Source of the DNA: Alphaproteobacteria bacterium US3C007
GTDB lineage: Bacteria > Pseudomonadota > Alphaproteobacteria > Rhodobacterales > Rhodobacteraceae
Direction of reading: 5' to 3'
Length of the DNA: 64,000 bases
Assembly: GCA_034423775.1 (NCBI GenBank)
Contig: CP139918.1
Span: 1,178,001-1,242,000 of the forward strand
Notes under the pieces: generated by a model
What the model saw: only the letters and a program-made list of their open reading frames with translations
What the model was told of the DNA's origin: nothing
Database searches by the model: none
Shown: positions 1 through 64,000 of the stretch, piece after piece
Position numbering within the stretch: the stretch's first letter is position 1
Layout of the letters: each line of letters opens with the position of its first letter
Program-made: the position numbers and the translations under genes

Positions 1-1068
1 CTGGCAGATTTCAAAGGCTTTGAGGCCCGCCGCAAATTATCAGAAGCGGATGGCAAATTGCGCGGCTTGGGGATCAACGCGTATATTGAAGCTTGCGGGC
101 TTGCGCCTTCAAATCTGACCGGGGTCTTGGGCAGCCGTGTGGGTTATTATGATGCGGCGACCGTGCGGGTGAATGCAACGGGTAATCTTTCGGTGATGGT
201 TGGCGCCCAAAGCACCGGGCAAGGCCATGAAACAGCTTTTGCGCAAGTGGTTTCGGAAATGCTGGGTATTGATCAATCCTCGATTGATATCGTTCATGGG
301 GATACGGCGAAAATACCGTTTGGTATGGGCTCATATGGGTCGCGCAGTATTGCGGTTTGTGGCCCGGCTGTGGTGCGCGCAACCGAGAAGATCATCAATA
401 AAGCCACCAAGATCGCTGCGCATATGCTGGAAACAGCAGAGGCAGATATTGAATTCAAGGATGGCCAATTCAGCGTTGCGGGAACCGATAAATCAGTTTC
501 CTTTGGCGAAGTGGCTTTCAAGGCCTATGTCCCTCAAAATTATCCGGTTGAAGATCTCGAGCCGGGCTTGGAAGAAACAGCGTTTTATGATCCGGGCAAT
601 TTTACATATCCATCGGGTGCGTATGCTTGCGAGGTTGAGGTTGATCCTGAAACGGGCAAAGTCACCGTGGAAAACTTTACCGCGGTGGATGATTTTGGCA
701 ATGTGATTAACCCGATGATCGTAACCGGTCAGGTACATGGGGGCATTGGACAAGGCATAGGCCAAGCGCTTTTGGAAAATTGCGCTTATGATGATAATGG
801 TCAGTTGTTAAGCGCGTCTTATATGGATTATGCGATGCCGCGCGCCTCTGATTTGCCATTTTATACGGTGGATCATTCCTGCAACACGCCCTGTACCCAT
901 AATCCACTAGGGGTGAAGGGCTGCGGTGAAGCGGGGGCGATTGGATCCCCGCCAACGATCGTGAATGCGGTTATCAACGCCTTGCATTCTGCTGGCCATA
1001 CCCATGTAACGCATATTGATATGCCTGTGTCGCCAGCCCGTGTTTGGGCTGCGATCAACGCGCAATAG
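1..1068 (+). CDS. Xanthine dehydrogenase/CO dehydrogenase-type molybdopterin-binding large subunit (5' partial)
   Basis: The frame is open from base 1, so the start and roughly the first half of the protein lie outside the window; 355 residues are visible. It is the C-terminal part of a CoxL-like molybdenum hydroxylase large subunit, which holds the Mo-pterin-cytosine cofactor and oxidises an unknown carbonyl or N-heterocyclic substrate. Visible family landmarks are a GAQSTGQGHETAFAQ stretch, a GSYGSRS stretch, VTGQVHGGIGQGIGQAL, and near the end GVKGCGEAGAIG, whose Glu is the expected catalytic base. The motif that separates form I (AYxCSFR) from form II (AYRGAGR) CoxL lies upstream of the window, so the class cannot be read. 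The FAD subunit follows 11 bases downstream. A complete, confirmed form I set exists separately at 40137-47459, so this pair is probably a form II CoxL-like enzyme of unknown substrate (inference). Confidence 0.88.
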   Translation: MADFKGFEARRKLSEADGKLRGLGINAYIEACGLAPSNLTGVLGSRVGYYDAATVRVNATGNLSVMVGAQSTGQGHETAFAQVVSEMLGIDQSSIDIVHGDTAKIPFGMGSYGSRSIAVCGPAVVRATEKIINKATKIAAHMLETAEADIEFKDGQFSVAGTDKSVSFGEVAFKAYVPQNYPVEDLEPGLEETAFYDPGNFTYPSGAYACEVEVDPETGKVTVENFTAVDDFGNVINPMIVTGQVHGGIGQGIGQALLENCAYDDNGQLLSASYMDYAMPRASDLPFYTVDHSCNTPCTHNPLGVKGCGEAGAIGSPPTIVNAVINALHSAGHTHVTHIDMPVSPARVWAAINAQ

Positions 1069-1079
1069 GAGGATCAGAA

Positions 1080-1865
1080 ATGTATAATTTTGAATTTGTA
1101 AAACCGTCCTCGATCTCAGAAGCCGTGACAGCTTTGACGGATGAAGAGGCAACGCCGCTGAGCGGGGGCCAAACGCTTTTACCAACTATGAAACAGCGGT
1201 TGGCCAATCCTGAAAAGCTGGTCAGTCTGGCGGGGATTGCCGAAATGCAAGGCGTAACCGAGGCTGATGGCATGGTTCATATCGGGGCTGCAACCACGCA
1301 TGCCACGGTTGCAGCCAAAGCACAGTCTTACCCCGGATTGGCAAAGCTTGCGGCGCATATTGGTGATCCTGCCGTGCGCAATCGGGGCACGATTGGCGGA
1401 TCTTTGGCCAATAACGATCCTGCCGCCTGCTATCCGGCGGCGGCTTTGGCGTCGAATGCCACGATTGTCACAGATTCACGAGAGATTGCGGCGGATGATT
1501 ACTTTCAGGGTATGTTCAGTACAGCGCTGGGCGAAGGTGAAATCGTGACCGCAGTGCGCTTTCCTGTACCCCAAGTGTCGAACTATCAAAAGTTTGAACA
1601 ACCGGCGTCTCGCTTTGCATTGGTGGGCGTTTTTGTGGCCAAATATGCCGATGGTGTGCGCGTGGCGGTAACGGGTGCGTCTGAAGATGGTGTGTTTCGT
1701 TGGAGCGAGGCTGAAGCGGCTTTGGAGTCTAATTTTTCAGGTGATGCGCTGGCAAATCTCACTGTCTCTGCGCAAGACATGATTGAAGATTTGCATGGCA
1801 GCAAAGCTTATCGCGCAAACTTGGTGAAAGTGCTTACGGGTCGCGCGGTAAAAGCGGCAAATTAA
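1080..1865 (+). CDS. FAD-binding subunit of a molybdenum hydroxylase (CoxM-like)
   Basis: This 261-residue protein resembles CoxM/XdhA-type FAD subunits, which pass electrons from the 2Fe-2S subunit to an acceptor. Features seen are the N-terminal [11 protein letters not shown] start typical of the family, the FAD pyrophosphate-binding loop [10 protein letters not shown] near residue 40, and the second FAD motif [17 protein letters not shown] near residue 100. The start at 1080 is chosen over an in-frame codon at 1044 because an AGGAGG ribosome binding site sits at 1067-1072, overlapping the stop of the large subunit, which implies translational coupling. The gene order large-FAD, with the 2Fe-2S subunit not following, means any CoxS-like gene would have to be upstream of the window. 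A strong terminator follows at 1884. Confidence 0.9.
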
Positions 1866-1883
1866 AAGCCTTTAAATATGATG

Positions 1884-1913
1884 AAAAGCCCGGCCATATG
1901 GCCGGGCTTTTTT
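1884..1913 (+). terminator. Rho-independent terminator after the CoxM-like gene
   Basis: This is a perfect palindrome, AAAGCCCGGCCAT paired with its reverse complement ATGGCCGGGCTTT (1885-1910), followed by a short T run. It ends the large-FAD subunit operon before dapD. Confidence 0.9.
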
Positions 1914-2032
1914 ATTTGGAACCGCACATAAATCGACAGGTGTTTGCACTGGCGTTATTCGTTCATTCCGCCACCTTGTGCGATAGAGGTAGGAAAGATA
2001 TAGAGCAGAAAATTTATATAGGAGAAGCGATC

Positions 2033-2860
2033 ATGTCCAACAGTCAGCTTGAGCAAGCCATCGAAGCCGCATGGGAAGCGCGCGATACATTATCATCCGC
2101 AACAACGGGTGAAATGCGCGAGGCGATTGAAGAGACGCTGAACGCGCTTGATGGGGGCACGCTTCGCGTGGCTGAAAAGCAGGAAAGCGGCGATTGGCAT
2201 GTGAACCAATGGGCGAAAAAAGCGGTTCTGCTGGGGTTTCGAATTCAAGATATGGCGATTCAAGACGGCGGCCCCCAAGGTGGTGGCTGGTGGGATAAGG
2301 TCGATAGTAAATTTAAAGGCTGGGGTGATGAGCAATGGCATGCAGCAGGGTTTCGCGCGGTACCAAATTGTATTGTTCGTAAGTCTGCTTTTATCGCGCC
2401 GGGCGTGGTGTTGATGCCGTCCTTTGTTAATTTGGGCGCTTATGTGGATACTGGTACGATGGTAGATACGTGGGCCACCGTGGGCTCTTGCGCGCAAATT
2501 GGTAAGAATGTGCATTTATCGGGCGGCGTTGGAATTGGAGGCGTGTTAGAGCCGATGCAAGCCGGCCCAACAATTATTGAAGATAATTGTTTTATCGGCG
2601 CGCGCTCAGAAGTGGTGGAAGGCTGCATTATACGCGAAGGGTCTGTTTTGGGTATGGGGGTTTATATTGGTAAATCCACCAAAATTGTTGATCGTGAAAC
2701 GGGCGAGGTGAGTTATGGTGAAGTGCCGCCCTATTCGGTTGTGGTGTCAGGGTCGATGCCGTCAAAAAATGGGGTCAGCCTGTATTGTGCGGTTATCGTG
2801 AAACGCGTTGATGCTCAAACGCGCAGTAAAACCGCAATTAACGATTTGTTGCGCGACTGA
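2033..2860 (+). CDS. dapD: 2,3,4,5-tetrahydropyridine-2,6-dicarboxylate N-succinyltransferase
   Basis: DapD transfers a succinyl group from succinyl-CoA to tetrahydrodipicolinate in the succinylase branch of meso-diaminopimelate and lysine synthesis in the cytoplasm. The 275-residue length matches the family (E. coli DapD is 274). The N-terminal helical domain is followed by the left-handed beta-helix of hexapeptide repeats, seen in [37 protein letters not shown] and [19 protein letters not shown]. The ATG at 2033 has GGAG at 2021-2024; the longer in-frame reading from 1898 starts inside the preceding terminator and is rejected. dapE lies three genes downstream, with a small protein and a HAD phosphatase between, and a terminator at 2891 separates dapD from them. 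Confidence 0.97.
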
Positions 2861-2890
2861 TATTTTAGTGCAGTAGAATCGCCGTTAAAG

Positions 2891-2917
2891 AGCCCGCCAG
2901 ATGCGCGGGTTTTTTTA
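2891..2917 (+). terminator. Rho-independent terminator after dapD
   Basis: The stem AGCCCGC/GCGGGTT (one G-U pair) has a 7-base loop and runs into seven T residues. It lies 30 bases after the dapD stop. Confidence 0.85.
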
Positions 2918-3104
2918 TTCTCTGAGATGTATAACCGGTTTATTTTGCCCTTATTTTAGCGTTTTAAAACCCGCCCTTTCGGTTTTGTAAAGCGCTTGAA
3001 CAATATTTATAATTTTGTCATTTTGATAAATATAAAAAAGCCCATGCGCTGGATTTGCATTTTTTTCGTCTAATCTTTAGAAGCGCGTGTAATGAGGCAA
3101 AGTG

Positions 3105-3452
3105 ATGAGCGACACGTCTAAAAAACCAAATCGTCAGAAAGTTTATACGTTGTTGGTACAAGTTGGCCGCAGCCCCGAGGATGATTTGCCTAAAAGCGCA
3201 ACCGGGGCGGCTTTGCTCTGTTATGCCAGCGGCGTGGATGAGGCGGAAGCCGTGCGTGAAACTGTGGCTATTTTGAAACAGGCGGCGCTCTCTCCTTTAG
3301 ATGTAACGGGTTATGGAACGCGCGAAGAGCGGATCGCGCAAGGGCATGAAATTGACTCAGAAGAAGATGTATTGATGCAACGTGCTTTAGATGAAAACTC
3401 TGTCATCGTTGCGCAGATGAACGCGCTTTATGAAGAGCAGGCGGATGGATAA
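3105..3452 (+). CDS. Conserved small protein of unknown function in the dap cluster
   Basis: This 115-residue acidic protein has no signal peptide or membrane segment. I do not recognise a named domain. The N-terminal part (KVYTLLVQVGRS) and the middle (GAALLCYASGVDEAEAVRETVAIL) read like a small alpha/beta fold, and the C-terminal third is helical and acidic. The ATG at 3105 has GAGG at 3094-3097; a GTG at 3102 in the same frame is too close to it. The gene overlaps the next one by one base (TAATG at 3450-3454), so translation is probably coupled to the HAD phosphatase and then dapE. The 244-base gap upstream follows the dapD terminator and must hold the promoter. The position suggests a house-keeping role linked to cell wall precursor supply, but that is inference. 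Confidence 0.8.
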   Translation: MSDTSKKPNRQKVYTLLVQVGRSPEDDLPKSATGAALLCYASGVDEAEAVRETVAILKQAALSPLDVTGYGTREERIAQGHEIDSEEDVLMQRALDENSVIVAQMNALYEEQADG

Positions 3453-4099
3453 TGGCCACAGTATTTCTTGATCTTGATGGAACCTTAACAGATGCTGGGG
3501 AAGGCATTTTGAATTCGGTAGATTATGCTTTGCGCAAGCTTAGCCTGCCCGGTTTAAGCGGTGATAATCGTTGGATTGTAGGCCCGCCGCTCTGGCCCAG
3601 CTTTGCCCAACTTGGGGTTCAAAACGATGATTTAGACCGCGCGGTTGGGTATTATCGCGAACGCTATATCGAAATGGGTTGGAAGGAAAATAAACTTTAC
3701 GATGGTATTTTAGACCAATTGGCAAAGTTGAAAGAGGCGGGCTATACGTTGTGCCTTGCTACGTCGAAACCGCATAGTTATGCGCGCAAAATTACGGCTT
3801 ATTTTGGTATTTCAAATTTTATGAGCTTTGAATTTGGCTCTGAACTTGATGGCAGAAATTCGGATAAACCGGCCCTTTTGGCGCATGGTTTAGCGGTTGT
3901 TGGCGCCGAGGGTGAGCGGGCGATTATGGTGGGCGACAGAGTCTATGATATTCAGGGCGCGCAGGCCAATGGGATGAAAGCACTGGGTGTATCTTATGGT
4001 TACGGGGGCCTTGCGGAATTGCAAGAGGCCGGCGCAGATGCAATTATCAGTGATCCGCAAAAATTGGCAGAAACCGTATCAGGCCTTTTGCCCCTGTAA
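3452..4099 (+). CDS. HAD-superfamily phosphatase, phosphoglycolate phosphatase-like
   Basis: This 215-residue protein has all the HAD motifs: DLDGT with nucleophile Asp7 and acid Asp9, motif II ATSK near residue 107, a conserved Lys in the NSDKPALL stretch, and motif IV GDRVYD near residue 161. The GPPLWPSF segment after motif I is typical of phosphoglycolate phosphatase/PGMB-like proteins with a helical C1 cap. The substrate is not fixed by sequence; phosphoglycolate, nucleotides or sugar phosphates are possible. The start overlaps the stop of the upstream small gene by one base and dapE starts 9 bases after its stop, so the three are likely one transcript. Confidence 0.88.
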   Translation: MATVFLDLDGTLTDAGEGILNSVDYALRKLSLPGLSGDNRWIVGPPLWPSFAQLGVQNDDLDRAVGYYRERYIEMGWKENKLYDGILDQLAKLKEAGYTLCLATSKPHSYARKITAYFGISNFMSFEFGSELDGRNSDKPALLAHGLAVVGAEGERAIMVGDRVYDIQGAQANGMKALGVSYGYGGLAELQEAGADAIISDPQKLAETVSGLLPL

Positions 4100-4108
4100 G
4101 GAAACCTA

Positions 4109-5254
4109 ATGACTGGTATTGACCCCGTTGCGCTGAGTGCAGATTTGATTCGTTGCCCTTCGGTTACGCCGGCTGAAGCTGGGGCGTTATCTTTGCTTGA
4201 AACCTTATTGGGCGGGCACGGGTTTGCCTGTACGCGAATCAAGCGCGGTGGCATCGACAATTTATTTGCCCGCTGGGGCGTTGGTAAAAATGGAAAAAGC
4301 TTCGCTTTTAACGGCCATACGGATGTTGTGCCGGTTGGCGATCTTTCGCAATGGCAAAGTGATCCTTTCGGCGGCGATATAAAAGAGGGCGTGCTTTATG
4401 GGCGCGGCGCGGTTGATATGAAATCAGGCGTGGCGGCTTTTGCCGCCGCTGCGATTGAGTTTGTAAATGAAACACCCCCTGATGGATCTGTGGTTCTGAT
4501 GATCACAGGCGATGAAGAGGGCGATGCCCATCACGGAACCACGGCAATTTTGGATTGGATGCGCGAGGCGGGTGAAAGCATAGATCATTGTCTCGTGGGT
4601 GAACCCACCAGCCCTAATCATATGGGGGAAATGATGAAAATCGGCCGCCGCGGCTCTTTAACCGCGTTTATAACGGCAAAAGGTGTACAAGGGCATTCTG
4701 CTTATCCACATCGCGCGAAAAACCCGTTAACCGCGCTTGTGGCGTTGCTGGACCGGTTGGCTACGCACCCGCTCGATCAGGGAACTGCGCATTTTGATGC
4801 TTCAACTTTGGCGATTACCACGATTGATACGGGCAACACTGCCACCAATGTTATTCCTGCTGCCGCTAAAGCCACGGTGAACATCCGCTTTAATGATACG
4901 CATAGCTCGCAGGATCTGATCGCTTGGTTGGAAAAACAAGCCGCGCAGCAAAGCACGAATAGCGAAGTTGAATTTGAAATCGATGTAAAAGTTTCTGGTG
5001 AAAGTTTTCTCACCCCGCCAGGGCTTTTGTCACGGCTTATTGGTGACGCGGCCGAAGCCGAATTGGGTTGTCGCCCCGCGCTTTCAACCACGGGTGGCAC
5101 ATCCGATGCGCGTTTTGTGAAAGACATTTGCCCGGTGACGGAATTTGGTTTGGTCGGACGGGGTATGCATGGCGTGGATGAATGCGTTCCAGTGGAACAA
5201 ATACACCAGTTGAAAGCGATTTATCGGCGCATTCTGCAGGCCTATTTCGAATGA
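4109..5254 (+). CDS. dapE: Succinyl-diaminopimelate desuccinylase
   Basis: DapE hydrolyses N-succinyl-LL-diaminopimelate to LL-diaminopimelate and succinate, a di-zinc reaction in lysine and peptidoglycan precursor synthesis. The M20 peptidase landmarks are present in order: [10 protein letters not shown] with metal ligand His70 and Asp72, [10 protein letters not shown] with Asp103, [12 protein letters not shown] with the Glu136-Glu137 catalytic/metal pair, VGEPTSP, and MHGVDECV near the C-terminus. The dimerisation domain lies between about residues 180 and 290. Length (381) is normal. AAGGAA precedes the ATG. The stop overlaps the start of the following acetyltransferase (ATGA). Confidence 0.97.
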
Positions 5255-5673
5255 CGCGGTGGGTGGGGCGCAGCGATGATTTGATCCAATGTTTGGAAAT
5301 TCGCCGCGCAGTTTTTATTGAAGAACAAGGCGTTTCTGTCGAAGATGAAGTAGATGGACAAGATTCTAAAGCGCTGCATTTTCTGCTTAGAGACAATACA
5401 GTGCCGGTCGGGACAGCGCGAATTTTGATCTTGGATGAGATTGGAAAAATTGGCCGCGTCTGCGTGTTAGCGCCTTATCGAGGTCGTGGTCATGCGAAAG
5501 CTTTGATAGGGGCATGCCTCAGCCATTTAAAGGCTGATGAGCGCGTAACTAAGGCCAAACTGGGCGCGCAGATCTCTGCTTTGGGGCTGTATGAAAGCCT
5601 TGGCTTTCAAGCCTATGGCGCCGATTATATGGATGCCGGTATCTTACATCGCGATATGGTTCTGACTTTATAA
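5251..5673 (+). CDS. GNAT-family N-acetyltransferase, ElaA/YjcF-like
   Basis: This 140-residue protein has the N-terminal signature [20 protein letters not shown] typical of ElaA/YjcF-type GNAT enzymes and the acetyl-CoA pyrophosphate loop [15 protein letters not shown] near residue 75. The C-terminal [20 protein letters not shown] is also characteristic. The start at 5251 forms an ATGA overlap with dapE, and a longer in-frame reading from 5182 would run 70 bases into dapE without a ribosome binding site. The acetyl acceptor is unknown. Coupling to dapE is seen; a functional link is not. Confidence 0.88.
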
Positions 5674-5753
5674 ATCAGGCTTTTAATTGTGGTTTCAGCG
5701 CGGGGTTTAAAAACCGCCATGACGGCGCTTTAAAAGCGTGATAGGCGAGCCGA

Positions 5754-8003
5754 ATGAATGAGATTCCAAGCAAACGCCAAATTCTAGATTGGATTGCGGC
5801 CAATCCGACGCAAACCGCAAAACGCGATATTGCCAAAGCATTTGGCATAAAGGGCGCTGCGCGGGTTGATTTGAAAAAGCTTTTACGCAGCTTAGAGGCT
5901 GAGGGGCATCTGCAAAAGCGTAAGAAAACTTATCGTGATCCGGAAAAGCTGCCCCCTGTCAGCGTGGTGCAGGTTTTGCCGGCCACCAGCACTGGCGATT
6001 TGTTTGCCAAAGCGCTGGAATGGCAAGGCGATGGTATGGAACCCGCCATTTTATTGGTTATGAAAGCTTCTGATCCTGCGCTGGGCGCGGGTGATCGCAT
6101 TTTGGCCCGGCTCACCGAAATTGAGGGAGAAGGCTATCAATATGAAGGTCGCCTGATCCGCCGAATCGCCGCCAATCCAAGCCAGATCTTGGGGGTTTTC
6201 AGGCAAGCTGCGGAAGGGGGGCGCATCGTGCCCGTTGAGCGGTCGGGCAAAGAATGGCAGGTTGGTCCCAATGATGCCGGCGGCGCAAAAGATGGTGAAT
6301 TGGTTGAAGCAGAGCAAGCGGGCCCAAAATCGCGCATGGGATTGCCGCGCGCAAGGGTGATGACGCGTTTGGGGGATCCCTCTGCGCCAAAAGCGGTGTC
6401 TCTGATTGCAATTCACCAACATGATATCCCTGATCATTTCCCCGAAGATGTGGTGCATGAGGCCGAAGCGCAACGCGCGGCAGGGGTAGAGGGCCGCGAA
6501 GATTTGCGAGATATGCCCTTGGTCACCATTGATCCGGCGGATGCGCGCGATCATGATGATGCTTGCTATGCGCATGAGGATGACGCGGCTGATAATCCGG
6601 GCGGGCATATCATTTGGGTGGCGATCGCGGATGTGGCGCATTACGTACGGCCCAATTCAAACTTGGATCGTGAAGCCCGCAAGCGCGGCAATTCCACTTA
6701 TTTTCCAGACCGGGTGGTGCCGATGCTCCCGGATCATCTCTCGGGCGATTTGTGCAGCTTGCACGAAGATGTGCCACGGGCCTGTTTGGCGGTGCGGATG
6801 CAAATCAGCGCGGAGGGCGTGAAGCTAGGGCAAAGTTTTCACCGCGGTGTGATGAAATCCGCCGCGTCACTCACCTATGAAGAAGTGCAGTCGGCCTATG
6901 AGGGTGTTTCTATTAGCAAGCGCGCAGCGCCATTGTTAGAGCCTGTTATCAAGCCCTTATATGAGGCTTACGCCGCCTTGGTTCGGGCACGCGAAATTCG
7001 CCAACCTCTTGAGCTGGATCTGCCCGAACGCAAAATCATCTTGGATGAAGACGGGCAAGTGGCCTCGGTAAATTTTCGCGATCGTTTGGATGCGCATCGC
7101 TTGATTGAAGAATTTATGGTCTTGGCGAATGTGGCCGCTGCGGAGGCTCTGCAAGCCAAACAGGTGCCGCTTTTGTTTCGCGTGCATGAAGAACCTTCGC
7201 CCGAAAAGCTTGATGCGCTGCGTGAAACAGCGCAGGCGGCCGGGCTTAACTTGGCCAAAGGCCAAGTGTTGCAAACACGGCATTTAAACGCGCTGCTTAC
7301 GCAAGCTGAGGGCAAGGATGAAGCTGAACTCATCAATATGTCAACGTTGCGTTCAATGACGCAGGCTTATTACAGCCCGCAGAATTTCGGCCATTTTGGA
7401 TTGGCTTTGCGCTCTTATGCGCATTTTACCTCGCCCATTCGCCGCTATGCCGATTTGATCGTGCATCGGGCGCTTATTCGGGCGCATGGCTGGGGCAAGG
7501 ATGGGTTGAGCGCAGAAGAAGAGGCCCTGCTGGATGAGACTGCGCAGAAAATTTCCGATACAGAGCGGCGCTCAATGGTGGCAGAGCGCGATACGACGGA
7601 TCGGTATCTTGCCGCCTATTTGAATGAGCGCAAAGGCTCAGAATTTACCGCCCGGATCAGCGGCATTGCGAAATTTGGCGTGTTTGCGCGTTTGGATGAA
7701 AGCGGCGCTGAGGGGTTGATTCCTATCCGAACTTTAGGCCGCGAGTATTTTCATTATGACAAACAAACCAATAGCCTACTTGGTTCTGAGACAGGGCTTT
7801 TACTCAGTTTAGGGCAGGTTATTGAGGTAAGGTTAAGCGAAGTTATCGCAGAATCCGGTAGCGTTGCGTTTGAATTGTTAAGCGTCGAAGGCAACGCATT
7901 ACCCAAATCTGGGCGTAAAAATGCGCGCCCGGTAAAGCGCAAATTGGGCAAAGCGCGGAAAAAATCTGATAAGGTAAAGCGGAGCGTTAAACGAAAGCGT
8001 TAG
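5754..8003 (+). CDS. rnr: Ribonuclease R
   Basis: RNase R is a 3'-5' hydrolytic exoribonuclease that degrades structured RNA and takes part in rRNA and tmRNA-linked quality control. The 749-residue protein shows, in order, an N-terminal winged-helix RNA-binding segment (about 1-70), cold-shock/OB domains, the RNB catalytic domain with the Mg-binding run TIDPADARDHDDACYA near residue 260, AHFTSPIRRYADLIVHR near residue 560, an S1 domain (about 630-715, FTARISGIAKFGVFARL) and a very basic Lys/Arg tail typical of RNase R rather than RNase II. The start at 5754 is supported only by a weak purine-rich stretch (GGCGAG). The murein hydrolase-like gene begins six bases past the stop. Confidence 0.95.
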   Translation: MNEIPSKRQILDWIAANPTQTAKRDIAKAFGIKGAARVDLKKLLRSLEAEGHLQKRKKTYRDPEKLPPVSVVQVLPATSTGDLFAKALEWQGDGMEPAILLVMKASDPALGAGDRILARLTEIEGEGYQYEGRLIRRIAANPSQILGVFRQAAEGGRIVPVERSGKEWQVGPNDAGGAKDGELVEAEQAGPKSRMGLPRARVMTRLGDPSAPKAVSLIAIHQHDIPDHFPEDVVHEAEAQRAAGVEGREDLRDMPLVTIDPADARDHDDACYAHEDDAADNPGGHIIWVAIADVAHYVRPNSNLDREARKRGNSTYFPDRVVPMLPDHLSGDLCSLHEDVPRACLAVRMQISAEGVKLGQSFHRGVMKSAASLTYEEVQSAYEGVSISKRAAPLLEPVIKPLYEAYAALVRAREIRQPLELDLPERKIILDEDGQVASVNFRDRLDAHRLIEEFMVLANVAAAEALQAKQVPLLFRVHEEPSPEKLDALRETAQAAGLNLAKGQVLQTRHLNALLTQAEGKDEAELINMSTLRSMTQAYYSPQNFGHFGLALRSYAHFTSPIRRYADLIVHRALIRAHGWGKDGLSAEEEALLDETAQKISDTERRSMVAERDTTDRYLAAYLNERKGSEFTARISGIAKFGVFARLDESGAEGLIPIRTLGREYFHYDKQTNSLLGSETGLLLSLGQVIEVRLSEVIAESGSVAFELLSVEGNALPKSGRKNARPVKRKLGKARKKSDKVKRSVKRKR

Positions 8004-8009
8004 GATGTG

Positions 8010-9125
8010 ATGGATCAGGGGTTTCGGGCATGGGCAACGAAGTTTGCAGAGCGCGTTGCGGGGCGGTTTGACGCAGATTTTCTGCATAAAACAGTGCTCA
8101 GTTTTCAATTTCTTCCCGAGGTGATTGAAAAAGACCGGTTTCAGCCTGAAACGGAGATGCCAATCTGGACCTATCTTCAAAAAACATGCTCATCCGAGCG
8201 TGTTGCGCAGGGCCAGCAACTTCTAACAAAATTTCAAACCTCTCTAGATGAAATTGTGCATGCTTATGGCGTACCGGCGCAGGTTTTACTGGCCGTTTGG
8301 GGTTGTGAAACCGCTTACGGATCAAATCGCGGCGGCTTTTTTGTTTTAGATGCTTTGGCCAGCCTTGCGTTTGAGGGGCGCCGGGCGGCGTTTTTTGAAC
8401 AGCAATTGATTGCCGCCTTGGATATTTTACAAGCCGGAGACGTGTCAGCTAAGCGTTTCTTGGGCAGTTGGGCCGGCGCTATGGGCCATACGCAATTTAT
8501 GCCGTGCTCTTATCTTCAGCACGCGGTTGATTTTGACGGCGATGGGTTTAGCGATATTTGGTCGGACAGCCCGGTTGATGCTTTGGCTTCAACGGCTGCG
8601 TATTTGCAGGCGCAGGGTTGGCGCTCAGGGCAGATTTGGGGCGCAGAGGTTTTTCTATCACCGGAGGCCGCATTGGATTTGCCCCCTCCTGACACGGCCC
8701 TGAACCCGTCAGATTGGACGATGAGAGGTCTGACACCTTATCAAGATTTACCCGAAAACGGCCTTGCCAAGCTGATCCTTCCCGCTGGTATACAGGGCCC
8801 GAAATTTATGGTTCTGGAAAATTATACCGCTTTATTGACCTATAATCCTGCGCAGGCTTATGCGCTGTCAGTCTGCGCGTTAGGTGATGCGATTGCGGGC
8901 GGGTTGGGCCTTGTTCAACCTTGGCCTATTGGCGAGGCTGCGCTGAGTCGCAACGAAAAGCGCAACGTGCAAATCGCCCTCAGCGCGCTTGGCTATGACA
9001 CGTTTGGCGCAGATGGGCTTATGGGTCCAAACACCGCGGCGGCGCTCTGGAGGTATCAACGCGACCAGGGATATGTTGCTGATGCCTATCTAAGCCGGGC
9101 TTTATGGGCCGAGCTTGCCGGTTAG
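8010..9125 (+). CDS. MltB-type lytic murein transglycosylase with C-terminal peptidoglycan-binding domain, no signal peptide
   Basis: This 371-residue protein matches the SLT_2/MltB family, which cleaves the MurNAc-GlcNAc bond with formation of 1,6-anhydromuramic acid. The catalytic Glu is in WGCETAYGS (Glu100), and WAGAMGHTQFMPCSYL and DFDGDGFSDIW are the family's next two motifs. A PG_binding_1 domain closes the protein (about 305-370, NVQIALSALGYDTFGADGLMG). Oddly, the N-terminus (MDQGFRAWATKFAERV) is not a signal peptide or lipobox, and the rnr stop codon lies in the same frame directly upstream, so no longer start exists. Either the enzyme is exported by another route, acts in the cytoplasm, or the first exported part has been lost. 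An alternative GTG start at 8007 adds one residue only. Confidence 0.88.
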   Translation: MDQGFRAWATKFAERVAGRFDADFLHKTVLSFQFLPEVIEKDRFQPETEMPIWTYLQKTCSSERVAQGQQLLTKFQTSLDEIVHAYGVPAQVLLAVWGCETAYGSNRGGFFVLDALASLAFEGRRAAFFEQQLIAALDILQAGDVSAKRFLGSWAGAMGHTQFMPCSYLQHAVDFDGDGFSDIWSDSPVDALASTAAYLQAQGWRSGQIWGAEVFLSPEAALDLPPPDTALNPSDWTMRGLTPYQDLPENGLAKLILPAGIQGPKFMVLENYTALLTYNPAQAYALSVCALGDAIAGGLGLVQPWPIGEAALSRNEKRNVQIALSALGYDTFGADGLMGPNTAAALWRYQRDQGYVADAYLSRALWAELAG

Positions 9126-9144
9126 GGTCTTTCTAAGATCTGGG

Positions 9145-11499
9145 CTATCCTTCGCCGAAGGGGATCCAAACGGTTTTTGATTGGCTGGCTTCTGCCAGAA
9201 AGCTTTTTCCTTCACCCTCTGTTGAAAACCAATCTCGATCCTGTCCGTAATTGACCCAGCTGCGTTTTAAACCCAGCGCGCTTTGCGTTTCAATTTCCGT
9301 AGATAAATCGCTGGACGAAAAGCTCCATATGGCGTCAATATTCAAATGGCTGGCCAGAGGTGCGGCCAACTCCGAATGGGCGCCGGTTAACAGATTAACA
9401 ACGCCCGCAGGGACATCCGAGGTCTCTAAAATCTGATAAAATTCGGTGGCGATCAACGGGTAGGGCTCAGAGGCCACCATAACAACGCGATTGCCCATCG
9501 CCAAAGCCGGCCCAAGCAGCGAGACCAGCCCAAGTAGCGGCGCGTCATCCGGGCAAAAGGTGCCGATCACGCCAACCGGTTCGTTCAAAGCCAATGCCAC
9601 GCCGCGCAAGGGCACATCGCGCACTGCCCCATCATATTTATCCGCCCAGGCTGCATAGGTGAACAGGCGCTCTAGGCTGGCCTCAACCTCTGCTGCGCCA
9701 TTTGTTTCACCCGTGTAGAGGTTGATTTTTGTGGCAAATTCAGCGGCGCGTGCCGAGAGATTTTCGGCAATGAAATATAGAATTTGGGCGCGTAAATGCC
9801 CGCTTGATCCAGACCATTTTACGGCCCCCTGTGCGGCTTCAACTGCGTTGCGGATATCTTTTCGATTGGCGCTTGGAACATCGCTGATGAAATTTCCGGC
9901 GGCATCAAACACAGCCGTAGAATATCCGCTATCTGGTCGCGTTTGTTTGCCGCCAATATACAGTTTGGCGGTGCGATCAAGGCCGAAAGCTACAGATTTT
10001 GGACCTGTTTTTGCCAAAATAGGTTTTAAGGATCTGGCGGTGGTCTGGGCTTTGGATTTGGTATAGGCGGTCAAGCCTTCCCAGCCACCTTCCCGGCCAA
10101 AGCCGCTTTCGCGAATGCCGCCAAAGCCGGCCGCGGCATCGAACATATTGGTGCCATTTATCCAAATGACCCCGGCCTTTAAAGCTGGTGCCAAACCAAG
10201 GCAAAGATTTACGTTTTCACTCCAGATCGATGCGGCCAGCCCGTAGCGGGTGTTATTGGCAAGCTGTACGGCTTCTTGCGGCGTGCGAAAACTGGTTGAA
10301 ACAAGCACCGGCCCGAAAATCTCTTCCTGCATCAACGGGTCAGATGGGCTGAGCCCGGTCAGCAGCGTTGGGGGATAAAAGCAGCCCTGTTTGGGCAGAT
10401 CAATATTGGGCTGAAAGCAGGTGCCGTTTGTGTTTGCATCAACCAAGCTGTTTACCCGTGCAACTTGCGCCGGGTCAACCAAGGGCCCCATATCGACAGA
10501 TTTATCGAGCGGATTGCCCAGCCGCAGTTTTGCCATCCGGGCGCGGATTTTATCATGCAAGCGATCGGCCACTGCCTCTTGCACCAACAGCCGCGATCCT
10601 GCGCAGCATACTTGCCCTTGATTGAACCAAATTGCATCAACCAAGCCTTCTACCGCGCTGTCAAGATCGGCATCATCAAACACGATGAAGGGGGATTTTC
10701 CCCCCAATTCAAGAGTGAGCTTTTTGCCGCTGCCTGCGGTGGCTTGGCGAATTTTGCGCCCCACATCGGTGGATCCGGTAAAGGCAATCTTATCGATATC
10801 AGGGTGGTTCACCAGATGCTCGCCCACGGTGCCATCGCCGGTGATGATGTTTACAACTCCGTTTGGTACGCCGGCCTGCATACAGATTTCGGCGAATAAA
10901 AGAGCTGTGAGCGAGGTGTATTCAGCCGGTTTCAAAACCACGCAATTGCCCATTGCCAAGGCCGGCGCAATTTTCCATGCCAGCATCAGAAGTGGAAAAT
11001 TCCAAGGGATGATCTGGCCGCACACGCCCAGCGCTTGCCGGTTGGGAAGTTCGCTGGCCATCAACTGGGCCATGCCGGCGTGATAATAAAAATGCCGGTG
11101 TACAAGCGGGATATCAATATCGCGGGATTCACGAATGGGCTTGCCGTTATCCAGCGTTTCTAATGTGGCGAAAAGCCGGCTGTGCTTTTGAACAAGCCGG
11201 GCGATGGCGTATAAAACACGCGCGCGTTGATGCCCGCTTTGCGCGCCCCAATCCGCTTGCGCGGCGCGGGCACTGGCCACGGCGTTATGCACATCTTGCT
11301 CGCTGGCTTGGGCGATTTTTGCCAAAGCCTCGCCGGTGGCGGGATTGCGGCTTTGAAAATGATCAGAACCTTCGCAGTTTGCGCCATTTATGAAATGCCC
11401 AAATCTGCGATCGTGGTTTTGCAGCCATTGTGTTGCCTCCTGCGTGGCTTCAAGGGCGGGGCCGTAGTCCATCGTTTCAAATATTTCTTTTACGCTCAT
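9145..11499 (-). CDS. Two-domain aldehyde dehydrogenase of the ALDH16 type
   Basis: This 784-residue protein consists of a complete ALDH domain (about 1-480) followed by a second, incomplete ALDH-like domain (about 495-784). The first has the catalytic Glu in LELGGKSPF, the catalytic Cys in NQGQVCCAGS and the EEIFGPVL motif. The second keeps a Rossmann-like region (PVGVIGTFCPDDAPLL, LGPALAMGNRVV) but has no catalytic Cys region, so it is a pseudo-domain. This architecture is that of ALDH16, whose bacterial members are active NAD-dependent dehydrogenases. It lies 21 bases after deoC on the same strand. DeoC releases acetaldehyde and glyceraldehyde-3-phosphate, so oxidation of acetaldehyde by this enzyme is a reasonable inference. 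Confidence 0.93.
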   Translation of the reverse strand: MSVKEIFETMDYGPALEATQEATQWLQNHDRRFGHFINGANCEGSDHFQSRNPATGEALAKIAQASEQDVHNAVASARAAQADWGAQSGHQRARVLYAIARLVQKHSRLFATLETLDNGKPIRESRDIDIPLVHRHFYYHAGMAQLMASELPNRQALGVCGQIIPWNFPLLMLAWKIAPALAMGNCVVLKPAEYTSLTALLFAEICMQAGVPNGVVNIITGDGTVGEHLVNHPDIDKIAFTGSTDVGRKIRQATAGSGKKLTLELGGKSPFIVFDDADLDSAVEGLVDAIWFNQGQVCCAGSRLLVQEAVADRLHDKIRARMAKLRLGNPLDKSVDMGPLVDPAQVARVNSLVDANTNGTCFQPNIDLPKQGCFYPPTLLTGLSPSDPLMQEEIFGPVLVSTSFRTPQEAVQLANNTRYGLAASIWSENVNLCLGLAPALKAGVIWINGTNMFDAAAGFGGIRESGFGREGGWEGLTAYTKSKAQTTARSLKPILAKTGPKSVAFGLDRTAKLYIGGKQTRPDSGYSTAVFDAAGNFISDVPSANRKDIRNAVEAAQGAVKWSGSSGHLRAQILYFIAENLSARAAEFATKINLYTGETNGAAEVEASLERLFTYAAWADKYDGAVRDVPLRGVALALNEPVGVIGTFCPDDAPLLGLVSLLGPALAMGNRVVMVASEPYPLIATEFYQILETSDVPAGVVNLLTGAHSELAAPLASHLNIDAIWSFSSSDLSTEIETQSALGLKRSWVNYGQDRDWFSTEGEGKSFLAEASQSKTVWIPFGEG

Positions 11500-11520
11500 A
11501 GGGGATGTCCAAATTTAAGC

Positions 11521-12510
11521 TTAAGCCAATGCATGCCGGTGCCCTGCAGAATATGCACCGGTGACGTGATGTTCCAATTGCCGTTCAATATCGCCCAAAA
11601 GTGACGAAGCTCCAAAACGGAACAGATCCGCCCGCAGCCATTGATCACCCAGTTCTTCTTTGATCATGCTAAGATAGACTAAGGCATCTTTGGCTTTTGA
11701 AATGCCACCGGCGGGTTTGTAGCCAACCGCATATCCGGTGCGGTCATGATAGTCGCGGATAGCGCGCACCATCACTAATGAGACGGGCAAGGTTGCGTTG
11801 ACGCTTTCTTTGCCTGTTGAGGTTTTGATGAAATCAGCGCCGCCCATCATGCAAATCAATGAAGCCCGCGCCACGTTGCGCAGGCTACCAAGCTCGCCCG
11901 TGGCTAAAATCGCTTTTACATGGGCCTCGCCGCAGGCCGCGCGAAACGCTTGCATTTCGTCATATAGTGCCTGCCAGTTTTGGGTTAACACATGCCGGCG
12001 CGAAATCACGATATCGATTTCGCGCGCACCGGCCGCGACGCTGGCTTTGATTTCAGCAATGCGCAGCTCTAAGGGCGACAATCCGGCAGGAAAGCCGGTA
12101 GAGACCGCCGCCACGGGAATGCCGCTGCCCTTTAAGGCCGAAACGGCGGTTTCCACCATGTCGTGGTAAACGCAAATTGCGCCGGTTTGCAAAGACGCGA
12201 TATCCAGCGCTTTGAGAAGATCATCCCTAAGCGGTCGGCGCGCCTTATCGCAAAGCCGTTTGACACGCGCCTTCGTGTCATCACCCGACAGGGTGGTCAG
12301 ATCGATGCAGGTGATTGCGCGAAGCAACCAAGCGGCTTGATAGTCTTTTTTGACGCTGCGTCGCGCGCCCAGGCTTGCTGCGCGGCGTTCGATCGCAGAA
12401 GTATTGGCTTGTGCGGCGCCCACCCAATCAAGATCCAAAGCCATCCCTGGGTTTCTTGTTGAATGGGATGCAGTCGATTGTGGAAAGGCTGATATGTTTT
12501 GCTCTGACAT
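11521..12510 (-). CDS. deoC: Deoxyribose-phosphate aldolase
   Basis: DeoC splits 2-deoxyribose-5-phosphate into acetaldehyde and glyceraldehyde-3-phosphate, allowing use of deoxynucleosides as carbon source. The 329-residue protein has the Schiff-base lysine in ADFIKTSTGKESVN (about residue 230) and the second active-site lysine in VGYKPAGGISKAKDA (about residue 265). An N-terminal extension of about 60 residues compared with the short E. coli enzyme is usual for this longer class. It is the first gene of a two-gene unit with the ALDH16 gene. The start MSEQNIS is preceded on the minus strand by GAGAAACACCC, a weak ribosome binding site. Confidence 0.95.
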   Translation of the reverse strand: MSEQNISAFPQSTASHSTRNPGMALDLDWVGAAQANTSAIERRAASLGARRSVKKDYQAAWLLRAITCIDLTTLSGDDTKARVKRLCDKARRPLRDDLLKALDIASLQTGAICVYHDMVETAVSALKGSGIPVAAVSTGFPAGLSPLELRIAEIKASVAAGAREIDIVISRRHVLTQNWQALYDEMQAFRAACGEAHVKAILATGELGSLRNVARASLICMMGGADFIKTSTGKESVNATLPVSLVMVRAIRDYHDRTGYAVGYKPAGGISKAKDALVYLSMIKEELGDQWLRADLFRFGASSLLGDIERQLEHHVTGAYSAGHRHALA

Positions 12511-12734
12511 GGGTGTTTCTCAAATTCTGCAGGAGTGATCCTGTCATGCGCTCTGCCTCTTGGCAAGCATCTGCGCCGCCAAAGAGGGTTTGAACGCCGT
12601 TGAGAGCACGCGCCGCTTTACGCCGAGGCGCAACAAGAGTTTAGACGTCAGGGCCAGAATTTGACGGCGCGGTGGCCCCGCAGCTTTTGCTTTTTAAGAA
12701 GGCCTGCGCGGGCATCGCAAGCAATCGTGCTGCC

Positions 12735-13490
12735 CTATGTTGCGTAATTTGCGCCCTCATCCTGAAGAATGCGCTTTAGCTCGCCGAAATGTCGTATTCC
12801 CTGTTCGGGATATTCCTCAACTTCTTGTGCTGTTTTTTCGGCAATTTCATCGGGTAAAACGCGTAAATCTTGGCCTGTTTGTAAGGCGCGAATATAGGTT
12901 TCTGCGGCCCGTTCAAAATAATATAAACGGTTAAACGTGTCCGCCACACTATTGCCCAAAACCAGAATGCCGTGATTGCCCATGATCAACACTTTTTGTT
13001 TTGGATCTGTCAGCAAGCTTGCGCAGCGCGTACCCTCTTCTTCAAAGGCCAGCCCGCCATAATGATCATCAATCACATAGCGGTTGAAAAACATCGCAGA
13101 GTTTTGATCAATCGGAAGCAGGCGGCTATCTTGTAAACTGGCCAAGACCGTGGCGTGAATTGAATGCACATGCATGGCGCATTTTGCGTGCGGGCAATGA
13201 CGATGCACCGCGCCATGAAGCCCCCATGCGGTTGGATCTGGCGCATTCGGACCCTCAAGCGTTTTGGGATCATTCGCGTCGATCAGCAATAGATCGCTGG
13301 CTTTGATGCGTGAAAAATGCATTTGGTTGGGGTTCATTAAAAATTGGCTGCCCTCTTCATTGACTGCCAATGAAAAATGATTTGCCACCGCTTCGTGATA
13401 ATTCAACCGCACGCACCAGCGAAACGCGGCTGCCAGATCAACCCGTTCTTGCCAAAAGTCCATATTTTTACGCAGGGGCTCAACCGTCAT
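12735..13490 (-). CDS. Class II aldolase/adducin family protein
   Basis: This 251-residue protein carries the zinc-binding HxH of the class II aldolase fold (CAMHVHSIHATVLASL) and a third His in GNHGILVLGNSV; the VRLNYHEAVANHFSLAV and QFLMNPNQMHFSRI segments near the N-terminus are typical of family members annotated as ribulose-5-phosphate epimerase/fuculose-phosphate aldolase-like or adducin head-like. The substrate is not determined. The start at 13490 has GGAG at 13497-13500; an in-frame ATG 27 bases further upstream lacks a site. The gene lies between deoC and the broken VOC gene, on the same strand as both, with a 224-base gap to deoC in which I see nothing. Confidence 0.88.
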   Translation of the reverse strand: MTVEPLRKNMDFWQERVDLAAAFRWCVRLNYHEAVANHFSLAVNEEGSQFLMNPNQMHFSRIKASDLLLIDANDPKTLEGPNAPDPTAWGLHGAVHRHCPHAKCAMHVHSIHATVLASLQDSRLLPIDQNSAMFFNRYVIDDHYGGLAFEEEGTRCASLLTDPKQKVLIMGNHGILVLGNSVADTFNRLYYFERAAETYIRALQTGQDLRVLPDEIAEKTAQEVEEYPEQGIRHFGELKRILQDEGANYAT

Positions 13491-13592
13491 ATTATTCTCC
13501 AAATCTTGGCTCAACATCTACCTAGTATGAATGAAAATCAAGGCTTTGATCGACCGCGCTTGCACCCTTTTCTGGGTGTTGGCGTGCTCTGC

Positions 13593-14016
13593 TTAGGCCA
13601 AAGGGCGAGACGGTATCCACATATAGCCATCTGGGCAAAGTATTGTTGCTTCGCGCAAGCCATGCGGCTTATCGGTTGCGGGCGCTAAAACCATGCAGCC
13701 ATAGGCCTGCGCCTTTGTGCAGGCTTGATCCGGATCACTGTTATAAAGGCGAAGTTCAATGCCAGTGCCGCGCGGCAGATTTTCGGGCAAATGCGGATAG
13801 CTTGGATGCGTTGCGAAGCTTTTATCGCTATGCAGCTGAAATATATCATCTTGATATAGTATAAGGGCAAAATCAGCGCCTAACTGGCTTGGGTATAATT
13901 CAAAAACGGTCTCTAAGGATTGGGCTGTTTGTTCAGGGCTTTTTTACAATGATGTTCACTCCAAGACCGGTGAGCGATTTGCCAAATTCTTCTGCTGAAA
14001 CCATGTTGTAATCCAT
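13593..14016 (-). pseudogene. VOC (glyoxalase/bleomycin-resistance fold) family protein, disrupted by a one-base frameshift
   Basis: Reading from ATG 14016 (GGAG at 14025-14028) gives MDYNMVSAEEFGKSLTGLG, then VNIIVKKP and a stop. If one A is dropped from the six-A run (T run at 13940-13945 on the plus strand) the frame continues without a stop through PEQTAQSLETVFELY, LGADFALILYQDDIFQLHSD and LPRGTGIELRLYNSD to the end DGYMWIPSRPLA at 13593. The repaired gene is exactly 141 codons (140 residues), a full-length single-domain VOC protein, with the conserved QLHSD and GIELRLY strands and a C-terminal ATILCPDGY motif. Both halves keep good coding character, so the break is recent, a sequencing or assembly error, or is bypassed. 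The run A AAA AAG is also a known -1 slippery heptamer, but the -1 frame stops after eight codons; only +1 (or loss of one A) restores the protein. Confidence 0.85.
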
Positions 14017-14167
14017 TGAGGTTTCTCCGCTATAAGGCTTTGATCCCACTGTCTAAGGGTAAGGTGGGCTATGTGATACAGCGTGGTCTTTGTAGTAGTG
14101 TTTCTAAAGTCTGATATATACTTTAGCATGAATATGGTTTGTTATGTTTTAAAAATAAGGTTTATTT

Positions 14168-15643
14168 ATGGTTGAAGGTTCTAAAATACACACCCCTGAT
14201 GCGCGTCCTGAAACAGCGTTTTATGATCCGGATAAGGCCGTGGCCTATTTAAATGTTTTGTATCAAGACGCGGTAGGATTTTTGCAAAGCCGGTTTGATG
14301 AAGTGCTGCGTTCGGGCAGCACTGGGCATCGCTATCGTGCGTTTTACCCGCAGATTAGCGTGCAGGTTGATAGTTTCAGAAGCATCGATAGCCGGTTAAG
14401 TTTTGGCCATGTGACAAGCCCTGGTAGTCACACAACCACGATCACACGCCCAGATTTATTTGCCGGGTACCTGCGCCAACAAATCGAATTGTTGGTAGAA
14501 AACCATGATTCCCCGATCCTTATCGGTCCGTCTGAAACGCCGATTCCCTTGCATTTTGCGCTTTCCGATGAGATCTCGGCGAATAAGGCTGAGGCTCAAT
14601 CGCAGCCCTTTTTGCTAAGAGATCTGTTTGATGTTCCGGATTTGGCCACAACGAATGATGATATCGTCAATGGCGATGGCGCGCGATCAGCCCAAGAGCC
14701 GATGCCTTTGGCGCCATTCACTGCGCAGCGCGTTGATTATTCTTTGGCGCGCTTGGCGCATTACACCGCAACGGATCCAAGCCATTTTCAAAATTATGTG
14801 CTTTTCACAAATTATCAATTTTACGTGGCAGAATTCGAAGCTTATGCGCGCCGCGCTTTGGCTGATGAGAAAAGCGGCTATAGCAGTTTTGTCAGTACGG
14901 GGAATGTTGAGATCACGCAGTCTGATGCACTGATTGAGCCAGTTTCAAAACTGCCACAAATGCCAAGCTATCATTTAAAACGCCCCGACGGCAGCGGCAT
15001 CACTTTGGTTAATATCGGTGTTGGCCCCTCAAACGCGAAAACAGCAACCGATCACATAGCGGTGCTGCGTCCACATGCCTGGATTATGGTTGGGCATTGC
15101 GCTGGCTTGCGCAATTCGCAAAGCTTGGGCGATTTTGTGTTGGCGCATGCCTATTTGCGCGATGATAAGGTTTTAGACGCAGATCTTCCGGCTTGGGTTC
15201 CGATCCCTGCTTTAGCTGAAATTCAGATCGCGCTTGAAACTGCGGTGGCCGATGTCACAAAGCTGCAGGGCTATGAGCTTAAGAAAATTATGCGCACCGG
15301 CACCGTGGCCACGGTTGATAATCGAAATTGGGAGCTGCGCGATCAATCTGGCCCGGTTCAGCGTTTAAGCCAATCTCGGGCGGTGGCACTGGATATGGAA
15401 AGCGCCACAATCGCGGCGAACGGGTATCGGTTTCGGGTGCCGTATGGAACTTTGCTCTGCGTGTCGGATAAGCCCTTGCACGGTGAGTTGAAGCTGCCGG
15501 GAATGGCATCTGACTTTTATAAAACGCAGGTTTCACGGCATTTGGAAATTGGAATAAAGGCGATGGAAAGCTTACAAAACATGCCGCTTGAGCGCTTGCA
15601 CAGCCGAAAATTGCGCAGTTTTGACGAAACTGCGTTTTTATAG
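14168..15643 (+). CDS. amn: AMP nucleosidase
   Basis: Amn hydrolyses AMP to adenine and ribose-5-phosphate and regulates intracellular AMP. The 491-residue length fits the family (E. coli 484). The N-terminal half is the Amn-specific regulatory domain (about 1-190, with a FYPQISVQVDSF stretch), and the C-terminal half is the nucleoside phosphorylase fold, with STGNVEITQSDALIEPVSKLPQMPSYHL changed from phosphorylases as in other AMP nucleosidases, the nucleotide-binding MVGHCAGLRNSQ, and the ribose-binding ALDMESATIAANG with the catalytic Asp further on in CVSDKPLHGE. The 151 bases upstream, shared with the divergent VOC gene, should contain the promoter. Confidence 0.95.
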   Translation: MVEGSKIHTPDARPETAFYDPDKAVAYLNVLYQDAVGFLQSRFDEVLRSGSTGHRYRAFYPQISVQVDSFRSIDSRLSFGHVTSPGSHTTTITRPDLFAGYLRQQIELLVENHDSPILIGPSETPIPLHFALSDEISANKAEAQSQPFLLRDLFDVPDLATTNDDIVNGDGARSAQEPMPLAPFTAQRVDYSLARLAHYTATDPSHFQNYVLFTNYQFYVAEFEAYARRALADEKSGYSSFVSTGNVEITQSDALIEPVSKLPQMPSYHLKRPDGSGITLVNIGVGPSNAKTATDHIAVLRPHAWIMVGHCAGLRNSQSLGDFVLAHAYLRDDKVLDADLPAWVPIPALAEIQIALETAVADVTKLQGYELKKIMRTGTVATVDNRNWELRDQSGPVQRLSQSRAVALDMESATIAANGYRFRVPYGTLLCVSDKPLHGELKLPGMASDFYKTQVSRHLEIGIKAMESLQNMPLERLHSRKLRSFDETAFL

Positions 15644-15768
15644 GGGCTAAAATTGAAAAAAAGTATCTTTTTTCGACCAAAACACCCACTATTTGTTGTG
15701 TTTATAAACAACATTCAGTTAGAAACGTTCCATGAGGCCCTAACAGTTGGGCAGTGAAGGAGAAAAAA

Positions 15769-16056
15769 ATGTCGAAACCAATGACGAAAACACAACTGAT
15801 TGCTGCGCTGGCCGAAGATATGGGCTCAGATAAAAAGGCGGCGGCTGCCTCTTTGGACGCGATCTGTAACCTGATCACGCGCGAAGTTTCTGGTGGCGGT
15901 GCGGTCACGTTGCCAGGTATTGGCAAAATCATGTGCCGTGAGCGTCCAGAGCGTATGGTGCGTAACCCAGCCACGGGCGAGCAATTCAAAAAAGAAGCGG
16001 ATAAAGTTGTTAAAATGACAATTGCAAAAGCGCTGAAAGACAGCGTAAACGGTTAA
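15769..16056 (+). CDS. HU-family nucleoid-associated DNA-binding protein
   Basis: This 95-residue protein has the HU/IHF fold: an N-terminal helical body (MTKTQLIAALAEDM, DKKAAAASLDAICNLITREV), a GGGAVTLPGIGKI strand region and the DNA-minor-groove arm with RPERMVRNPATGEQF, where the Arg-Asn-Pro-Ala-Thr-Gly run contains the DNA-intercalating Pro. The tail KKEADKVVKMTIAKALKDSV is typical of the alphaproteobacterial HU-like class. AAGGAG at 15757-15762 decides the start at 15769; an in-frame ATG 15 bases upstream of the ribosome binding site region is rejected. A terminator follows. Confidence 0.93.
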   Translation: MSKPMTKTQLIAALAEDMGSDKKAAAASLDAICNLITREVSGGGAVTLPGIGKIMCRERPERMVRNPATGEQFKKEADKVVKMTIAKALKDSVNG

Positions 16057-16078
16057 GCCCCGTTGAACTGTTTCAAGA

Positions 16079-16105
16079 AAGGGTCGCTTTTGGGCGGCCC
16101 TTTTT
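16079..16105 (+). terminator. Rho-independent terminator after the HU gene
   Basis: The stem AAGGGTCGC/GGCGGCCCTT is imperfect (one G-U pair and a small offset), has a T-rich loop and is followed by five T residues, 22 bases after the HU stop. Confidence 0.75.
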
Positions 16106-16154
16106 ATTTGCCCGTTTCGATGGCGCCCGTGGGTCGTTTTATAGCGAGATTAAA

Positions 16155-17042
16155 ATGGATCTAAGATCTTTGATGCTCGGGTTGGGTTTTGCGCTGATGT
16201 GGTCTTCGGCTTTTACGTCGGCGCGGATGATCGTTGCAGAGGCTTCGCCTTTGGCTGCCTTGTCGGTTCGGTTCTTAATTTCCGGTTTATTGGGCGTTTT
16301 AATCGCGCGGTTTTTGGGCCAAACCATGCGCTTAACGCAGGCGCAATGGCGGGCGACAATTGTTTTCGGTATTTTTCAAAATGCGATTTATCTTGGGTTA
16401 AACTTTGTGGCGATGCAAACCATTGAAGCGTCGGTTGCTTCCATTATTGCATCTTCAATGCCTTTGATGGTGGCGCTGGCTGGCTGGCTGGTGTTTCGGG
16501 AAACTCTTCCATTTTTGGGGATCGTTGGGCTGGTGTTTGGCGTTTTGGGTGTCAGTTTAATTATGGGTCTGCGCATCGAGGCAGGGGTAGAGTTGCACGG
16601 CCTGGTTTTGTGCCTTATTGCCGCGATGGCGTTAACCGTTGCCACCTTATCCGTACGCGGGGCGGTCGCGGGTGGCAATGTGATGATGATTGTTGGGTTG
16701 CAGATGATCGTGGGCGGCGTCAGTTTGGCTATAATCGCCCTTATTTGGGAGCCATTTCAGATCAATCCAACATGGCGGTTGCTGGGGGCGTTTACCTATA
16801 CCACGCTTATCCCCGGCCTTGCGGCCACTTTTATCTGGTTTAAATTGGTTGGCAGGATTGGCGCTGTGAAAGCCGCAACCTTTCATTTTTTGAATCCGTT
16901 TTTCGGGGTATTGATCGCCGCCGCGCTGTTGGGCGAAAACATAGGGCTTTTGGATTATGTTGGCGTGGTAATCATTGCGTTGGGTATTTTGGCCGTTCAG
17001 CTATCAAAGCAACATCAAACCAAATCTAGGCCCGCGCGCTGA
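16155..17042 (+). CDS. EamA/DMT-family permease
   Basis: This 295-residue integral membrane protein has about ten predicted hydrophobic segments arranged as two EamA repeats (about 5-135 and 150-285). The first repeat begins LMLGLGFALMWSSAFTSAR and includes FGIFQNAIYLGLNFVAMQ; the second ends FHFLNPFFGVLIAAALLGE, a typical EamA ending. It belongs to the drug/metabolite transporter superfamily; the substrate (amino acids or metabolites, usually exported) cannot be read. It ends 3 bases before the convergent aroC stop with no terminator between them. Confidence 0.9.
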   Translation: MDLRSLMLGLGFALMWSSAFTSARMIVAEASPLAALSVRFLISGLLGVLIARFLGQTMRLTQAQWRATIVFGIFQNAIYLGLNFVAMQTIEASVASIIASSMPLMVALAGWLVFRETLPFLGIVGLVFGVLGVSLIMGLRIEAGVELHGLVLCLIAAMALTVATLSVRGAVAGGNVMMIVGLQMIVGGVSLAIIALIWEPFQINPTWRLLGAFTYTTLIPGLAATFIWFKLVGRIGAVKAATFHFLNPFFGVLIAAALLGENIGLLDYVGVVIIALGILAVQLSKQHQTKSRPAR

Positions 17043-17045
17043 TCG

Positions 17046-18158
17046 TTACGCAGCGGGGCCGATCTTACCACCTTGATCGCCAACCTGCCCGCGATGCAGC
17101 AGCAAGTGGTCTAGAAGAACGCAGGCCATCATGGCTTCGCCGACAGGCACAGCGCGAATGCCAACGCAGGGATCATGCCGCCCTTTGGTGACCACATCGA
17201 TCGCTTGCCCGTCTTTGGTGATTGATTTGCGTGCTGTTAAAATGGAGGATGTCGGTTTGACTGCAAATCGCAGCACCACATCTTGACCCGTTGAAATTCC
17301 GCCAAGAATGCCACCGGCATGGTTGCTCGAATATTGGGGTAAGCCATCCGGCCCAAGCGTTATTTCATCGGCATTTTCTGCACCACTCAATGCGGCAGCT
17401 TGCATGCCTTCCCCAATTTCAACGCCTTTTACCGCGTTTATTGACATCATTGCCGCCGCAAGATCGCCATCAAGCTTGCCGTAAATAGGTGCGCCAAGCC
17501 CGGCAGGAAGCCCTTGTGCAACGATTTCAATCACTGCGCCAACCGAGCTGTGCGATTTGCGCACCTCGTCTAAATATAGCGCCCAGTCTTTTGCGGCTTT
17601 TGCATCGGGCACCCAAAAGGGGTTTTGGTCAATTTCTGACCAGTCAAAATGCGCGCGGTCGATTTTATGCGGGCCCATTTGGCACATGAAGCCGATGATT
17701 TTAACCTTTGGTGCTAATTTAGCCAGTGCCGCCCTTGCCACCGCCCCCGCTGCGACGCGCGCCGCGGTTTCGCGTGCAGAAGAGCGACCGCCCCCGCGAT
17801 AATCGCGAATGCCGTATTTTTGAAAATAGGTGATATCCGCATGGCCTGGCCGGAACGTATTGGCAATATCGCCATAATCCTTTGAACGTTGATCGGTGTT
17901 GCGGATGGTCAACTGAATCGGGGTTCCCGTTGTTTTTCCCTCAAACACTCCAGAGAGGATTTCTACGTTATCTGCTTCGCGTCGCTGCGTGGTAAATTTA
18001 CTTTGGCCAGGTTTGCGTTTGTCTAACCAGGGCTGAATAATGGTTTCATCAAGTCTAATGCCCGGAGGGCAGCCATCAATGGTTGCGCCAATCGCGGGGC
18101 CATGGCTTTCCCCCCATGTGGTGACCTGAAATAAATGGCCGAATGTATTCATGCTCAT
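17046..18158 (-). CDS. aroC: Chorismate synthase
   Basis: AroC converts 5-enolpyruvylshikimate-3-phosphate to chorismate with reduced FMN, the last shared step of aromatic amino acid synthesis. The 370-residue protein shows all three family signatures: [18 protein letters not shown] at the N-terminus, the [20 protein letters not shown] signature near residue 125, and [10 protein letters not shown] near residue 305. The ATG at 18158 has AAAGGAG seven bases upstream; the second ATG (18152) is less well placed. The 202 bases to the next gene upstream contain only a GC-rich inverted repeat at about 18330-18353. Confidence 0.97.
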
Positions 18159-18360
18159 ATCAGCGCTCCTTTAAGTTGCTGGATATAAGCACATTGCAGC
18201 GGTGACAAGCTTGATTCAAATGCGGTGATGTTGGAAACCTTATTCATCACTAAGCTTTTGCCGCGCTCATTGGCCCGCATGCTGCATTTGACATAACCTA
18301 AAAGGCAACATTCGGATGCTGCATTATGCCGAGCCGCCCCTGGCGGCCCGGTTTTTGAAT

Positions 18361-18591
18361 TTAATTTGTTGTTGTGCTGCTGGATGAATTATCATCTGAG
18401 GCCAGCAGCGCTAAAATAAACGCGCCAACCACCCATAAACCGGTATTAGAGCCCAAAAATTCTGTGGCCATTGGTTCTTCTGCAACCATCACGGCTTCTT
18501 CTTCCATCGCTTCTAATTCGAGACTTCCGGCCCATCCGATAGAAACAGATGTTAAGGCGATTGCGAGACTTGTGCTTATTAATTTATACAT
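18361..18591 (-). CDS. Small secreted/membrane protein with Ser/Thr tail, GfcA/YjbE-like in design
   Basis: This 76-residue protein has a signal peptide (MYKLISTSLAIALTSVSIGWAGS), an acidic Glu/Met-rich middle (LELEAMEEEAVMVAEEP), one hydrophobic segment (GLWVVGAFILALLA) and a polar Asp/Ser/Thr tail. The start at 18591 is supported by AAGGGG seven bases upstream; a reading from 18636 would bury the signal peptide. Its design (secreted, tiny, Ser/Thr-rich end) is like GfcA/YjbE of the group 4 capsule and yjb exopolysaccharide operons, and the next genes on this strand are the yjbF- and yjbH-like genes, but a terminator at 18913 separates it from them. The homology is by pattern only. Confidence 0.72.
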   Translation of the reverse strand: MYKLISTSLAIALTSVSIGWAGSLELEAMEEEAVMVAEEPMATEFLGSNTGLWVVGAFILALLASDDNSSSSTTTN

Positions 18592-18912
18592 AAAATACCC
18601 CTTACGATTTAAAATATATCCCTTGGTATTATACAATATTCTTTAGGGCAAGCGGAATTTTATACCAAGCTTATGGTGTTTGGGGGGTCTTGGAAGCTGT
18701 ATCAGGTTGGGGTTGATACGGGCATTCGACGCTTTATCAGATTCTGCGCTAAGTCAAGAATAATTTTACAAGGATTGAAAAGTAGCCTCAGCTTTGAATA
18801 AAGATAGATTGTGACGAAGATTGGAAATATGACAAAAAATCTGCTAGTCAGAAGATTTTTAAATGTTGAAGTAATTGATAAATCTAGTTGTTACTTATCA
18901 AGTTGAAACATG
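18592..18912. other. AT-rich intergenic region between the two small secreted protein genes
   Basis: About 320 bases without a supported gene. It holds the candidate -10 box at 18628 and a six-base inverted repeat GTATCA/TGATAC near 18700. I see no other structure, tRNA or conserved element. Confidence 0.6.
18628..18633 (-). promoter_or_regulatory. Candidate -10 element of the 18361 gene
   Basis: On the minus strand the sequence reads TATAAT, a perfect sigma-70 -10 box, about 37 bases before the start codon. No convincing -35 box is seen 16-18 bases upstream, so this is a weak call. Confidence 0.4.
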
Positions 18913-18938
18913 AAAAAAAGCGGCCTTAAGGCCGCTTT
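18913..18938 (-). terminator. Rho-independent terminator of the yjb-like operon
   Basis: The palindrome AAAGCGGCCTT paired with AAGGCCGCTTT (18917-18938) is followed, read on the minus strand, by an unbroken T run. It lies just after the 18977 gene and ends the minus-strand operon. Confidence 0.9.
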
Positions 18939-18976
18939 CTGTCCAAAAATCTTTTGAGATATTTTGTATCAGCTGC

Positions 18977-19231
18977 TTATGATGCAGGACTCGATGGTGA
19001 CGCAGGGCTCGAAGGTGAGCTGGTTGAGCTTCCACCACCACAGAGGCCGCCCACGCAAGCGGCGACAACTCCGCATGCTGCTGCCTCAACTATGCTATTT
19101 GTACAAATCGTACCGCTAGCAGGTGTTTGTACAAGCGTGGGTGCGTCTCCGGTAGCATCCTCTACGCCGCCAGCGAAAGCAGTTGATGCAGACAATGCTG
19201 CGACTGCCAAAATAGTCATTACTTTTCTCAT
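18977..19231 (-). CDS. Small secreted Cys- and Ser-rich protein, GfcA/YjbE-like position
   Basis: This 84-residue protein has a clear signal peptide (MRKVMTILAVAALSASTAFAGG), then a region with four Cys (TICTNSI, AAACGVVAACVGGLCGGG) and a tail of Ser/Pro/Ala repeats (SSPSSPASPSSPAS). The ATG at 19231 is chosen because GGAG stands seven bases upstream. It is the last gene of the yjbH-yjbF-(this) unit, 38 bases after the YjbF-like stop. GfcA and YjbE are likewise tiny secreted proteins with low-complexity tails at the edge of their operons; the similarity here is in context and composition. The Cys residues, absent in E. coli YjbE as I remember it, hint at disulfides. Confidence 0.72.
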   Translation of the reverse strand: MRKVMTILAVAALSASTAFAGGVEDATGDAPTLVQTPASGTICTNSIVEAAACGVVAACVGGLCGGGSSTSSPSSPASPSSPAS

Positions 19232-19269
19232 GTTGATCTCCATCGGTTATATCTTGATTTGTGGATATC

Positions 19270-19941
19270 CTAAATCACACGTTCAATCAATATCATTTCA
19301 AGATTTATACCATGCCATTGCATTGATTTTCTGATTAAGCCGTTTTTTTGCACCCAAAATTTATTTTCAAATTGTACTGCTTTGTTTTGACATGTTTCCA
19401 ACAAGAGCGTTGTGCCATAACTTTTATCGAATATTTTAAAAGGGCTTTTTCCAGCGGAAGACAGCTCACAATTCACTGTTATGATCTCATCTTGATTGTC
19501 TTTCACAAGATAACGATAAGAACGGTCATAAAATATGGGTTGTTTTGATGTCTGTGCCTTTGTTAAAGCGGCTTTAAGCGCGGCAACATCTGCACCCATG
19601 AGATCATAATTGAACCCGCGTGTTGCCACTAAAACGCCGTCTTTTGTGGTTAAGCTTTTTCCATCTTTCGTTAGCCAAACGTCTGCAAGTGCCGGAAACG
19701 GGGCAGATTGAATTGTTGCAATATAGTCACTGTTCAAGATTTCGACCAACACCAATGGCGTGCTGCTGGCGTTGATCATCTTACGCGTAATCGTTTTTCG
19801 AGGGTTATATTCAAAGCTTGATTCGCTTTTTCTCAAATCGAGCGAAAATTTTGATTTTAGAACAGTGCTGCTATTTGAGATCTCACTGCAAGCAGAAATC
19901 AAGATTAACAGAAATGCTGATAAGAAACGCAATGATTTCAT
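19270..19941 (-). CDS. YjbF/GfcB-family outer membrane lipoprotein
   Basis: This 223-residue protein begins with a lipoprotein signal (MKSLRFLSAFLLILISAC, lipobox ISAC with Cys18). Strings such as TRKMINASSTPLVLVEI, TIQSAPFPALADVWLTKDG and LLVATRG-like GVLVATRGFNYDLMGAD are characteristic of YjbF/GfcB, lipoproteins encoded with YjbH in exopolysaccharide operons. The start overlaps the YjbH stop by one base (TAATG), so translation is coupled. Its exact role is unknown in the family; it is thought to act in the outer membrane during polysaccharide secretion. Confidence 0.85.
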   Translation of the reverse strand: MKSLRFLSAFLLILISACSEISNSSTVLKSKFSLDLRKSESSFEYNPRKTITRKMINASSTPLVLVEILNSDYIATIQSAPFPALADVWLTKDGKSLTTKDGVLVATRGFNYDLMGADVAALKAALTKAQTSKQPIFYDRSYRYLVKDNQDEIITVNCELSSAGKSPFKIFDKSYGTTLLLETCQNKAVQFENKFWVQKNGLIRKSMQWHGINLEMILIERVI

Positions 19942-22022
19942 TATTTCCAGAACCTTCCTGCTTCTTTATAAATTGCTTCTGAATGAGAAAAGCGCGTTAG
20001 ATTATAAAGCCTGTATGGTACATTAAGCTTTTGGCCACCATCTCTGCCCATTACATTGAACTCGATGTGAGGCGTTGCACCGGTTGGTTGCGCAGCTCCC
20101 CAATCTAACGGAATTCTGAAAAAGAAACCTTTGTCGAATGAACCCTCGCCAAACTTTTCAAATGGAACATTGGTTATCGTCGCCCAGGTTCCCATTTCCC
20201 ACCCATTACCAAACTGCCTTGAAAGGCGAAGGGTGTAGCCCCGATCTTCTGCTAAATACTGCCCAGCATCTAACTGCGCTACAAGACCGTTCTCAAAATC
20301 GTAATACGCTGACAGGTGACCCGTCGTGGCTTGATACTCTTGTAGGCCCAAGCGGATATCAAAGTCGCGTTGTTGCACGCGGCTGAGCTCTAAGCCAACT
20401 CCCAAACGGCTGTTTACAGGTTTCCAAAGCATTTCGCCTGAAACGCCTGCATACATCTTTTCCAAATAACCGGTAGATAGGCGCGCGTAAAGATCGGGCG
20501 TGAACTTGGCTAATTTTGTAACGGTAAGTTGATCCAAACTTGGATCTCCATCTCGCCCATAAATAGCATGGTCGCTGCGCACATGAGGTAGCAGAGAATC
20601 GGAAGGCCGTAAAACCTCACCAAAACTACTTAAAATTGATTTTCTGATTTCCCCGTCGATGAATAGTCCAGGGCCAAGGGTGAACTCTCCTTTCAACTTT
20701 GCCCCTAAATCATACCGAATTGGATCTAACGGATCAAATAGGGAATATTCAAAATAAGGACTGAGAGACCATAAAAATGGTTTTGTGACCGATTGATCTT
20801 CCAGGCGGTCTTTTCGGTCTGAAAATTCAATTTTATCCAATATCGCCCGCGACGGGTCCGCTGACAGCGCATAGCGCTCCAGATCCGCCCTTTCGATTTT
20901 CGCAGAAAATACAACCATATCAGCATCGATAAACTCGACCGTAAAGGATGCTATATCATCGCCAAGATACTGCGATATCGTACGGGCCGCGCGCCCAAGC
21001 GCCTGAGAGGTAGATCTATAACGCGCATTCATCATTTGAAAACGTGCGTGCCCCGACTTAATCTGAATGCCCTTTAACTTTAGGCCAGCTGTTTCAAGGC
21101 CTTTTTGCAGATCTTCAAATTTGATAGCTTGCACCGAGGTTTTGTTTGGCGCGAGCGCGCGCGGACGCACGGGCATCGGCGCAAGTTCCTTACCCGGCCC
21201 GTTTGGCGGATCTTTGGGATCCATCACAATATGCGCAGATAGAGAAATTTTATCTCCATGCAAAAAGCTGGATTGTAGGAAATAACCCCTACCAGAATTC
21301 CAGGATAACCCGTAATTCCAAGGGGTTTGATGCTCAAGATAGGGCGCTTCTCGGTTATATTGATCAGATGAATATTCAAATTTTGCCGTGAACCCTTTGC
21401 CCAGATGCCAAGCCAAACCCCCAAAGGCAGCCGTATCGCCTCTGAACCATTCGGTTGATTCAAGCTCACCGCCCCTGCCAAAATCTCGTCCAGCGCGGGT
21501 TTTAAACCTCTCGTCAATTTGCCCTAACGGCGAGTCAAACCCACCATAAGTGGCCAACCGACCGAAGCCCAATCCGGCTGTCACTTCAACAGGGCCAACA
21601 TTTTTTGTGCCCACAACATATTCGCCCGTATACCAACCGGTTCCGATAAAATCATTTAAGCCAATGGCGAAAGCCGGCATATATTGACCTTCATCAACGG
21701 CGCGAAAGCGAATATCAAAACTGCGGTCATGGTTATAATAACCCCCCGCTTCATGGCCATTTCGTCCATGGGCTGAATAGCGAAAGCTGGCTGATATTCT
21801 TGGTAGGATTTGCGCGGTTAAACTGGTGCGTCGATCCCCATCAAAGCCGCTTTGGCTAAGGACAAGCCGCCCATCTGAATCTGATGCAGCAGTAGGCATA
21901 TCGATCAAGCCAATTGTGCCGTAGCTCGTGTATGATTGCGAGTCTGCTGAAAGCAAATTGGGCGATAAGACAATAATTGCAATGGTGTTGACCAGTTTAA
22001 ACATGCGTCTTAAATCAATCAT
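19941..22022 (-). CDS. YjbH/GfcD-family outer membrane exopolysaccharide protein
   Basis: This 693-residue secreted protein opens with a signal peptide (about 1-27, hydrophobic core KLVNTIAIIVLSPNLLS) and the YjbH hallmark GTIGLIDMPTAASDSDGRLVLS. The remainder alternates short beta-strand-like segments ending with FRIPLDWGAAQPTGATPHI and FNVMGRDGGQKLNVPYRLYN, as in the DUF940/YjbH family, which is predicted to form an outer membrane beta barrel linked to exopolysaccharide secretion. The start could be GTG 22028, ATG 22022 or ATG 22004; AGGTGG just upstream fits the first two best. It is the first gene of the unit. No YjbG/GfcC gene, normally its neighbour, is present. Confidence 0.88.
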   Translation of the reverse strand: MIDLRRMFKLVNTIAIIVLSPNLLSADSQSYTSYGTIGLIDMPTAASDSDGRLVLSQSGFDGDRRTSLTAQILPRISASFRYSAHGRNGHEAGGYYNHDRSFDIRFRAVDEGQYMPAFAIGLNDFIGTGWYTGEYVVGTKNVGPVEVTAGLGFGRLATYGGFDSPLGQIDERFKTRAGRDFGRGGELESTEWFRGDTAAFGGLAWHLGKGFTAKFEYSSDQYNREAPYLEHQTPWNYGLSWNSGRGYFLQSSFLHGDKISLSAHIVMDPKDPPNGPGKELAPMPVRPRALAPNKTSVQAIKFEDLQKGLETAGLKLKGIQIKSGHARFQMMNARYRSTSQALGRAARTISQYLGDDIASFTVEFIDADMVVFSAKIERADLERYALSADPSRAILDKIEFSDRKDRLEDQSVTKPFLWSLSPYFEYSLFDPLDPIRYDLGAKLKGEFTLGPGLFIDGEIRKSILSSFGEVLRPSDSLLPHVRSDHAIYGRDGDPSLDQLTVTKLAKFTPDLYARLSTGYLEKMYAGVSGEMLWKPVNSRLGVGLELSRVQQRDFDIRLGLQEYQATTGHLSAYYDFENGLVAQLDAGQYLAEDRGYTLRLSRQFGNGWEMGTWATITNVPFEKFGEGSFDKGFFFRIPLDWGAAQPTGATPHIEFNVMGRDGGQKLNVPYRLYNLTRFSHSEAIYKEAGRFWK

Positions 22023-22226
22023 CACCACCTCAGTTCTATGCGATTTTCGCTATCATTAATTTGCGGGCTCTACAATAATCCTTTTCTCCTTTTTGATCGC
22101 AAACCGATACTCAAGCCAATGGGTTGACGTAAATTAGGATCAATTTTGAAAAATCGTTTTCTATTCGAAACATCACTTGAAAATATTCATATTTTTAAAC
22201 TAAACGACCCAATCAAAGCTTTAATA

Positions 22227-22784
22227 TCAATCGTGATTGGCTAAGATTTCATTTATAAAAATATGGCTTGCATCGGCCAAATTATCCTTCCAGGCGCTGG
22301 GCGAGTTTTCATCTGCTTGGTCCGATACATATTTAAAACAAGAAAAATGGATGCCTGCCATCTGTGCTAGCTTCGCCAAGGCAAACGCCTCCATATCCAC
22401 AAGATCTGTTTGCAGTTCAGGCGGTGCTGTTACAAAACTATCGCCAGTGCCGCAAGACAGGCCATGCCCCTGCGCCGAAACGTAAGGCGCCTCTTCGAAA
22501 GGGGTTTGCCCCAAGGCAAATCCCATATCGCGGGCATCCATATCGCGTTGGAAGAATTGTGTTACCTCTAGCAAGCCGCTTAATTCTGGGTTTAACGCCC
22601 CTGCAGTGCCAAAGTTTATCAAATTCATTGGTTTATAGCGGGCCACATATTCGCTGCCTTTCAGCGCAGCATTCACTTTTCCAACGCCTGTATAAGCTAC
22701 GTTCCAGCTTGGTATCATCTCATTTGGCAGCTCTGCTTCCAAAGCAACCAATATTAAGGTGTTTTTCGGATCAAACCGCACCAT
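22227..22784 (-). CDS. Nucleoside phosphorylase-fold protein, MTA/SAH nucleosidase-like
   Basis: This 185-residue protein has the PNP/MTAN fold signatures: TLILVALEAELP at the N-terminus, TGVGKVNAA, INFGTAGAL, and the ribose-binding VDMEAFALAKLAQ followed by FKYVSDQAD with the catalytic Asp. These match 5'-methylthioadenosine/S-adenosylhomocysteine nucleosidases (MtnN/Pfs), which cleave adenine from MTA or SAH, but the protein is about 45 residues shorter than E. coli MtnN, with the loss in the N-terminal and middle loops. It may use a different nucleoside. The ATG at 22784 has GGGGAG nearby. It stands alone on the minus strand, with 204 AT-rich bases separating it from yjbH. Confidence 0.82.
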   Translation of the reverse strand: MVRFDPKNTLILVALEAELPNEMIPSWNVAYTGVGKVNAALKGSEYVARYKPMNLINFGTAGALNPELSGLLEVTQFFQRDMDARDMGFALGQTPFEEAPYVSAQGHGLSCGTGDSFVTAPPELQTDLVDMEAFALAKLAQMAGIHFSCFKYVSDQADENSPSAWKDNLADASHIFINEILANHD

Positions 22785-22974
22785 GCTCTCCCCTAATTGT
22801 TCATTCTATATCCAGCTCATTCTACCGGCGCTCAAAGCTTTGCGAAAGCCGCTTTGAAAGATCCAATATTTTCGCGCTGAAACATGCGTTATTCGTTTGA
22901 CCATGGGCTGTTGCCTCCATAGGTTCGCGCACAGAAAACGGGCACCACTTAGTTTAAAGCGCGGGGTATATATT

Positions 22975-24114
22975 TTGAAACGACTTTCATGGGGCCTTAT
23001 TGGCGGTGGGCAAGGCAGTCAAATCGGGTTTGCGCATCGATCCGGCGCGGAAATTGATGGCCGCTTTAAATTGATGGCGGGCGCCATGGATGTGGATCCG
23101 AATGTGGCAAAAAGCTATGGCGCGTCGCTTGGGCTTGATCCAAGCCGCGCGTATGGCACTTGGCAAGAAATGCTGCAGGGTGAGAAATCACGCGATGACC
23201 GTATCGATTTGGTGACGGTGGCAACGCCCAATGCCACCCATTTTGAGATTTCAAAAGCCTTTTTGGAAGCAGGTTTTCACGTCCTATGCGAAAAACCGAT
23301 GACGATGACAGTGCCTGAAGCGCAAGCGCTTGTTCAGATTGCAAAAAAGGCCAACCGGGTTTGCGCGGTGAATTATGGCTATTCCGGTTACCCATTGGTG
23401 CGGCAGATGAAAGCGATGGTTGAGGCTGGGCAATTGGGGGCGATCCGCTGCGTGGTTGCAGAATTTGCGGGTGGCTTTATGGCGGATGCCGCAGATGCTG
23501 AAAATCCCCGCGTCCGCTGGCGGTTTGATCCAAAGCAAGCGGGAATGGCGGCTGTAACGGTGGATTGTGGCATCCACGCCTTACACATGGCCTGCTATGT
23601 CACTGGGCAATATGTGACTAAAGTATCCAGTGATTTTGCCCATGGGATCAAAAGCCGGGAATTGGAAGATGATAACCTATCGGCGTTCCGCATGAGCGGT
23701 GGTGCCATTGGCCGGCTTTGGACAAGCGGTTTGGCGATTGGGCGCACGCATGGGCTGACATTGCAAGTGTTTGGCGAAATTGGTGGGTTAAGCTGGCAAC
23801 AAGAGCATCCCAACCAATTGCGCTGGACGCCCCTCAATGCGCCAACCCAAATCTTAGAGCGCGGCGCAGTCGGCCTTTCTGAGGCCGCGGCGCGCGCGAA
23901 TAGAATAACGGTGGGGCATCCAGAGGGCATGGTTCTGGCCTTCGCAAATGTGTATCGTGATTTAAGCGAGGTGATCGGCGCGCAAAATTCTGGCACGTCT
24001 CCCGATCCCTTGGCGCTGACCTACCCCACCGCAGAAGAGGGGTGCCATTCGATCGAAGTGGTTGAGGCGATGGTTAAATCGGCCAAAAATGACGGAGAAT
24101 GGATGACCGTATAA
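22975..24114 (+). CDS. Gfo/Idh/MocA-family NAD(P)-dependent oxidoreductase
   Basis: This 379-residue protein starts with a Rossmann fingerprint (LSWGLIGGGQGSQIG) and has the family's EKPMTMTVPEAQ motif near residue 105 with the catalytic/nicotinamide Lys. The C-terminal domain includes VTVDCGIHALHMACYVTG with the active-site His. I choose TTG 22975 as start because GCGGGG stands eight bases upstream and the Rossmann strand follows at once; an ATG at 22897 in frame would add 26 residues of no family character. The iolD gene follows by 99 bases, so an inositol or inosose dehydrogenase (IolG/IolX-like) role is likely but not proven by sequence. Confidence 0.85.
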   Translation: MKRLSWGLIGGGQGSQIGFAHRSGAEIDGRFKLMAGAMDVDPNVAKSYGASLGLDPSRAYGTWQEMLQGEKSRDDRIDLVTVATPNATHFEISKAFLEAGFHVLCEKPMTMTVPEAQALVQIAKKANRVCAVNYGYSGYPLVRQMKAMVEAGQLGAIRCVVAEFAGGFMADAADAENPRVRWRFDPKQAGMAAVTVDCGIHALHMACYVTGQYVTKVSSDFAHGIKSRELEDDNLSAFRMSGGAIGRLWTSGLAIGRTHGLTLQVFGEIGGLSWQQEHPNQLRWTPLNAPTQILERGAVGLSEAAARANRITVGHPEGMVLAFANVYRDLSEVIGAQNSGTSPDPLALTYPTAEEGCHSIEVVEAMVKSAKNDGEWMTV

Positions 24115-24213
24115 CCGCCCCAGCGTGGTCATCGAAAACCTGCATGGAAGCAGTGCAGAGGCTGAGCTTAAGCGCCGGCTTCTTTGCAGAAAAGAAAAAG
24201 GAATGCATTTGAT

Positions 24214-26109
24214 ATGAAATTTTATAGCTCAGAGAAAAAGCAACGCCTCACCCTGTCACAGGCGATGGTGAAGTTTCTACAAGCGCAATACAGCGAATAT
24301 GACGGGGTTGAGCACAGGTTTTTTCAAGGAATCTGGGGTATTTTTGGGCATGGGAATGTTTCGGGCCTGAGCCAGGCTCTGGTCGAATATGGCGATGATC
24401 TTCCTTATCATCAACCCACTAATGAGCAATCAATGGTGCATGCGGCAACCGGATTTGCGCGCACGATGCGGCGCAAGGCGACCATGGCTTGCACCACCTC
24501 GATTGGTCCAGGAGCCACCAATATGATTACCGGGGCGGCCACGGCAACTATTTGCCGAATCCCGGTTCTGTTGCTGCCGTCGGATTATTATGCCACGCGG
24601 TTTCAAGGCAAAGTTTTGCAGGATATTGATCATCTTAGTTCGGATGATATGTCGGTGACGGATACGTTTCGCGTTGTGAGCCGTTTTTACGACCGCCTGA
24701 CCCGCCCCGAACAGATTTTAACAGCAATGCCCGAAGCCATGCGGATTCTTACCAGCCCATCAGAAACTGGGGCGGTTACGATTGCGTTGCCGCAAGATAT
24801 TCAGGGCTATGCGTTTGATTATCCAGAAAGCTTTTTTGAAAAACGCGTCTGGCGCATGGAACGGCAGGTGCCACATCCGAACCGCATCGCTGAAACCATT
24901 GCCCTGCTGAAATCCGCAAAAAAGCCCTATATCATTGCGGGTGGTGGCATTCATTATTCCGAAGCTTGGCAAGAGTTAGAGGCTTTTGCAACACGGTTTG
25001 GCATTCCTGTCGGGGAAACCCATGCGGGGCGCGGCGCGCTGAAAAATGGTTCGCCTTTATTGATGGGGGGCACGGGCCATTTGGGCACGCCGGCCGCGGC
25101 AAGAATCGCTGAAGAAGCTGATTTGGTGATCTGTATTGGCACGCGCTTGCACGATTTTGTTACCGGGTCTAATTCGGCGTTTCAAAACCCGGATGTTAAA
25201 TTTGTTTCGATCAACGTGAATGGCCGGGATGCGTATAAATTGGGGGCTCTGCCTTTGGCATCGGATGCCAAGCTGGCGCTTGTAGCCCTAGCTGAGGCGG
25301 CGGCTGCAGCGGGTATCGGCGTGAATGAACCTTGGGTTGAAACCGCCAACGCGGCGCGTTTGGCTTGGGATAAAACCAAACGGGAACAGGTTTTTATCCA
25401 ACATAAAGGCGAAAAAATGAGTCAGGGCCAATTGATCGGGTTGATCTCTGATCAGATGCAAACGGGCGATACATTATTGGCCGCCGCTGGCACCGTGCCG
25501 GCTGATCTGACCAAATTATTCGATGTAAAAGATGGCAAGAACCTGCATATTGAATTTGGCAATTCCTGCATGGGATATGATATCCCCGCAGCGATTGGAG
25601 TGCGTTTAACCGGCACGGATGATGAAATCTTCGTTCTAATGGGCGATGGAAATTACCAAATGCACCCGATGGAGCTGGTTACCGCGATGCAAGAGCGCGC
25701 CAAGATTACTATTATTTTGAACGTGAATGACGGATATCAATCCATACATGGCCATCAAAAGGCTTTGGTCGGGCAATCTTTGGGCAATGAATTCAAAATC
25801 CGTGATGGGCAATCTGGCCTTCTTGATAAGGGCGAGTTTATTCAGATCGATTATGTTAAAAATGCAGAAAGCGTCGGGGTAAAAGCGTGGCTTGCAGAAG
25901 ACGAGTCTGCGTTCAAACAAGCGCTTTCAAATGCCCGCGATGAAGCTGGCCCCTGTATGATCGTTGTGCCAACAGAACGCTATCGTTCCCCCCCTGGATC
26001 CGAAGTTTGGTGGGAGGTTGTTGGCGCTGAGGTTACCAATGATCCTGACACCAAAGCGCTGGTCGATGCGCGCGAAGTTGGCCGTGCAAAGCAACGGTTT
26101 TACTATTAA
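24214..26109 (+). CDS. iolD: 3D-(3,5/4)-trihydroxycyclohexane-1,2-dione acylhydrolase
   Basis: IolD is a thiamine diphosphate enzyme that opens the ring of the trihydroxycyclohexanedione made from inosose, giving 5-deoxy-glucuronate in myo-inositol breakdown. The 631-residue length fits (Bacillus IolD is 637). Features are the ThDP catalytic Glu region HQPTNEQSMVHAATGFAR near residue 80, FFQGIWGIFGHGNVSGL near the N-terminus, the TIGTRLHDFVTG-like CIGTRLHDFVTGSN in the middle domain, and the Mg/ThDP motif MGDGNYQMHPMEL with NVNDGYQSIHG in the C-terminal domain. The ATG at 24214 has AAGGAA ten bases upstream. iolB, iolC, iolE and iolA are not in the window. Confidence 0.92.
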   Translation: MKFYSSEKKQRLTLSQAMVKFLQAQYSEYDGVEHRFFQGIWGIFGHGNVSGLSQALVEYGDDLPYHQPTNEQSMVHAATGFARTMRRKATMACTTSIGPGATNMITGAATATICRIPVLLLPSDYYATRFQGKVLQDIDHLSSDDMSVTDTFRVVSRFYDRLTRPEQILTAMPEAMRILTSPSETGAVTIALPQDIQGYAFDYPESFFEKRVWRMERQVPHPNRIAETIALLKSAKKPYIIAGGGIHYSEAWQELEAFATRFGIPVGETHAGRGALKNGSPLLMGGTGHLGTPAAARIAEEADLVICIGTRLHDFVTGSNSAFQNPDVKFVSINVNGRDAYKLGALPLASDAKLALVALAEAAAAAGIGVNEPWVETANAARLAWDKTKREQVFIQHKGEKMSQGQLIGLISDQMQTGDTLLAAAGTVPADLTKLFDVKDGKNLHIEFGNSCMGYDIPAAIGVRLTGTDDEIFVLMGDGNYQMHPMELVTAMQERAKITIILNVNDGYQSIHGHQKALVGQSLGNEFKIRDGQSGLLDKGEFIQIDYVKNAESVGVKAWLAEDESAFKQALSNARDEAGPCMIVVPTERYRSPPGSEVWWEVVGAEVTNDPDTKALVDAREVGRAKQRFYY

Positions 26110-26405
26110 GCGTGATCAGACGGCGGACAGGCGGCTCCAGCTGGGTTTGGCGTGCCTAACAGGGCATTTTGCCCGGGCGCACCTGCTGAGCAGCATGCTC
26201 TAGCTTGTAAGGAAACATATGACCGGCGTTTACTCTTGGCGTGAAAGCCGCGGTCAAGCGAGGGGGTTTTTTCAACAAAGCGAAGCAGCCCGATGCGTTG
26301 AAAGGTCTGGCGTCTTTCCCGGTTTTAATCGATCCAGCGCAGGATTTCTCGCCTCTCTGCGAGGGTCAAATCTTAGCCAAACGGGCCGCAGGCCTCTCGC
26401 CTGCT
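26110..26405. other. Intergenic region between convergent iolD and the aminotransferase, with an unassigned reading frame
   Basis: About 300 bases. An ATG at 26219 has a strong AAGGAA site, but its frame reads only into an 85-codon frame that overlaps the aminotransferase end antisense, and a second frame from 26241 (reading KAAVKRGGFFNKAKQPDALK) has more protein-like composition. No known family is recognised in either; this may be the remnant of a gene lost by frameshift. Confidence 0.35.
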
Positions 26406-27584
26406 TTATGTCAAATTGTTTTTCAAAAATTGCATTGCGGCATCGGTGCCACCGGATTGATGCGGCACGTCGCTAAGGGCAAGCCCCATTTCCACGCCGC
26501 CCAAAGTGCCAATCATCATCAGATCGTTGAAATCCCCCAAATGGCCAATTCGAAACACTTTTCCAGCCAAGTGTGACAGGCCGTTGCCCAGTGACATATT
26601 GAAGTTTTTCAACACCGTACTGCGAAACGCATCCGCATTATGGCCATCAGGCAATAAAACCGCCGTCAGCGTATTGGAAAAATCCAAAGGCTCTTGGCAT
26701 AAAACTTCTAGGCCCCAAGCTTGCACCGCGATGCGGGTTGCCTGCGCGTGGCGCTTATGGCGGGCAAAAACGTTTTCCAACCCTTCTTCAAGTAGCATAT
26801 CAATCGCCTCGGATAATCCGTAAAGCAGGTTCGTGGCCGGTGTATAGGGAAAAGCCCCAGAGGCATTTGCCGCGAGTTGATCCTCCCAATCCCAATAGGA
26901 TCTGGGCAAATCAGCGGTTTTGGCCGCCTGTCTGGCTTTTTCCGACACGGCATTGAACGACAAGCCAGGCGGTAGCATCAGCCCTTTTTGAGAGCCGGCA
27001 ACGGTGACATCAACGCCCCAGGCGTCATGGCAATAGTCAGATGAGCCCAAAGAAGAAATTGTATCGACCATCAATAACGCATCATGTTGCGCGGCATCGA
27101 TCGCGGCGCGGATGTCACTGATCCGCGACATCGCGCCGGTTGATGTTTCGTTATGTACCACGCAGACGGCTTTGATCTTGCCCTCTTTATCGGCCGCAAG
27201 CCGCGCTTCAATCGCTTGGGGATCGGCGCCGCGGCGCCAATCGGTTTTTAGCAATTCGGTATGCACCCCCAAACGCGCTGCCAATTTGTACCAAAGGCTG
27301 GCAAAATGCCCGGTTTCGATCATTAAAACGGTATCGCCGGCGCTGAGTGTATTGACCAATGCCGCCTCCCAAGCCCCCGTTCCCGAGGCAGGATAGATGA
27401 TCACATGCGCGCGGGTTTTAAAAACCTCTTGCAGACCGGAAAGGCATTTTTTGCCAAGCTCGGCAAATTCTGGGCCACGATGATCGATGGTGGGAAAATC
27501 TATCGCCCGTAAAATTCGATCCGGTACGTTTGAAGGCCCGGGTATCTGCAGAAAATGGCGGCCTGACGGTTTTGAGTGGGGCAT
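26406..27584 (-). CDS. Class V aminotransferase, serine-glyoxylate/alanine-glyoxylate type
   Basis: This 392-residue PLP enzyme opens with the family's FLQIPGPSNVPDRIL and DHRGPEF, has YPASGTGAWEAAL for phosphate binding, VVHNETSTGAMS, and the PLP-binding Lys in AGSQKGLMLPPGL (about residue 195). These match serine-glyoxylate aminotransferases of methylotrophs and their close relative BhcA, the aspartate-glyoxylate aminotransferase of the beta-hydroxyaspartate cycle. No bhcB, bhcC or bhcD is nearby, which argues against BhcA here. TTG 27590 is in frame but ATG 27584 is chosen. It is convergent with iolD and divergent from the FAD/Fe-S dehydrogenase, with 138 bases between the two starts. Confidence 0.9.
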   Translation of the reverse strand: MPHSKPSGRHFLQIPGPSNVPDRILRAIDFPTIDHRGPEFAELGKKCLSGLQEVFKTRAHVIIYPASGTGAWEAALVNTLSAGDTVLMIETGHFASLWYKLAARLGVHTELLKTDWRRGADPQAIEARLAADKEGKIKAVCVVHNETSTGAMSRISDIRAAIDAAQHDALLMVDTISSLGSSDYCHDAWGVDVTVAGSQKGLMLPPGLSFNAVSEKARQAAKTADLPRSYWDWEDQLAANASGAFPYTPATNLLYGLSEAIDMLLEEGLENVFARHKRHAQATRIAVQAWGLEVLCQEPLDFSNTLTAVLLPDGHNADAFRSTVLKNFNMSLGNGLSHLAGKVFRIGHLGDFNDLMMIGTLGGVEMGLALSDVPHQSGGTDAAMQFLKNNLT

Positions 27585-27722
27585 ATGCAAGATACCTTTT
27601 TATCGCATTTTTATCACCGAATTATAGTCAAGCTCAGTTTGGAATAGCAAGCATTGTGATCCTTCTGTGACTGGTTATTATAGGTTACAATGCCGCAGCA
27701 TGAGCCATGAAGAAGATCGCAA

Positions 27723-30662
27723 ATGACCAAGGATATAACCCGTTTAAAGCGCTCGCTTGAGGGCGATGTCTTAGACAGTGCTTTTGATCGGGGGCGCTAT
27801 GCAACGGATGCCTCGATTTATCAAATGATGCCCTTGGCTGTGATCACGCCCCGCTCTGCGCGCGATATCAAAACCACCATCGAATTTGCGCAAGCGCGCA
27901 AGCTGTCGGTCTTGCCGCGCGGGGCTGGAACCTCGCAAAATGGGCAAACCGTGAACAAGGCTTTGGTGTTGGATAACAGCGTTTATTTTAACCGTTTGTT
28001 GGATTTAGATGTTGCGAATATGCGCTGCAGTGTTGAGCCAGGAATGGTGCTGGATACGTTGAACCGGCTGCTCAAGCCGCATGGGCTTTGGTTTCCGGTG
28101 GATGTTTCAACCTCAAGCAGGGCCACGATTGGCGGTATGGTTGGTAATAATTCTGCCGGGGGCAGATCCATTCGCTATGGGATTATGCGCGATAATGTTG
28201 GGGCGATTGATGCGATCCTCAGCACAGGCCGGACGGCTCGGTTTGGGCTTTTAAACGAGGGCAGCGCCGGGCTTGAAAGCCTTTTGCCGGATTTATTAGC
28301 GCTTGGACAAGACAATAGCGGAGAAATAGAAGCACGTTTCCCCAAAGTGCTGCGGCGCGTTGGCGGGTATAATTTAGATGCGCTTTTGCCCGATACGCTG
28401 GCGAAACGCCCGGGTAGCACAGCGCAAGAAGATGATATCAACCTGTCGCATTTATTGGTTGGCTCAGAAGGTACGCTGGCCTATTCCGCCGCGATCGAAC
28501 TGAAATTATCCCCCTTGCCGGCGCCAAAAATTATGGCGCTATGCCATTTTGCAAGCTTTTATGCCGCGATGGATGCGGCCCAGTATTTGGTTGCCTTAGA
28601 TCCGATTACGGTGGAATTGATCGATCAAACGATGATCTCTTTGGCCCGCTCGATCCCGCTGTTTAAAAGCACCGTTGATGATTATATTCGAAACACTCCA
28701 GAAGCGGTGCTGGTGGTTGAGTTTGCCGAGGAGGACTGGGCTAACAACCTTGCAAAAATAGATCAATTGCAAGCGGTGATGGCACAGCTTTCTGACGCAC
28801 AAGCCGGCAAGCCTCGCCAGAAAATTCGCCCAGAGGAGGCGGTGGTGGTGATCACCCCGCCCGATCAGCAAGCGCGAATTTCCGAAATGCGAAAATCTGG
28901 CTTAAATATCATGATGTCGATGAAATCTGAGGCCAAGCCGGTTTCTTTTGTGGAAGATTGCGCCGTGCCCTTGCAAGACTTGGCCGACTATACGCAAGGG
29001 TTGAAGGATATTTTTGAAAAATATGGCACCAGCGGCACTTGGTATGCGCATGCCTCTGTGGGCTGTCTGCACGTGAGGCCGGTGTTGAATATGAAATTAT
29101 CTGCAGACGTGCAAAAGATGAAATCCATCGCCACCGAAGCGTTTGAACTGGTAAAAAAATATGGTGGATCGCATTCGGGTGAACATGGCGATGGCTTGTC
29201 GCGCTCTGAATTCAATCCGGTGATGTTTGGTCCGCAATTGACGGCGGCGTTTCGCAAGCTGAAAGCGCTTTTTGATCCGGCGGGCGTTTTCAACCCCGGC
29301 AAAATCGTAGATGCGCCAGATATGGATACGCGGGCGCTGTTTCGCTTTGCACCAGGCTATCACGTTGCGGATTTTCCAACCCAGTTGAATTGGTCGGCTT
29401 GGCCGGGCGCGGCGGATGGGTTTCAGGGCGCGGTCGAAATGTGCAACAATAACGGCGCCTGCCGGAAACGCGACGGGGGAGTGATGTGCCCGTCTTTTCG
29501 CGTTACAGGCGCGGAAAAAGACAGCACCCGCGGGCGGGCCAACAGCTTGCGGCTTGCAATGTCGGGGCAATTGGGCGCAAAGGCTCTGGCCTCACCGGAG
29601 ATGGCCGACACGATGAAGCTGTGCGTCTCTTGCAAAGCTTGCAAGCATGAATGTCCAACTGGTGTTGACATGGCGGCGATGAAAATTGAAACCTCTGTGT
29701 TGTACCGCGCAGAAAATGGATTATCGCGGCGCGACCGGTTGATTGCCTATTTGCCTGATTATGCCCCTATCGCAGCGGCGCTGGCGCCGCTGTTTAACCT
29801 GCGCGATAAGCTTCCTGGATTGGCTTGGCTGAGCCAAATTTTAACGGGGTTTTCTGCCAACCGGCCCTTGCCTCTTTGGCAACGCAGGTGGTTTCAGTCC
29901 ACCGAGCTGGCGGTTACGCCTATCGGGGAGAGGCCGGTTCTTTTATTTGTCGATACGTTTAGTCGGTATTTTGAGCCTGAAAACCTGCGCAGCGCGCAGC
30001 GGGTTTTAACCGCAGCTGGATTCACCCCTTTTGCGCCGCTGCCAGATCAGCGCAGCAGAAAACCTTTATGTTGCGGGCGCACGCATCTGTCGGTTGGCAA
30101 CGTGGCGCGGGCGCGTGATACCGCGCAGCGCCTTGTTGAAGCCTACGCCCCTTATGCCGCGGCGGGCATTCCGATTGTTGGGTTGGAGCCGTCCTGCCTG
30201 CTGGCTTTAAAGGATGAAATCCCCGCACTTTTAAACACGCAAGATGCACAACAAGTGGCCAAGATGGTTCTGACTTTTGAAGAATTATTACTCACCGAAA
30301 AAACCGCATTGCGTTTGAAGCCGTTGCAAGCAAAGGCGCTGCTGCACGGGCATTGCCATCAAAAAGCCTTTGGCGTGATGCGCCCCGTGCAAGAGGTGCT
30401 TGGCATGATTGAAGGGCTTGAGGTTGAAACGATCGAGACCAGTTGCTGCGGCATGGCCGGCGCTTTTGGTTATGGTGCTGAGACCTTCGATATCTCAATG
30501 CAAATGGCCGAGGCACGTTTGCTGCCTGCCATTCGCGGCGCGGATGCGCAAACATATGTGATTGCTGATGGCACATCCTGCCGTAGCCAAATCAAAGATG
30601 GTGCTGCGCGCGAAGCTGTGCATGTGGCCAGATTGCTCGATCAGCAATTGATCAAAGATTAA
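27723..30662 (+). CDS. Fused FAD-linked dehydrogenase/Fe-S oxidoreductase, YdiJ-like
   Basis: This 979-residue protein has an FAD_binding_4 domain (about 35-240, with PRGAGTSQNGQ and GGMVGNNSAGGRSIRYG), a GlcD-like C-terminal FAD-oxidase domain (about 260-540, HSGEHGDGLSRSEF and FDPAGVFNPGKI), ferredoxin-type Cys motifs (CNNNGACRK and CVSCKACKHECP) and two CCG domains (PLCCGRTHLS and TSCCGMAGAFG). This is the YdiJ/D-2-hydroxyglutarate or D-lactate dehydrogenase-like architecture, a quinone-reducing 2-hydroxyacid dehydrogenase at the inner face of the membrane. The divergent glyoxylate aminotransferase makes a role in hydroxyacid/glyoxylate metabolism attractive (inference). Its stop overlaps the convergent TauE stop by four bases. 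Confidence 0.92.
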   Translation: MTKDITRLKRSLEGDVLDSAFDRGRYATDASIYQMMPLAVITPRSARDIKTTIEFAQARKLSVLPRGAGTSQNGQTVNKALVLDNSVYFNRLLDLDVANMRCSVEPGMVLDTLNRLLKPHGLWFPVDVSTSSRATIGGMVGNNSAGGRSIRYGIMRDNVGAIDAILSTGRTARFGLLNEGSAGLESLLPDLLALGQDNSGEIEARFPKVLRRVGGYNLDALLPDTLAKRPGSTAQEDDINLSHLLVGSEGTLAYSAAIELKLSPLPAPKIMALCHFASFYAAMDAAQYLVALDPITVELIDQTMISLARSIPLFKSTVDDYIRNTPEAVLVVEFAEEDWANNLAKIDQLQAVMAQLSDAQAGKPRQKIRPEEAVVVITPPDQQARISEMRKSGLNIMMSMKSEAKPVSFVEDCAVPLQDLADYTQGLKDIFEKYGTSGTWYAHASVGCLHVRPVLNMKLSADVQKMKSIATEAFELVKKYGGSHSGEHGDGLSRSEFNPVMFGPQLTAAFRKLKALFDPAGVFNPGKIVDAPDMDTRALFRFAPGYHVADFPTQLNWSAWPGAADGFQGAVEMCNNNGACRKRDGGVMCPSFRVTGAEKDSTRGRANSLRLAMSGQLGAKALASPEMADTMKLCVSCKACKHECPTGVDMAAMKIETSVLYRAENGLSRRDRLIAYLPDYAPIAAALAPLFNLRDKLPGLAWLSQILTGFSANRPLPLWQRRWFQSTELAVTPIGERPVLLFVDTFSRYFEPENLRSAQRVLTAAGFTPFAPLPDQRSRKPLCCGRTHLSVGNVARARDTAQRLVEAYAPYAAAGIPIVGLEPSCLLALKDEIPALLNTQDAQQVAKMVLTFEELLLTEKTALRLKPLQAKALLHGHCHQKAFGVMRPVQEVLGMIEGLEVETIETSCCGMAGAFGYGAETFDISMQMAEARLLPAIRGADAQTYVIADGTSCRSQIKDGAAREAVHVARLLDQQLIKD

Positions 30663-31429
30663 AAAATACCCACAGCAATTAGCCGCAGGCCGATTAGAAA
30701 AAAGGCGATTAACACGGCTTTTTGAAAATAAACCTGAGAAATTTTACCCCGCAATATTTCCCCAATCCGAAAGCCGGCCATCACGAATAAAAGCCCCAAA
30801 AGCGATTGCTGGAGGATCGCGTTTGTCAGAACGCCGCCCAAATAAAGCCCCAATGAGAGCGGTGCGGCCCCCACCAAGAAAACAAAACCGGTGGCGGCGA
30901 TAAACCGTTCTTTTTCGAGCCCCCGCGCGATCATATAGGTGGCCACCGGCGGCGACCAAATTGAACTGAGCCCCCCCAATATTCCGGCGATCAATCCAAC
31001 TCCGATTTGAATGGAATAGCTCGGGCCAAGGCGTAATTTCCATCCTATCAATCCATTTAGCGCCACAATGACCATTGCCGCACCGATGGTGATAGTCAGT
31101 AAACCGGTGGGATAACGTGACAAGAAAAAAGAGGTGATAAAAATGCTGAGTAAGATCGTGAGCGCCATCGGCCAATAGGTTTTCATAGAATCAGCCCGAT
31201 GCTGCGATTTTACAAATTGAGTAAAATTGGTGAACAGAATCGGGATAGCAAGCAGGGCAACCGCGTGGGTGGGGCTGAGCACCAGCGTTAAAAGCCCCAT
31301 CGCAGCAGCCGGTAGGCCAATGCCCAAAAACCCTTTGACGATGCCCGCAATGAACAATGTTGCAGATATTAAAATCAGAATGCTGGGTGTCTGATTGGCA
31401 AATAAAGTGTTAAATAGGTGCTCTTGCAT
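30659..31429 (-). CDS. TauE/SafE-family anion exporter
   Basis: This 256-residue integral membrane protein has about eight hydrophobic segments in two TauE repeats; AGIVKGFLGIGLPAAAMGLLT near residue 30 and GLIAGILGGLSSIWSPPVATYMIARG in the second half are the family's paired motifs. TauE/SafE proteins export sulfite or sulfoacetate in organosulfonate-degrading bacteria. It is the last gene of the minus-strand unit, 64 bases after the AMP-forming ligase. The ATG at 31429 has GGAG six bases upstream; a TTG at 31441 is in frame but has none. Sulfite export after a desulfonation step is the inferred role. Confidence 0.88.
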   Translation of the reverse strand: MQEHLFNTLFANQTPSILILISATLFIAGIVKGFLGIGLPAAAMGLLTLVLSPTHAVALLAIPILFTNFTQFVKSQHRADSMKTYWPMALTILLSIFITSFFLSRYPTGLLTITIGAAMVIVALNGLIGWKLRLGPSYSIQIGVGLIAGILGGLSSIWSPPVATYMIARGLEKERFIAATGFVFLVGAAPLSLGLYLGGVLTNAILQQSLLGLLFVMAGFRIGEILRGKISQVYFQKAVLIAFFLIGLRLIAVGIF

Positions 31430-31493
31430 AAGCGGCTCCAAGAAATGTGTCAGCGCTCTCTTGCGAACGCAAAAACAGCGCTGGCTGCCTGCA

Positions 31494-33035
31494 TTATTCG
31501 GCGGGGTAAACCAATCCGAACAGCTTTAACCGCTGAACCTTGCCCGAGGGCCCTTTGGGTAAATCCTCCAGGATATGGATTGTATCTGGTGATTTGAATT
31601 TTCCAAGACGGGTTTGACAATGCGCCAGCAAGTCGGATGCGCTTGCTTGTACATGTTCCTTCAGACGAATGCAGGCTTCGACCCGTTCGCCATAATTCTC
31701 GCAAGGAACCGCAAAGGCCGCAGCTTCTAAAACTGCCTCATGTTCGAGCAGCGCCTCATCAATTTCGCGTGGCGCAATATTCTCACCGCCTTTGATGATT
31801 AATTCTTTGATGCGGCCCGATACAAACACATATCCATCTTGATCCAGATATCCCAGATCGCCGGTTCTGAGCCAGCCATCGGATGAAATGGTTTTCGCGG
31901 TCTCCTCAGGTTGGTTCAAATAGCCTTGCATCACATTGGCGCCGCGCACCAGAATTTCACCCACCGTCCCAGCGGGTACGGCGGCAAGGGTGTCATCCCC
32001 AATCATAATTTCATTGCCAAACGCCGTGCCGGGAGAACCGATTTTACGGATTGCGGGGGGCAGGGGATTTGTGGTGATTTGCGATCCGGTTTCGGTCAGC
32101 CCCATCGTTTCGATTATGGGGATATTGAAACGCTCTTCAAAGCGGCGATGAATTTCGGGGGAGAGCGGCGCAGAGGCTGAGCGCGCAAAGCGCAGATATG
32201 ACAGATCTTTGGCGCTTTCGGGATGGTTCAAAATATAGGCAAATTGCGTAGGAACAGCGGAAAACCAGCTGCATTTATACGCAGCGATATGAGACCAAAA
32301 GGACGAGACCGAAAATTTATGCGGAAGTACCAACATGCTGCCAGAGACGGTTGTGCCCATCACCGTCACGCATAGGCCGTTAATGTGATAAATCGGCAGC
32401 ACACATAAGGCCCTATCTTGTTTTGTGATGCCATGGCCGGTCGAAATAAAATGCCCTGCAGCCAGCAAATTATGATGGCTGAGCATCACCCCTTTAGGGT
32501 TTCCTGTGGTGCCCGAGGTATACATCAGAACACCGATACTGTCTGCGTTGGGGTTATCGATCGGCGCGTTTGGCTTGGATGTGGCAGGGCTATTTTCAAG
32601 CCATTGTGGCCCGTCATTTAGATCCAACGGGCAGGTATTTGCGGTGCTCTTGGCCTCTTGCATCGCCTCTTGGATCATATCCTGGCAGTCGCTTTGCACG
32701 AAGATCAGCGCGGCCTTTGAATGGGCCAATGTATATCCCAATACCTTCGCACCCGCGACCAAGTTTAAAGGCAGCGCCACATATCCGCCGTAGACGATTC
32801 CCATAAATGTGAGGCAGGCACTGATACTATTGGGCGAAGCAATGGCAATACTGCTGCCCTTTGGAAGCCCCATATTGGCGATATGCTGCGCGATATCGCG
32901 GATTTGTGCAGCGCCGTCTGCAAAGCTGACCTGGCGCCCGGTTTCTGGTGAGGCCAGCCAGATTCTATCGCCATGCTCGGCTGCGTTCGCGTCAATTTGC
33001 TGTTTCAGCGTTTTACTTTTCGGCAAGGGGTTCAT
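31494..33035 (-). CDS. sauT: AMP-forming acyl-CoA ligase, probable sulfoacetate-CoA ligase
   Basis: This 513-residue ANL-family ligase has the P-loop YTSGTTGNPKGVMLSH near residue 175, GLTETGSQ near 310, the A8 hinge RTGDLGYLDQDG near 390 and the adenylation Lys in GPSGKVQRLKL near the end. ATP-dependent CoA activation of a carboxylic acid is certain at the family level. The pairing with an acylating aldehyde dehydrogenase (ATGA overlap) and a TauE exporter matches the sauST sulfoacetate pathway known in Cupriavidus necator, in which SauT makes sulfoacetyl-CoA. The gene name is inferred mainly from context; other short carboxylates cannot be excluded. Confidence 0.72.
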   Translation of the reverse strand: MNPLPKSKTLKQQIDANAAEHGDRIWLASPETGRQVSFADGAAQIRDIAQHIANMGLPKGSSIAIASPNSISACLTFMGIVYGGYVALPLNLVAGAKVLGYTLAHSKAALIFVQSDCQDMIQEAMQEAKSTANTCPLDLNDGPQWLENSPATSKPNAPIDNPNADSIGVLMYTSGTTGNPKGVMLSHHNLLAAGHFISTGHGITKQDRALCVLPIYHINGLCVTVMGTTVSGSMLVLPHKFSVSSFWSHIAAYKCSWFSAVPTQFAYILNHPESAKDLSYLRFARSASAPLSPEIHRRFEERFNIPIIETMGLTETGSQITTNPLPPAIRKIGSPGTAFGNEIMIGDDTLAAVPAGTVGEILVRGANVMQGYLNQPEETAKTISSDGWLRTGDLGYLDQDGYVFVSGRIKELIIKGGENIAPREIDEALLEHEAVLEAAAFAVPCENYGERVEACIRLKEHVQASASDLLAHCQTRLGKFKSPDTIHILEDLPKGPSGKVQRLKLFGLVYPAE

Positions 33036-34441
33036 TTAGTGCTGGCGCTCCAAAACTCGGATAAGACATCTTCCAACGCGGGTTTGTTTTCTTCGATCAC
33101 GCGCACAATCCGCACCCGGTTGACAAAATGCTCCCAGTTGAGATTGCCATCGATCGAATTGCCCCCCCAAGAGCCGCAACCCATCGATAAAGAGAAAGGC
33201 AATCCGTTGTTAAAAAAGCCGCCTGTTGCAAAACAATGTGCCTGATTCACGATCACCCGGCAGGTGCGGGCTGCCATCGCCAATTCATGCGCGCGGGCAT
33301 CTTTCGTGGAATGTAGCCCCAAAGAATGCCCGGCGCCTTGATAATCTTGAATGGTCAGGGCAAGGTTCACCGCCTCTTGAAAATCTTTGGCTTTATACAA
33401 AGCAAAAAACTGCGCCATTTTTTCGCCGCTTATGGGGGCATCAGCACCTGCTTTCGTGCTGGGAACCACCAAGAAACGCGTGTTTGCAGGGGCCCGATGC
33501 GTCAGCTCTAAACGCTTTAAAACCACATCAATATCTTTGGCCAGCAAAGCGCCTGTTAAGTTGCCATTATGCCAATGCGTTGCCATCAAACGTTGCGTTT
33601 CTTCTTCGCTCAGTACCAGCCCACCCTGCGCCTCGAGCGCGGCAACGGCCTCATCATACACCTCTTCTAGGGCAATGACGGTGTTTTCCGAAGAACAGGA
33701 TGTGGCGTTGTCAAAAGTTTTTGAAGCAGCAATTTTTTCCGCCGCATCAGCAATATTGGCGCTTTCGTCAATGATTGTGACCACGTTGCCCTGCCCAACT
33801 CCCAAGGCCGGTGTGCCCGAAGAATATCCGGCGCGCACGTTATTTTGTGAACCCGTAACGACCAAAAGATCGGCCAGTTCCATCAAGCGTTGGGTTTTGG
33901 CTTTTGAAGGGGGCATTGGCACCATTTGTACCAGATCTGGATTAAGGCCGATGCTGCGTAGGTTTTGATGAATAAAGGTGAGCAGCGTTGCAAAAGGCTC
34001 TGCGCCTTTTGGCGAAGGAGCGATAATAATTGCATTGCCGCTTTTTAATGCGTTGATGATATTATTCACCGGCGTTGCCAAAGGGTTCGTTGAGGGAACA
34101 ATGGCGGCAATCACGCCTTTTGGGCGCAAATAGGTTGAGAGGCCGGTTTCAGCATTATCCTCAACATGGCCAAAGGCGGTAACCGCCTTTAAATCGCGCA
34201 ATAAGCCAAGCGTTTTATTATGGTTCTTTCTCGTTTTATCCGCTGCATTGCCCAAACCGGTTTTTTCAACCGCCAGTTTTGATAGGCTGCTATTATGCTC
34301 TGGTTTCATCAGCGCCCATGCCACCGCCTGACAGGCCAGATCAAAGGTTTTTTGGGAGCCTTGGGCTTCATAAACCGCCTGCGCCTGCTTGGCTTTTTCG
34401 ACCAGCGCGTCGATTTCTAAGATATCGGCCTCAATATCCAT
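33032..34441 (-). CDS. sauS: CoA-acylating aldehyde dehydrogenase, probable sulfoacetaldehyde dehydrogenase
   Basis: This 469-residue protein belongs to the acylating aldehyde dehydrogenases: GVIAAIVPSTNPLATPVNNI near residue 115, the nucleotide-binding VTGSQNNVRAGY near 200, the catalytic Cys249 in DNATSCSSENT, and a C-terminal CGSWGGNSIDGNLNW segment shared with SauS and EutE/AdhE-like enzymes. In the sau pathway it reduces sulfoacetyl-CoA to sulfoacetaldehyde. The ATG at 34441 is preceded by AAAGG and lies 11 bases after the tctA stop; a TTG at 34456 in frame would overlap tctA. No xsc gene, which would cleave sulfoacetaldehyde to acetyl phosphate and sulfite, is in the window. Confidence 0.78.
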   Translation of the reverse strand: MDIEADILEIDALVEKAKQAQAVYEAQGSQKTFDLACQAVAWALMKPEHNSSLSKLAVEKTGLGNAADKTRKNHNKTLGLLRDLKAVTAFGHVEDNAETGLSTYLRPKGVIAAIVPSTNPLATPVNNIINALKSGNAIIIAPSPKGAEPFATLLTFIHQNLRSIGLNPDLVQMVPMPPSKAKTQRLMELADLLVVTGSQNNVRAGYSSGTPALGVGQGNVVTIIDESANIADAAEKIAASKTFDNATSCSSENTVIALEEVYDEAVAALEAQGGLVLSEEETQRLMATHWHNGNLTGALLAKDIDVVLKRLELTHRAPANTRFLVVPSTKAGADAPISGEKMAQFFALYKAKDFQEAVNLALTIQDYQGAGHSLGLHSTKDARAHELAMAARTCRVIVNQAHCFATGGFFNNGLPFSLSMGCGSWGGNSIDGNLNWEHFVNRVRIVRVIEENKPALEDVLSEFWSASTK

Positions 34442-34452
34442 CAGGATGCCTT

Positions 34453-35949
34453 TCAAACATTTGCCTTTTCCTCATGTGAGGAGAAGGCTGAGTGAAGGCT
34501 TTTCAACAACGTTAAAGCCCCCGCTATAATAAGGATCGTGCAAATCGGGCGCGAAAAATACGTGGCCAAATCATAATGAACCATTTGCATGCCCTGCGCA
34601 AAGTTTTGCTCACCAATTTTACCGAGGATCAGGCCCAGCACGATGCCCGGAATAGAATATCCCGACCGGCGTAGTAAAAAGCCGATAATTCCTGCGCCAA
34701 ACATCACCATCACATCCAGTACCAGTCCACGCCCGATATAAGCGCCGATACTGGCCAGCATTAAAATCATCGGAGCTAAAAATTGAAACGGAATTTTCAG
34801 CAAATAAAGGATGGTTTTGGTTTCGAGCAATCCGATGAAAAGGATTGATAGGTTAGCATAGAACATCGCGGCGAAAACGATCCAGATCAAGTCTGGTGAG
34901 TTATAAAACACCAATGGCCCTGGCTCGAGATCGTGCATTTGGAACACGGCGACCATCATCGCGGTTAACGCGCCGCCCGGCAGACCCAGCGCCAAAAGAG
35001 GGATCATTGCGGCGCCAGTGGCCGCGTTATTGGCGGTTTCGGATGAAATCACGCCTTCCAATTTGCCTTTGCCAAATTCTTTTTTATCTTTTGACCAGCG
35101 CACTGCCTCGCCATAGCCCATAAAAGCAGCCAACGTAGCGCCGATGCCCGGTAAAATACCGCAAAAGAAGCCGACAAAAATTGAGCGTACTACCGCAATT
35201 TTATGCGCCCAAAGCTCGGCAATGCTCGGAAAATCAACGCTGAATTTCGGCGCCACGTATTTTCCGCTGATGTTGCGCTCGGCTTGTACAAATACTTCGG
35301 ATACCGCGAAAAAACCTAGAATGGCCGGCACAAAAGCGATGCCGGCGGCCAAATCTGTAAAGCCGAAATTGAAGCGGTTGATGCCGCCCACGGGGTCTTG
35401 CCCGATCGTTGCCACCAAAAGCCCCAAAAGCACCGATAGCCAGCCTTTCCAGATCGTGCGCCCGCCAACCGAGGAGGCAACGGCAAGGCCAAAAAATACC
35501 AGCGCAAAAATTTCTGGCGGTCCAATATTCATAATTGCCCATTTGGCAAGTGGCTCTGTTGCGCTCATCATCACCAAGGCGGATGCGATGCCACCGATTG
35601 CAGAGCATAAAACGGCCGCGCCAACGGCTTTTCCGGCCATGCCTTTTTGTGTCATCGGATAGCCGTCAAAGGCCGTTGGGGCGTTTTCAGGCGCGCCTGG
35701 AATGTTGAACAAGATTGCCGTGATCGCCCCGCCATAGGTGCCGGTGCAATAAATCACCGCGAATAGCATCACCCCCTGTGCCGGGTTCAGATCGGCGGTA
35801 AAGGGCAGCAAAATCGCTGCCAATGTCAGCATGCTAACGCCCGGGATGGCCCCGAATAGCATACCGCCAACAACGCCGAAGATGAAAATGCCAATCGTGA
35901 CGGGATCGCCAAATAGCGTAGCCGTTCCGGCTAGAAAATTCTCAAGCAT
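34453..35949 (-). CDS. Tripartite tricarboxylate transporter (TTT) large permease TctA
   Basis: This 498-residue membrane protein has around ten to twelve hydrophobic segments and the TctA signatures GAIPGVSMLTLAAILLPFT near residue 35, GTYGGAITAILFNIPG near residue 78, and their repeat GILPGIGATLAAFMGYG with GLPGGALTAMM in the second half. It drives uptake of an organic acid using the cation gradient with a small permease TctB and the periplasmic binding protein TctC. It starts 9 bases after tctB. Being co-directional with sauST, it is the likely importer of their substrate. Confidence 0.92.
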   Translation of the reverse strand: MLENFLAGTATLFGDPVTIGIFIFGVVGGMLFGAIPGVSMLTLAAILLPFTADLNPAQGVMLFAVIYCTGTYGGAITAILFNIPGAPENAPTAFDGYPMTQKGMAGKAVGAAVLCSAIGGIASALVMMSATEPLAKWAIMNIGPPEIFALVFFGLAVASSVGGRTIWKGWLSVLLGLLVATIGQDPVGGINRFNFGFTDLAAGIAFVPAILGFFAVSEVFVQAERNISGKYVAPKFSVDFPSIAELWAHKIAVVRSIFVGFFCGILPGIGATLAAFMGYGEAVRWSKDKKEFGKGKLEGVISSETANNAATGAAMIPLLALGLPGGALTAMMVAVFQMHDLEPGPLVFYNSPDLIWIVFAAMFYANLSILFIGLLETKTILYLLKIPFQFLAPMILMLASIGAYIGRGLVLDVMVMFGAGIIGFLLRRSGYSIPGIVLGLILGKIGEQNFAQGMQMVHYDLATYFSRPICTILIIAGALTLLKSLHSAFSSHEEKANV

Positions 35950-35958
35950 GGGCCACCC

Positions 35959-36516
35959 TTAAAACAGTTGATCGAGTTGGGTTTTGGTTTTCAGCATAAA
36001 CGCGCTGATATCGTAAAACGGGGAAACGTTGCCTTGCGGCAGGGGTGCGTTTAACACCACCATGAACAGCAGGATCAATAAGGTATAGATCACCACCGTG
36101 CTGCCCAGAATAAAGCCCAGTCTGCGTTCGCCCCAGGCCAGCATAATCAGCGCAATGAACACTGGAGTTCCGGCATAAAACCCCACGGGTTTTAGCGAGA
36201 TCGCATAGGCAAAAGGCAGCAATAGGATAAAGCCAGTTTTCAAATAATCGCGCAATCCGCGATATTCGATCTGATCTGGCTCTTCGCTGGCTCCAACGCG
36301 GCTTTTCAGGGCTTTTCCACCATGGCGCAGAGTGTAAAACACATTGCCCAAAGCCACCAAAACCATCAATAAAAGGATGGTGCGCGGCCAGCCCGTCGCC
36401 CCGAATTTGTAAATTTCAATTGGTTGATTGAAGTCATAGGTGACGGCGAAAAAAATGCCTGCAAGTGCCAGCCAAAAAACGGCTTCTATCAAATCTGATT
36501 TTTTAAGATTGCCCAT
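35959..36516 (-). CDS. TTT small permease TctB
   Basis: This 185-residue protein has four hydrophobic segments (LIEAVFWLALAGIFFAVTY near the N-terminus, TILLLMVLVALGNVFYTL, YLKTGFILLLPFAYAI and a final VVIYTLLILLFMVVL), as usual for TctB. The start at 36516 is preferred: an in-frame TTG at 36564 falls inside the stem-loop at 36542-36569, and the ATG stands clear of it, though the ribosome binding site is only a purine-rich AAAAAAGACAAAAAA run. Confidence 0.85.
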   Translation of the reverse strand: MGNLKKSDLIEAVFWLALAGIFFAVTYDFNQPIEIYKFGATGWPRTILLLMVLVALGNVFYTLRHGGKALKSRVGASEEPDQIEYRGLRDYLKTGFILLLPFAYAISLKPVGFYAGTPVFIALIMLAWGERRLGFILGSTVVIYTLLILLFMVVLNAPLPQGNVSPFYDISAFMLKTKTQLDQLF

Positions 36517-36541
36517 ATTTTTTGTCTTTTTTAGGCCAGAA

Positions 36542-36569
36542 CCTGCTTGGAGCGGTGGCTCCAAGCAGG
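36542..36569 (-). promoter_or_regulatory. Stem-loop between tctC and tctB
   Basis: A perfect 12-base-pair inverted repeat (CCTGCTTGGAGC and its complement) with a four-base loop. It lies 21 bases after the tctC stop and 25 bases before the tctB start. No T run follows, so it is more likely an mRNA-stabilising or attenuating structure that lets the binding protein be made in excess over the permeases. Confidence 0.75.
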
Positions 36570-36590
36570 CGCCTAGCTTACGTTTTTAGT

Positions 36591-37619
36591 TTATTTTACG
36601 TCTAAGCCCATGGATTTATAGACGTCACGATATTGCTCGATCGCTGCATTGATCATGTCAATCGCTCCATCTGTATCGCGATAGCTGTCAATCACATTCA
36701 TGAATTTGCTATCGTTATAGGTTTGATAGCTGTCTTCGCAATAGGCGCGCTGAAAGGCCCATTTCAACCAGTCAACGCGGTCGGCAGGCGCGTCTTTATG
36801 TACATAAAAGCCGCGAAAGCGCAAAAGCGGTTCAAAATCCATACCCATTTCGACATGCGTTGGCACATCAGCAAATGCGGCGGGGCGCTCGTTGAATACG
36901 GTTAGGATTGGCTTGAAATTGCCCGCATCCAGAAAGTTGCGCACATCGCCTGGCTGCTCGAATAAAGCATCCACTTGACCGCCCAAAAGCGCGCCATAGC
37001 GCGGAGCTCCTTTGTCAAATGAGATCTGTTGGATCTGCATGTCCGAGGCCTCGGTGATAAATTTCATAATCACCCTTTCCATCGAACCTTCTTTTGACAC
37101 GTTGGCAATGGTTGCTTTGCCATCTTGAGCCTGAACCCATGCCACAAAGCTTGGCCAATCGGTGAAGCGTGTTTCATTGCTTCGAATATACACTTGCGAG
37201 AAGGTAACTTGTGAAATCACCAACGGAATCAGATCAACTGCCGGATTGGGTTTGCTCGAATCCAGCGCATGGGCTGAGGATGCATCATCAATATGTTCAA
37301 GAACTGTATAGCCGTCAGCAGGTGCTGACATATAGGCTGTCATTCCAACCGTACCGGATCCGCCTGGTTTGTGATCGCGGTTGATATTGACTGATGTCAA
37401 ACCGGTGACGGCTTCGGCCATTGCAGCTGCAACTTGGCCCGATCCACCACCAGGACCATAGGGAACCACCATGGTTAAAGCCCGCTCGGGAAAGCCACCG
37501 GGCTTGGCCATGCTGGCCTCGCTGACCCGGCATTCACCGGCAAAGCCCAAACTTGCCATACCGGTTAAGGCAGACGCGGTGAGGGCGATAGACAGCGTTC
37601 TTTTGAGTGTTATCTTCAT
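36591..37619 (-). CDS. TTT periplasmic substrate-binding protein, TctC/Bug family
   Basis: This 342-residue secreted protein starts with a signal peptide (MKITLKRTLSIALTASALTGMASLGFA). The mature part has PERALTMVVPYGPGGGSGQVAAAMAEAV, the Bug/TctC N-terminal motif, and a Bug-like second lobe with LLGGQVDALFEQPGDVRNFLD. It binds an organic anion in the periplasm and delivers it to TctA/TctB. It is the first gene of the operon, with a very strong AGGAGG-type site before its ATG and a candidate operator further upstream. The ligand cannot be read; sulfoacetate is inferred from sauST downstream. Confidence 0.9.
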   Translation of the reverse strand: MKITLKRTLSIALTASALTGMASLGFAGECRVSEASMAKPGGFPERALTMVVPYGPGGGSGQVAAAMAEAVTGLTSVNINRDHKPGGSGTVGMTAYMSAPADGYTVLEHIDDASSAHALDSSKPNPAVDLIPLVISQVTFSQVYIRSNETRFTDWPSFVAWVQAQDGKATIANVSKEGSMERVIMKFITEASDMQIQQISFDKGAPRYGALLGGQVDALFEQPGDVRNFLDAGNFKPILTVFNERPAAFADVPTHVEMGMDFEPLLRFRGFYVHKDAPADRVDWLKWAFQRAYCEDSYQTYNDSKFMNVIDSYRDTDGAIDMINAAIEQYRDVYKSMGLDVK

Positions 37620-37640
37620 TATTTCCTCCTCCTATTGATC

Positions 37641-37666
37641 TGATCGTATTTTTTTATTGTCGATCA
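37641..37666. promoter_or_regulatory. Inverted repeat upstream of tctC, candidate operator
   Basis: TGATCG and CGATCA flank 14 AT-rich bases, 22 bases before the tctC start. The symmetry is that of a dimeric repressor site. A TTGACA box (minus strand, 37697-37702) lies upstream, but no clear -10 at proper spacing was found. Confidence 0.45.
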
Positions 37667-38132
37667 TAGAAACTATGGTGCCTCTGGGGCCCTATATGTC
37701 AACAAAAAAGCCTCTTTATTCGTTATGAAAAATGAGAGAAGTTTTTTAAATAAATGCATTTTTATACTGTTGTGATACTTTATCGTCATATCATTTTATC
37801 GTTTAAATTGGTAAGGGCGGTTATCTGCGCAGCTGTGTTTGGGCCTTTTCAAGCTTGCGTACTGTCCGTGCAGGGCCGCCATTTTGCCAAGATAGACTGA
37901 CGCATATTCATGTTTTGAGGCTTTTTTCATTCAACCTCACATATGTTTGCGCTTCTAGCAAATGCTTTGAAACCGATTTCGGGCGCGTCAAATGATCATA
38001 CAGAAATGAATATTTTTGAGCCATGCTTGCGCAATGGTCGCGCTTAAAAAATACTGCTTGCAGCGCAGGATCGATTTGGCGTTAAGATAGCGGGTTTGGT
38101 AAAATCTCAAGCCTCGTCACAGGAGGGGCCGT
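37667..38132. other. Non-coding region between divergent tctC and the mini-ORF/methyltransferase unit
   Basis: About 470 AT-rich bases. It must hold the tctC promoter and the promoter of the rightward unit. No gene, hairpin terminator or regulator gene was found; no transcription factor is encoded anywhere near the operon. Confidence 0.6.
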
Positions 38133-38255
38133 ATGCGCGCAGAATTCAGCCTTGATAATGACCAATATTTTCTTGGGCTAAGCCGGTTAAAGCGCCGGCT
38201 GCAGATGAAAACTATCGGCGATGATCTCCGGCCACTGAGACGGGGTTATTTATAA
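38133..38255 (+). CDS. Mini-ORF A upstream of the MttB-like gene (40 aa)
   Basis: A 40-codon frame (MRAEFSLDNDQYFLGLSRLK...) with an excellent AGGAGG ribosome binding site at 38121-38126. The peptide is basic at its end (RLKRR and PLRRGYL) and resembles no family I know. Its stop TAA shares its last A with the ATG of the next mini-ORF (TAATG at 38253-38257). It may be a leader peptide, or a fragment of a lost gene. Confidence 0.4.
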   Translation: MRAEFSLDNDQYFLGLSRLKRRLQMKTIGDDLRPLRRGYL

Positions 38256-38329
38256 TGGGTAAAAGTTGCAAATTCTTTTTGCCGCGCTGCTCTTCACATA
38301 AAGGTGGACCCGATGCTCCGAAATTTTAA
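38255..38329 (+). CDS. Mini-ORF B (24 aa), one-base overlap with mini-ORF A
   Basis: A 24-codon frame (MGKSCKFFLPRCSSHKGGPD...) that could only be translated by re-initiation after mini-ORF A, since it has no site of its own. It contains within it the ribosome binding site of mini-ORF C. Unknown function; possibly chance. Confidence 0.25.
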   Translation: MGKSCKFFLPRCSSHKGGPDAPKF

Positions 38330-38417
38330 TGGTGCTTTTCTGCGCTGGTTGGACCTTCCTCAAGCATGTGTATCGGCTAAGGATAGCCCGTTTAACGCGC
38401 CGGCTGCGCCAGACTGA
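38313..38417 (+). CDS. Mini-ORF C (34 aa) coupled to the MttB-like gene
   Basis: A 34-codon frame (MLRNFNGAFLRWLDLPQACV...) with AAAGGTGG eight or so bases before its ATG. Its TGA overlaps the ATG of the methyltransferase gene (TGATG at 38415-38419), which has no good ribosome binding site of its own, so translation of the methyltransferase probably depends on this leader. No family recognised. Confidence 0.45.
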   Translation: MLRNFNGAFLRWLDLPQACVSAKDSPFNAPAAPD

Positions 38418-39916
38418 TGGCCCGCCGGTCTCGCAAATCAGCGGCGTCTAATCAGGCAGCTGCTGCACCGATTACGGTTGCACAGGGGGGAACTTGGGCG
38501 CCTTTGTCAGATCAGAGCCTTGGCAAAATTCAACAAACTGCCTTTACAATTTTAACCGATATAGGCGTGTCTGAAGCGCCCGATACGCTCTGCGATATTA
38601 TCATCGATGCGGGGGGGCGGTGTGAAAACGACCGGCTATTTTATCCACGCGATTTGTTAGAGGCTGCCGTGCAAGAGGGCCCGAAACAGGTGTTGCTTGC
38701 CGGGCAAAACGCCTTGCATGATCTTAAGCTGGGCGGAAGCGCGTCTTATACGGGAACCGGGGGCGCAGCCCCGACGGTTTTGGATGATGAGACCAAGACC
38801 TACCACCCGTCGACATTGGCAGATTTATTTTCTGCCGCTCGATTGGCGGATACGCTGGATCATATCCATTTTTTTTCACGCTCGGTGGTGGCGCGCGATA
38901 TCGAAGATCCGCTGGAATTTGATCTTGGAACCGCGGTTGCTTCGGTTTTTGGTACCTCGAAACATGTGGTGGTTTCAGCTAGTGAGGCCGCGCATGTGCT
39001 CAAAATTGCCGAGCTGTGTTATGAAATTGCCGGAGGAGAAGCGACCTTCCGGGAGAGGCCGTTTCTGTCTTTGAACATAAATCATGCGGTACCCCCATTG
39101 CGCATGCATGCGCAAAGCATCGCGGTTATGCACGCGGCGGTGGATGCGGGAATTCCGGTTCATTGTAATGTTTTTGGTCAATTGGGCGCGTCTAGCGCGG
39201 TTACATTGGCGGGATCGGTTGCGCAGACCTTGGCAGAAGTGTTGGCGGGTTTGGCCTTTGTGCATGCGTTGGATCCTCAAGCACCCAGAATCGCGGGGCC
39301 GCGCCCGATGATAATCGATTTGCGCAGCGGCGGCATGGCTGGCGGGGCGGGGGAACAATCAATGGCAACCGCGATGGCCGCGCAAGCCTTGCGTGCGTGG
39401 CAGATCCCCTGCTCGGTGATTGCGGGGGCAACCGATAGCAAGCTGGTTGATTTTCAATCCGGATATGAAAAAGCAACGACGATTCAATCTGCGATGCAAA
39501 GCGGGGCCAATTTGATCACGCAGGCAGCGGGGGCGCAAGCCGCCTTGATGGGCGTGAGCTTTGCTGCGATGGTTGCGGATAATGATATGCTTGGCGCTAT
39601 TTTGCGCGCGAATATTCTGCCCGAAATCTCAGAGGAGACCCTTGCCTTGGCCGCGATCACGGAGGTTGTTGCCGGCGAAGGGCATTTCTTGGGCCGGCCT
39701 GAAACCTATGCGCGCATGCGCAGCGATTTTTTATATCCTGACGTGGCGGATCGTGGATTGATTGAAGAGTGGCAAGCCAGTGATAAGCTGGATATGGGCA
39801 GCCGCGCCGCGCAGCAGGCGCGCATGGTGTTGCAAAACCATTGGCCAAAACACACCTCGCAGGCTTTGCGAGATCGCTATCTTAAGCGATTTGGTTTGCC
39901 GCTGGGCCCAGCTTAA
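38417..39916 (+). CDS. Trimethylamine methyltransferase (MttB) family protein, non-pyrrolysine type
   Basis: This 499-residue protein belongs to the MttB superfamily (TIM barrel; GGSASYTGTGGAAPTVLDDE near residue 110, STLADLFSAARLADTLDHIHFF near 135, SLNINHAVPPLRMHAQS near 220, MGVSFAAMVADNDMLGAILRAN near 380). Classical MttB carries an in-frame amber codon for pyrrolysine; this gene has none, so it is of the non-pyrrolysine class, some of which demethylate glycine betaine or other quaternary amines onto a corrinoid protein. No corrinoid-binding (MttC) or methylcobamide transferase gene is adjacent. The N-terminus (MARRSRKSAASNQAAAAP) is an unstructured basic lead. The substrate is unknown. 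Confidence 0.85.
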   Translation: MARRSRKSAASNQAAAAPITVAQGGTWAPLSDQSLGKIQQTAFTILTDIGVSEAPDTLCDIIIDAGGRCENDRLFYPRDLLEAAVQEGPKQVLLAGQNALHDLKLGGSASYTGTGGAAPTVLDDETKTYHPSTLADLFSAARLADTLDHIHFFSRSVVARDIEDPLEFDLGTAVASVFGTSKHVVVSASEAAHVLKIAELCYEIAGGEATFRERPFLSLNINHAVPPLRMHAQSIAVMHAAVDAGIPVHCNVFGQLGASSAVTLAGSVAQTLAEVLAGLAFVHALDPQAPRIAGPRPMIIDLRSGGMAGGAGEQSMATAMAAQALRAWQIPCSVIAGATDSKLVDFQSGYEKATTIQSAMQSGANLITQAAGAQAALMGVSFAAMVADNDMLGAILRANILPEISEETLALAAITEVVAGEGHFLGRPETYARMRSDFLYPDVADRGLIEEWQASDKLDMGSRAAQQARMVLQNHWPKHTSQALRDRYLKRFGLPLGPA

Positions 39917-40136
39917 GACGGCCGTTTGAAAAGGAAAAAAGGCCTTTAACCGGCCATTGCCGCAACCGTTTTGCGGCGTGGCCAAAAGCGTATCGCTCTG
40001 CCCTTCTGGGTCTGCTGACGCTTGAGAAATAGCGTAATTTCCATAAGGGCAACTATTTTGGATTACGCGTTCCAAAAAGGCCCGGCCCGCCAGTTTCGCA
40101 ATTCAGGGTCTCACCGAGCGATGCGTGGGTTCACGC

Positions 40137-40583
40137 CTACTCTGGCCCGTCTAAAATTTCGGAAAACGTGGTGAAAAATTTACCCGCCAGTTTTTTCGCG
40201 GTGCTTTGCACCAACCGGTTGCCCAATTGCGCCAGCTTACCGCCGATATCGGCTTTGGCCGCGTAAGCAAGGATGGTTTTATCCCCTTCGGCGCGCAAAG
40301 TCACATCGGCGCTGCCTTTGGCATGACCGGCTGCACCGCCATTGCCTTTGCCGCTTAACGAAAACTTTTCCGGTGCTCCGGTTTGGTCAAGCACAACCTC
40401 ACCGCTGAAGCGGGCCTTTACTGGGCCAACTTTCAAAACCACCTTGGCCTCTAAATTTGTGTCGGAATGTTTGATCAGCTCTTCGCAGCCCGGAATACAT
40501 TGCTGCAAAATTTCAGGATCATTCAGCGCCGCATAAACGGTGCTTATTGGGGCGTTGATTTCGATTTCGTCATTCAGTTCCAT
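40137..40583 (-). CDS. coxG: CoxG-family SRPBCC protein, CO dehydrogenase accessory
   Basis: This 148-residue protein has the CoxG/SRPBCC fold opening MELNDEIEINAPISTVYAALNDPEILQQCIPGCEEL and the GGAAGHAKGSADVTL and RLVQSTAKKLAGKFF segments of the family. CoxG in Oligotropha is implicated in anchoring CO dehydrogenase to the cytoplasmic membrane. The ATG at 40583 has AAGGAA; a longer reading from 40631 is rejected. It lies 202 bases after coxF and closes the locus in the order coxMSLDEF-G. Confidence 0.9.
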   Translation of the reverse strand: MELNDEIEINAPISTVYAALNDPEILQQCIPGCEELIKHSDTNLEAKVVLKVGPVKARFSGEVVLDQTGAPEKFSLSGKGNGGAAGHAKGSADVTLRAEGDKTILAYAAKADIGGKLAQLGNRLVQSTAKKLAGKFFTTFSEILDGPE

Positions 40584-40785
40584 AGGGGTTCCTTCGTTAG
40601 CAGCAGGGGAATTTGAGGCGCGCCAAAGCATCCGCTTGCTGCGGTGTCAGCGATAGGCGCTGTATGCGCCGCCGCATAAACTTTAAAATGATTTTCATAT
40701 GAACCGCACTTTCCAGATATGATGCGCAGATGTCTGGCAGAGATCTTGCGCATAAACAAGACATCTCAGACGCAGCGTTTTGGCA

Positions 40786-41586
40786 CTAAGCATTTTGGGC
40801 CTCTCCTCGGAACGCTTTGCGTCGCAATTGCGTCAATCCGGCTAAGATGGACAACGCAATTTCTTCGGGGGTAACCGCGCCAATATCCAAGCCCGCCGGT
40901 GCTTGCACGGCGCGCACCCGCTCTTCTGGCAATCCGCTTTCGATCAGTTTTATCGCGAGCGTCTGGTATTTTTTGCGGCTGCCAACAAAGGCTACGAACC
41001 CTTTGCTTGCGCCTAATGAGGCGCGCAGCGCTTGCAAATCGCCTTGACCTTGCGTGGCGATCACAATCGCATAGCGTTTTGTTGATGGTGGTATGGCGAA
41101 CCCATCAGATCGCGCGTTGCCTGACACAGACCAATCAAATTGAGGGGCTAGCGCGGCGAGGGCCATCGCCACCGGCGAGGCGCCAAAAACAATAAGCTCT
41201 GGACGCGGCAAGCAGGGCTCGATAAAAATATCAATTGTGCCCTTTGAAGGGCAGCCATTGCGCGCAAAGTGCATGCCTTCGCTTTCGTCTCCATTGCTCA
41301 ATCCCTTTTCTGACAGCAGGTCTTCGGGGGTGATCGAAACCAGCTGCGGAGTGTCTTCGTGAATGGCGCGCAAGACGCCTTGTTTGACGGCGCTGCGGGC
41401 GCAGCCCCCCCCGATCCAACCAAAAACAATCTGACCCTGCGCATCCAGTACAGCTTTGGCACCTGGTTTGGCCGCTGTGGCCCCGGCGGTGCGGATAATC
41501 GTGGCCAGCGCAAAGGCTTCTTGGCGCGTGCGCATCCCGTCAATCGCCTCGGACATATCATCATCGAGCAATTCTTTGGGCATCAT
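40786..41586 (-). CDS. coxF: XdhC/CoxF-family molybdenum cofactor maturation protein
   Basis: This 266-residue protein has the XdhC motif GWIGGGCARSAVKQG near residue 55 and a C-terminal Rossmann-like XdhC domain (ELIVFGASPVAMALAALAP near 130 and FVAFVGSRKKYQTL near 195). XdhC proteins bind molybdopterin cytosine dinucleotide and promote its sulfuration and insertion. The position after coxE matches coxF of the Oligotropha cox cluster. The start ATG overlaps the coxE stop (ATGATG with TGA inside). Confidence 0.9.
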   Translation of the reverse strand: MMPKELLDDDMSEAIDGMRTRQEAFALATIIRTAGATAAKPGAKAVLDAQGQIVFGWIGGGCARSAVKQGVLRAIHEDTPQLVSITPEDLLSEKGLSNGDESEGMHFARNGCPSKGTIDIFIEPCLPRPELIVFGASPVAMALAALAPQFDWSVSGNARSDGFAIPPSTKRYAIVIATQGQGDLQALRASLGASKGFVAFVGSRKKYQTLAIKLIESGLPEERVRAVQAPAGLDIGAVTPEEIALSILAGLTQLRRKAFRGEAQNA

Positions 41587-42764
41587 AAGCGGGCGAGCTC
41601 CGTTTCTAAAGTGGCAAGCTCGGCCAGTGATCCGGCAGATTTGAATCCATCAAGATAAGGCATTGCGGCGGCCATGCCCTTGGCAATTGGCTGATAGTCT
41701 TGCCAGCTTTTCAGCGGGTTTAACCAAATGATTTTACAGTCACGCTTTTTCAGCTGCGCCAGCGCACCCGCCAGTTGATGCGCCGGGCCGGTATCGTACC
41801 CATCGGATAAGATAAGCACCACGGTGCGTCCGTTGACGAATTTTTTTGCATAATTACGGGCATAATAATCCAAACTTTCGCCGATTTTTGAGCCGCCTCC
41901 AAACCCGTCTGCCATCAGCGACATCCGCGTTAAGGCGCGAAACGCATCTTTATCGCGCATGGCTTCGCTGATCCGGATCAAACGGGTGTGAAACAAATAG
42001 GCATCGCTGGTGGGGTCGTTGCGCATCAGACCCAGTAAAAATGCAAGAAACACTTTTGCATACACCGTCATCGAGCCAGAGACATCGCAGATTGCAGATA
42101 TTTTCAAGCTGCGTTCGGGGCGATTTTTTCGGGCAAGCCGGACTGGCTCGCCGCCTGTTGCAAGGCTTTGCCGGATAATTTTGCGAAAATGCAATTGAGT
42201 CCCTTTTTGCGCCGCCCGGCGGCGGCGCGAGCGGCGGTCTTTCAAGGCGGCGCCCAGTTTCTCGGCCAGTTCTTGGGCCTTTGCAAGATCGCTTGGTTGG
42301 ATCAAAGCGCGTAAATCGGCGCGTTTTAAATTATTGGTTTTGCTGGCGATCAAACGCCCCAATCCATCGCTTTCTGCTTCGGTTTCGCCCGTCTCTGGGG
42401 TTTCGGGGGCGCCAGATGCCCCTTGATCGGTGCCCGCAGCGCGGCGCGAAGATGACATTTGATCTGCCTGTGGACGTTTCTGAGCGGAGATGACTTTTGG
42501 TTTAACCCGCCCAGCATTCAACCAATAGGCGGCAAAAAGATCGTCAAACCGTGCGGCATCTTCTTTGCAGCCGGTGCAGATCGCCTTTAGTGCTGAGCGG
42601 GTTTCATGGATATGCGCAGCCGAGACATGGCTGAGACCGGCCAGTGCCAAATCGGTTTCCGCCACGCCAAGGCGCAGGCCATTTTCTCGCAGATGGGCCA
42701 AAAATCCGCTCATTCTAGCGGCAGGGCCGGGATCGCGCCCAGCAAATCGGGTTACGCGGCTCAT
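41583..42764 (-). CDS. coxE: CoxE, von Willebrand factor A-domain protein
   Basis: This 393-residue VWA protein has the MIDAS motif ISAICDVSGSMTVYAKVF near residue 225 (DxSxS), a conserved Thr in RALTRMSL, and LILSDGYDTG near 325. The N-terminal half is CoxE-specific, with a polar Ser/Glu-rich linker near residues 100-140 and Arg-rich DRRSRRRRAAQ before the VWA domain. With the MoxR-type ATPase CoxD it builds or repairs the Cu-S-Mo active site of CO dehydrogenase. It overlaps coxD upstream and coxF downstream by four bases each. Confidence 0.93.
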   Translation of the reverse strand: MSRVTRFAGRDPGPAARMSGFLAHLRENGLRLGVAETDLALAGLSHVSAAHIHETRSALKAICTGCKEDAARFDDLFAAYWLNAGRVKPKVISAQKRPQADQMSSSRRAAGTDQGASGAPETPETGETEAESDGLGRLIASKTNNLKRADLRALIQPSDLAKAQELAEKLGAALKDRRSRRRRAAQKGTQLHFRKIIRQSLATGGEPVRLARKNRPERSLKISAICDVSGSMTVYAKVFLAFLLGLMRNDPTSDAYLFHTRLIRISEAMRDKDAFRALTRMSLMADGFGGGSKIGESLDYYARNYAKKFVNGRTVVLILSDGYDTGPAHQLAGALAQLKKRDCKIIWLNPLKSWQDYQPIAKGMAAAMPYLDGFKSAGSLAELATLETELARL

Positions 42765-43636
42765 GCCGCGCGCCCGGCAAGCCGCTGTGCCACTTCACGG
42801 GTGATATGGGCTTGATCGCTTTGGGTTTTTAAAAGCGTGGTCAAGCTGGCCTGCAAAGCCGCGGGGTTCGCGGTGAGATCGGCGATACCCAACCCCATCA
42901 GCGCTGCAGCAAAATCCAGCGTTTCGGCAATGCCGGGGTTTTTTTCTAAATCTTCTGCCCGCAGTTTTTGCACAAATCCGATGATTTGCTCTGCGAGCTT
43001 GGCTTCTATGTTAGGGCATCGGCTGTTTAAGATGGCCAATTCGGTTTCGCGATCTGGATAGTCAACATAGGTGTAAAGGCAACGCCTGCGCAGCGCGTCT
43101 GATAAATCGCGCGTGCCATTTGCAGTCAGAACCACAATGGGTTTACTCACCGCTTTTAATGTACCCAGCTCTGGCACGGTGATTTGAAAATCTGCCAATA
43201 TCTCCAAAAGATAGGCTTCAAATTCTTCATCTGCGCGGTCGATCTCATCGATCAGCAACACCGGCGCTTGGGGTTGGCGAATGGCGGCCAAAAGCGGGCG
43301 TTCGAGTAAGAACTCCTCTGAAAAAATGCGCTTTTCAACCGTGGATCCGGTTTCCCCTGCCTCGGCGCTGCTGCGGATCGCCAAAAGTTGGCGCTGATAA
43401 TTCCATTCGTAAATAGCCTGTGCGGCATCCAGACCTTCATAGCATTGCAAGCGGATGAGCTGGGTTTTTTGCACCGTTGCCAACACTCGCGCCACTTCGG
43501 TTTTGCCAACGCCCGCGGCCCCTTCCAGCAGGATCGGCCGCTGCAGCGAGATCGCCAGATGCAAGGCAACAGCCAAATCATCCGATGCCATATAGCCTGC
43601 CTCGGCCATCGCGGTTTGCACTGCGCTAAAGCTCAT
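42761..43636 (-). CDS. coxD: CoxD, MoxR-type AAA+ ATPase
   Basis: This 291-residue ATPase has Walker A EGAAGVGKTE near residue 40, Walker B VLLIDEIDRADEE near 120, and the sensor-1 VLTANGTRDLSDALRRR near 165 with the arginine finger region after it. In Oligotropha CoxD introduces sulfur and copper into the CoxL active site. Two ATGs are possible, 43645 and 43636; the latter has GAGG nine bases upstream. It lies 47 bases after coxL. Confidence 0.93.
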   Translation of the reverse strand: MSFSAVQTAMAEAGYMASDDLAVALHLAISLQRPILLEGAAGVGKTEVARVLATVQKTQLIRLQCYEGLDAAQAIYEWNYQRQLLAIRSSAEAGETGSTVEKRIFSEEFLLERPLLAAIRQPQAPVLLIDEIDRADEEFEAYLLEILADFQITVPELGTLKAVSKPIVVLTANGTRDLSDALRRRCLYTYVDYPDRETELAILNSRCPNIEAKLAEQIIGFVQKLRAEDLEKNPGIAETLDFAAALMGLGIADLTANPAALQASLTTLLKTQSDQAHITREVAQRLAGRAA

Positions 43637-43683
43637 GTCTGCCATCCTCAAAAGCGGGCGGAAAAGATCCGCCCGTGCTTTGT

Positions 43684-46101
43684 TTAGCCATGCAAGCCTA
43701 AATCATTTGCGATCTTCCAAACCCGCCAATGATCGTGGGGCATGTGCGCCTGACGCAATCCAAAGGCGCGGAAGGCATCATGCACGGCGTTTGAAAAGGC
43801 CGGAACGCCCCCCACATTCGGGCTTTCACCGACACCTTTGGCTCCGATGGGATGATGCGGTGAGGGCGTGGTCGTATGATCGGTGGTATAATGGGGTGTT
43901 TCCCAAGCCGTTGGCAGGAAGAAATCCATTAAGGTTCCGGTTTTTACATTGCCCATCTCATCATAGGCGATTTCTTGGCCCATCGCGATCGCCAGCGCTT
44001 CGGTTAAACCGCCATGCACCTGGCCCTCAATAATCATCGGGTTGATCCGCGTGCCGCAATCATCTAGCGCATAAAATTGCCGGATTTCATGCTCGCCCGT
44101 ATCCACATCTAATTCCATCACGCAGATATAGGCGCCGAATGGGTAGGTCATGTTGGGCGGATCATAGTAACTGACCGCTTCGAGGCCCGGTTCAAGCCCC
44201 GGTATCGCCTGATTATAGCTGGCAAAGGCGATGTCTTTCATGGTTTTGAAGCGCTCTGGCGCGCCCTTAACGACAAAGCGGTCTACGTCAAACTCAACGT
44301 CATCATCATGCACTTCCAGCAGATAGGCGGCAATCATCTGCGCTTTGGCGCGAATCTTACGTCCCGCCATTGCGGTGGCGGCGCCGGCCACTGGCGTTGA
44401 GCGCGAGCCATAGGTGCCAAGCCCGTAGGGGGCTGTATCGGTATCACCTTCCTCGATGGTGATCGAATCTGCTGGCAGGCCAATTTCTGTGGCCAGAATT
44501 TGGGCAAATGTTGTGGCATGGCCCTGCCCCTGACTGATCGTGCCAAGCCGTGCGATGGCAGATCCCGTGGGATGAATGCGAATTTCGCAGCTGTCAAACA
44601 TGCCCAGCCCCAAAATATCGCAGTTTTTGACCGGTCCAGCTCCAACGATTTCGGTGAAATGGGTCAAGCCAATTCCCAATAATTTGCGCGTCTCGCCGCG
44701 CTGAAACGCGGCCACGCGCGCGCTTTGTTCTTTGCGCAGATCGTCGTAGTTCACAGCTTTCAACGCTTTGTCCCAAGCCGTGTGATAATCGCCGGAATCA
44801 TATTCCCAGCCTAACGCTGAATTATACGGAAATTGATCCTTTTTGATAAAGTTGATCCGGCGTAATTCGGCTGCATCCATGTTCAGCTCAATGGCCAAAA
44901 CCTCGACCATCCGTTCGATGAAATAAGCCGCTTCGGTGACGCGGAAGGAACAGCGATAGGCCACGCCGCCAGGGGCTTTGTTGGTGTAGACACCATCGAC
45001 TGCCAGATAGGCGGTGGGGATATCGTAAGATCCTGTGCAAATATTCATGAAGCCGGCTGGAAATTTGGTGGGATCTGCGCAGGCGTCAAACCCGCCATGA
45101 TCGGCTGTTGTATGGCACCAGAGCCCAGTGATCTTGCCGTCTTTGGTGGCCGAGATCTTCCCTTGCATCCAATAATCGCGGGCAAAAGCGGTGGTCATCA
45201 GATTGTCCATCCGGTCTTCGATCCATTTTACCGGCTGGCCAGTGACGATGGAGGCCACAACCGAGCAGACATAGCCCGCATAAGCCCCAACTTTATTGCC
45301 AAACCCGCCTCCAATATCGGGCGAGATCACGCGAATATTATGCTCTTCAATGCCCGAAATCAGCGAGACCACGGTGCGGATCGCATGCGGCGCTTGAAAC
45401 GTGCCCCAAAGCGTTAGCTTGCCATTGACCTTATCCATTGAGGCCACGCAGCCGCAGGTTTCCAAGGGGCAAGGATGGGTACGATGATAATAGATCATTT
45501 CTTCAGCCACCACATCGGCTTCGGCCAGCACCTGCTCGGTTGCGTCTTTTTCACCAGCTTCCCATGTGAAGATGTGGTTGTGATGCTTGCGAGGCCCATG
45601 GGCGCCATCGGCTGTTGGATCAAGATCTTCGCGCAAAACCACGTCTGATTTCAGCGCTTCAAACGGATCCGTCAGAACCGGCAGTTCTTCATATTCAACC
45701 TCAACGGCTTCGATTCCATCCGCGGCTGCAAAACGGTCTTTGGCGATGACAAACGCCACTTCCTGGCCTTGAAACAACACTTTGCCATCGGCCAAAACCA
45801 TTTGCTTATCGCCGGCTAAAGTGGGCATCCAATGCAGGCCCAAAGGTTCAAGATCTTTGGCTGTCAGCACGGCCAACACGCCGGGCACTTTCAAAGCGGC
45901 TTCGGTGTTTATATCCACCACCCGGGCATGCGCATAGGGTGAGCGTACAAAATCTCCCGACAGCATCCCATCAAGTTTGATGTCATCGACATAATTGCCT
46001 TTGCCTTGGGTGAAGCGCGCATCTTCAACGCGCTTGCGCGAGGATCCCATGCCTTTGAGGCTTGATTTGCGCTCTTCGCGGTCTGGAGTCATATCATTCA
46101 T
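43684..46101 (-). CDS. coxL: Aerobic carbon monoxide dehydrogenase large subunit, form I
   Basis: CoxL oxidises CO to CO2 at a Cu-S-Mo centre and, as part of the (CoxLMS)2 complex, feeds electrons to quinone. The 805-residue protein carries the form I signature AYRCSFR (residues 381-387, with copper ligand Cys384), the motif that distinguishes true CO dehydrogenase from form II relatives. Other landmarks are the [11 protein letters not shown] and [11 protein letters not shown] stretches of the first Mo domain, [13 protein letters not shown] and [12 protein letters not shown], and the catalytic Glu in [12 protein letters not shown] near the end. The ATG at 46101 has GGAGG seven bases upstream and overlaps the coxS stop by four bases. 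Confidence 0.97.
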
Positions 46102-46592
46102 TCTGCAGCCTCCTTCGCGGCGTTCATCTCAGCCGCAGCGGCGAGAATGGATTTGACAATATTTTGATAACCGGTGCAGCGGCACAGGTTTCCCGACATT
46201 CCAAAGCGTATGTCTTCTTCGGTTGGGGATGGATTTTCCTCGAGCAGTTTTGCCGCACGGGTGATCATTCCCGGCGTGCAATAGCCACATTGCAAACCAT
46301 GATGCTCTTTGAACGCGCTTTGCAGCGGGTGAAGCGCATCGGGGCCGCCCATACCTTCGATCGTGGTCACATCTGCACCATTGGCTTGGCCAATAAAAAC
46401 CGTACAGGCTTTGACCGATTTGCCATCCATGGTGATGGTGCACGCGCCGCAATGCGATGTTTCACAACCGATATGTGGGCCCGTGATGTTCAACCGTTCG
46501 CGCAATGTATAAATCAGCAATTCGCGCGGCTCGGCGAGAAACTCTTCTTCCTGGCCGTTCACGGTTAGTTTGATATGTAGTTTATCTGTCAT
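46098..46592 (-). CDS. coxS: Carbon monoxide dehydrogenase small (2Fe-2S) subunit
   Basis: This 164-residue protein has the two 2Fe-2S motifs of the family: plant-type C-x4-C-x2-C in [17 protein letters not shown] with the fourth Cys in KACTVF, and the second cluster in [11 protein letters not shown] and [12 protein letters not shown]. It transfers electrons from the CoxL site to the FAD of CoxM. The gene is 12 bases after coxM and overlaps coxL by four. Confidence 0.96.
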
Positions 46593-46604
46593 GTTTTATT
46601 CCTT

Positions 46605-47459
46605 TCAAGCCCGGGACCAAGCGCGCTGGATCGCGCGGGTCAGGATAACGCCAGCCACGTGCATTTTAAACGCAACGGGACCGCGGTTATCTTCGGTTGG
46701 GTCGATATCACCCAGCGCCGCGCTAACGGCTTGCTTGATCGCCGCGTCATCAAGTTGGGTTCCGATTAAGGCAGCACTGGCCGCTTCTGAGAAGATCGGC
46801 GTATCGCTAAGATTGGTCATTGCGATCGAGGCGCTGCTGCAGCGGCCGCCGTCTTTGGAAAGCAATACCGCCGAAGCAGCGGTGGCGTAATCACCGATTT
46901 TGCGCTTTTGCTTTTCATAGGCATATCCGGCCGCATGCGCGTCAAACGAGATTTCTGTCAAAACTTCTTCATCCTCGCGGGCCGTCATATAAGCGGCTTC
47001 GTAAAACGCGCGTGCATTTACCGCGCGCGTGCCATTGGGCCCAACCAAAGTGAATGAAGCATCAAGGCACTGCATAAGACCGGGCATGTCATTCGCAGGA
47101 TCTCCATTGGCCACGTTACCCCCGACCGTGCCCATATACCGCACTTGTGGATCTGCGATTTGAAGCGCGGCTTCTTTTAACAAGGGCGCTGCATGTGCCA
47201 AGCCTTGATCCGCAATCACTTGCGCTTGGGTGACCATCGCCCCCATTCTGACCCGCGATCCCTCAACGGAGATGTCAGACAAATTAGGGATGTCTTGTAA
47301 ATCGATCAGGTGCGGAATATCCGCCATGCGCAGTTTCATCATCGGAATCAGGCTGTGGCCGCCGGCCATAACCCGCGCATCGTCGCCGTGCTCTGATAGA
47401 ATGGCGATGGCATCTGTCAAAGCGCTGGGCCGATGATAGCTGAATGGTGCTGGTATCAC
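46605..47459 (-). CDS. coxM: Carbon monoxide dehydrogenase medium (FAD) subunit
   Basis: This 284-residue protein has the FAD motifs AGGHSLIPMMKLRMADIPHLIDL near residue 35 and VGGNVANGDPANDMPG near residue 105. It takes electrons from CoxS. A GTG start at 47459 is chosen because GGGGAGG stands seven bases upstream and the family's IPAPFSYHRPSAL beginning follows directly; an ATG at 47522 in frame would add 21 residues of no family character. It is the first structural gene, 132 bases after coxC. Confidence 0.93.
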   Translation of the reverse strand: MIPAPFSYHRPSALTDAIAILSEHGDDARVMAGGHSLIPMMKLRMADIPHLIDLQDIPNLSDISVEGSRVRMGAMVTQAQVIADQGLAHAAPLLKEAALQIADPQVRYMGTVGGNVANGDPANDMPGLMQCLDASFTLVGPNGTRAVNARAFYEAAYMTAREDEEVLTEISFDAHAAGYAYEKQKRKIGDYATAASAVLLSKDGGRCSSASIAMTNLSDTPIFSEAASAALIGTQLDDAAIKQAVSAALGDIDPTEDNRGPVAFKMHVAGVILTRAIQRAWSRA

Positions 47460-47460
47460 T

Positions 47461-47480
47461 GCTTTTCCTCCCCTAAAAGC
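47461..47480 (-). promoter_or_regulatory. coxM ribosome binding site displayed in a hairpin loop
   Basis: On the minus strand GCTTTT and AAAAGC enclose AGGGGAGG, giving a 6-base-pair hairpin whose loop is the Shine-Dalgarno sequence of coxM. Immediately after it comes the GTG start. Confidence 0.55.
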
Positions 47481-47486
47481 ATTCTT

Positions 47487-47519
47487 TGCGAAAAGCGTCA
47501 GTGAAAGTGGTTTTTCGCA
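47487..47519. promoter_or_regulatory. Inverted repeat in the coxC-coxM gap
   Basis: TGCGAAAA and TTTTCGCA flank 17 bases, about 28 bases upstream of the coxM start. It could be an operator or a structure in the mRNA leader; LytTR sites are normally direct repeats, so it need not be the CoxC site. Confidence 0.4.
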
Positions 47520-47591
47520 CATGCTCTAATACATTAACGCCGCGGAATTTCTCACCAGTTGCGAATGATCTGCACGAATTGCGCTTCTTTG

Positions 47592-48761
47592 CTAAAGCCC
47601 GAGGGTTTCTTTAACCCGTTTGAGATTCGACCGGCTGACGGGAACAGGCGGCAGTTTAGGGTTTTCAAACCGGCACAGACCCGAGTCTTTGAGGCGTTCA
47701 AAATGCTGCACCTTAGCGCTGTTGACCAGATAGCTGCGATGGGTTGTGAGAAAGCTGTATTGGGCTAAGCGTTTGGTGGCTTCGGTGATAGGCCAAACGC
47801 AAAAATGCCGCACGCCATCGTTTTTATACACATATGTATAATGCCCTTCAGCCCGAATAAAGGCCACGTCAGCGGGCGCGATAAACAACGTGGTGCCGTG
47901 GCTCTCGCAGGGAATTCGTTGTGCCCGCGACGCGGCGGATGACGCAGGGCCCGCAGCTGGCTTTGGGCTGGGCGCTGGCGTTGGATCCGGCGCCCCCGAC
48001 GAGACGGGCGCCGCGCTTTCTGGGTTTGGGCTTGGCATTTGGGTAGGTTGTGGCACCAGAAACGTCACACCTGTCCATAAAAACGCTCCTAAAATGAGGA
48101 AGCTTGAGCAGATTACGACCAACGCCAGAACTTCGTTTGTAATGCTAGGCCCCAACTCATTAAACGCCGGAGCTTTGACAAAGCGGGTGCCCCATATGGC
48201 CACGAAATGAACCGCAAAAACCGCCAAACCGAAACAAACCGTTCCCAGTAATATATTACGGTTTGAGCGCTGCTCATAGGCGATCCAGATCGCTGCAACG
48301 CACAGGCTTATCGCGGATAAAAATGCCAATGAGATACCTTGAACCGTATAAATGGGGCGGCATAATTGCAGACCGGCCATGCCCAGATAATGCATGGTTA
48401 AAATGCCAAACCCGACAAGGCTGCCGGACAGAAAAAGAATTTTTGGGCGGCGCTCAAAAAAATGCAAAAGCCCCAAAGCAACGCCCACTATCAAAATTGC
48501 CAAAAGCGCAGATGCCAGCGTGATTGCGGCATCATAGTAAAATAAAACCGGCATTTGCAGGCCCAACATGGCCACAAAATGCATCGACCAAATTCCGCCT
48601 CCCAAAGCCACGGAGGCAAGCGATACCGCAATTTTACGCTGCGAAAAAGACTTTTGGGACAGGTCTTTGGTAAGCGTTAGGCCGGTGAAACCCGCAACCA
48701 AAGCGATCAGAAAAGACACGACGACAAGGCCGCTATTGTGGCTAAACTCTAACGTTGTCAT
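47592..48761 (-). CDS. coxC: CoxC-like MHYT membrane sensor with LytTR DNA-binding domain
   Basis: This 389-residue protein has seven hydrophobic segments in the N-terminal 240 residues with the three MHYT motifs (WSMHFVAML, LTMHYLGMAG and FAVHFVAIWGT), a domain proposed to bind copper and sense O2, CO or NO. A Pro/Ser/Ala linker (about 240-280) joins it to a C-terminal LytTR DNA-binding domain (ADVAFIRAEGHYTYVY, THRSYLVNSAKV, VPVSRSNLKRV). CoxC of Oligotropha has the same architecture. It is co-directional with and upstream of coxM, so it is the likely CO-responsive regulator of the locus. Confidence 0.92.
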   Translation of the reverse strand: MTTLEFSHNSGLVVVSFLIALVAGFTGLTLTKDLSQKSFSQRKIAVSLASVALGGGIWSMHFVAMLGLQMPVLFYYDAAITLASALLAILIVGVALGLLHFFERRPKILFLSGSLVGFGILTMHYLGMAGLQLCRPIYTVQGISLAFLSAISLCVAAIWIAYEQRSNRNILLGTVCFGLAVFAVHFVAIWGTRFVKAPAFNELGPSITNEVLALVVICSSFLILGAFLWTGVTFLVPQPTQMPSPNPESAAPVSSGAPDPTPAPSPKPAAGPASSAASRAQRIPCESHGTTLFIAPADVAFIRAEGHYTYVYKNDGVRHFCVWPITEATKRLAQYSFLTTHRSYLVNSAKVQHFERLKDSGLCRFENPKLPPVPVSRSNLKRVKETLGL

Positions 48762-49018
48762 GCTTCACACATGCATTTACCAACGCAAAAAGCAATCTTG
48801 AAGGCGTTTATGGCGGCCAACTTCTGCGAGTTTGCCGATAAATTCTCAACCCATTTGGCCAAATCTGCAGCGCTAATTCATGGTGCAGGCGTAAAAGGCA
48901 AGGCCGCTTTTTGTGGGTTCAAACCGGGTATCGTTTTGAACGCTGCCGGATCAGGGCTTGTCAGATTTTGGGCAAGCCCCTAGGGTTTTGCGCAAATTCC
49001 TTTGCAGAGAGATTGTTG

Positions 49019-49801
49019 ATGCCCACCCTGTCTGATGTTGTTGACCTGAGCGCCTATCCTTTGCACGATCATGCTTTGCTTGAACGCTGCCGGGCTGCTT
49101 TTGATCGCGAGGGGGTGCTAACCTTGAAAGGCTTTTTGCGCCCCGAAGCGGTCATAGATTTGGTGAAAGAAGCGCAGCGGGAACGCAAGCATGCATTTTT
49201 CACCGCATCAACGCATAATGTTTACTTAACGCCCAAAGATCCTAGCCTGCCTGAAGATCATATTTTTAACCGTCAAGTTAGCTCGTCAAAAGGCTGCATC
49301 ACCACGGATCAAGTGCCCGCAGGGTCTGGCCTGCATAGCCTTTATAATTCGCACGTGTTTCGCGGCTTTATCGCCCAATTGGTGGGAGAGCAGGCGCTGT
49401 TTGAATATGCCGATCCGTTGTCTTCGATCAACGTGCATTACGCGGGCGAAGGCCAAGAATTGAATTGGCATTTCGACAATTCGGAATTTGCCATCACTTT
49501 GCTGTTGCAGGCCCCTTTGGCAGGCGGTGATTTTGAGTATCTGCGCGATCTGCGCGATGCAGAAAATGACGATATGAATTTTTCTGGCGTGCAAGCGGTT
49601 GTTGAGGGCAAGCGCCAACCCGAGGCGCTTTTGGTTGAGCCTGGCACTTTGGTGCTGTTTCGTGGACGCAATGCGATGCACCGGGTTACTCCAACGCAAG
49701 GCGCGCGGGATCGCATTCTGGTGGTTTTGGCATATAATTCCAAGCCGGGTATCGCACTGTCGGAGGCCGCACGGATGACGTTTTTCGGCCGTCTAGGCTA
49801 G
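49019..49801 (+). CDS. Fe(II)/2-oxoglutarate-type oxygenase (phytanoyl-CoA dioxygenase-like)
   Basis: This 260-residue protein shows a double-stranded beta-helix oxygenase pattern: the HxD of the metal triad in LNWHFDNSEFAITLLL (about residue 145), the distal His in RGRNAMHRVTP with the 2-oxoglutarate-binding Arg following in RDRILVVLAYNS. The N-terminal helical part resembles proline/arginine hydroxylase-like proteins, but the substrate is unknown. The ATG at 49019 has GAGAGA upstream; longer frames start in the promoter region shared with coxC. The ABC exporter follows 185 bases downstream. Confidence 0.78.
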   Translation: MPTLSDVVDLSAYPLHDHALLERCRAAFDREGVLTLKGFLRPEAVIDLVKEAQRERKHAFFTASTHNVYLTPKDPSLPEDHIFNRQVSSSKGCITTDQVPAGSGLHSLYNSHVFRGFIAQLVGEQALFEYADPLSSINVHYAGEGQELNWHFDNSEFAITLLLQAPLAGGDFEYLRDLRDAENDDMNFSGVQAVVEGKRQPEALLVEPGTLVLFRGRNAMHRVTPTQGARDRILVVLAYNSKPGIALSEAARMTFFGRLG

Positions 49802-49986
49802 GGTGTGGTGCCGTTTTAAGCTTTGCCATATTGCAGGCGGCCAACGCCATATGGAAAGGCGATTGTTTTTTATCATGTTTCACATATAAGCGGCGCATCG
49901 TTTGATCTGCAGCATCTATGTTGCAAAAAAGGGCCATGCTCTCCATATCTTCTGGGACACTGGCGCAGGGAATGGGCAGAAACCAT

Positions 49987-51750
49987 ATGGCTTCGAAACT
50001 TTTTTCGGAAAAAGACAAATCAAATATTGCTTGGTTTTGGCGCCGATATCTTAAAAGAAAAACCCCATGGTTGGGCTTGATATTGGCGTTGGTGCTTTTG
50101 GAGGGCTTCGTGCTGCAAAAGTTTTTGGCCATCACCGAAACGGGATTACGGGTGATTTTTGAGCAGGGCGACATCATAGATCTGCTGTGGATTTGCTTGA
50201 TGGTGTTTTTGATTTTTACGGTTCGCGCCTTGGTTTCTTTTGTGGTGCCCACTTTATCCGTGCGTCTGGCCAGTGGCGCTGTTTTAGAGCTGCGTTCGGA
50301 TCTGATCCGCCATGTTCTTTATATGGATCAAAGGTTTTTTGATCGCACCAATTCTTCGGATCTTATTCTTCGCTTTGTCAATCAAGTGGAAGCGTTGAGT
50401 CAATTCGTTGGCCGCACCACGGTGGAAGCTGTGCGCGATGTGGCCACGATTGTAATCATTTCAGGGTATTTAATTTATAAATCGGCGCTGCTTTTTGGCG
50501 TTGCGCTGCTTCTTTTGCCGATCATTTTTTTGCTGATGCGGATGGTGTCTGAAACCATCAAACGCATTCAGGCGCAATCTGAGCAGGCGCTGGGCAGTTA
50601 CATGAATACAATTGAAGAAATGTCTGGGGGCATGCGCACGATTAAAATGACCGGACAAGAGGCGGCTGAGGTCGATCGAATGATTTCTGAATCGGGCAAT
50701 ATCAAAAAATTAGCGGTCAACCTTCATATGGCGCAGGCGCTTGTTTTGCCTTCGATCGATTTATCTTCAGCGGTAGTATATATGGTTGTGATTGGCGGTG
50801 GTGGATATCTCGCGCTTTCAGAGGCCTCGGCCTTAGACGGGGCGTCGATTATCGCTTTTCTGTTGGGTTTGGTGATCGTTTTTGATCCCGCCCGGCGCCT
50901 GTCGCAATTTTTCACAAAATTGCAAACCAGTTTGATCTTGCTTGCCTCGGTGCGCGGGGTGTTGCAAACGCAGCCCGATGTTTCAGATGAAGGCAATGTC
51001 TCAAAGTTTACCGATACGCGCATCGATATCACCCTGCATGATATCGGGTTTTCCTATGAGGCTGATCAAACATTATTCGATGGTATCAGCCTGCAGTTTA
51101 AAGCGGGGCAAAAAACCGCCATTGTCGGCTCGACCGGTTCGGGAAAAACCACGCTGCTTAGTTTGATGGCGCGGCTTTATGATTTAAATAGCGGTGCGGT
51201 TCTGTTTAATGGACAGGACATTAAAAAATTCACGTTAAAATCGGTGCGCGAGAAATTTTCAATCGTGGCGCAGGATGTGGTTATTTTTAACAAAAGCATC
51301 GCAGAAAACATCCAATATGCAGATCCTAAAGCCAGCGCAGAGGCGGTGCGTGCGGCGGCAAAACTGGCGCGTATTGATGATTTGATGATCGAACGCGGGG
51401 ATCAGCCTGTGGGTCCAAAAGGCAGCCTGCTTTCGGGTGGTCAAAAGCAGCGGATCGCGATCGCGCGGGCCTTTTTAAAACCGGCGCCGATCCTGCTTTT
51501 GGATGAGGCAACATCGGCGCTTGATGCGCTGACAGAACAAAAAGTTAATGCCAGTTTCAAGGATCTTCAGGCCGGTAAAACCACCATTGTTGTGGCACAT
51601 AAATTTTCGAGTGTGGTTGATGCAGATCATATTTATGTGCTTGAGGCCGGCAAATTGGTTGAACAAGGCACTCATGCCGATCTGATGGCCAAAGCCGGGC
51701 TATATGCCAGCATGTTTTCTGCACAGGATGATATTTTAATATCTGGATGA
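49987..51750 (+). CDS. ABC-type exporter, fused membrane and ATPase domains
   Basis: This 587-residue half-transporter has an ABC transmembrane domain of about six hydrophobic segments (residues 25-310; IVIISGYLIYKSALLFGVALLLLPIIFLL is one pair) and a C-terminal ATPase domain with Walker A GSTGSGKTT, Q-loop IVAQDVVIF, signature LLSGGQKQR, Walker B ILLLDEATSALD and H-loop VVAHKFSS. It acts as a homodimer or with an unseen partner; the cargo (lipid, peptide or drug) is not known. The start is uncertain, with ATG 49987 preferred over 49918 and 49936 because the upstream codons look non-coding. Confidence 0.88.
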   Translation: MASKLFSEKDKSNIAWFWRRYLKRKTPWLGLILALVLLEGFVLQKFLAITETGLRVIFEQGDIIDLLWICLMVFLIFTVRALVSFVVPTLSVRLASGAVLELRSDLIRHVLYMDQRFFDRTNSSDLILRFVNQVEALSQFVGRTTVEAVRDVATIVIISGYLIYKSALLFGVALLLLPIIFLLMRMVSETIKRIQAQSEQALGSYMNTIEEMSGGMRTIKMTGQEAAEVDRMISESGNIKKLAVNLHMAQALVLPSIDLSSAVVYMVVIGGGGYLALSEASALDGASIIAFLLGLVIVFDPARRLSQFFTKLQTSLILLASVRGVLQTQPDVSDEGNVSKFTDTRIDITLHDIGFSYEADQTLFDGISLQFKAGQKTAIVGSTGSGKTTLLSLMARLYDLNSGAVLFNGQDIKKFTLKSVREKFSIVAQDVVIFNKSIAENIQYADPKASAEAVRAAAKLARIDDLMIERGDQPVGPKGSLLSGGQKQRIAIARAFLKPAPILLLDEATSALDALTEQKVNASFKDLQAGKTTIVVAHKFSSVVDADHIYVLEAGKLVEQGTHADLMAKAGLYASMFSAQDDILISG

Positions 51751-51915
51751 TGGTGTTTGCGCGCCTTTAAAACCCTGGTTGAGGCGGTCAATATTTTGCG
51801 CAGATCTTCGTAAAAGGCTTTGAAACCTTTCGCCAAATGCCGTGAAATGGGCCAATAGGCTTGATTAATCTCACGCGACGCGCCAACACTGTTGTGTATC
51901 GTATTGGGGGCCGGC

Positions 51916-52260
51916 ATGCTCAAACCTATCTTGATTATGTTCAATCTGTTTCTTTGGGCGTCTTCGGCGCAGGCGTTTCACCTGTGCACGGATATCCGGG
52001 CTGTGGTGGTGCGTGGAGCTGAAATGCTGTTAGAAGGTCAAGAAGAGGTGGCAATTGACGGGATGATTGCGGCCCAAATGCAGGCACATGGGCACATGCA
52101 TACGCCCGCTTTGCGCGGCGCTATGCTGCGTCAGTCACTCAAATTGAGCCGAAAAATTGCCAATAGCGATTTAAGGCAAGTGACGGCTGTGAATTATTTT
52201 GGTGATCAGTTTCATACGGATTGTACCCGCAATAAAATCTGGTCGGGCATCGGACATTAG
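51916..52260 (+). CDS. Small exported protein of unknown function
   Basis: This 114-residue protein starts with a signal peptide (MLKPILIMFNLFLWASSAQA), cut before FHLCTDIRA. Two Cys (LCTD and TDCTRNKIW) could form a disulfide. The middle has a Met- and His-containing QMQAHGHMHTPALRGAM run of the kind that binds metal, but no family is recognised. The ATG at 51916 is chosen because the signal peptide begins there. It stands between the ABC exporter and an MFS gene, same strand, with gaps of 165 and 177 bases. Confidence 0.7.
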   Translation: MLKPILIMFNLFLWASSAQAFHLCTDIRAVVVRGAEMLLEGQEEVAIDGMIAAQMQAHGHMHTPALRGAMLRQSLKLSRKIANSDLRQVTAVNYFGDQFHTDCTRNKIWSGIGH

Positions 52261-52437
52261 CGTTTAGAGTGACCGTTTCCTAAAATTATTCTGCTGTTGG
52301 TTTCAAGGTTGGTAAAGCCATTAAATGCAGCGCGCTGCGAGGCGAGAAAATGAGTTTAAGGCTTGTAAACCCAGAAAAAATCACTCAACTTCCGTGACAC
52401 CGCGCCCAAATTGGGTTTTTCAGAAACAGGATGTCTT

Positions 52438-53595
52438 ATGGGAATAAAATTCCGCCTACCTTTGGTATGGAATGTCTATTTTTCGTTTTTTATCTATGCG
52501 TTCAGTCTGGGGGCTATTTTCCCGCGGCTTGGGGATTTGCAATTGCAAATGGGCATTGGGCCTGCGGCGCTGGGGCTGTCGGTTACCGGTGCCGCGCTGG
52601 GGGTGCAAGTCTCATTATTGATGGCCAGTTCAGTCTTGTCGCGGTTGGGATTTCGAAAAGTAATGTTCTTTGGCATGCTGTTGATGGGTATTGGTGAAGC
52701 TTTGGCCGGTTTGGCCACCAGCCCTTATGTTTTCTTTGGATGGTTTTTTCTGGCGGGTTTGGCGATTGGCGTTGTGGAGGTTGCGGTGAATGTCGAAGCC
52801 GACCGGGTTGAGGCGCTGGCGGGTCGGCGGATTATGAACCGGTCGCATGCTTTTTGGAGTTTAGGGTTTTTCGCCACGGGTTTGCTGGGCGCGTTCGTGG
52901 CGCAGTTGGGCGTGCCTGCAGGCCTGCATTTAAGCTTGACCGGGCTTGTTTCGGTTGCGTTAACGCTGTTATTTTTGGCAAGGTATCAGCCAGCGCCAAT
53001 CCGCGGCGCCGATCATGATGGCCCGCCAAAATTGGCCCGTCCAACCCGTGGGATCATGGTTTTGGTTGCCTTTACATTATCTGCCATGCTGCTTGAAGGG
53101 GCTTTGATTGATTGGTCGGTGATTTATATGCGCGATGTTTTTGAGGAAAGCGCTTTTGTAAATGGATTGGCGCTGACATTAGGAGCTTTGGGGCAATTTA
53201 TCATTCGGTTTTTTGCTGACCCCGTTGTGGATCGCCATGGCGCTGAGCGGGTGGCGCGGGTATCTTTGATCGCGCTGGCTTTGGGCGCTGGCGTGGTGTC
53301 GTTTACGCCCAATTCCACTTTGGCCCTGATTGGGTTTGTATTTTTGGGTGCGGGAACTGCAGTTATTTTCCCTTTGGCGATCTCGGCGGCGGCGCAAAGA
53401 GGCGATCGCTCATCCCCAGAAAATGTAGCAGCTTTGGCGCAATTCTCGTTTGTAACGTTTCTTTTGGCGCCGCCTTTATTGGGTTTTGTGGCAGAAAATT
53501 TTGGCATTCGCTATTCCTTTGGTTTGGCGCTGCCTTTGATCTTGGGCAGTTGGCTAACCGTGGGTGCGCTGAGCCATGCGGGCCGGAAGGCATAA
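52438..53595 (+). CDS. Major facilitator superfamily transporter
   Basis: This 385-residue protein has about twelve hydrophobic segments. FSLGAIFPRLGDLQLQMGIGPAALGLSVTG and GVVEVAVNVEADRVEALAGRRIMNRSHAFWSLG are typical of the FucP/YbjJ-like sugar-permease branch of the MFS. Substrate unknown. The ATG at 52438 is preceded by CAGGATG; a start at 52411 in frame adds nine residues. Confidence 0.87.
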   Translation: MGIKFRLPLVWNVYFSFFIYAFSLGAIFPRLGDLQLQMGIGPAALGLSVTGAALGVQVSLLMASSVLSRLGFRKVMFFGMLLMGIGEALAGLATSPYVFFGWFFLAGLAIGVVEVAVNVEADRVEALAGRRIMNRSHAFWSLGFFATGLLGAFVAQLGVPAGLHLSLTGLVSVALTLLFLARYQPAPIRGADHDGPPKLARPTRGIMVLVAFTLSAMLLEGALIDWSVIYMRDVFEESAFVNGLALTLGALGQFIIRFFADPVVDRHGAERVARVSLIALALGAGVVSFTPNSTLALIGFVFLGAGTAVIFPLAISAAAQRGDRSSPENVAALAQFSFVTFLLAPPLLGFVAENFGIRYSFGLALPLILGSWLTVGALSHAGRKA

Positions 53596-53703
53596 AATCT
53601 GCGTTGATCCGCTTGGCCCGTCATCTCTTGTCGCAAATGAAGCTGCAGCAAGGGGTCTTGGTCGGTTAGAGCAAGGCTAGAGATACGAAGAGGAAGCCCC
53701 GTT

Positions 53704-54672
53704 ATGTCCCAAGCGCTGGTGTCAGATCAGGCCAGGTTAAGCATTCTATGCGTGATGGGTGCGTCTTTGGCGTTTTCCTTAAACGATATTACGGTAAAAT
53801 ATTTTACCGATAGCTTACCGCTTCATGAAGTTATTTTATTCCGCTCGCTTTTTGGAATGGCATTCATTTTGTTCCTTTTCGGGCGAGGGGTGCCCTTAAA
53901 AACCATGTTTTCAACCCGCCGCCTGTCGCGCCATATTTTGCGCGGGCTAAGCGTGGTGGTGGCAAATTTTGCTTTTTTTGCAGGCTTGGCTGCCTTGCCA
54001 CTGGCGGAGGCCTCGGCGATTTTCTTTATCGCGCCGCTGTTAATAACGGGATTTTCGGCATTTTTCTTGGGGGAATATGTAGGTGTCTGGCGCTGGACGG
54101 CGCTTTTGGTCGGCTTGCTCGGCGTTTTGATCATCGTAAAGCCCGGCAGTGCAGCGTTTCAATGGGCGGTGATTTTGCCGCTTTTATCCGCGATTGCCTA
54201 TGCCACCTTGCACACGATCACCCGTTCGATGGGGCTCGCGGAATCGCCCATCACCATGTCGCTTTATATCCAATTGGTCTTTATTGTCGTGTGCCTTGGG
54301 ATGGGTTTGATGTTTGGAGATGGAAGATTTGCCGGGTTGGGCCATCCTTCGGCTGAGTTTATATTGCGCGCATGGGCATGGCCCAGCGGCAGAGATGTTC
54401 TTTTATTCGTAGCTGCGGGGTTTTTCAGCGCGTCTGGTGGCTATCTTATCAGCCAAGCCTATCGCAGCAGTAGCGCTGGTTTGGTGGCCCCTTTTGAATA
54501 TTCTACGGTCATTTTGGCCGTTTTATGGGGTTATATATTTTGGCAGGAAGTGCCGGGCTTAAGTTCGGCCTTTGGAATCTTTTTAATCATTGCCTCCGGG
54601 GTTTTTGTAGCGATACGTGAGTTTAAACGACAAGTGCCGCCTGCCTCGCAAAAGCTATCGGCGCGCCGTTGA
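53704..54672 (+). CDS. EamA/DMT-family permease
   Basis: This 322-residue membrane protein has two EamA repeats of five segments (about 12-140 and 160-300). SLAFSLNDITVKYFTDSLPLHEVILFRSLFGM opens the first, and SAGLVAPFEYSTVILAVLWGYIFWQEVPG closes the second, a pattern common in S-adenosylmethionine- or metabolite-permease-like DMT proteins. Substrate unknown. The N-terminus is near the CDS start with a purine-rich GAGGAAG ribosome binding site. Confidence 0.9.
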   Translation: MSQALVSDQARLSILCVMGASLAFSLNDITVKYFTDSLPLHEVILFRSLFGMAFILFLFGRGVPLKTMFSTRRLSRHILRGLSVVVANFAFFAGLAALPLAEASAIFFIAPLLITGFSAFFLGEYVGVWRWTALLVGLLGVLIIVKPGSAAFQWAVILPLLSAIAYATLHTITRSMGLAESPITMSLYIQLVFIVVCLGMGLMFGDGRFAGLGHPSAEFILRAWAWPSGRDVLLFVAAGFFSASGGYLISQAYRSSSAGLVAPFEYSTVILAVLWGYIFWQEVPGLSSAFGIFLIIASGVFVAIREFKRQVPPASQKLSARR

Positions 54673-54706
54673 GCCGGGCAGTGGCTGCGCTGAAATTAGG
54701 GTGCGT

Positions 54707-55603
54707 TTAGCGCGTTTTCAGCCCGTTTTCCCGCGCTACAAAATCTACCAAATGGGGCACGTAATCCTCTGGGCCATCGCCACCCATGGCCATGGCGCGC
54801 GCAAAACTACTTTTCGCGGCATTTCCAATTGGATTTGCAATGCTTGCCTCATTGGCCATGCTTTCGAGATAGCGCAGATCTTTGAGCGCGTTGGTCATGG
54901 TGAATTTATGGGCCTCACGATTGCCATCCAGCGCGTAACCCATAAAGGTTTGATAAAACCCACAATCCATCCGGCTACCGCGGATCACGCTGTCAAAGCG
55001 CTTGGCATCAATTCCCATTTTAGCCCCTAAGGCCAGCGCTTCGGAATACATGGCGGCATAGCCCAGCGATAGAAAATTATTTAGCAATTTCATACGGTGG
55101 CCATCGCCAACCGCGCCGATATGCACGAGCGTTGCAGCCCAGCTTTCGATCACTGGTTTGATCCGCGCAAAAACCGGCTGATCGGCGCCCACCATCGCAG
55201 ATAGCGCGCCCTCTTCTGCTTGCACCGGCGTGCCCCCTAACGGGGCATCCACCATATGAATGCGCTTTGATTTCAAATTTTCTGCTAGTTTTAGGGTGGA
55301 GGTGGGGTCGGATGTTGAGCAATCGATGATAACGGCGTTTTCTGACAGATTAGGGGTGAGTTCCGCGATAATCTGTTCGACCTGAGGCGAACCTGGGGCA
55401 CAGATGAATACCAGCGTTGAGCCTTTGGCCAGCGCTTCTAGGCTGCCGGCCTCTTGCGCGCCCAGCGACAGCAGATTTTCAACCGGCACGCGGTTTTTAT
55501 GCGCGATTACGGTCACAGGATATCCCGCGCGTAAAATATTTTTGGCCATGCCATGGCCCATCAGGCCCACGCCGATAAATCCAATTTTTTCGTTTTGCTG
55601 CAT
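54707..55603 (-). CDS. Beta-hydroxyacid dehydrogenase, 3-hydroxyisobutyrate dehydrogenase-like
   Basis: This 298-residue NAD(P)-dependent dehydrogenase starts with the Rossmann fingerprint IGFIGVGLMGHGMAKNI, has the substrate-binding VDAPLGGTPVQAEEG near residue 120 and the catalytic Lys in GDGHRMKLLNNFLSLG near residue 172. The family covers 3-hydroxyisobutyrate, tartronate semialdehyde and 6-phosphogluconate-like reactions; the exact substrate is open. It stands alone on the minus strand, downstream of the putative small RNA gene on the same strand. Confidence 0.88.
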   Translation of the reverse strand: MQQNEKIGFIGVGLMGHGMAKNILRAGYPVTVIAHKNRVPVENLLSLGAQEAGSLEALAKGSTLVFICAPGSPQVEQIIAELTPNLSENAVIIDCSTSDPTSTLKLAENLKSKRIHMVDAPLGGTPVQAEEGALSAMVGADQPVFARIKPVIESWAATLVHIGAVGDGHRMKLLNNFLSLGYAAMYSEALALGAKMGIDAKRFDSVIRGSRMDCGFYQTFMGYALDGNREAHKFTMTNALKDLRYLESMANEASIANPIGNAAKSSFARAMAMGGDGPEDYVPHLVDFVARENGLKTR

Positions 55604-55750
55604 GCCAACCTCTTTTCTGAAATTTTATGTGTGCATTAATCGTTAAATCAGGTTGCATCGCAAGGGCTTCTTACGCCTAAAGGCGATTGCCTTTGCCCCT
55701 GTTGATGGGGTTTACGGACAGCATACCCCTTAATTGTTGTGACTCGCCCC

Positions 55751-55780
55751 AAAAAAAGAGACGCTATTTCTAGCGTCTCG
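55751..55780 (-). terminator. Rho-independent terminator of the putative small RNA
   Basis: A 9-base-pair stem (GAGACGCTA with TAGCGTCTC, loop of four) is followed on the minus strand by seven T residues. No protein-coding gene precedes it closely on this strand, which points to a short non-coding transcript. Confidence 0.85.
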
Positions 55781-55846
55781 AGATACCGAATAATCTGGGA
55801 GGATATATTTTCGGTTTTTACGATCTGGGAGGAGGTAGACCGTACT
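55751..55846 (-). ncRNA. Putative 'cuckoo'/CcsR-type small RNA with CCUCCUCCC anti-Shine-Dalgarno loop
   Basis: Read on the minus strand, three hairpins follow in order. The first (55821-55842) pairs CGGTCT with AGATCG and presents the loop ACCTCCTCCC, complementary to a full Shine-Dalgarno sequence. The second (55786-55814) pairs CCGAA with TTCGG and presents a shorter CCTCCC. The third (55751-55780) is a Rho-independent terminator. A loop carrying CCUCCUCCC ahead of a terminator is the hallmark of the CcsR/cuckoo RNA family of alphaproteobacteria, which are stress-induced in Rhodobacter. The 5' end is not known; a further hairpin TTTCTGC/GCAGAAA stands at 55863-55879. No DUF1127 gene, the usual upstream partner, is visible. 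Confidence 0.72.
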
Positions 55847-56111
55847 CTATTGGTACCATATCTTTCTGCACCGCAGAAATACTTATTTTGAATTGCTGCT
55901 ATGCAGAAAAATCATAGCTCATACATAATCATCCGTGGTTTTGTGCAGATAGGGGAAGGAATGCGTGAATTTTATGCAGCGAAAACCTTTATCTGGGTAT
56001 GTGCGAATTTAGCGCGCAAGCCTTCGGGCGGATCTGCTGCGCAGATCCTGGCTGGGGTACAGAATCGCGCCCTATTTTCGGACGCACCATAATGGCCCAG
56101 CCCCCCACTTT
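55847..56111. other. Intergenic region upstream of the putative small RNA
   Basis: About 265 bases between the putative RNA and the end of the methyltransferase gene, likely to contain the RNA promoter. I see a small hairpin at 55863-55879 but no clear promoter boxes and no small protein gene. Confidence 0.5.
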
Positions 56112-57164
56112 TTAGGTGATGAGGTATAAAGAATTGAGCGGGTGCTTGATATTAATTTTCTGCACCTCAGAAAACCCTGCCTCGGCGCAGAGGTTGCGCA
56201 ACACAGAATCGGAGAGACCCACCGTTCCCATACCTTCTCCGCCCTGCCACATTGAGGTGGTCATACAAAAATGTAGACTGATGCCCAATTTAAACACGCC
56301 ATACGGGCCTGAATTATCAACCGGATCTTCTGTGGCTTCGATATCCATCAGCAAAAACATCCCATCCTGGGCCATAGAATGTTTCAGGGTTCTTAAGCCA
56401 AGCGCCGGGTTTGGCAGATCGTGAATTAAATCAAACGTGGCGACAATATCATATTGGCCCGGGCTGCCTTCATCCATATTCCAATGTTTAAATGTGATAT
56501 TACGGTCAACGCCAGCCTCTTTTGCGTTGACGCCGGCCTGTTCTATATTTGGCGAGAATGCATCATAGCCAATAAATTCTGACTCGGGAAATAGCTTCGC
56601 CAACTCAATCGTGGACCTGCCCGTACCGCAGCCAAAATCGGCAAATCTGGCGCCTTTTTTTAAGCGCTGCGTCAACGCTGGGATATGGGGCAACCAATCT
56701 TTTACCAAGAAATTACGATACCGCGCGCAGCCCGTGTGATCCAGCGCCTGCCAAAGCGCTGGCGGATAATCTTCAAACCCGACGCCGCCACCAGATTTGA
56801 AGGCCTCGCGCAGCTTTTCATAGGGCAATAACGCGCTGTTCAGCAATTTAAAGGCACCATATTGGGCAAAGCGGCCGCCGTCTTCCACCAATAGCTGTGC
56901 TTGATCTGGGCTTAGCCAGGCTTCGCGCGTGGCTTTATCAAACATCACATAGCCGCTGAGCACGATCCCGTGCAGCCATTCGCGAACATAACGTTCGTTT
57001 AATTGCAGGCGCGCTGCCAGTTGCGCTGAGGTAGAGCGCCCGTGTGTGTGCAAATCTTTAAAAAGCCCCAGTTCAATACCAAGACTGCACAGCCGCACTG
57101 AGACGGCCCCCGCCATATCCCTTCCGGCTTGTTCCAACAGGGCTTTGGGTTTTGTATCGCTCAT
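56112..57164 (-). CDS. SAM-dependent methyltransferase with N-terminal winged-helix domain
   Basis: This 350-residue protein has an N-terminal winged-helix dimerisation region (about 15-90; AAQLAARLQLNERYVREWLHGIV is in line with the STSAQLA lead) and a class I Rossmann methyltransferase domain with motif I FADFGCGTGRSTIELAK near residue 175, and FIGYDAFSPN and DIVATFDLIHDLPNP as later motifs. It is of the type often annotated as transcriptional-regulator-linked methyltransferase (Rv2258c-like); the small molecule methylated is unknown. It is transcribed leftwards; the 265 bases after its stop lead to the putative small RNA. Confidence 0.85.
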   Translation of the reverse strand: MSDTKPKALLEQAGRDMAGAVSVRLCSLGIELGLFKDLHTHGRSTSAQLAARLQLNERYVREWLHGIVLSGYVMFDKATREAWLSPDQAQLLVEDGGRFAQYGAFKLLNSALLPYEKLREAFKSGGGVGFEDYPPALWQALDHTGCARYRNFLVKDWLPHIPALTQRLKKGARFADFGCGTGRSTIELAKLFPESEFIGYDAFSPNIEQAGVNAKEAGVDRNITFKHWNMDEGSPGQYDIVATFDLIHDLPNPALGLRTLKHSMAQDGMFLLMDIEATEDPVDNSGPYGVFKLGISLHFCMTTSMWQGGEGMGTVGLSDSVLRNLCAEAGFSEVQKINIKHPLNSLYLIT

Positions 57165-57322
57165 CAGCTTGTTTCCTCGGGTTTTGCGGGTCTGCTCTGG
57201 CCAAAGGCATGGGGAGGGGTTGGGCCGCCGACGCGCCGTTACATCTGCCCTGCCATATTATCAATTTTGGGTATTGTGTTAAGAATATATTTGCAAAATT
57301 CCGCAGCGTTTTTTGCGCAGTT

Positions 57323-58258
57323 TTAGAGGTGAAGCTCTTCTAGATAGGGTGGGTTACATCCCGCGCGTTCGCAGTTCAGCGCTGCCGCTGTTGCGGCGAC
57401 TTCTAACAGGCTTTGCAAATTCTCAGGGCTTAAGGATGAAAGTGCCTTATGCGTGTCCCAGCCATTTTTGGTGATCTGCGCGATTAAAGTGCCCATAAAG
57501 GTGTCGCCCGCCCCCACCGTATCGGCCAGAGGGGATGCAACGCCCGCAGGCACCGCGATTTTGTGCTGCGCGGTTGCGCCGATCGCGCCTTTTTGGCCCA
57601 TTGTCAGCACCAGCAATGCGGCATTGCTCAGCGCGCGGATCTTTTCAAATGCCTCTAGCAAAGGCAGCTCTGGAAGCAGATAGGCCAGATCTTCATCGCT
57701 TAGCTTGACCAGTGTTGCCGAGCCCAAAAGCCGCAACACGCGCTCTACATATTCTGCTTTATTGGCAATCAATCCCGGCCTGGCATTGGGATCTAGGCAG
57801 GTCATCATGCCTTTTTCGGCGCAGCTTTCAAAAAACGCCTCCCAGGCTTGGGCATCCGCACCGGTGATCAAGGCCAAAGAGCCAATATGAAACGCCGTTG
57901 CCTTGGCGGGACAAGTCTCGATCAATTGCTGATAGGATATCTGGCGTTCCGCTGTGCCCTCACGGTAGAACTGATAGCTTGGAATGCCATCCGCCAGCGA
58001 AACAACCGCCAGCGATGTTGGCTGCGACACGCGCTGGGCGGCCAAGGCAATATTATCTTGTGCCAGGCGCGCTTCCAGCATTGCTCCCAAAGCATCTTCT
58101 GAAACGGGCGTCATATAGGTGACATCTTGGCCTTGCCGGGCTGTCGCTATTGCGCAGTTGTAACAAGAACCGCCTGGAATGGCTTGGTACAAAGCCGCCC
58201 CATCCGGCGTGCCGGTTTGTACAAAGTCAATCAGGTTCTCTCCACCCACAAGAATCAT
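57323..58258 (-). CDS. PfkB-family carbohydrate kinase, fructokinase-like
   Basis: This 311-residue kinase has the PfkB signature 1 region AIPGGSCYNCAIATARQGQDV near residue 28 and signature 2 PLADTVGAGDTFMGTLIAQI near residue 245, with the catalytic Asp in GAGD. LKLSDEDL-like VKLSDEDLAYLLPE and LTMGQKGAIG are typical of fructokinases and KdgK-like members. The substrate sugar is not certain. The ATG at 58258 has AAGGAA ten bases upstream; a longer frame from 58354 is rejected. Confidence 0.88.
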   Translation of the reverse strand: MILVGGENLIDFVQTGTPDGAALYQAIPGGSCYNCAIATARQGQDVTYMTPVSEDALGAMLEARLAQDNIALAAQRVSQPTSLAVVSLADGIPSYQFYREGTAERQISYQQLIETCPAKATAFHIGSLALITGADAQAWEAFFESCAEKGMMTCLDPNARPGLIANKAEYVERVLRLLGSATLVKLSDEDLAYLLPELPLLEAFEKIRALSNAALLVLTMGQKGAIGATAQHKIAVPAGVASPLADTVGAGDTFMGTLIAQITKNGWDTHKALSSLSPENLQSLLEVAATAAALNCERAGCNPPYLEELHL

Positions 58259-58437
58259 ATGATCGTTCCTTCTTTCTAATTTTGAGCCGGTATCATCGAA
58301 AACGCGCTCGGCCAAAGGGGCATTATAATCACACCGGCTTAATAAGCCCTCCAAACCAGCAACGCCAGAGCGGGTTTATTATTTACAGCATTGAACTGGG
58401 GTCTTTGCCACCCGAGCTGGCGGTCTGTCAAACCCCG

Positions 58438-59829
58438 TTACAAAGACGCTAAAAACTTGGACACTTCTTGTTGAAACACTGGCCATCCGGCATCTTGTTC
58501 CAAAATAAGATGGTTTGTTGAGTCAAGCGGCACAAAGCGGGCATTGGGCATTTTATCTGCCATTATCTGAGATTGATCCATTGGTACGCGTTGATCGCCG
58601 CGGCTATGCATGATCAATGTTGGCAGGGTGATCTGCTCTAAGCGGTTGGTCACATCAATTTCGGCATTCACCCGAGAGATTGCGGCCGCATTTTCTGCGC
58701 TGGTGCTCAGTTGCATCAACCGATCAAACGCATCTTTTTCCGCCTGGTTCGAATCGGGAATCATAGTGTTTGCAAAAAACTGCCGGAAGGCCGGGATATC
58801 AGAGTCCCACCCGGTTTGAATCATCTGAATTTCCAAGTCAGTTTGCGATGGGTTGGCGGATGGTCGCTTATTGGCGCCTTGCGCAAACCCGCCTAAGAAA
58901 ATTAAACCCTTGACGCGCTCGGGATGGCGATATGCAAATTCAATCGCCGAGGCGCAGCCTTGCGAAACACCAAAGAGCACGCATTTTTCATCTTGAATGG
59001 TGTTTGAGACCGCCATGATATCATCTACAAACGCGTCAAATGATATTGTTTCCGGGTGGCGCTCTGACAGCCCATTACCGCGTTGATCAAAGCGCAGCAA
59101 TTGATGCTCAGAAGAAAGATTTTCGAAAATATGGCGCCATAACGGGCTGCGCCAATCAGCATCCAGATGTGTTACAAAATTTGGCGATTTTAAAAGCACC
59201 GGGCCCTGCCCCAAACTGGCCATGGCAATTGCGCAGCCATCGGCACTTGTACAATAGCTGATTTGCTGATCGAGCTGTTTTCCCAAAATTGCGCTGCGCG
59301 GATGGCTCGGATTAAAATCTGGCGCGCTCATAAAGCATGCAATTGGACGGTCTATATTTTTAAGCCGTTGAAGACCTTGGGCATCAAAGGCCTGTTGCGC
59401 CTGCGTTGACATTTTGCCGAGGCAGTGCTCAGAGGTGCAGATAGATCCCGGTTTTGAAATACTTTCCAACCGCGAGGCGATATTGACGGTAGATCCGAAA
59501 ACATCCCCTGCCAATTCTATAACTGGTCCATGATGCAGCCCAATCCGATACACGAAAACATCGCTGTTGGGATCTTCATCGCAGAAGGCTTTCACCCCGC
59601 TTAGCAGCGCTGTTGCAAAATCAAACCCGTCTTGAGCAGCCTCAAAAAGGCATAAAAACCCATCCCCGGTGGTTTTAATCAAGCGTCCGTGATAGCGAGA
59701 TAAAAGCGGATGAAGCAGCCTAGTATGTAGGGTTTGTTGGCGGGTGATGACGCGGTGTTCATCCCTCTCAACCAGCCGCGAGAAGCCAACAATATCCGAA
59801 AATAAAACGGTTTTTTCCTGCGTGTCCAT
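58438..59829 (-). CDS. Class III nucleotide cyclase domain fused to an alpha/beta hydrolase
   Basis: This 463-residue protein joins an N-terminal class III adenylate/guanylate cyclase domain (about 1-165; metal-binding Asp in TVLFSDIVGFSRLV and in KTTGDGFLCLFEA, transition-state Asn/Arg in GSTVNIASRLESIS) to a C-terminal alpha/beta hydrolase (about 185-463) with the nucleophile Ser in LFGVSQGCASAIEF, Asp in HSRGDQRVP and His in DSTNHLIL, a complete triad. No membrane segment is seen, so it is cytoplasmic. What the hydrolase acts on, and whether cAMP or cGMP is the product, is unknown. A second class III cyclase is the next gene upstream on the same strand. Confidence 0.88.
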   Translation of the reverse strand: MDTQEKTVLFSDIVGFSRLVERDEHRVITRQQTLHTRLLHPLLSRYHGRLIKTTGDGFLCLFEAAQDGFDFATALLSGVKAFCDEDPNSDVFVYRIGLHHGPVIELAGDVFGSTVNIASRLESISKPGSICTSEHCLGKMSTQAQQAFDAQGLQRLKNIDRPIACFMSAPDFNPSHPRSAILGKQLDQQISYCTSADGCAIAMASLGQGPVLLKSPNFVTHLDADWRSPLWRHIFENLSSEHQLLRFDQRGNGLSERHPETISFDAFVDDIMAVSNTIQDEKCVLFGVSQGCASAIEFAYRHPERVKGLIFLGGFAQGANKRPSANPSQTDLEIQMIQTGWDSDIPAFRQFFANTMIPDSNQAEKDAFDRLMQLSTSAENAAAISRVNAEIDVTNRLEQITLPTLIMHSRGDQRVPMDQSQIMADKMPNARFVPLDSTNHLILEQDAGWPVFQQEVSKFLASL

Positions 59830-59920
59830 ATTACCCTACAGAGTTATGTTATGGGGCAAGCGCGGTGCATTTGGCTGTTTGTCACCAGCTTTTGCGGCAT
59901 ATGCCTGCTATCGTGAAAAT

Positions 59921-60898
59921 TTAGGCAACATTTTCTTCCGGTTGCGGTTCTGAAAGTTCATCAATGATCTTTTTAAGGGTTTCCAATTCTTCCAGATCCA
60001 GCGGATGTTTCGTAAGCTTTAGCTGAAAATTCTCACCTTCAAAATTCTTTGTTTCAGCGCGAGACGTATCACTAATATCAACTTCATAGGCGATCACACC
60101 GCGCTCTAACCCTTTCAATTCAAGCTGTTGGGGGGCGTCAAAGCTAAAATAGTCTTTCACTTGAAAATAGGTTTCCTCAGAGACCAATATTCCCGATGGC
60201 ATCGCGGCGCTTTCCAAACGTGAGGCCAAATTAACTGCAGCGCCCACCACGGTATAATCAAGCCGGTCTTCACTGCCGAAATTGCCCACGGTGCAATATC
60301 CGGTATTGATCCCAACGCGGATTTCCAAATCTTTTTTTAAGCCAAAATGTTTGCTCCAATAACCCCATAACTCGGCCATTCGTTGTTGCATTTCAACCGC
60401 CATCGCTACGCATCTTCGGGCATCTTCTTCAATTCCGAAGCTTTCCGGATCGCCAAAGAAAATCATGATCGCATCACCGATATATTTATCAATTGTCGCG
60501 CCATGTTTCAGCGCGATCTGCGACATTTCGTTTAAATAAAAATTTAATAACGCGGTAAGCTCTTCGGATTCCAATTTGTCAGATATGGCTGTGAAATTTA
60601 CAATATCAGAGAAAAATACAGTGATTTTTTTACGGTAGCTTTTTACCTCGACATTCTGCTTGCCGCTAAAGATCGATTCGTAAATTTGGGGCGAAAGATA
60701 TTTTGCCAATTGCCCCGATACGTCTTCCATTTGCTGGGTTTTCGACTGCGCCTCAGCCTTTGCGTCTTCGGCAACCTTTTTTTGTTTTTCCAGCTGGGTT
60801 GCCAATGACTTACGCAAATTGGCTTCTAAGCGTAGGCGTGAAAGTTCCTTTTTAAGATCTTTCAATTCTGTTTCTTGGTCTTTGGGCGTTTCAGTCAC
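59921..60898 (-). CDS. Class III adenylate/guanylate cyclase with N-terminal coiled coil
   Basis: This 325-residue protein begins with a coiled coil (about 5-65, Glu/Lys-rich heptads), the linker LAKYLSPQIYESIF common before such catalytic domains, and a class III cyclase domain with both metal-binding Asp (ITVFFSDIVNFTAI and DKYIGDAIMIFFGD), LDYTVVGAAVNLASRLES near residue 225 with the transition-state Asn and Arg. An acidic tail follows. The product nucleotide is not certain. No sensor or membrane segment is present, so regulation must come through the coiled coil. It is 91 bases from the fused cyclase-hydrolase. Confidence 0.9.
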   Translation of the reverse strand: MTETPKDQETELKDLKKELSRLRLEANLRKSLATQLEKQKKVAEDAKAEAQSKTQQMEDVSGQLAKYLSPQIYESIFSGKQNVEVKSYRKKITVFFSDIVNFTAISDKLESEELTALLNFYLNEMSQIALKHGATIDKYIGDAIMIFFGDPESFGIEEDARRCVAMAVEMQQRMAELWGYWSKHFGLKKDLEIRVGINTGYCTVGNFGSEDRLDYTVVGAAVNLASRLESAAMPSGILVSEETYFQVKDYFSFDAPQQLELKGLERGVIAYEVDISDTSRAETKNFEGENFQLKLTKHPLDLEELETLKKIIDELSEPQPEENVA

Positions 60899-61369
60899 AG
60901 ATTCTTTCCTCGCACCAGGGTTTTAAATTGGGCCAAAGCTGGAATGGTTATATACATTGATTTTGCGGCTTTACGGCTTTGGTTTCACAACAGTATTCAG
61001 CAAGTCGAAGGTCGTGACAACATTCTAATTGTTCGTTTTGACAAACAGACAAGAATATTGATGAAAAGACGAAAATTAATCAGCCGTCACGGAATAATAA
61101 TTCAATCACTTTACCGATATTTTGCCTGAGATCAGCGGGAATTGTTCGGCCTTAGAGAAACCACGTTTCCCGGCTCTTGTCTCTGAAAAAGTATTTTTAA
61201 CAATTTAAACCAATTTTTTAAAAATCTTTTGCTGAGTTTTGGCTTTCTTTGATTGGATATGACCCAAGGGAATTTGGTTTCCCCATAGACAGGTTAAAAT
61301 AATCTTCGTTAATCTAGATCTTAAAACGTGGGTGACGTTTGTAATGTGAAAACAGGCGGAATGAATAAG
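60899..61369. other. AT-rich divergent promoter region between the cyclase and the hybrid kinase
   Basis: About 470 bases with no supported gene. It must hold promoters for both the leftward cyclase gene and the rightward kinase gene. One TTGACA near 61037 lacks a good -10 box; nothing else is recognised. Confidence 0.55.
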
Positions 61370-64000
61370 ATGAATTCTTTAGAACAATCAGATTTGAACG
61401 CAGTTTTAATTGAAAGTTTGGACACTCTTCCAAGCGGCGTATGCGTTTGGACAGAAGATGATCGCCTGGTTTTCGTAAATCGATTTTTCAACGAACTTCA
61501 AAAAGAGGTTGGGGTGTCTCTCGAACCGGGCATCTCACGCTTAGAAGTTGTGCAACAAAATATTGATTGTGGATTTTTAAAGTTACCTCCCGATTTAGAT
61601 ATTGAGGCCTATCTGCGGCAGAGTAAGGCCGATATGTATGCCCAGGATGGGGGCTCGCGGATCGAGCTGCCCCTGCGCGATGGCGGGGTGCTGCTTTTGA
61701 CCAATAAGCCTTTGAGCTCGGGCAATTACCTGCAGCTCTATACCGATATCACCACGCTTAAAAAGCATGAGGCCGAGCTAGAAGATAAAGAGCGGCGTTA
61801 TGTTGGGGTAACGCATGCGCTGAATGCATTTGTCTTCGAGTGGAATATTGAAAATGGCCAGACCAGCTTTTCAATCCCCGAAGGCGTTGGGCCGGCAGCT
61901 GAAAAAAATATGAGCAGGCTGCAAATGGATCGTTTGGATGCTGTGTTTGAAGAAGATCGTGCGGCGTATAAATCCGCGATGATCGCACATTTTAAAAAGC
62001 AAACCCCGCTATTTTCATGCGATCACCGAATCCGATCGGATACAGGCCAATTGAATTGGTACCGCACACGCGGCAAAGCCCTTTGGAATGAACAGGGGCG
62101 TGCGGCCAAATTCTATGGGTTGGTTGAAAATATCGATGATCAAAAGAAAATACAGCTGCGCATGGCAGATATCGAAAAACGCTCGCAGGATGTGTTGAAC
62201 AGTATTTCAGCCGGGATTATGGTCTGGGATGCCAAGGATCATCTGGTCTGGGTGAATAAGTTTTTTGATCGCTTCGGCGTGCCGCTTGAACCAGGGCAAC
62301 CCTACATTAACGAAACTGGAAAGCTTGTTGATGGGGGCATTTTTTCTTTAGATGAAGGGGTTGATAAGCAAGAATTCTTAAAAGACCGAGTGGCGCAACG
62401 CCAGGCGTTGACCGGAACGGCTATAAATTTGCTGCCAAGGATGGCAGATGGGTCGCATCTTCAAATCACCAGTAAACGCCTCGAAGATGGCGGCATGGTG
62501 CAAGTGTTTGTGGATGTGAGTGATTTGACCAACCGTGAAGAAGAGCTGAATAATTTGGTGGAAGAGCTCAACACAGCCAAACAAGCGGCGGATGCGGCCA
62601 ACCAAACGAAAAGTCAGTTTTTGGCCAATATGAGCCATGAATTGCGCACCCCATTAAACGCCATTATTGGCCTTACTGAAATGTTGAAGGAAGATTGTGT
62701 TGATGATGGTTTGGAGGATTTTATCGAGCCGCTTGACCGTGTCTTTAGCGCCGGCAAGCATTTGCTGACGCTGATCAATGATGTTCTAGACCTATCAAAA
62801 ATTGAGGCGGGCAAAGTCGAGTTATATAATGAAACATTCGAATTAGAGCCTTTGCTGCATGGCGTGATTCAAACCACCCAAACGCTGGTCGAGCAAAATA
62901 ATAATGAAATTGCTTTAACTTTCTTGGAGTCGATCGATGAGGTGACAAATGATCAAACGCGGATAAAGCAGATTTTTCTGAATTTGATTTCCAACGCCAC
63001 CAAATTTACCGAAAATGGCCAAATATCTTTGACCGTCAGCCGGCAATCCACGCCGCAAGGCGATTTGGTCAAAGTGGATGTTGCCGATACTGGTATTGGC
63101 ATGGATGAAGAACAGGTGGGCCGTTTGTTCAATGCTTTTGTACAAGCCGACAGTTCGACCACCCGCAAATATGGCGGAACCGGCTTGGGGCTCACCATTT
63201 CAAAGCAGCTTGCGCAGCTGATGGGGGGTGATGTCAGCGTGCAGAGCGAAAAGGGCATAGGCACGGTATTCACCGCAAGTTTCGCGTTGAACAATGCCGG
63301 GCATATGCATACCGAAAACGCCAGCGCTGAACCTTTGATAACGCGGGTGATCCCCGGCGGTGAACCAACGGGTAAGAAAGTGCTTATCATCGATGATGAT
63401 CCAACGATCAGTGCGTTGATGCAGCGGCAACTGGTCAAAAACGGGTATGCGGTGCTTATCGCCAGATCGGGCAAGGAAGGCCTGTCTTTGGCCAAAACCC
63501 ACCAGCCCGATGTGATCACCTTGGATATTTTGATGCCAGAGATTGACGGATGGTCAACGCTTCGAGCGTTGAAGGCCGATCCCGAAAGTCGCCATATCCC
63601 AGTGATTATGGCGTCAATTTTGGATGAAAAAAACAAAGGTTTTGCCTTGGGTGCGGCAGATTTTCTATCCAAGCCGATCGAGCGGGATTATCTTATTTCT
63701 TCGGTGCAACGGCTTATTGGCCAGAAAAAAGCCGCAACCATCTGCGTGATCGAAGATGATCAAGACCTGCGCTTTACCGTGAAAGAAATCCTAGAAAAAA
63801 CCGGCGCGACAGTGCTTGAGGCGTGCCATGGGAAACAGGCGTTTTCTGTCTTGGAAAACCACAATGAACTGCCCGATTTGATTTTGCTTGATCTGTTGAT
63901 GCCCGTGATGAACGGGTTTGAGTTTCTGCAAAAGCTGCAGGCAACCAAGTTTAAATCAATCCCGGTTTTGGTGTTAACGGGTGCCGATCTAAGTTCTGAA
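61370..64000 (+). CDS. Hybrid sensor histidine kinase with two receiver domains (3' partial)
   Basis: The frame is open for 877 codons to the window edge. It has no membrane segment. PAS-like domains appear at about residues 15-125 (SLDTLPSGVCVWTEDDRLVF) and 282-390 (LNSISAGIMVWDAKDHLVWV), near-copies of each other, with a less clear PAS-like segment between. A HisKA domain follows with phospho-acceptor His423 in NMSHELRTPLNAI, then HATPase_c (FLNLISNATKFTENG, VADTGIGMDEEQ, KYGGTGLGLTISKQL). Two receiver domains come next: VLIIDDDPTISAL with phospho-Asp in TLDILMPEIDGW, and ICVIEDDQDLRFTV with LLDLLMPVMNGFEF. ATG 61370 is preferred over 61361 because GGCGGA lies at the right distance. The C-terminus is unknown. 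Confidence 0.9.
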   Translation, partial: MNSLEQSDLNAVLIESLDTLPSGVCVWTEDDRLVFVNRFFNELQKEVGVSLEPGISRLEVVQQNIDCGFLKLPPDLDIEAYLRQSKADMYAQDGGSRIELPLRDGGVLLLTNKPLSSGNYLQLYTDITTLKKHEAELEDKERRYVGVTHALNAFVFEWNIENGQTSFSIPEGVGPAAEKNMSRLQMDRLDAVFEEDRAAYKSAMIAHFKKQTPLFSCDHRIRSDTGQLNWYRTRGKALWNEQGRAAKFYGLVENIDDQKKIQLRMADIEKRSQDVLNSISAGIMVWDAKDHLVWVNKFFDRFGVPLEPGQPYINETGKLVDGGIFSLDEGVDKQEFLKDRVAQRQALTGTAINLLPRMADGSHLQITSKRLEDGGMVQVFVDVSDLTNREEELNNLVEELNTAKQAADAANQTKSQFLANMSHELRTPLNAIIGLTEMLKEDCVDDGLEDFIEPLDRVFSAGKHLLTLINDVLDLSKIEAGKVELYNETFELEPLLHGVIQTTQTLVEQNNNEIALTFLESIDEVTNDQTRIKQIFLNLISNATKFTENGQISLTVSRQSTPQGDLVKVDVADTGIGMDEEQVGRLFNAFVQADSSTTRKYGGTGLGLTISKQLAQLMGGDVSVQSEKGIGTVFTASFALNNAGHMHTENASAEPLITRVIPGGEPTGKKVLIIDDDPTISALMQRQLVKNGYAVLIARSGKEGLSLAKTHQPDVITLDILMPEIDGWSTLRALKADPESRHIPVIMASILDEKNKGFALGAADFLSKPIERDYLISSVQRLIGQKKAATICVIEDDQDLRFTVKEILEKTGATVLEACHGKQAFSVLENHNELPDLILLDLLMPVMNGFEFLQKLQATKFKSIPVLVLTGADLSSE

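Follow-up and report, generated by a model that had tools for sequence, protein, structure and literature searches.

In cuckoo RNAs, two to four hairpins share a conserved loop motif while their stems vary (PMC4504443), and in R. sphaeroides, where an RpoHI/HII promoter is described for ccaF1-CcsR, CcsR1-4 are cut from a DUF1127 mRNA (PMC10253847). This raises the question of what an RNA of this type is, what controls it, and which mRNAs it would bind where no DUF1127 gene stands beside it. One such locus lies on the minus strand of a 64-kb window (the whole stretch of DNA analysed, G000:C1:1178001-1242000) in the 3.62-Mb host genome, G000. We think it likely that the locus is an independent two-hairpin anti-Shine-Dalgarno (anti-SD) small RNA gene of the CcsR/cuckoo type, which came about when a DUF1127-cuckoo operon was duplicated and the protein gene was lost, is activated by a LysR-type regulator, and lowers the binding proteins of importers. 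Computation directly shows the RNA architecture, the homology to units of other genera, three sister copies, and a promoter element in common with DUF1127-cuckoo operons; the last two, together with the class of targets, are new relative to a preliminary description of the same DNA.

The molecule is of an ordinary kind, and its setting is informative. It is a satellite of the DUF1127-cuckoo operon that lacks a protein gene and has the operon's control element and importer-fitting loops, its transcription, regulator, and targets being predicted. Two points become testable here: (i) control of CcsR/cuckoo RNAs by something other than RpoH and (ii) RNA function without a DUF1127 partner. As this copy occurs naturally behind the same element but without the protein, the role of the RNA can be told apart from that of DUF1127.

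Architecture of the RNA locus

The following features, all on the minus strand, describe the locus. Column counts refer to an alignment of four genomes of the host genus.

55751..55848, minus strand: small RNA gene of ~94-98 nt, with the U-tract as its 3' end and an inferred 5' end (fold, covariance-model match, 4/4 genus genomes)
55819..55844, minus strand: hairpin 1, 8 bp, UACGGUCU-ACCUCCUCCC-AGAUCGUA with loop ACCUCCUCCC (fold, 24/26 columns identical)
55827-55835, minus strand: anti-SD motif CCUCCUCCC in the loop of hairpin 1
55785..55815, minus strand: hairpin 2, outer stem ACCGAA/UUCGGU, apical part UCCUCCCAG (fold, 30/31 columns identical)
55797-55803, minus strand: shortened motif UCCUCCC in hairpin 2
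55751..55779, minus strand: intrinsic terminator, 9-bp stem GAGACGCUA-GAAA-UAGCGUCUC, then U7 (pattern scan, fold, 22/22 stem-loop columns identical)
55855..55860, minus strand: possible -10 hexamer TATGGT (TATGTT in G001 and G002), with no good -35 seen, as read from the sequence and alignment
54707..55603, minus strand: 3-hydroxyisobutyrate-dehydrogenase-like gene, downstream of the RNA
56112-57164, minus strand: methyltransferase gene, upstream of the RNA

For the 94-nt RNA, the folding energy is -28.8 kcal/mol, whereas shuffled sequences average -13.05 +/- 3 (z -5.25), and 0 of 200 shuffles were as good. Folded alone, the terminator was likewise equalled by 0 of 200 shuffles and hairpin 1 by 1 of 200, while hairpin 2 was weaker (6 of 200). 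A pattern scan of positions 55500-56300 also recovered the terminator, and no sigma-70-type promoter was found in that stretch. The two anti-SD hairpins and T-tailed terminator that the preliminary description had placed on the minus strand are confirmed by sequence and fold, with loop 1 as written there, and the observation of a predicted anti-SD small RNA gene at 55751..55848 stands. The same description saw no gene around the RNA, which is right for the 508-nt intergenic gap (55604-56111) but not for its edges, where same-strand genes flank the RNA on both sides.

Conservation within the genus

A comparison of the locus in relatives had been proposed earlier, and it found the hairpins conserved in 4/4 genus genomes (one of the same species as the host), all with two TCCTCCCAGAT copies 30 nt apart at the RNA locus. 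Upstream of the RNA, a 22-nt box, CTGCATAGCAGCAATTCAAAAT, is identical in 22/22 columns and a palindrome in 16/17, whereas the linker preceding hairpin 1 is identical in only 8/18. The flanks, which include coding ends, show 83% (352 nt) and 86% (242 nt) identity, and the RNA, box, and terminator are thus conserved above their flanks in the four genomes. In G001, a G-U pair of hairpin 1 has become A-U with pairing kept, and the stem is 9 bp long there.

These data bear on two other readings of the locus. A 13-codon frame (ATG GTA CCA ... TAA) runs through hairpin 1 and is open and of equal length in the four aligned orthologues, as a small protein gene would require. However, its first codons fall in the least conserved stretch, the linker, and differ among orthologues, and no such frame was seen by eye in the sister copies described below, so that a small protein gene appears extremely improbable. 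The locus might also be a non-functional relic of a duplicated DUF1127-cuckoo operon, as the weak core promoter, the shortened loop 2, and the missing protein gene would suggest. Conservation above the flanks in four genomes and the pair-keeping change in G001 argue against this, and we consider a relic very unlikely.

A DNA similarity search (blastn) found the RNA in 3 of 61 genomes, all of the host genus, and in none of the 58 genomes outside it. The closest named relatives of the neighbouring dehydrogenase belong to the Rhodobacteraceae (records of its own genus possibly being left out), and 80 loci around dehydrogenase relatives in other genomes (598,994 bases) held no doubled TCCTCCC motif at a distance of 14-46 nt. 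Among 295 family genomes, a doubled CCTCCCAGAT pattern occurred in 3: the host, with this RNA and one sister (P2), and the GC-rich G094 and G164.

Relationship to DUF1127-linked units of other genera

To place the RNA in a family, 120 family genomes were searched for the doubled motif CTCCTCCC-N16-46-TCCTCCC, with the backwards pattern as control. The pattern matched in 105/120 genomes and the control in 43/120 (counted by hand); single matches are therefore no proof. Thirty doubled-motif loci were fetched, each from a different genus, and 22 of them have a DUF1127 open reading frame within 700 nt upstream on the same strand (local HMM, for which six loci supplied seeds). Fourteen of these 22 hold 4-14 motifs, and several of the 8 loci without DUF1127 look like chance matches. 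Three loci of other genera (L159, L172, and L173) with doubled hairpin motifs, no DUF1127 upstream in the fetched DNA, and no promoter box (see below) at up to one mismatch are possible further orphans.

For the covariance model, five loci were left out by hand (L157, L161, L171, L173, and L176), four offered no suitably spaced pair of motifs (L168, L178, L182, and L184), and four of the 21 aligned were dropped as misaligned (L158, L177, L180, and L183). The resulting 17 two-hairpin units, 15 of them from loci with DUF1127 and none being R. sphaeroides CcsR itself, support 15 of 18 consensus pairs by at least one sequence in which both sides have changed and the pair is kept. With both strands of the 64-kb window searched and filters off, the model gave a single significant match, at 55844-55781 (E 0.001, the next at 2.1), and the three orthologues scored between 0.0006 and 0.0016. 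The RNA is homologous to the two-hairpin units of other genera and is a diverged CcsR/cuckoo relative; its shortened loop 2 and lack of a DUF1127 gene make it a variant of these units.

Membership in the CcsR/cuckoo type, as suggested beforehand, is therefore supported by the model built from other genera. Rfam gave 0 matches at gathering scores in the window, for AbcR/SuhB and all other families, and at E up to 5 in 55000-57000 its single match was a miRNA model far below the cut-off, near but not over the RNA. The absence of the usual protein partner also holds: our local model found no DUF1127 in the window, and all four DUF1127 matches of the host genome lie outside it. In contrast, the second hairpin had been called extra, and this does not stand. 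Units normally hold a pair, as in the other-genus model and in RS0680a of R. sphaeroides with its two stem-loops (PMC3927594), and cuckoo RNAs have 2-4 hairpins (PMC4504443).

The RNA shares with CcsR1-4 and other Rhodobacteraceae cuckoo units the two anti-SD stem-loops per unit and the homology seen with the covariance model and the promoter element. We take CcsR1-4 to be the same RNAs as RS0680a and its homologues. It differs from them in having no adjoining DUF1127 gene, in being a single unit instead of an array, and in its own terminator hairpin; its loop flank reads AGAU instead of the usual UGRG, and its loop 2 is shortened. The CcsR position directly downstream of a DUF1127 gene is thus not found here. 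Its two hairpins and variable, pairing-kept stems agree with the cuckoo family (Reinkensmeier and Giegerich 2015) as defined in PMC4504443. The motif CCUCCUCCC, present in each hairpin loop of SmelA075/SmelA099 (PMC3927594), is intact in loop 1 only, hairpin 2 having UCCUCCC.

Sister RNAs in the host genome

Besides this RNA, the host genome holds three sister RNAs:

P1, G000:C1 ~38.7 kb (L037 1650-1724): directly behind a DUF1127 gene
P2, L028 ~8396-8288, minus strand: stands alone
P3, L029 ~5684-5787, plus strand: follows a GCV_T-family gene, 2.4 kb after another DUF1127 gene

The gene before P3 is presumably dmdA-like. All three sisters fold as two hairpins, P2 and P3 with their own terminator and P1 folded without one, and the stems of the four RNAs differ in sequence but fold alike. 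The covariance model gave E values of 3.7e-6 for P1, 0.0015 for P3, and 0.01 for P2. An exact 11-mer search recovered P3 from each of the four genus genomes but P2 from just two, G000 and G321.

The sisters also bear on whether the RNA could be a cis-acting leader (attenuator or riboswitch) of the dehydrogenase-like gene at 54707..55603. In that case the terminator would either halt transcription or let it run on into the gene, with the CU-rich loops as sensors of ribosomes or a ligand. The gene is on the same strand, its start is 147 nt from the U-tract, and the terminator is strong and conserved. However, P2 and P3 have the same architecture and precede other genes, the genes following the three RNAs being different and unrelated. 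Furthermore, the 80 loci around dehydrogenase relatives of other genomes lack the doubled TCCTCCC, no alternative antiterminator was noticed (no dedicated search was made), and the family is otherwise linked to DUF1127 and not to a dehydrogenase gene. A cis-acting leader is therefore quite unlikely, and the differing genes behind this RNA, P2, and P3 suit action in trans.

Two long hairpins with the same loop, CTCTCCTCCCAAACAGAG, each lie ~200 nt upstream of an orphan sister: L029 5467-5514 (plus strand) before P3 and L028 ~8620-8576 (minus strand) before P2. Both are single, with no U-tract behind, and have covariance-model E values of 0.26 and 2.2 and folds of -26.1 and -16.1 kcal/mol, respectively. 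The sequence CCTCCTCCC occurs at 7 places in the host, one being this RNA; no second motif was found near the six others, all of which were read and five folded. One of these six lies 2.5 kb from P2, and another (L032 ~1747, minus strand, G000:C1:2298246-2298254) belongs to a long hairpin (-20.8 kcal/mol) that falls within an open frame of 433 codons.

A promoter element shared with DUF1127-cuckoo operons

Upstream of the RNA, three further features were found:

55882..55916, minus strand: promoter element common to DUF1127-cuckoo operons (DNA HMM of 20 other-genus loci, exact match)
55889-55904, minus strand: core of this element, GCATAGCAGCAATTCA
55863..55879: palindrome, TTTCTGCACCGCAGAAA on the plus strand, with a CTGC-N3-GCAG core at 55866, 30 bp from one at 55896

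In the host, GCATAGCRGCANTNCA occurs with at most one mismatch at six places, against one for the backwards control. It is exact before P1, this RNA, and P2 and has one mismatch before P3 and 144 nt upstream of the domain match in DUF1127 gene 2, while the sixth place is inside an apparent coding region, ftsA-like by eye. Among the cuckoo loci of other genera, the box (at most one mismatch, on the strand of a motif and no more than 900 nt upstream of it) was present in 20/30, against 1/30 on the opposite strand of the whole locus; it was found in 20 of the 22 loci with DUF1127 and in 0 of the 8 without.

An 80-bp DNA HMM built from these 20 elements was run on the window and nine other host loci. 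Its best match in the window is the one before this RNA (55916-55882, E 0.0012; the next at 0.45). E values were 1.7e-14 for P1, 1.7e-7 for P2, 7.9e-7 for DUF1127 gene 3, and 2.9e-5 for DUF1127 gene 2, with a marginal match for P3 (0.12) and none at DUF1127 gene 4. The element precedes this RNA, two sisters, and three of the four DUF1127 genes. Judged by sequence, the RNA seems to have kept the control switch of the DUF1127 operon and lost the protein gene, and the simplest and most likely history would be that the operon was duplicated and the protein gene lost, with promoter and RNA kept.

A typical CcsR RNA would instead be processed from a stress-induced, RpoH-driven precursor and act on C1 metabolism and general stress defence, not on importers. 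CcsR1-4 of R. sphaeroides arise in this way (PMC10253847, PMC8625941), and the covariance-model homology fits as well. Nevertheless, the window is without a DUF1127 gene, the RNA has its own terminator and the shared box directly around it, and the -10-like part of the family element is not retained. We therefore regard a typical CcsR as unlikely.

CTGC-N3-GCAG has four sites in the whole window, two of them the pair 30 bp apart before the RNA. Paired sites in such spacing fit tandem binding by LysR-type proteins, and these two would suit tandem sites of such a protein. A third TTTCTGCACC-type palindrome, 94% like that before the RNA, is located at 56157-56173 at the end of the methyltransferase gene; it was not recovered by the promoter HMM.

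A candidate regulator

The element resembles the published box of VtlR/LsrB, which are LysR-type regulators. TGCA-N6-GCAT, the motif reported for LsrB at NfeR1 (PMC10746234), occurs in 16/20 other-genus elements. Compared with the Brucella VtlR box as quoted in PMC12595884, the family element matches a mean of 12.8/15 positions, and none of 2000 shuffled motifs was as good (mean 8.4, maximum 11.5). This RNA's own box matches 11/15 positions of the Brucella 15-mer, has no exact TGCA-N6-GCAT, and reads GCAT-N3-AG-N3-T against GCAT-N3-TG-N3-T in the VtlR/LsrB form.

Control of anti-SD RNAs by VtlR/LsrB has been reported (PMC7486931, PMC8844928, PMC10746234), and in Brucella DUF1127 genes are also under VtlR control (PMC12595884). 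This circuit has been described in Brucella, Agrobacterium, and Sinorhizobium for AbcR RNAs and DUF1127 genes. Common to both cases would be a single LysR-type regulator of anti-SD RNAs, which in Brucella also acts on DUF1127 genes (PMC7486931, PMC8844928, PMC12595884), and its box is similar to the family element. The circuit has been studied in Rhizobiales, to which LsrB is held to be unique (PMC11975290), whereas this RNA is from Rhodobacteraceae, has no Rfam match, and has a putative link to the regulator. One candidate for the regulator, a LysR gene 2.6 kb from P2, was rejected: its best PDB match is of the BenM type (1.2e-19), and 9hh1, which is LsrB according to PMC11975290, reaches only 2e-8.

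A second likeness is to NfeR1/alpha-r14 of rhizobia, also a stand-alone RNA with anti-SD hairpins, importer mRNA targets (predicted in our case), and a LysR-type box upstream (putative in our case) (PMC10746234). NfeR1 carries CCUCCUCCC in all three of its hairpins and has a clear sigma-70 promoter, whereas this RNA has two hairpins, one motif shortened, and no clear promoter (PMC10746234 for NfeR1).

A circuit of LysR regulator, DUF1127 protein, anti-SD RNA, and nutrient importer is known from Rhizobiales. As a tentative extension, to which we give somewhat less than an even chance, DUF1127-cuckoo operons across Rhodobacteraceae and their protein-free satellite RNAs may form one LysR regulon with VtlR/LsrB-like recognition. 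The circuit would then be common to both orders, and in this genus the RNA half would have been uncoupled from the protein half and the loop flank retuned (UGRG to AGAU) toward CUGGGAGGA importer start sites. A literature search, which did not take in the founding papers on cuckoo, CcsR, and CcaF1, found no report of a shared box of such kind in Rhodobacteraceae, and this is no proof of novelty.

Predicted targets

The best predicted target in the window is the following gene:

36591..37619, minus strand: tctC-like substrate-binding protein gene (Pfam TctC)
37625-37633: Shine-Dalgarno sequence (SD) AGGAGGAGG of this gene

Pairing of the RNA loop with tctC had been suggested in the preliminary description. 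The gene indeed ranks first of 50 candidate genes in the window (-20.0 kcal/mol; next -15.7, median -10.25), and its SD lies 3 nt off the position given there. All pairing energies are for the best loop and do not include the cost of opening hairpins.

The loops match CTGGGAGGA start sites, and in the host CTGGGAGGA-N3-10-ATG occurs at 11 places. All six open reading frames of at least 300 aa behind CTGGGAGGA encode substrate-binding proteins (Pfam TctC, NMT1, SBP_bac_8 twice, DctP, and NMT1_3), while four of the 11 places open nothing longer than 39 aa. One CTGGGAGGA start site belongs to a 57-aa frame that is closely followed, in the same orientation, by genes of the DctP, DctQ, DctM, and histidinol-dehydrogenase families (L036 5107-9760, G000:C1:3378106 on), a group that we take to resemble a sulfonate (DHPS) uptake group. 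Beyond the host, the pattern was present in 18/18 genomes tried, with 138 places summed, 127 of them outside the host. Twenty-nine of these, from 17 genomes, were fetched, and their 19 open reading frames of at least 150 aa comprise 11 substrate-binding proteins, 2 other transporter subunits, and 6 others. With the looser pattern CTGGGAGG, the 80 dehydrogenase-relative loci gave three open reading frames over 150 aa, none resembling binding proteins.

A control SD, AAAGGAGGA, has 4 places in the host, and both open reading frames over 150 aa there also encode substrate-binding proteins. Strong SDs therefore mark substrate-binding genes in general, and in view of this result we hold less firmly that CTGGGAGGA by itself singles out importer genes, extra specificity from the CTGGG flank being possible. 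By pairing energy, the six genes of at least 300 aa range from -18.2 to -21.5 kcal/mol and the 57-aa frame reaches -23.5 kcal/mol, compared with -13.9 and -10.9 kcal/mol for the two control genes; the best pairing of all (-26.9 kcal/mol) is at a site opening only 18 aa.

From these predictions, the RNA probably silences nutrient-uptake genes. In a reporter test, two mRNAs for components of periplasmic transporters were silenced by NfeR1, which has the same motif in three hairpins (PMC10746234). In the mechanism that we propose, the RNA would be switched on from the two sites 30 bp apart by a LysR-type regulator that is of the VtlR/LsrB kind or recognizes DNA in a similar way. Via CCUCCUCCC and UCCUCCCAGAU, the ~98-nt RNA would then pair with AUCUGGGAGGA-like ribosome-binding sites and block translation initiation, so that substrate-binding proteins of TRAP, TTT, and ABC importers would be lowered when the regulator's signal is on. 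The shortened loop 2, the weakness of hairpin 2 alone, the poor core promoter, the 11/15 match to the VtlR box, and the marginal P3 element count against this explanation. So do the reported restriction of LsrB to Rhizobiales (PMC11975290), the substrate-binding genes behind the control SD, and the results outside the host, where only 11 of 19 frames behind CTGGGAGGA and none of the three behind CTGGGAGG are of this class. The predicted targets (TRAP, TTT, and ABC substrate-binding proteins and the 57-aa frame of the TRAP group) would tie the RNA to organic-nutrient uptake.

A 16-mer of hairpin 2, ATATATCCTCCCAGAT, recurs at L035 ~4876 (G000:C1:3123875), followed by a terminator-like repeat, in a region that looks prophage-like by eye. 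The opposite strand of this 16-mer forms a perfect SD in front of an 18-aa frame (-26.9 kcal/mol). The recurrence may reflect chance, a sponge, or a stray copy.
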